This document shows, in pieces, positions 1 to 11,794 of a stretch of 11,794 bases of DNA. The position numbers and the translations under genes were made by a program. Position 1 is the stretch's first letter; every line of letters begins with the position of its first letter. The DNA comes from Candidatus Sabulitectum sp. (GTDB lineage: Bacteria; Fermentibacterota; Fermentibacteria; Fermentibacterales; Fermentibacteraceae): assembly GCA_023145935.1 (NCBI GenBank), contig JAGLDB010000043.1, positions 1 to 11,794 of the forward strand. The letters run 5' to 3'. The notes beneath the pieces were generated by a model that searched no databases, was not told the origin of the DNA, and saw only the letters and a program-made list of their open reading frames with translations.

Positions 1-1
1 T

Positions 2-121
2 GCCTCTGTTGAATGGAATGGCGAATTGCAGAATGGCAACAGGGCCAACGCAGGCATCTATTATGCCAGAGCCAGGGTTTGTTCAGAGGAGAGTACTGTC
101 AAGTTGATGCTGCTCCCTTGA
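2..121 (+). CDS. C-terminal end of a secreted protein with a FlgD-like / type IX sorting-like tail (partial)
   Basis: An open frame enters from the left edge and stops at TGA 119-121, giving about 39 residues. The pattern is W-N-G near the start, then N-G, then G-I-Y-Y-A-R-A-R-V, and finally V-K-L-M-L-L-P just before the stop. This matches the last beta strands of FlgD-type immunoglobulin-like domains and of C-terminal secretion domains on large exported proteins of FCB-type bacteria, where the motif WNG...NG...GIYY.R......KLMLLP is typical. The protein is probably a secreted or surface-attached enzyme or adhesin whose main domain lies outside the window. An intrinsic terminator begins 27 bases after the stop, which supports a real gene end. 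It is unrelated in function to the operon that follows. Whether it is true type IX cargo cannot be judged from the tail alone. Confidence 0.72.
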   Translation, partial: ASVEWNGELQNGNRANAGIYYARARVCSEESTVKLMLLP

Positions 122-147
122 TTCTCTGGTCACATTAAGCAATACTG

Positions 148-188
148 AACCCGTTCTGCCAGCCATTTGGCAGAGCGGGTTGTTTTTT
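148..188 (+). terminator. Intrinsic terminator of the upstream surface-protein gene
   Basis: The arms AACCCGTTCTGCCA (148-161) and TGGCAGAGCGGGTT (168-181) pair over 14 positions with one G-U wobble, around a six-base loop. A G and then six T residues (183-188) follow directly. This is a textbook rho-independent terminator. It separates the partial gene at 2-121 from the operon. Confidence 0.9.
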
Positions 189-351
189 AGGGGCTTGTGG
201 ATAAATCATCGCTTTGCTCATATTTTTTAGATTCTGAGGCTCAAACAGGCAGATCGCCTGATTTCTCTCTTATTCAAAGGTTTCAGCTTGACAGCGTATC
301 GCATAACATTAAGTCGTGCAGAATGTTGTAATTCCCTACTGAAACAGTTGG

Positions 352-374
352 TTGACAAACTGACCGACAGTCAA
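352..374. promoter_or_regulatory. Candidate TetR-family operator overlapping the promoter spacer
   Basis: Two inverted repeats lie within the promoter. TTGAC (352-356) faces GTCAA (370-374), and ACTG (359-362) faces CAGT (368-371) with a near-symmetric core, ACTGnCCGnCAGT. Sites with TGAC/GTCA half-sites are common for TetR-family repressors. The element fills the space between the -35 and -10 boxes, so a bound dimer would block RNA polymerase. The likely ligand is the TetR protein encoded immediately downstream, implying autoregulation of the whole operon. The assignment rests on symmetry and position only. Confidence 0.55.
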
Positions 375-380
375 AATAGT
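352..380 (+). promoter_or_regulatory. Sigma-70-type promoter of the operon
   Basis: A perfect -35 hexamer TTGACA (352-357) is followed, after exactly 17 bases, by AATAGT (375-380), which matches four of six positions of the -10 consensus. Transcription would begin near 387, leaving a leader of about 38 bases before the ATG at 425. No terminator or comparable promoter was seen inside the operon, so this is the best candidate for driving all 13 genes. Confidence 0.65.
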
Positions 381-424
381 AAACTCGATTTTGGGAGTCT
401 GGACACACAGAAGGATTTCAGAAC

Positions 425-1036
425 ATGACAGAACTGAGAAAAAAGCAAGAAATCAATTTCAGGAAGAACCTGATCATTGATGCTGCGAAGATCATCTTTT
501 TTGACAAAGGGTTTGAGAATTCTACCATGGAGGATATTGCCCACGAGGCTGGCTACAGCAAGGGCTCTCTCTATTCATATTTCACCAGTAAGAACGAGAT
601 TTGTTTCACAATTGTCAACAAGTATTTTTCAAAGATCGTTGATTCCATTCAGGAAATATCAGAACGGAGTGTTTCCGGACTTCAGAAACTGGTTTACATA
701 AAGAAAACATTTGTCGATAATTATGCTCAGAACTCTAAGTTCTGTAATATATATGAGACTTTTAAGTACCACCGCAGTCAGTGCTCTGAAGTAGAGAATG
801 AGATAATAATTAATGAATCTTACAACAAGAGGATCAAAGAGCTTATCATTGGAATTGTGCAGTCCGGTATCGACGATAGTTCTATCAAGGCTACTGTTGA
901 TGTTGAGAGGCTTTCGCAGTCTTTCTGGAATGAAAAGAATTGCTTCATAGCAGAAACAATGTTCAGTAAAGTTAATGCATACAACTATCTTTTTGATTTG
1001 GTAATCGATTCTATAAGAACACCGGAGGATGTATGA
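425..1036 (+). CDS. TetR/AcrR-family transcriptional regulator, first gene of the operon
   Basis: This 203-residue protein has the TetR DNA-binding domain at residues about 12-58: A-A-K-I-I-F-F-D-K-G-F, then the helix-turn-helix T-M-E-D-I-A-H-E-A-G-Y-S-K-G-S-L-Y-S-Y-F, followed by S-K-N-E-I. The C-terminal ligand domain (about 60-203) is divergent and gives no clear ligand class. It carries four cysteines (60, 107, 120, 173), which could respond to redox state or a metal, but this is speculation. AAGGA at 411-415 is the ribosome site for the ATG at 425. The stop overlaps the next start (ATGA, 1033-1036), so regulator and membrane complex are translationally coupled. An operator-like repeat sits in the promoter upstream, fitting an autoregulated repressor. 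Its third quarter (about 700-900) looks more AT-rich than the other genes, which is common for regulators. Confidence 0.93.
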   Translation: MTELRKKQEINFRKNLIIDAAKIIFFDKGFENSTMEDIAHEAGYSKGSLYSYFTSKNEICFTIVNKYFSKIVDSIQEISERSVSGLQKLVYIKKTFVDNYAQNSKFCNIYETFKYHRSQCSEVENEIIINESYNKRIKELIIGIVQSGIDDSSIKATVDVERLSQSFWNEKNCFIAETMFSKVNAYNYLFDLVIDSIRTPEDV

Positions 1037-1527
1037 AAAAAACAAAATCAGCATTTATCGGGGTGGTTATCCTGTTTGCTGTATGGGTAATGCTAACGGA
1101 TTTCTCACCGCAGGAAATGATCTTTGGCGGAGCAACTGCTCTGTTGATAGTCTTTCTTTTTCACAGCAGACTTGTTGTACTTGGGGATGTTAAGCTTAAC
1201 CCGAAATCTCTTGTCTACATGGTCATGTATCTCTTTGTTTTTTTGTGGGAACTGCTGAAATCCAATATTGATGTTGCCCGCAGGGTCATTTCTCCCAGGC
1301 TTCCTATCAATCCCGGTATTGTAAAGGTGAAGACAAGGTTGAAGAGCCCGTTGGGAAGAGCATTTCTGGCAAATTCCATAACTCTTACTCCGGGTACTCT
1401 CACTGTGGAGATGAAAGATGAGTATTTCTACATTCACTGGATAGATGTAACCAGTGAAAATATCGAAGGTGCTACGGAATCAATCGTTTCAAACTTTGAA
1501 AAGTATTTGGAGATTATCTTTGGCTGA
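1033..1527 (+). CDS. mbxA: Mrp/Mnh antiporter subunit E-like protein (MbxA-like)
   Basis: This 164-residue protein belongs to the MnhE/MrpE family. Two or three membrane segments cover residues about 7-45 and 58-78. A soluble C-terminal domain follows with the family signature N-S-I-T-L-T-P-G-T-L-T-V-E-M at 114-127. In Mrp antiporters, and in the antiporter-like module of Mbh/Mbx complexes, subunit E is one of the small membrane proteins at the distal end of the ion-pumping arm and is linked with Na+ transport. The start ATG 1033 overlaps the TetR stop by four bases and follows CGGAGG at 1023-1028. Length is normal for the family. Alone it could belong to a plain Mrp antiporter, but the NuoH/B/C/D genes downstream place it in an Mbx-type complex. 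Confidence 0.9.
   Translation: MKKTKSAFIGVVILFAVWVMLTDFSPQEMIFGGATALLIVFLFHSRLVVLGDVKLNPKSLVYMVMYLFVFLWELLKSNIDVARRVISPRLPINPGIVKVKTRLKSPLGRAFLANSITLTPGTLTVEMKDEYFYIHWIDVTSENIEGATESIVSNFEKYLEIIFG
1509..1522 (+). promoter_or_regulatory. Ribosome binding site that fixes a TTG start for the MrpF-like gene
   Basis: GGAG (1509-1512) precedes TTG (1520-1522) by seven bases. This start gives an 86-residue MrpF-like protein of normal length and an 8-base overlap with the previous gene. The in-frame ATG at 1454 would add 22 non-family residues and a 74-base overlap. Confidence 0.65.
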
Positions 1528-1780
1528 CACACTCTATAATGCTGCGGCAATAATCGCTCTGATAAGCATTGGGCTCACATTCGTAAGAATGCTTCTGGGA
1601 CCAACTGCGGCAGATCGGACAGTTGCCCTTGATTGTATGACAATTATTACGATCTCATTGATCGTGTACATTGCCTACTATCTGGACAGGATCATCTATC
1701 TTGATGTTGCAATTGTTTATGCACTGATGAGCTTTATCGGTGTAGTGGCCATTGCAAGGTATCTGGAAAGGAGAAAATAA
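1520..1780 (+). CDS. mbxB: Mrp/Mnh antiporter subunit F-like protein (MbxB-like)
   Basis: With the TTG start at 1520 this is an 86-residue protein with three membrane helices (about 4-24, 37-56, 62-80). The MrpF signature R-M-L-L-G-P-T-A-A-D-R-T-V-A-L-D is at 23-38, and a second conserved stretch, Y-L-D-V-A-I-V-Y-A-L-M-S-F, at 60-72. MrpF-type subunits pack with the E and G subunits at the end of the membrane arm, and the G-P-x-x-x-D-R segment is strongly conserved in antiporters. The TTG start was chosen because it has a well-spaced GGAG and gives the normal family length; an ATG at 1454 in the same frame is the alternative. The stop shares one base with the next gene's ATG, indicating coupled translation. 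Confidence 0.88.
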   Translation: MADTLYNAAAIIALISIGLTFVRMLLGPTAADRTVALDCMTIITISLIVYIAYYLDRIIYLDVAIVYALMSFIGVVAIARYLERRK

Positions 1781-2118
1781 TGGAATTGATCGGATCGATA
1801 GTTACATTGACAGGTTCCATTGTGCTGCTTCTTGGTGCTCTTGGGATTGTAAGAATGCCTGATGTTTACAACAGGATGCAGGCTGGAACAAAAGCAACGA
1901 CTCTGGGAACGATTCTCTTTCTGATCGGTATTTCTCTTGGAAATGCTGAATGCGGTTGTTTTGGTAAAATAGCCATACTAATTGTTTTCGTTCTTGCTAC
2001 AAATCCGGTTTCATCCAATGCTCTTGCAAGGGCAGCTTACTCTTCGGGTATTAAACTCACAGAGCGATCTGTGAAAGATGACCTGAAGTCTGACAGCGAA
2101 ACGGGGGAAGCGAAATGA
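1780..2118 (+). CDS. mbxC: Mrp/Mnh antiporter subunit G-like protein (MbxC-like)
   Basis: This 112-residue protein of the MnhG/MrpG family has three membrane helices (about 3-22, 39-55, 62-78). The near-invariant family motif R-M-P-D-V-Y-N-R-M-Q-A-G-T-K-A-T-T-L-G occupies residues 25-43. The acidic, polar C-terminal tail (about 95-112) is probably cytoplasmic. Residues 53-61 contain a small cysteine pair (N-A-E-C-G-C-F) of unknown meaning. AGGAG at 1769-1773 lies six bases before the ATG at 1780, which overlaps the preceding stop by one base. Like E and F it belongs to the sodium-handling end of Mrp-derived complexes. Confidence 0.93.
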   Translation: MELIGSIVTLTGSIVLLLGALGIVRMPDVYNRMQAGTKATTLGTILFLIGISLGNAECGCFGKIAILIVFVLATNPVSSNALARAAYSSGIKLTERSVKDDLKSDSETGEAK

Positions 2119-2363
2119 TCCCCGTAATAATAATCGGTCTCGGAGTAATCATGCTGGCAGCAGCTGTTGCAGCGATCTACTTCAAAAGTCTGCTTGCATC
2201 AATTATCAGTGCCGGAGTCATAAGCCTTCTTGCCAGTGTGATCTACCTTATACTTGGCTCTCCTGATGTTGCAATGACTGAGGCATCCATCGGATCAGGC
2301 CTTACCACTGTGATCTTCCTCTTTGCTCTGCACAGAGTACGAAAGGGGAAATCAGATGATTAA
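2115..2363 (+). CDS. mbxD: MrpA C-terminal-type small membrane subunit, DUF4040 family (MbxD-like)
   Basis: This 82-residue protein is almost entirely three hydrophobic helices (about 2-22, 27-46, 60-73) and ends in a basic-acidic tail. The segment G-S-P-D-V-A-M-T-E-A-S-I-G-S-G at 48-62 is the signature of the MrpA C-terminal/MbhD type. It includes Glu57, equivalent to a conserved buried glutamate in the ion pathway of complex I-like arms. In Mrp antiporters this segment is fused to the large MrpA subunit; in Mbh and Mbx complexes it is a separate gene, as here. ATG 2115 overlaps the previous stop by four bases (ATGA) behind a G-rich ribosome site at 2103-2107. Confidence 0.88.
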   Translation: MIPVIIIGLGVIMLAAAVAAIYFKSLLASIISAGVISLLASVIYLILGSPDVAMTEASIGSGLTTVIFLFALHRVRKGKSDD

Positions 2364-3033
2364 GAATATTGCGGTGCTTCTGGCTGTTGCGGGACTTATG
2401 ATGATCTTTCTTCCTTTGATCTCCGGATTCCAGGAGAGAGAGAATTTGAATGAACTGGCTGCGGATTATGTAGACGGTTCCATCAATGAGCTGGGTACTC
2501 CCAATGTTGTTACCTCAGTGATCGTGACTTACCGTGGTCTCGATACTCTGGGTGAGGTGACAGTACTCTTTCTTGCCACTGTGGGAGTTGGTCTGCTGTT
2601 GAAGGGCAGAAAGGGAGACATGATCCGGATCTCTTCTTCTGAACTGCTGGAAACAACCTCTTCGGTGCTGGTTGCAATGATAATGATCCTTGGGATTTAC
2701 ATCTTTACACACGGGCATCTTACGCCAGGTGGTGGATTCCAGGGAGGTGTGGTTATTGCGTCAGGTTTCCTGCTGCTGATGCTCTCGAATGTGAATGCAA
2801 AAATAAGTCATTCCATAATGAATTTTGTTGAATCATTCTCCGGAGTGGCTTATGTGGGTATTGGTGTTGCAGGTATGGTTCTGACCATTGGTTTCCTCAA
2901 CCCGGGAATACTTCCTCTGGGGCAGTTTGGAAACTTGTTCAGTGCAGGAGCTATTCCGGTTATCTATTCTCTTATCGGCCTGAAGGTTGGTTCAGAACTT
3001 ACCAGCATTCTGGTCACAATGAGAGGTGAATAA
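2356..3033 (+). CDS. mbxF: Fused MbhE-like plus MrpB/MnhB-like membrane subunit (MbxF-like)
   Basis: The 225-residue product joins two families. Residues about 1-85 look like the MrpA end/MbhE: an N-terminal helix, then N-V-V-T-S-V-I-V-T-Y-R-G-L-D-T-L-G-E-V-T-V-L at 50-71 and a second helix. Residues about 97-225 are MnhB/MrpB, with H-G-H-L-T-P-G-G-G-F-Q-G-G at 119-131 and four hydrophobic helices. Separate E and F genes occur in Mbh, whereas Mbx-type operons as I recall them lack a separate E, so this fusion supports the Mbx assignment. The start ATG 2356 is chosen because AGGGGA (2344-2349) is six bases upstream and the overlap with the previous gene is only eight bases. An upstream in-frame ATG at 2323 would add 11 polar residues of the overlapping gene. 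Confidence 0.9.
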   Translation: MIKNIAVLLAVAGLMMIFLPLISGFQERENLNELAADYVDGSINELGTPNVVTSVIVTYRGLDTLGEVTVLFLATVGVGLLLKGRKGDMIRISSSELLETTSSVLVAMIMILGIYIFTHGHLTPGGGFQGGVVIASGFLLLMLSNVNAKISHSIMNFVESFSGVAYVGIGVAGMVLTIGFLNPGILPLGQFGNLFSAGAIPVIYSLIGLKVGSELTSILVTMRGE

Positions 3034-3392
3034 TGATATCAATGTATACACTTATACTGGGAGTTGCTCTTCTGATCATAGGATTTTATGCAATGCTGAC
3101 AAGAAAGAATCTGATCAAGATAGTGATCGGATTCTCCATTGCTGACACAGGTACTCACATCATTATTGTTTCTCTGGGATACCTCAGAGGCAAGACTGCT
3201 CCCATCATTGATGGGGCGGTTAATGCTGTGAATGCTGTTCAGAAGGTTGTAGATCCAATCCCTTCAGCCCTGGTGCTTACTGCGATCGTTATCGGGCTTG
3301 CTGTAACCGCGGTAATGCTCAGTTTCATCGTTGAGATGTACAAGAAAAACAAGTCTCTTTCAATAGACGACTATCAGGAGTTAAAATGGTAA
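3033..3392 (+). CDS. mbxG: Mrp/Mnh antiporter subunit C-like, NuoK-family protein (MbxG-like)
   Basis: This 119-residue protein has three membrane helices (about 4-22, 29-50, 78-101) typical of MnhC/NuoK. The conserved segment D-P-I-P-S-A-L-V-L-T-A-I-V-I-G-L-A at 74-90 identifies it. Residues 52-73 form an alanine/valine/asparagine-rich loop between the second and third helices. NuoK-type subunits form part of the ion path at the junction between the proximal subunits and the antiporter-like channels. The ATG shares one base with the preceding stop, behind AGAGGTG at 3022-3028. The hydrophilic C-terminus (about 103-119) is likely cytoplasmic. Confidence 0.92.
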   Translation: MISMYTLILGVALLIIGFYAMLTRKNLIKIVIGFSIADTGTHIIIVSLGYLRGKTAPIIDGAVNAVNAVQKVVDPIPSALVLTAIVIGLAVTAVMLSFIVEMYKKNKSLSIDDYQELKW

Positions 3393-6300
3393 GCCCAATA
3401 TACATACTCGTACTGTCGCTGGCTGTTGGATTCCTGCTGTCGATTCTTGATAAGGGCGGAAGAAAACTGTCGCTTACAGCGTTTTACGGAGTTCTTACCT
3501 TCAATGTTGCAGTGATGGCAGACTGGCTTTACAGGCTGGTTTTCCTTCATGTGCCTGCGCTGGTAATTAACACCGCCGGTTTCAACGCCCCGATCTCCAT
3601 TAACCTGGAGCTGGGAATAACGGAAGCATTTGTGTTGCTGCTGGCAAACCTTACAGGTTTGATGGCTGCTGTTTACCTGCTTAAGAGATTTAAAGAGGGC
3701 AGGGTTTCCTCACTTATTCTCTATCTGGTTCTTATCATGGGTGTGAATGGTCTGGTGATGACACAGGATCTCTTCAACATGTTCGTATTTCTTGAGATTC
3801 TCTCTATCTCCACTTTTGCCCTTACAACTATCAAAAAGACATCAAAAACACTTTCAGCCGGTTTCAAATACATGATCGCTGGAGGCGTTGCATCCACATT
3901 CTTTCTGCTGGGAGTAGTTTTTGTTTACTACTTTACAGGAAGCTTGAATCTGGGCTTTCTTAAGGCAGGCCAGTTTGTGAATTCCGGTCTGATAGCTTTG
4001 TTCATGCTCTCAGTCTCGGTGTTTATAGAACTGAAGCCGTTCCCTGCCAACGGCTGGGCGCTGGATGTGTATCAGTCTGTTGACTCGGGTATCGTATCGA
4101 TTATTGCTGTTGTTAATTCTGCCGCTATCGGGTTTGTCTTTTACAAGATAATGCCGCTGATGCCTCAGAATTTCCTTACTGTTTTCGGTATTGCAGGAGT
4201 TGTTACATTCTTCTTCTCAAACATGATGGGTCTGAAGCAGGATAATGCAAAGAGACTTCTTGGATATTCTTCAATAGGTCAGATGGGTCTGCTGCTGGCA
4301 AGTCTTGTTTTCACCGCCGGCGTTTCAACCAATGTCAGATATCTGATAATTGGAGGGTTGTTTCTTAATCACCTGATATCCAAAGCAGGTCTTTTCTGGC
4401 TGGCGGGAATAGTTAAGCAGGATAAGATCAAGGACTGGGGCATTCTGCGGAACAGGAAACCTCTTCTGGTTCTGTTCGGGTTGTTCATATTTGCTCTTTC
4501 CGGTCTTCCTCCTTTTGCGGGTTTCTGGGCAAAGTGGGAATTCGTGAAAGTTCTGGTGGACGCAAAGATGTTCTTTGTTCTTACCTCTGTTCTGGTTGGA
4601 TCTCTTTTCGAGTTGATCTTTCTGTTCAGATGGTTCACCTCTGTGGTGAAAGATACAGATATTGCAAGTGAACCACTGGTCTCTCCAGAAAATAGTAAGT
4701 CAGCTCCTGTGATTGTATTCGGTCTTCTGGCAGTGATCATTTCCTTTGGAATAATGAGATTCTTCTACCAGTTCAACTGGATACAGGTCCTGCCCGTACT
4801 TGCGGTTCTAGTAATTACTCTTATAGATTCCCTGCCCTCAAAGGTGAAGGGATTTCTTTCTCTGGCTGCAGTGGCTGGATACGGATATTACATTTACCCT
4901 CTACTGGAGAGTAATATCCAGCTGTTTTTTGGCGTGATCTTCATAATCGGCAGCGCTGTTAATCTTATCAGTACACTGAACAGGAAGAATCAGAGCAAAG
5001 GTTTTTACGGTTTTCTGCTCATGATGATATTCTCCTTTGGAAATCTCTTGATCGCATCAACATATCTTGAATTTTTCCTGAGTTGGGAGTTTATGACCAT
5101 TTCTTCCTTCCTTCTGATACTCAGAGGACAGAAGGCCCAGAGAGCTTCGCTGATGTACATGATTTTCTCAACCGCAGGAGCTTACCTGATAATGGTGGGG
5201 TTCAGCTTCGCACCGGCACTCACATCGGCTTCGGCTCTGATACTGTCAATTGCTGAAGTGAATTTGCCCTTGATCTCAATAATTGTGCTGGCCATAGGGT
5301 TCATGATTAAGTCAGGCTCACTGGGAGTACATATCTGGCTGCCGGAGGCTCACGCCGAAGCTGAATCGGATGTTTCATCCTTTATTTCGGCAATACTGCT
5401 GAAGGCCGGTGTGTTCGGATTGCTCATGCTGGCAATTTCTTATGTGAGCCATGCTCCATCCTTTGATGTGTTCTACTGGATCGGCTGGATCGGTGTATTG
5501 ACCGCTCTTGTGGGAGCCTTCATGGCTTCTTTCCAGGAAGATGCAAAGAGACTTCTGGCATATTCCAGCATGAGTCAGGTTGGATATGTAGTTGCGGCCC
5601 TTGCGCTGATAACCCATCTGGGGTGGGTAACAGCGTTGTACCTTGCTTTCAATCACATGATGTTCAAGTCAGCATTGTTCATTGCCATTGCAGGTATTTA
5701 CTACCGTACTCACACAAGAACCATGTACAAAATGGGTGGGTTGATCTCGAAGATGCCCTGGACATACATGACGGTGCTTATGGCGATAATAGCAGTTTCA
5801 GGTGTGCCGCCTCTGTCGGGATTCGGCGGGAAATGGCTCACCTACACTGCATTTATCACAAAGGGATGGTACCTGCAGGCAGGAGTTCTTTTCTTCGCCT
5901 CCGGTGTGAGCTTCCTTTATCTGTACCGGTTGATCCACACGATCTTCCTCGGCCAGTTGAAATACGAGCATCAGAATATCAAGGAAGCCCCGTTTTGGTT
6001 CATCATTCCCCAGTACATTTTTCTGGGGGGGATCATGGCAATATCCATGTTTCCGAATCTGATAATCAAGCCTCTGAATTCCATCGCCATGCGTTACTTC
6101 GAATCATCAATTCAGATCGATGGATTGACCATCGTAAGTGATCTGGGCTACTGGAACGGGAATATGGTGATGTATGTAACAATGGCTGTGTTCGCTGTGC
6201 CGTTCATTCTGCTCATGCTTGTTAAAGGCAGAACACAGAAAGTGGAGCAGTTCAACATTGTCTATGCTGCCGAGAGACCGGAATCTCCACAGACAACCCA

Positions 6301-6508
6301 TGTCGCTCACAATATGTATGCACACTACAGAAAAGCACTTGGCAGATTAACGCTGCCCAGAATTCAGGATTTCTGGAACGGTGTTGCTGAGTGGGCTCAT
6401 ACCTCCGGTGGTTTCTTCCGCCGGGTATATACCGGGAATGGTCAGACATATGTTCTGCATATAATAATGTATATCGTAGTGATATATGTTGTAATGGGAG
6501 TACAATAA
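3386..6508 (+). CDS. Double antiporter-like subunit: two MrpD/NuoM/NuoN-type channels in one chain (MbxH-H' fusion)
   Basis: At 1040 residues this is about twice the usual MrpD length. Both halves carry the proton-antiporter domain. The first half (about 1-480) has the helix-5 glutamate E137 in N-M-F-V-F-L-E-I-L, K217 in E-L-K-P-F-P-A-N-G-W, D-N-A-K-R-L-L-G-Y-S-S-I-G-Q at 286-299, and K333 in N-H-L-I-S-K-A-G. The second half (about 510-945) has E568 in S-W-E-F-M, K642 in F-M-I-K-S-G, K673 in L-L-K-A-G, D-A-K-R-L-L-A-Y-S-S at 719-728, and K761 in N-H-M-M-F-K-S-A. A soluble stretch (about 948-1018) and a final helix (1022-1038) end the protein, as in HyfB/MbhH'-like proteins. The frame is continuous with no sign of error. 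In archaeal mbx operons H and H' are, as I recall, separate genes. These channels would carry out the ion translocation. CAGGAG (3375-3380) precedes the ATG by five bases. Confidence 0.93.
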   Translation: MVSPIYILVLSLAVGFLLSILDKGGRKLSLTAFYGVLTFNVAVMADWLYRLVFLHVPALVINTAGFNAPISINLELGITEAFVLLLANLTGLMAAVYLLKRFKEGRVSSLILYLVLIMGVNGLVMTQDLFNMFVFLEILSISTFALTTIKKTSKTLSAGFKYMIAGGVASTFFLLGVVFVYYFTGSLNLGFLKAGQFVNSGLIALFMLSVSVFIELKPFPANGWALDVYQSVDSGIVSIIAVVNSAAIGFVFYKIMPLMPQNFLTVFGIAGVVTFFFSNMMGLKQDNAKRLLGYSSIGQMGLLLASLVFTAGVSTNVRYLIIGGLFLNHLISKAGLFWLAGIVKQDKIKDWGILRNRKPLLVLFGLFIFALSGLPPFAGFWAKWEFVKVLVDAKMFFVLTSVLVGSLFELIFLFRWFTSVVKDTDIASEPLVSPENSKSAPVIVFGLLAVIISFGIMRFFYQFNWIQVLPVLAVLVITLIDSLPSKVKGFLSLAAVAGYGYYIYPLLESNIQLFFGVIFIIGSAVNLISTLNRKNQSKGFYGFLLMMIFSFGNLLIASTYLEFFLSWEFMTISSFLLILRGQKAQRASLMYMIFSTAGAYLIMVGFSFAPALTSASALILSIAEVNLPLISIIVLAIGFMIKSGSLGVHIWLPEAHAEAESDVSSFISAILLKAGVFGLLMLAISYVSHAPSFDVFYWIGWIGVLTALVGAFMASFQEDAKRLLAYSSMSQVGYVVAALALITHLGWVTALYLAFNHMMFKSALFIAIAGIYYRTHTRTMYKMGGLISKMPWTYMTVLMAIIAVSGVPPLSGFGGKWLTYTAFITKGWYLQAGVLFFASGVSFLYLYRLIHTIFLGQLKYEHQNIKEAPFWFIIPQYIFLGGIMAISMFPNLIIKPLNSIAMRYFESSIQIDGLTIVSDLGYWNGNMVMYVTMAVFAVPFILLMLVKGRTQKVEQFNIVYAAERPESPQTTHVAHNMYAHYRKALGRLTLPRIQDFWNGVAEWAHTSGGFFRRVYTGNGQTYVLHIIMYIVVIYVVMGVQ

Positions 6509-7431
6509 TGAGTATATGGACACAAGTATTATACGCTGCCATTTCAGTAACCGTTGCCACCGTGTATGGCCTTACGCTGGGCGGAATTGTCCGGAAGCTG
6601 TATGCCAGGGTCCATGGAAGATTCGGCCCGCCTGTATGGCAGCCCTTTCTTGACATAATTCAAACCAGCAGCCGAAGAGTATCAGTGTCACATGGGAATA
6701 TGTTCCTTCTCGGGCCAGTTTTCAGACTGGCAGGTGGGCTGGGTACATATCTCTTCATTCCGGTAATTTACGGTTCTGCTCTGTTCGGCAATTTTTCCAT
6801 GACCGGTGATCTTCTTCTTGTGATGTATTTTGTCTTCTTCGGCCAGCTGGGAATGGCTCTTGGGGCAGGTCAGGGCGGTCACCCTTACTCGCCACTGGGA
6901 ATTGCCCGTGGTCTTGCCCAGATGTCTGCTTTTGAAGTTCCGTTCACTCTTGCTGTTATTGCTGTTGCAATTCAGTATCACTCGCTGAACATCACATCCA
7001 TTGTTGCGGCACAGCAGGGCAGTTTCCTTAACTGGACACTTTTCACAAACCCGCTGGCTGTGATCGCCGCCATGATCTCCATGCTGGGAATGAACATGCA
7101 TTCTCCGTTCAGCATAGTTCTGGCGCCGCAGGAGATACCAATCGGTCCGCCTATCGAGATGAACAGCGGTTTTCTTAGTATTCTGCAGACAAACAGAGGT
7201 CTTTTCGCTGCTGCTAAATTGGTTCTTTTCATGAACCTGTTCTTCGGTGGAGCCACCAATCTTCTTGAGATGATAGCAAAGACTTTCTTCATCTACATGT
7301 TCTCGGTATTTGTAGGGGCGGCATATCCACGGTTCAGACCTGAGCAGTCTTTCAGGTTCTTCCTGAAATGGCCAACCGTAGTCGGTGTACTGTCCATTAT
7401 CTACATAGCGTATCTTGGGGGTGTATTGTGA
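6508..7431 (+). CDS. mbxM: NuoH/MbhM-like membrane anchor subunit (MbxM-like)
   Basis: The 307-residue product is a respiratory-chain NADH dehydrogenase subunit 1 (NuoH) family protein with about eight membrane helices. Conserved features are G-R-F-G-P-P-V-W-Q-P at 37-46, P-Y-S-P-L-G-I-A-R-G-L-A-Q-M-S-A-F-E at 126-143 (Glu143), and the acidic loop A-P-Q-E-I-P-I-G-P-P-I-E at 206-217 (Glu209, Glu217). These residues face the soluble arm in complex I and start the chain of charges into the membrane. The subunit anchors the J/K/L arm to the antiporter-like module. The start ATG 6508 overlaps the previous stop by one base and has GGGAG at 6496-6500. Length is close to that of MbhM and slightly shorter than NuoH. 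Confidence 0.94.
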   Translation: MSIWTQVLYAAISVTVATVYGLTLGGIVRKLYARVHGRFGPPVWQPFLDIIQTSSRRVSVSHGNMFLLGPVFRLAGGLGTYLFIPVIYGSALFGNFSMTGDLLLVMYFVFFGQLGMALGAGQGGHPYSPLGIARGLAQMSAFEVPFTLAVIAVAIQYHSLNITSIVAAQQGSFLNWTLFTNPLAVIAAMISMLGMNMHSPFSIVLAPQEIPIGPPIEMNSGFLSILQTNRGLFAAAKLVLFMNLFFGGATNLLEMIAKTFFIYMFSVFVGAAYPRFRPEQSFRFFLKWPTVVGVLSIIYIAYLGGVL

Positions 7432-8069
7432 ACAAAAAACACATAGACGAGATAGAAGATCAGATGAAACTGGCTAATGAGGGACTTCCGGAAAAGGAAC
7501 GCTGCCTCTTTGCCGACGCCCGTCCTTCCACTGTTGATGCGTTCAATAAATACTACGAGGGCTTTTTGAACTGGGCTCGTTCCCGCTCGCTCTGGATGCT
7601 CGCATTCGGTACCGGTTGTGGTGCCACAGAGCTCAGGCCTCTTATGACTTCCCGGTATGACATGTTCAGGTATGGAATTGCTCCCAGACCCACACCCAGG
7701 CAGGCTTCTGTTTTTGTTGTAGGTGGTTACGCTTCCATAAAGACCATCAAACGAATCGTACGGAGTTACGAGCAGATGCAGGGTCCCAAGTATGTAATAG
7801 CACTTGGAAGCTGCACCATCAACGGCGGAATGTACTTTGACAGTTACAACACCATCAACAGGCTGGATTACTACATCCCGGTGGATGTGTATATCGCCGG
7901 TTGCATGCCCAGACCTGAAGCACTTATCGCAGGTTTCAACAGATTAAAAGAAAAGATAAGAGCAGGCGAGTGCGAAGGAATGAACGAGTATGCAGAGAAG
8001 TTTGACTGGTTCAAGAAGAATCAGAAACAGATCATCAAAGACTGGAATATGCCGGACTACAACTGGTAA
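7428..8069 (+). CDS. mbxJ: NuoB/MbhJ-like iron-sulfur subunit with an altered cysteine pair (MbxJ-like)
   Basis: This 213-residue protein is homologous to NuoB and to the small subunit of group 4 hydrogenases, which hold the [4Fe-4S] cluster nearest the active cavity. Conserved segments are G-T-G-C-G-A-T-E-L at 61-69 with R-Y-D-M-F-R-Y-G after it, A-L-G-S-C-T-I-N-G-G at 125-134, and A-G-C-M-P-R-P-E-A-L at 157-166. Cys64, Cys129 and Cys159 are therefore present. The second cysteine of the usual NuoB pair is Gly65, and no CxxC replaces it; Cys26 and Cys182 are the only other cysteines. The GTG start (7428) overlaps the previous stop in GTGA and follows a run of five Gs (7417-7421). There is no membrane helix, so it belongs to the cytoplasmic arm. 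Confidence 0.92.
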   Translation: MNKKHIDEIEDQMKLANEGLPEKERCLFADARPSTVDAFNKYYEGFLNWARSRSLWMLAFGTGCGATELRPLMTSRYDMFRYGIAPRPTPRQASVFVVGGYASIKTIKRIVRSYEQMQGPKYVIALGSCTINGGMYFDSYNTINRLDYYIPVDVYIAGCMPRPEALIAGFNRLKEKIRAGECEGMNEYAEKFDWFKKNQKQIIKDWNMPDYNW

Positions 8070-8083
8070 CAACAGGAGTAAAT

Positions 8084-8644
8084 ATGGAGCAACTGATAAA
8101 AAAATTAAAAGGAATGGTCCATCTCAGGGCATACAGGAAGCAGAGAGATGATCTTCATTTTATAACGGTGGACAAGCCACAGCTGGAGATGATCCTTGCT
8201 CACTTGAAGAACAACGAAGGATTTACCCATCTGGCTTTCCTGCAGGCTGTGGATCTTATAGAGGGCGGTAAGTTTCAGCTTACATATATGCTCTATAATT
8301 ATGGCACAAGTGTTAATCTTGGAGTGAATGTTCTTATAGACAGAGACAATGCCGAGATGAATTCCATTCACAAGTTGTGGGCTCACGGGTGGCAGTATCA
8401 GAGGGAACTGCACGAGCTATACGGCATTGATTTCCCTGGTTCTCCACGGGTTCATGAATCATTCGTTCTTGAAGGCTGGGAGGAAATGCCTCCCATGAGA
8501 AGAGATTTTGATACACTGGAGTACTCCGATAAGACCTTCTACCAGCGTCCGGGAAGATCCACAAATGATCCTGCAGAGTACATGAAAGAGAAAATGTATA
8601 AACACTATCCACCATCTCCCGGAATCAGGAGGGATGATGAGTAA
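8084..8644 (+). CDS. mbxK: NuoC/MbhK-like 30-kDa-type subunit (MbxK-like)
   Basis: This 186-residue soluble protein belongs to the complex I 30-kDa (NuoC) family. The signature covers residues about 105-142: Y-Q-R-E-L-H-E-L-Y-G-I-D-F-P-G-S-P-R, then P-M-R-R-D-F-D. It corresponds to NuoC's ERE.YDLFGI.F.GHP....R. It binds no cofactor in known relatives and packs between the NuoB- and NuoD-like subunits. The region before the signature (about 20-100) matches the family fold by its alternating pattern only. AGGAG (8074-8078) lies five bases before the ATG, after one of the two true intergenic gaps in the operon (14 bases). The last 8 bases overlap the NuoD-like gene. Confidence 0.9.
   Translation: MEQLIKKLKGMVHLRAYRKQRDDLHFITVDKPQLEMILAHLKNNEGFTHLAFLQAVDLIEGGKFQLTYMLYNYGTSVNLGVNVLIDRDNAEMNSIHKLWAHGWQYQRELHELYGIDFPGSPRVHESFVLEGWEEMPPMRRDFDTLEYSDKTFYQRPGRSTNDPAEYMKEKMYKHYPPSPGIRRDDE
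8627..8639 (+). promoter_or_regulatory. Ribosome binding site for the NuoD-like gene inside the end of the NuoC-like gene
   Basis: AGGAGG (8627-8632) is followed by tandem ATG codons at 8634 and 8637. The first is only one base from the site and the second four bases, so 8637 is preferred. The difference is one methionine. Confidence 0.6.
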
Positions 8645-9836
8645 TTTATCCAAAAACAAATATAGCGGGTATGATGCGGACAGATCAAAGTATCCGGAGA
8701 TGGAGAACGGCAAAGCTGTTATTGATCTTGATTCACACAAGTTCACTAAGATATGGCAGGGTCCCCAGCACCCGGGTGTAACAGGGAATATGTCTGTTGA
8801 GCTTGTTATTAACGGCGATGAGATCGTCTGGGCTAAAACACATCTTGGCTACCTCCACAGAGCTTTTGAAAAGCTTATGGAAAGAAGAAAGTACATACAG
8901 TGCTTTCCACTTGTCTGCAGGATATGTGTACCTGAGCCTGATACAAACGAGTACTGTGTATCCGCTGCCATGGAAGACCTTGCAGGGATAATTGTTCCTG
9001 AAAAAGCTCAGTGGCTTCGAACTCTTAATCTTGAGATGTCTCGAATAGGCAGCTATCTCATGTGGTTAGGTGGTCAGGCCGGTTCTCTGGGTATGGGTGC
9101 AATAGGTCAATGGACTGTGGGTATGCGTGACTTCTGGCTGGATCTTTTTGAAGAGATGACCGGAGGCAGGGTATACCACATGTACATGATTCCAGGCGGT
9201 GTGAGAAAAGATCTTCCGGATGGTTTCAAAGAAAGAGCGAGGGATCTGATCGTCAGAACTAGAAAACTTCTTGGGGACGTCGAGAACACATTCCTTTCCA
9301 ATGCAATAGTGAAATCAAGATTGCAGGGGCTTGGGATCATTACACCGGAGATGGTGGATGAGTACGGTATTGTGGGCCCCAATGCAAGAGCAACCGGAAG
9401 AGAGTATGACATAAGGATCAACAATCCGTATGTGAAGTACAGCGAGCTTGATGTAAAAATGATAACTTCCACTGTGGGAGATGCTTACGCAAGAGCACAA
9501 TTGAGATACAATGATCTTCATCAGAGCCTTGACCTAGTATCCGAGATACTTGACAGAATACCGGAAGACGGTGCGATACAGGCAGAGATGCCCAATCTGG
9601 TCAACTGGAAGATACCACCTGGACAAACCTATGTGAAAGCTGAATCAACTCGTGGTGAACACGGATTCTATATGGTTTCCGATGGCACTGGAAAACCAAG
9701 AAGGGTTTTTGCCAGGGGTGCCAGCTACACCCATGCGATCTCTGTTCTGGAAGAACTGGCAGTGAACATCAGCCTTTCTGATCTTGCTGCTCTTATGGTT
9801 TCTCTCCACACATGCCCACCGGAAATTGAGAGGTGA
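8637..9836 (+). CDS. mbxL: NuoD / group 4 hydrogenase large subunit-like protein with incomplete NiFe ligands (MbxL-like)
   Basis: The 399-residue product is homologous to NuoD and to MbhL/EchE-type large subunits. Residues about 67-88 hold H-L-G-Y-L-H-R-A-F-E-K-L-M-E-R-R, the counterpart of H.G..HRG.EK. The usual R-I-C-G-x-C (L1) reads R-I-C-V-P-E, so Cys97 is kept and its partner is Glu100. The C-terminal D-P-C-x-x-C (L2) reads H-T-C-P-P-E-I-E-R, so Cys393 is kept and its partner is Glu396. A complete NiFe site is therefore impossible, and a hydrogenase reaction is not expected. Extra cysteines at 89, 94 and 107 surround L1. The fold between is normal (P-G-G-V-R-K-D near 186-192, G-P-N-A-R-A-T-G-R-E at 247-256). 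Length fits the family. It forms the catalytic cavity with the NuoB-like subunit. Start 8634 is an alternative, adding one residue. Confidence 0.93.
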   Translation: MSNLSKNKYSGYDADRSKYPEMENGKAVIDLDSHKFTKIWQGPQHPGVTGNMSVELVINGDEIVWAKTHLGYLHRAFEKLMERRKYIQCFPLVCRICVPEPDTNEYCVSAAMEDLAGIIVPEKAQWLRTLNLEMSRIGSYLMWLGGQAGSLGMGAIGQWTVGMRDFWLDLFEEMTGGRVYHMYMIPGGVRKDLPDGFKERARDLIVRTRKLLGDVENTFLSNAIVKSRLQGLGIITPEMVDEYGIVGPNARATGREYDIRINNPYVKYSELDVKMITSTVGDAYARAQLRYNDLHQSLDLVSEILDRIPEDGAIQAEMPNLVNWKIPPGQTYVKAESTRGEHGFYMVSDGTGKPRRVFARGASYTHAISVLEELAVNISLSDLAALMVSLHTCPPEIER

Positions 9837-9840
9837 AAAA

Positions 9841-11640
9841 ATGAAACTGAAAGATGTACTGTCACCTCTAAGGGTCTGGGAGCGGGCAGCTCAAAAACCA
9901 TGGACCATCAAAGATCCCATAAATGACAGACCTGGAGCTGACAATTACAGGGGATTTCACAAGAACGATTTCAGTAAGTGTATCGGTTGTGGAACCTGTG
10001 AAGAGATCTGTCAGAATGATGCAATTGATATTGTTCCGGTTGAAGGGCAGGAAACAGTTGAAGGCGATAGCGGCTTAAGGCCATTGATTGATTATGGCCG
10101 TTGCTGCTGGTGTGCCCTCTGCGTGGATGTTTGCCCCACAGGCTCACTTACAATGTCAAACGACTACACCTGGATCGCTGATGACCCTGAGGATTACAGG
10201 TTTGTTCCAGGAGCAGACAAGACCAAGTGGCAGGATTCAAAGGTTGGTTACAGCCGCTCTCCAGACATCCAGATCCTGGATTATGACAGAGTAGATATGC
10301 TGGAGATCAAACCGGAAGACCGTGACAAGTCGTTTATTGAGATAGTAAAGGGATACAACAAAGAGCAGGCCATGAAGGAAGCAGAGAGATGCATTCAATG
10401 TGGTCTCTGTACAGCCACATGTCCGGCTCATATGGACATCCCGGGGTACATCGCTGCCATCAGGGATGATGATCTGGATAATGCCCTGAGGATACTCTAT
10501 GAAACAAACCCCATGCCGGAGATATGCGGTCGTATCTGTACACACAAGTGTGAAACCGTATGTGCTCTGCACAACAATGGTGACCCATTGGCCATAAGAT
10601 GGCTGAAGAGATACATCGTTGATCAGATCCCAGCAGATAAGTACCAGGAGATCCTTGGAACAGCCCATCTTGCAGATGAGATACTGAACCGGAAAGTTGC
10701 CATAATCGGAGCAGGCCCTGCAGGGGTATCAGCTGCCTACTATCTGGCAATAATGGGCTACAAAACGAAGATATTTGAAGCCCTGCCTGCGTCAGGTGGT
10801 ATGGCCAGATACGGTATTCCAGAGTACAGGCTTCCTTACGATCAGATCGATAAGGATGTTGACTACCTGAAAACACTTGGTGTAGAGATACAGTACAACA
10901 CCAGAATAGGTACAGACATTTCACTGGAGGAACTGCACAACAGTTACGATGCTGTGTTCGCAGGAACAGGGCTGCATCTTGGCAGAAGCACACGGGTTCC
11001 AGGCGCAGATCATCAGAGGGTCTATTTCGCAACAGACCTTCTTCGTGAAGTTACTCTTGGGAACGAGATTGATGTGGCGGAGAACATCGTTGTTATCGGT
11101 GGCGGAAATGTGGCAATGGATATCACAAGAACTCTGGCAAGACTTCAGAATCAGAAGTACGGCAAGGTGAAAGTTCTTGCTACCTGTCTGGAAGCAGAGG
11201 AAGTAATGCCTGCGGACCTTGAGGAAATAGTGGAGGCTCGTGAAGAAAATGCTATTATTGACCCTGCATGGGGACCGAAGGAAATAGAGATCAAAGACGG
11301 AAAAGTACAGGGACTTCATGTGGTGAAGTGCCTCTCTGTGTTTGATGAAGATGGAAGGTTCAACCCGAAATTTGATGAAGAGCAGAAGAAGTTCTTCAAG
11401 GCAGACATGATTGTTGAATCCATCGGTCAGGGAATGGATCTTTCCTACCTCTCTAAAGACATCAAATCGAAACTTAAATTCAGTCCCAGGGGCAGAATCG
11501 AAGTAAATGACAAATTCCAGTCAGAGTTGAAGTGGTTCTTCGTTGGTGGAGACATCATCGAAGGCCCCGATGTTATTCACGGTATTGCCAACGGCTTTGT
11601 GGCTGCCCGTGGAATCGACAGCTACCTGAACAGGAATTAG
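9841..11640 (+). CDS. Fusion of a NuoI/MbxN-like two-cluster ferredoxin with a GltD/NfnL-type NAD(P)H flavoprotein
   Basis: The 599-residue product has three parts. Residues 1-150 are NuoI/MbxN-like, with C47-C50-C53-C57 and C88-C91-C94-C98, two [4Fe-4S] clusters. Residues about 165-275 are the GltD N-terminal cluster domain (C184-C187-C190-C194 and C229-C233-C237-C241 in C-G-R-I-C-T-H-K-C-E-T-V-C). Residues about 284-599 are the flavoprotein: FAD site V-A-I-I-G-A-G-P-A-G at 286-295, second dinucleotide site I-V-V-I-G-G-G-N-V-A-M-D at 416-427, and the C-terminal FAD motif G-G-D-I-I-E-G-P-D-V-I-H-G at 569-581. The YRR motif expected after the second site in NADPH enzymes reads T-C-L at 448-450. 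The protein probably links a pyridine nucleotide to the clusters of the complex. ATG 9841 follows AGGTGA (9831-9836) and lies four bases after the previous gene; it is the last gene of the operon. It could be annotated as glutamate synthase small subunit, but no GltB-like gene is present here. Confidence 0.93.
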   Translation: MKLKDVLSPLRVWERAAQKPWTIKDPINDRPGADNYRGFHKNDFSKCIGCGTCEEICQNDAIDIVPVEGQETVEGDSGLRPLIDYGRCCWCALCVDVCPTGSLTMSNDYTWIADDPEDYRFVPGADKTKWQDSKVGYSRSPDIQILDYDRVDMLEIKPEDRDKSFIEIVKGYNKEQAMKEAERCIQCGLCTATCPAHMDIPGYIAAIRDDDLDNALRILYETNPMPEICGRICTHKCETVCALHNNGDPLAIRWLKRYIVDQIPADKYQEILGTAHLADEILNRKVAIIGAGPAGVSAAYYLAIMGYKTKIFEALPASGGMARYGIPEYRLPYDQIDKDVDYLKTLGVEIQYNTRIGTDISLEELHNSYDAVFAGTGLHLGRSTRVPGADHQRVYFATDLLREVTLGNEIDVAENIVVIGGGNVAMDITRTLARLQNQKYGKVKVLATCLEAEEVMPADLEEIVEAREENAIIDPAWGPKEIEIKDGKVQGLHVVKCLSVFDEDGRFNPKFDEEQKKFFKADMIVESIGQGMDLSYLSKDIKSKLKFSPRGRIEVNDKFQSELKWFFVGGDIIEGPDVIHGIANGFVAARGIDSYLNRN

Positions 11641-11653
11641 ACCAGACCAGAAA

Positions 11654-11684
11654 CCCGCTCCGGTACCTGATATGCCGGAGCGGG
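11654..11684 (+). terminator. Hairpin terminator at the end of the operon
   Basis: CCCGCTCCGG (11654-11663) and CCGGAGCGGG (11675-11684) form a perfect 10-bp GC-rich stem, extendable by two weaker pairs, 14 bases after the last stop. The following sequence is AAATGTTTCC, so the T run is poor. The three A residues on its left could give a short U run on the other strand. It is likely a terminator, but less convincing than the one at 148-188. Confidence 0.65.
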
Positions 11685-11756
11685 AAATGTTTCCATGTAA
11701 ACTAGTCAGTTCTTTATTGGCATGCGGTAGAACAGGTACAGATTACTTTATTTGTA

Positions 11757-11785
11757 TTGACTCTGTCTGAACTTATTGATAGCAT
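11757..11785 (+). promoter_or_regulatory. Possible sigma-70-type promoter for a gene beyond the right edge
   Basis: TTGACT (11757-11762, five of six matches) and TAGCAT (11780-11785, four of six) are separated by exactly 17 bases, the same spacing as the operon promoter. It lies after the operon's terminator hairpin and points right. The gene it would drive is outside the window. Confidence 0.4.
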
Positions 11786-11794
11786 CTAAGTTCT

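What the first reader, a model, noticed from the sequence alone, without database searches (positions are those of the whole stretch)
9841..11640. A GltD/NfnL-type flavoprotein is hard-wired to the NuoI-like subunit of an Mbx-type ion pump
One chain carries the two-cluster ferredoxin that belongs in the complex (MbxN/NuoI position) and a complete NAD(P)H-oxidising flavin module with two more clusters: four [4Fe-4S] clusters and one FAD in sequence. In complex I the nucleotide enters through NuoEFG, and archaeal Mbx is, as I recall, served by soluble ferredoxin. Here a glutamate-synthase-type flavoprotein appears to replace NuoF, giving a compact alternative complex I. It could run as ferredoxin:NAD(P)+ oxidoreductase or as NAD(P)H-dependent sulfur reduction coupled to ion pumping. 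I recall that some Thermotogales have a GltD-like gene beside their mbx genes, so the association may be known while the fusion may not be. No NfnS partner is present in the window.
Basis: partly seen in the sequence, partly recalled or inferred. Interest (0 to 1): 0.75.

Follow-up and report, generated by a model that had tools for sequence, protein, structure and literature searches.

The report
NADH-fed MBS-type ion pump subunit
A bacterial relative of respiratory complex I carries its own NAD(P)H-oxidising module welded onto the iron-sulfur subunit that feeds the pump, which probably lets the cell drop NADH electrons onto sulfur compounds while pumping ions; the fusion is real and widespread rather than unique to this genome.

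Summary
Window 9841-11640 encodes 599 aa: a two-cluster NuoI/MbsN-like ferredoxin, a GltD-type two-cluster domain and an FAD/NAD(P) module, last gene of a twelve-gene mrp-mbx operon. It is no one-off: it matches NCBIfam PRK13984 end to end (below its cut-off), and the same fusion ends the same operon in many phyla (73 of 73 loci with room to see the neighbour). Corrections: (1) the core looks MBS-type: three-cysteine proximal cluster, no [NiFe] cysteine pairs, no quinone residues; (2) the flavin module resembles StnC rather than NfnL: invariant Lys where NfnL has Glu; StnC's flavin is reported non-bifurcating; (3) this copy has Leu-Glu instead of the NADP-type Arg-Arg, so NADH is predicted, while a paralogous operon in the genus keeps Arg-Arg. 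On the tree the fusion rows share one branch and Leu-Glu arose once below the window's clade (and once elsewhere). Relatives show no GltB-sized gene and no MqnA/D or MenB, but have Rnf. Best reading: a NADH:polysulfide (or disulfide) oxidoreductase that pumps ions. Acceptor, direction and pumping are inferred; cluster distances could not be measured.

The parts
9841..11640 (+). NuoI/MbsN-like ferredoxin fused to GltD/StnC-type FAD-NAD(H) module (599 aa)
9976..10143 (+). two-[4Fe-4S] ferredoxin domain (residues 46-101; Cys 47,50,53,57,88,91,94,98)
   Evidence: Fer4_7 match; Cys invariant in 150 of 150 rows
10324..10629 (+). GltD-type two-[4Fe-4S] domain (residues 162-263; Cys 184,187,190,194,229,233,237,241; Lys256)
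   Evidence: Fer4_20; Cys and Lys256 invariant in 150 of 150 rows
10693..11580 (+). FAD/NAD(P)-binding module (residues 285-580), Leu450-Glu451 at the presumed 2'-phosphate site
   Evidence: Pyr_redox_2; motif comparison
8634..9836 (+). MbsL/NuoD-like subunit; keeps Cys98 and Cys394 (MbsL C85, C385), lacks the second Cys of each [NiFe] pair and the quinone His/Tyr
   Evidence: best PDB match 6u8y_L 330 bits
8084..8644 (+). MbsK/NuoC-like subunit
   Evidence: PF00329; best PDB match 6u8y_K, 44 bits against 37 for the next
7428..8069 (+). MbsJ/NuoB-like subunit with three-cysteine proximal [4Fe-4S] site (TGCG motif)
   Evidence: best PDB match 6u8y_J 219 bits; start (GTG) inferred from the ORF
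6508..7431 (+). MbsM/NuoH-like membrane anchor
   Evidence: PF00146; best PDB match 6u8y_M; start (ATG) inferred from the ORF
3386..6508 (+). two antiporter-like pump subunits (MbsH + MbsH') in one 1040-aa chain
   Evidence: best PDB matches 6u8y_X (second half) and 6u8y_H (first half); one ORF in 55 of 59 loci
3033..3392 (+). MrpC/NuoK-like subunit
   Evidence: PF00420, NCBIfam
2356..3033 (+). MrpB-like subunit
   Evidence: NCBIfam
2115..2363 (+). MbhD/DUF4040-like subunit
   Evidence: NCBIfam
1780..2118 (+). MrpG-like subunit
   Evidence: PF03334, NCBIfam over cut-off
1520..1780 (+). MrpF-like subunit (start not settled; listed ORF begins GTG 1454)
   Evidence: NCBIfam
1033..1527 (+). MrpE-like subunit
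   Evidence: PF01899, NCBIfam
425..1036 (+). TetR-family regulator overlapping the start of the operon by 4 bases
   Evidence: PF00440

Best explanation
It is the electron-input subunit of a bacterial MBS/MBX-type, complex-I-related ion pump in which the soluble ferredoxin donor of the archaeal enzyme is replaced, or supplemented, by a built-in NAD(H) dehydrogenase. Proposed path: NADH gives a hydride to the non-bifurcating FAD of the GltD module; electrons pass singly through the Lys256-associated FAD-proximal [4Fe-4S], the second GltD cluster and the two NuoI/MbsN-like clusters to the three-cysteine proximal [4Fe-4S] of the MbsJ-like subunit, whose open iron reduces a polysulfide or disulfide in the MbsL/MbsJ/MbsM chamber; the redox step drives the fused MbsH-MbsH' antiporter-like pumps and Mrp module to export Na+ or H+. 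Shown by sequence: architecture, operon, conserved cysteines, MBS-type catalytic site, motifs. Inferred: electron order, acceptor, NADH preference, pumping, direction.
For: Operon and architecture. The best PDB match is the MBS complex 6u8y for H, H', M, J, K and L, and 6u8y_N is the best match of the fusion's ferredoxin part. Proximal cluster: the MbsJ C28, C93 and C123 positions are each Cys in 70 of 72 loci with a NuoB hit (all three in 69; L017, L029, L052 look fragmentary); position 25, dispensable in MBS, is Gly in 65 of 72 (PMC7684303 sections 10-11). No NuoD-like row has a full [NiFe] Cys pair (0 of 86). The Nqo4 H38 and Y87 positions are Thr in 77 and Val in 81 of 81 ungapped rows. 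Operon link: NuoD-like gene within 700 nt upstream in 73 of 73 loci with room, H-B-C-D in 63 of 63, all twelve upstream probes in 48 of 49. Lys256 aligns with StnC K170; StnC's FAD is described as non-bifurcating (PMC10482914 passages). Leu-Glu motif in 43 of 43 A-type and 37 of 37 C-type rows, Arg-Arg in 68 of 70 B-type rows. Relatives: MqnA/D 0 of 24, MenB 0 of 24, RnfC_N strong (over 95 bits) in 21 of 24. T. maritima mbxA rises with S0 or thiosulfate (PMC9431562 passages).
Against: No activity, structure or expression datum for this complex. Sulfane as acceptor rests on the MBS resemblance alone; C85 and C385 vary in relatives (58 of 81 and 52 of 86), although those cysteines are dispensable in MBS. 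NADH to polysulfide is a drop of only about 50-60 mV (recalled potentials), so few ions per pair could be pumped. MBS itself uses ferredoxin, and ferredoxin docking at the NuoI-like domain is not excluded. UbiA-superfamily genes occur in 24 of 24 relatives and only two menaquinone markers were tested, so a prenylated carrier is not fully excluded. Cluster distances were not measured. The window's own assembly is not held; genome-level claims come from relatives, some of them incomplete.
Confidence: 0.5

Rival explanations
1. Ion-pumping ferredoxin:NAD+ oxidoreductase: reduced ferredoxin docks on the NuoI-like domain, the GltD module reduces NAD+, and the MbsJ/MbsL site is vestigial or only transmits conformational change.
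For: Archaeal MBS takes ferredoxin electrons at MbsN (PMC7684303); the GltD fold is that of ferredoxin-linked NfnL and of StnC; P. furiosus Mbx has been described as a ferredoxin:NADP+ oxidoreductase (PMC6349859 passage).
Against: The three-cysteine proximal site is kept in 69 of 72 loci and the other three look fragmentary, which a bypassed site would not need; Rnf, which does this reaction, is present in the family; complex-I-type coupling is thought to need the redox step at the proximal site (recalled).
Confidence: 0.2
2. Alternative complex I: NADH to a quinone-like acceptor.
For: Homology to NuoB/C/D/H/I; UbiA-superfamily genes in 24 of 24 relatives; some carriers outside this phylum belong to quinone-using groups (titles; quinone use recalled).
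Against: Quinone-site Tyr of Nqo4 absent in 81 of 81 rows and His in 81 of 81 (Thr 77, Val 2, Ser 1, Asn 1); MqnA/D and MenB found in 0 of 24 relatives with controls ringing in 4 and 11 of 14; PMC5763382 says the relative Sabulitectum lacked a respiratory chain (passage).
Confidence: 0.1
3. Reversible complex run backwards: sulfide, polysulfide or thiol oxidation pushed uphill to NAD+ by the ion gradient, at least in sulfur-oxidising carriers.
For: Small driving force makes the reaction near-reversible (recalled potentials); carriers include Chlorobiota, Rhodospirillaceae and Rhodocyclaceae MAGs (that these oxidise sulfur was not tested).
Against: The window's relatives look like fermenters that need to dispose of electrons (PMC5763382 passages); direction not testable by sequence.
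Confidence: 0.12
4. Free cytosolic glutamate synthase small subunit that partners a GltB elsewhere.
For: Some sources name such proteins 'glutamate synthase small chain'; weak partial Glu_synthase hits, several over the Pfam cut-off, exist in the genus.
Against: Those hits cover at most about 105 of 369 positions at 18-22 bits, with none in G001 and G002; invariant N-terminal ferredoxin and operon position.
Confidence: 0.02

Closest known systems
Membrane-bound sulfane reductase MBS of Pyrococcus furiosus (formerly MBX, recalled; PDB 6u8y)
   Same: Same kind of subunit set; best PDB match for each core subunit tested; three-cysteine proximal cluster; residual C85 and C385; no quinone residues.
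   Different: MbsN is a short ferredoxin subunit (208 aa) fed by soluble ferredoxin; here it carries a GltD-type NAD(H) module. MbsH and MbsH' are separate chains there and fused here.
MBX of Thermotoga maritima
   Same: 13-subunit MBS homologue of a bacterium, induced by sulfur (PMC9431562, passages); T. maritima is among the 7 of 14 control genomes that ring for NF010590, one of the 7 (not named) over the cut-off.
   Different: The passages I saw treat it as ferredoxin-fed and the text holds no mention of glutamate synthase; I could not read the T. maritima gene, nor tell whether its control hit is the fusion or an unfused GltD.
NCBIfam NF010590 / PRK13984 'putative oxidoreductase'
   Same: Full-length match, residues 2-598 to positions 7-608 of 611.
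   Different: 874 bits, below the family cut-off of 946; no function attached.
StnC of the Stn transhydrogenase (PDB 8oh5_C)
   Same: GltD module fused to a complex-I-type iron-sulfur part; Lys at the FAD-proximal cluster (K170 aligns with Lys256) and the FAD-site Arg (R239 aligns with Arg330); relay through a cluster chain.
   Different: Fused to NuoG-like domains, NADPH with Arg-Arg motif, feeds a bifurcating FMN in StnB.
NfnL (4ylf_B, 5jca_L)
   Different: Glu instead of Lys at the cluster, NADP-type Arg-Arg, NfnS partner (recalled), no ferredoxin domain.

Membership tests
MBS/MBX membrane-bound sulfane reductase | Subunit set: Mrp-like module, two antiporter-like pumps, NuoH/B/C/D-like and two-cluster ferredoxin | tested here: met
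   set shared by 48 of 49 long loci
MBS/MBX membrane-bound sulfane reductase | Proximal [4Fe-4S] bound by only three cysteines (MbsJ C28, C93, C123) | tested here: met
   window Cys at all three, Gly at dispensable position 25; all three in 69 of 72 loci; ligation itself not observed
MBS/MBX membrane-bound sulfane reductase | Two of the four [NiFe] cysteines left (C85, C385), second of each pair lost | tested here: met
   window Cys98 and Cys394; no full pair in 86 rows
MBS/MBX membrane-bound sulfane reductase | Quinone-headgroup residues of complex I absent | tested here: met
   Thr50 and Val99 in the window
MBS/MBX membrane-bound sulfane reductase | Equivalent of MbhL E21 absent | not tested
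   named in PMC7684303; not aligned here
MBS/MBX membrane-bound sulfane reductase | Polysulfide reduction with reduced ferredoxin and ion pumping | not testable with these tools
   needs purified enzyme
StnC-type GltD module | Lys at the FAD-proximal cluster | tested here: met
   Lys256 in 150 of 150 rows; aligned to StnC K170
StnC-type GltD module | NADPH use (Arg-Arg motif) | tested here: not met
   Leu450-Glu451 in the window and its clade; Arg-Arg in the B-type paralogue
StnC-type GltD module | Fused NuoG-like domains and StnAB partners | tested here: not met
   NuoI-like instead; no such partners in the window
NfnL | Glu at the FAD-proximal cluster | tested here: not met
   Lys256; 8 of 8 unfused NfnL/GltD-like rows have Glu
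NfnL | NfnS partner in the operon | tested here: not met
   no NfnS gene in the window; only 154 bases follow the fusion
NfnL | GltD-type fold with FAD and two clusters | tested here: met
Glutamate synthase small subunit GltD | GltB partner encoded in the genome | tested here: inconclusive
   no GltB-sized match in 13 same-genus genomes, but partial 18-22 bit hits, some over the 20.4 cut-off; own genome not held
Respiratory complex I | NuoEFG input module | tested here: inconclusive
   none in the window; genomes not searched for them
Respiratory complex I | Quinone-site His and Tyr of the NuoD subunit | tested here: not met
Energy-converting [NiFe] hydrogenase (Mbh, Ech) | Four cysteines binding NiFe | tested here: not met
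PRK13984 / NF010590 | Full-length match over the curated cut-off | tested here: inconclusive
   full length but 874 of 946 bits

The most novel reading that the evidence does not exclude
Bacterial MBX is, as a rule, not a ferredoxin-driven copy of archaeal MBS but a family of self-contained, reversible NAD(P)H:sulfane ion pumps: a complex-I-like respiratory enzyme that needs neither quinone nor soluble ferredoxin. It arose by one fusion, then split into NADH-linked (A and C) and NADPH-linked (B) paralogues that coexist in one cell and let it couple each pyridine-nucleotide pool to sulfur separately; in sulfur-oxidising lineages the same machine could run backwards to make NADH.
Probability: 0.3. 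Interest if true: 0.85.

Novelty: new variant of a known kind. Interest (0 to 1): 0.6.

Why it matters
If true, NADH can be respired onto sulfur compounds with direct ion pumping in bacteria in which no menaquinone markers were found, through an enzyme halfway between archaeal MBS and complex I. It shows a second way to bolt a pyridine-nucleotide module onto a complex-I relative (GltD instead of NuoEFG), gives a natural pair of NADH- and NADPH-type paralogues to test the nucleotide switch, and warns that Mrp-linked 'group 4 hydrogenases' in such genomes may not make hydrogen.

Tried and rejected
A first AlphaFold run with 30 close homologues was poor (pLDDT 62.5) and was not used; the deep alignment gave pLDDT 91.6. 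Model coordinates are not released to the Python box, so the 14 A test could not be done; no distance is claimed. The fold search was filled by the GltD domain; the ferredoxin half was not tested by fold. The [NiFe] hydrogenase, quinone reductase, free GltD and NfnL readings were considered and set aside for the reasons given. The plasmid search gave matches all under 60% identity (192 records, 5 listed). Promoter-like hits were at chance level (22 found, shuffles 20.1); terminator-like hits exceeded it (17 found, shuffles 9.7); neither was pursued. Dropped rows: 7 truncated loci in which both pump probes hit one place are left out of my count (55 of 59 instead of the printed 62 of 66); three short hits (P0269, P0270, P0276) were left out of A2. 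The types A, B and C are named by which search returned the row; on the tree B is not one clade. Literature: ten searches; none of the listings I saw, nor the passages I opened, describes the NuoI-GltD fusion in MBX. Also opened, passages only and nothing on the fusion: PMC6085437, PMC2246101, PMC12724263. Subscription papers on MBX (recalled, e.g. the Schut and Adams reviews) are not in the library, so I cannot say it is unpublished. T. maritima's gene itself could not be fetched.

Full report
WHAT IS THERE. The ORF at 9841-11640 is real and encodes 599 aa. Pfam sees a two-cluster ferredoxin (46-101), the GltD/DPD two-cluster domain Fer4_20 (162-263) and Pyr_redox_2 (285-580). NCBIfam's best model is PRK13984/NF010590, matched over nearly its whole length at 874 bits (cut-off 946), with NuoI models on residues about 15-123. 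It is the last of a collinear set of twelve: mrpE, mrpF, mrpG, mbhD-like, mrpB, mrpC, a fused double antiporter subunit, nuoH-, nuoB-, nuoC-, nuoD-like, then the fusion. A TetR-type gene overlaps the start.

NOT A ONE-OFF. A protein search listed its best 120 relatives, all 593-610 aa with 99-100% of the query covered. Their titles name Fermentibacteraceae, Cloacimonadota, Delongbacteria, Aminicenantes, Bacteroidetes groups, Chlorobiota, Spirochaetes, Neomarinimicrobiota, Deltaproteobacteria, Rhodocyclaceae and Rhodospirillaceae. Of those 80, 73 have at least 1 kb upstream and all 73 have a nuoD-like hit within 700 nt; 63 of 63 with 3.5 kb have H-B-C-D; 48 of 49 with 9 kb have all twelve upstream probes (the two pump halves were probed apart and can cross-hit; L077 lacks hits to mrpE and mrpF). 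The two halves of the fusion lie in one ORF in 87 of 88 loci with hits to both (L014 is split, perhaps a frameshift). The two pumps lie in one ORF in 55 of 59 loci with two separate places (the call prints 62 of 66; I dropped 7 truncated rows). The conserved link to the operon is the main evidence that the flavoprotein belongs to the pump.

THE CORE IS MBS-TYPE. For each core subunit searched, the best PDB chain is from the Pyrococcus furiosus membrane-bound sulfane reductase 6u8y: J 219 bits (next 142), L 330 (next 189), H, X, M, and K by a narrow margin (44 against 37); 6u8y_N is the best match of the fusion's ferredoxin part. I read sections 10 and 11 and passages of the MBS structure paper PMC7684303: its proximal cluster has three cysteine ligands (C28, C93, C123), C25 is dispensable, two of four [NiFe] cysteines remain, and the complex I quinone residues are missing. 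The window has Cys at the three positions and Gly at 25. Over 72 loci with a NuoB hit, each position is Cys in 70 and all three in 69; L017, L029 and L052 look fragmentary. Over 86 rows with a NuoD hit none has a full [NiFe] Cys pair, and the H38 and Y87 positions are Thr (77 of 81 ungapped; the rest Val, Ser, Asn) and Val (81 of 81). C85 and C385 are less constant (58 of 81, 52 of 86); in MBS they are not needed.

WHICH NUCLEOTIDE. StnC, NfnABC and NfnL chains have Tyr-Arg-Arg, or a close form of it, at the matching place of the nucleotide fold; reading this as the NADP phosphate site is recalled knowledge. The window has Cys-Leu-Glu. Three types of fusion were compared, named by the search that returned them: A (window; 43 of 43 Leu-Glu), C (37 of 37 Leu-Glu), B (68 of 70 Arg-Arg, 2 Leu-Glu). 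By score, six of 13 same-genus genomes (G004, G005, G007, G009, G011, G013) hold full-length A- and B-like copies together and G011 a C-like one too (operons read for G004, G009 in part and G011). A tree of the GltD part without the motif columns (64 rows, short search, SH-aLRT only) puts all 54 fusion rows on one side of a branch (100) and needs two changes of motif: one below the A+C clade (99), one in P0268. Rooted on the unfused rows, Leu-Glu is derived from Arg-Arg; the B rows are not one clade. The prediction is NADH for this copy and NADPH for the B copy.

PHYSIOLOGY OF RELATIVES. The window's own assembly is not held; the nearest genome shares 30% of sampled words and carries a 97% identical fragment covering residues 1-222. 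GltB: in 13 same-genus genomes only partial 18-22 bit hits (none in G001, G002), several just over the 20.4 cut-off, while 14 of 14 controls ring. MqnA/D 0 of 24 and MenB 0 of 24 (controls 4 and 11 of 14); UbiA superfamily 24 of 24; [NiFe] hydrogenase family 22 of 24; RnfC_N 24 of 24, of which 21 strong and 3 only weak partial hits. PMC5763382 (passages) describes the Fermentibacteria Sabulitectum with rnf and an NADH oxidoreductase transcribed and no respiratory chain.

MECHANISM. NADH, FAD, four [4Fe-4S] clusters in one chain, then the open-iron cluster of the MbsJ-like subunit and a sulfane or disulfide acceptor, with pumping by the fused antiporter pair. Architecture and conserved cysteines are shown; the donor is predicted from a motif; acceptor, direction and pumping are inferred from MBS. 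The energy drop from NADH to polysulfide is small (recalled potentials), which argues for few ions per pair and perhaps reversibility.

LITERATURE. PMC9431562 (passages) predicts T. maritima MBX to be a sulfur reductase and in those passages gives it no NAD(P)H module; PMC10356935 (passages) describes a bacterial 13-gene MBS fed by ferredoxin; PMC6349859 (passages) calls P. furiosus Mbx a ferredoxin:NADP+ oxidoreductase and discusses Ehr complexes. None of the listings or passages I saw mentions the fusion, but key subscription papers are not held.

VERDICT. Observation confirmed; interpretation partly right. A well-spread variant of a known kind.

Noticed in passing
window 3386-6508: Two antiporter-like pump subunits (MbsH and MbsH' homologues) are fused in one 1040-aa chain; the same single ORF is seen in 55 of 59 informative loci, while C-type operons (L089, L091) and L065 keep them apart and L014 may be frameshifted.
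   Followed up: partly
L087, L089, L091 against the window: The family carries up to three paralogous operons of this kind (A, B, C) with different nucleotide motifs; G011 has all three by score.
   Followed up: yes
directly 3' of the fusion in L004, L006, L007, L023; L008, L009, L018, L029, L041, L047; L044, L065, L067, L071, L080: Of 20 loci looked at, the next gene looks like a CBS-pair protein in 4, a dihydroorotate-dehydrogenase-like flavoprotein in 6 and a rubrerythrin/ferritin-like protein in 5; Pfam confirmed 7 of these 15, the rest by resemblance. They may be regulators or partners of the GltD module.
   Followed up: partly
L005 about 511-1713 (Ca. Zophobacter) and relatives: PMC8542988 (passages) reports Mrp-linked group 4g [NiFe] hydrogenases in Ca. 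Cloacimonadota (its text names Zophobacter, its table gives none for it); the NuoD-like subunit in L005 lacks the [NiFe] cysteine pairs, so some such calls may be this complex. That it is the same gene was not shown.
   Followed up: partly
L065 10001-11839: Ferredoxin half only 47% but GltD half 69% identical to the window, with divergent other subunits: looks like a recombined or converted fusion gene.
   Followed up: no
window 425-1036: TetR-family gene overlapping mrpE; also upstream in L004, L065 and L086, with no upstream hit in the other loci, many of which end near the operon start.
   Followed up: no
window residue Cys89 of the fusion: An extra cysteine next to the second ferredoxin motif (CCWC), conserved in at least 90% of 150 rows, that is not one of the expected ligands.
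   Followed up: no
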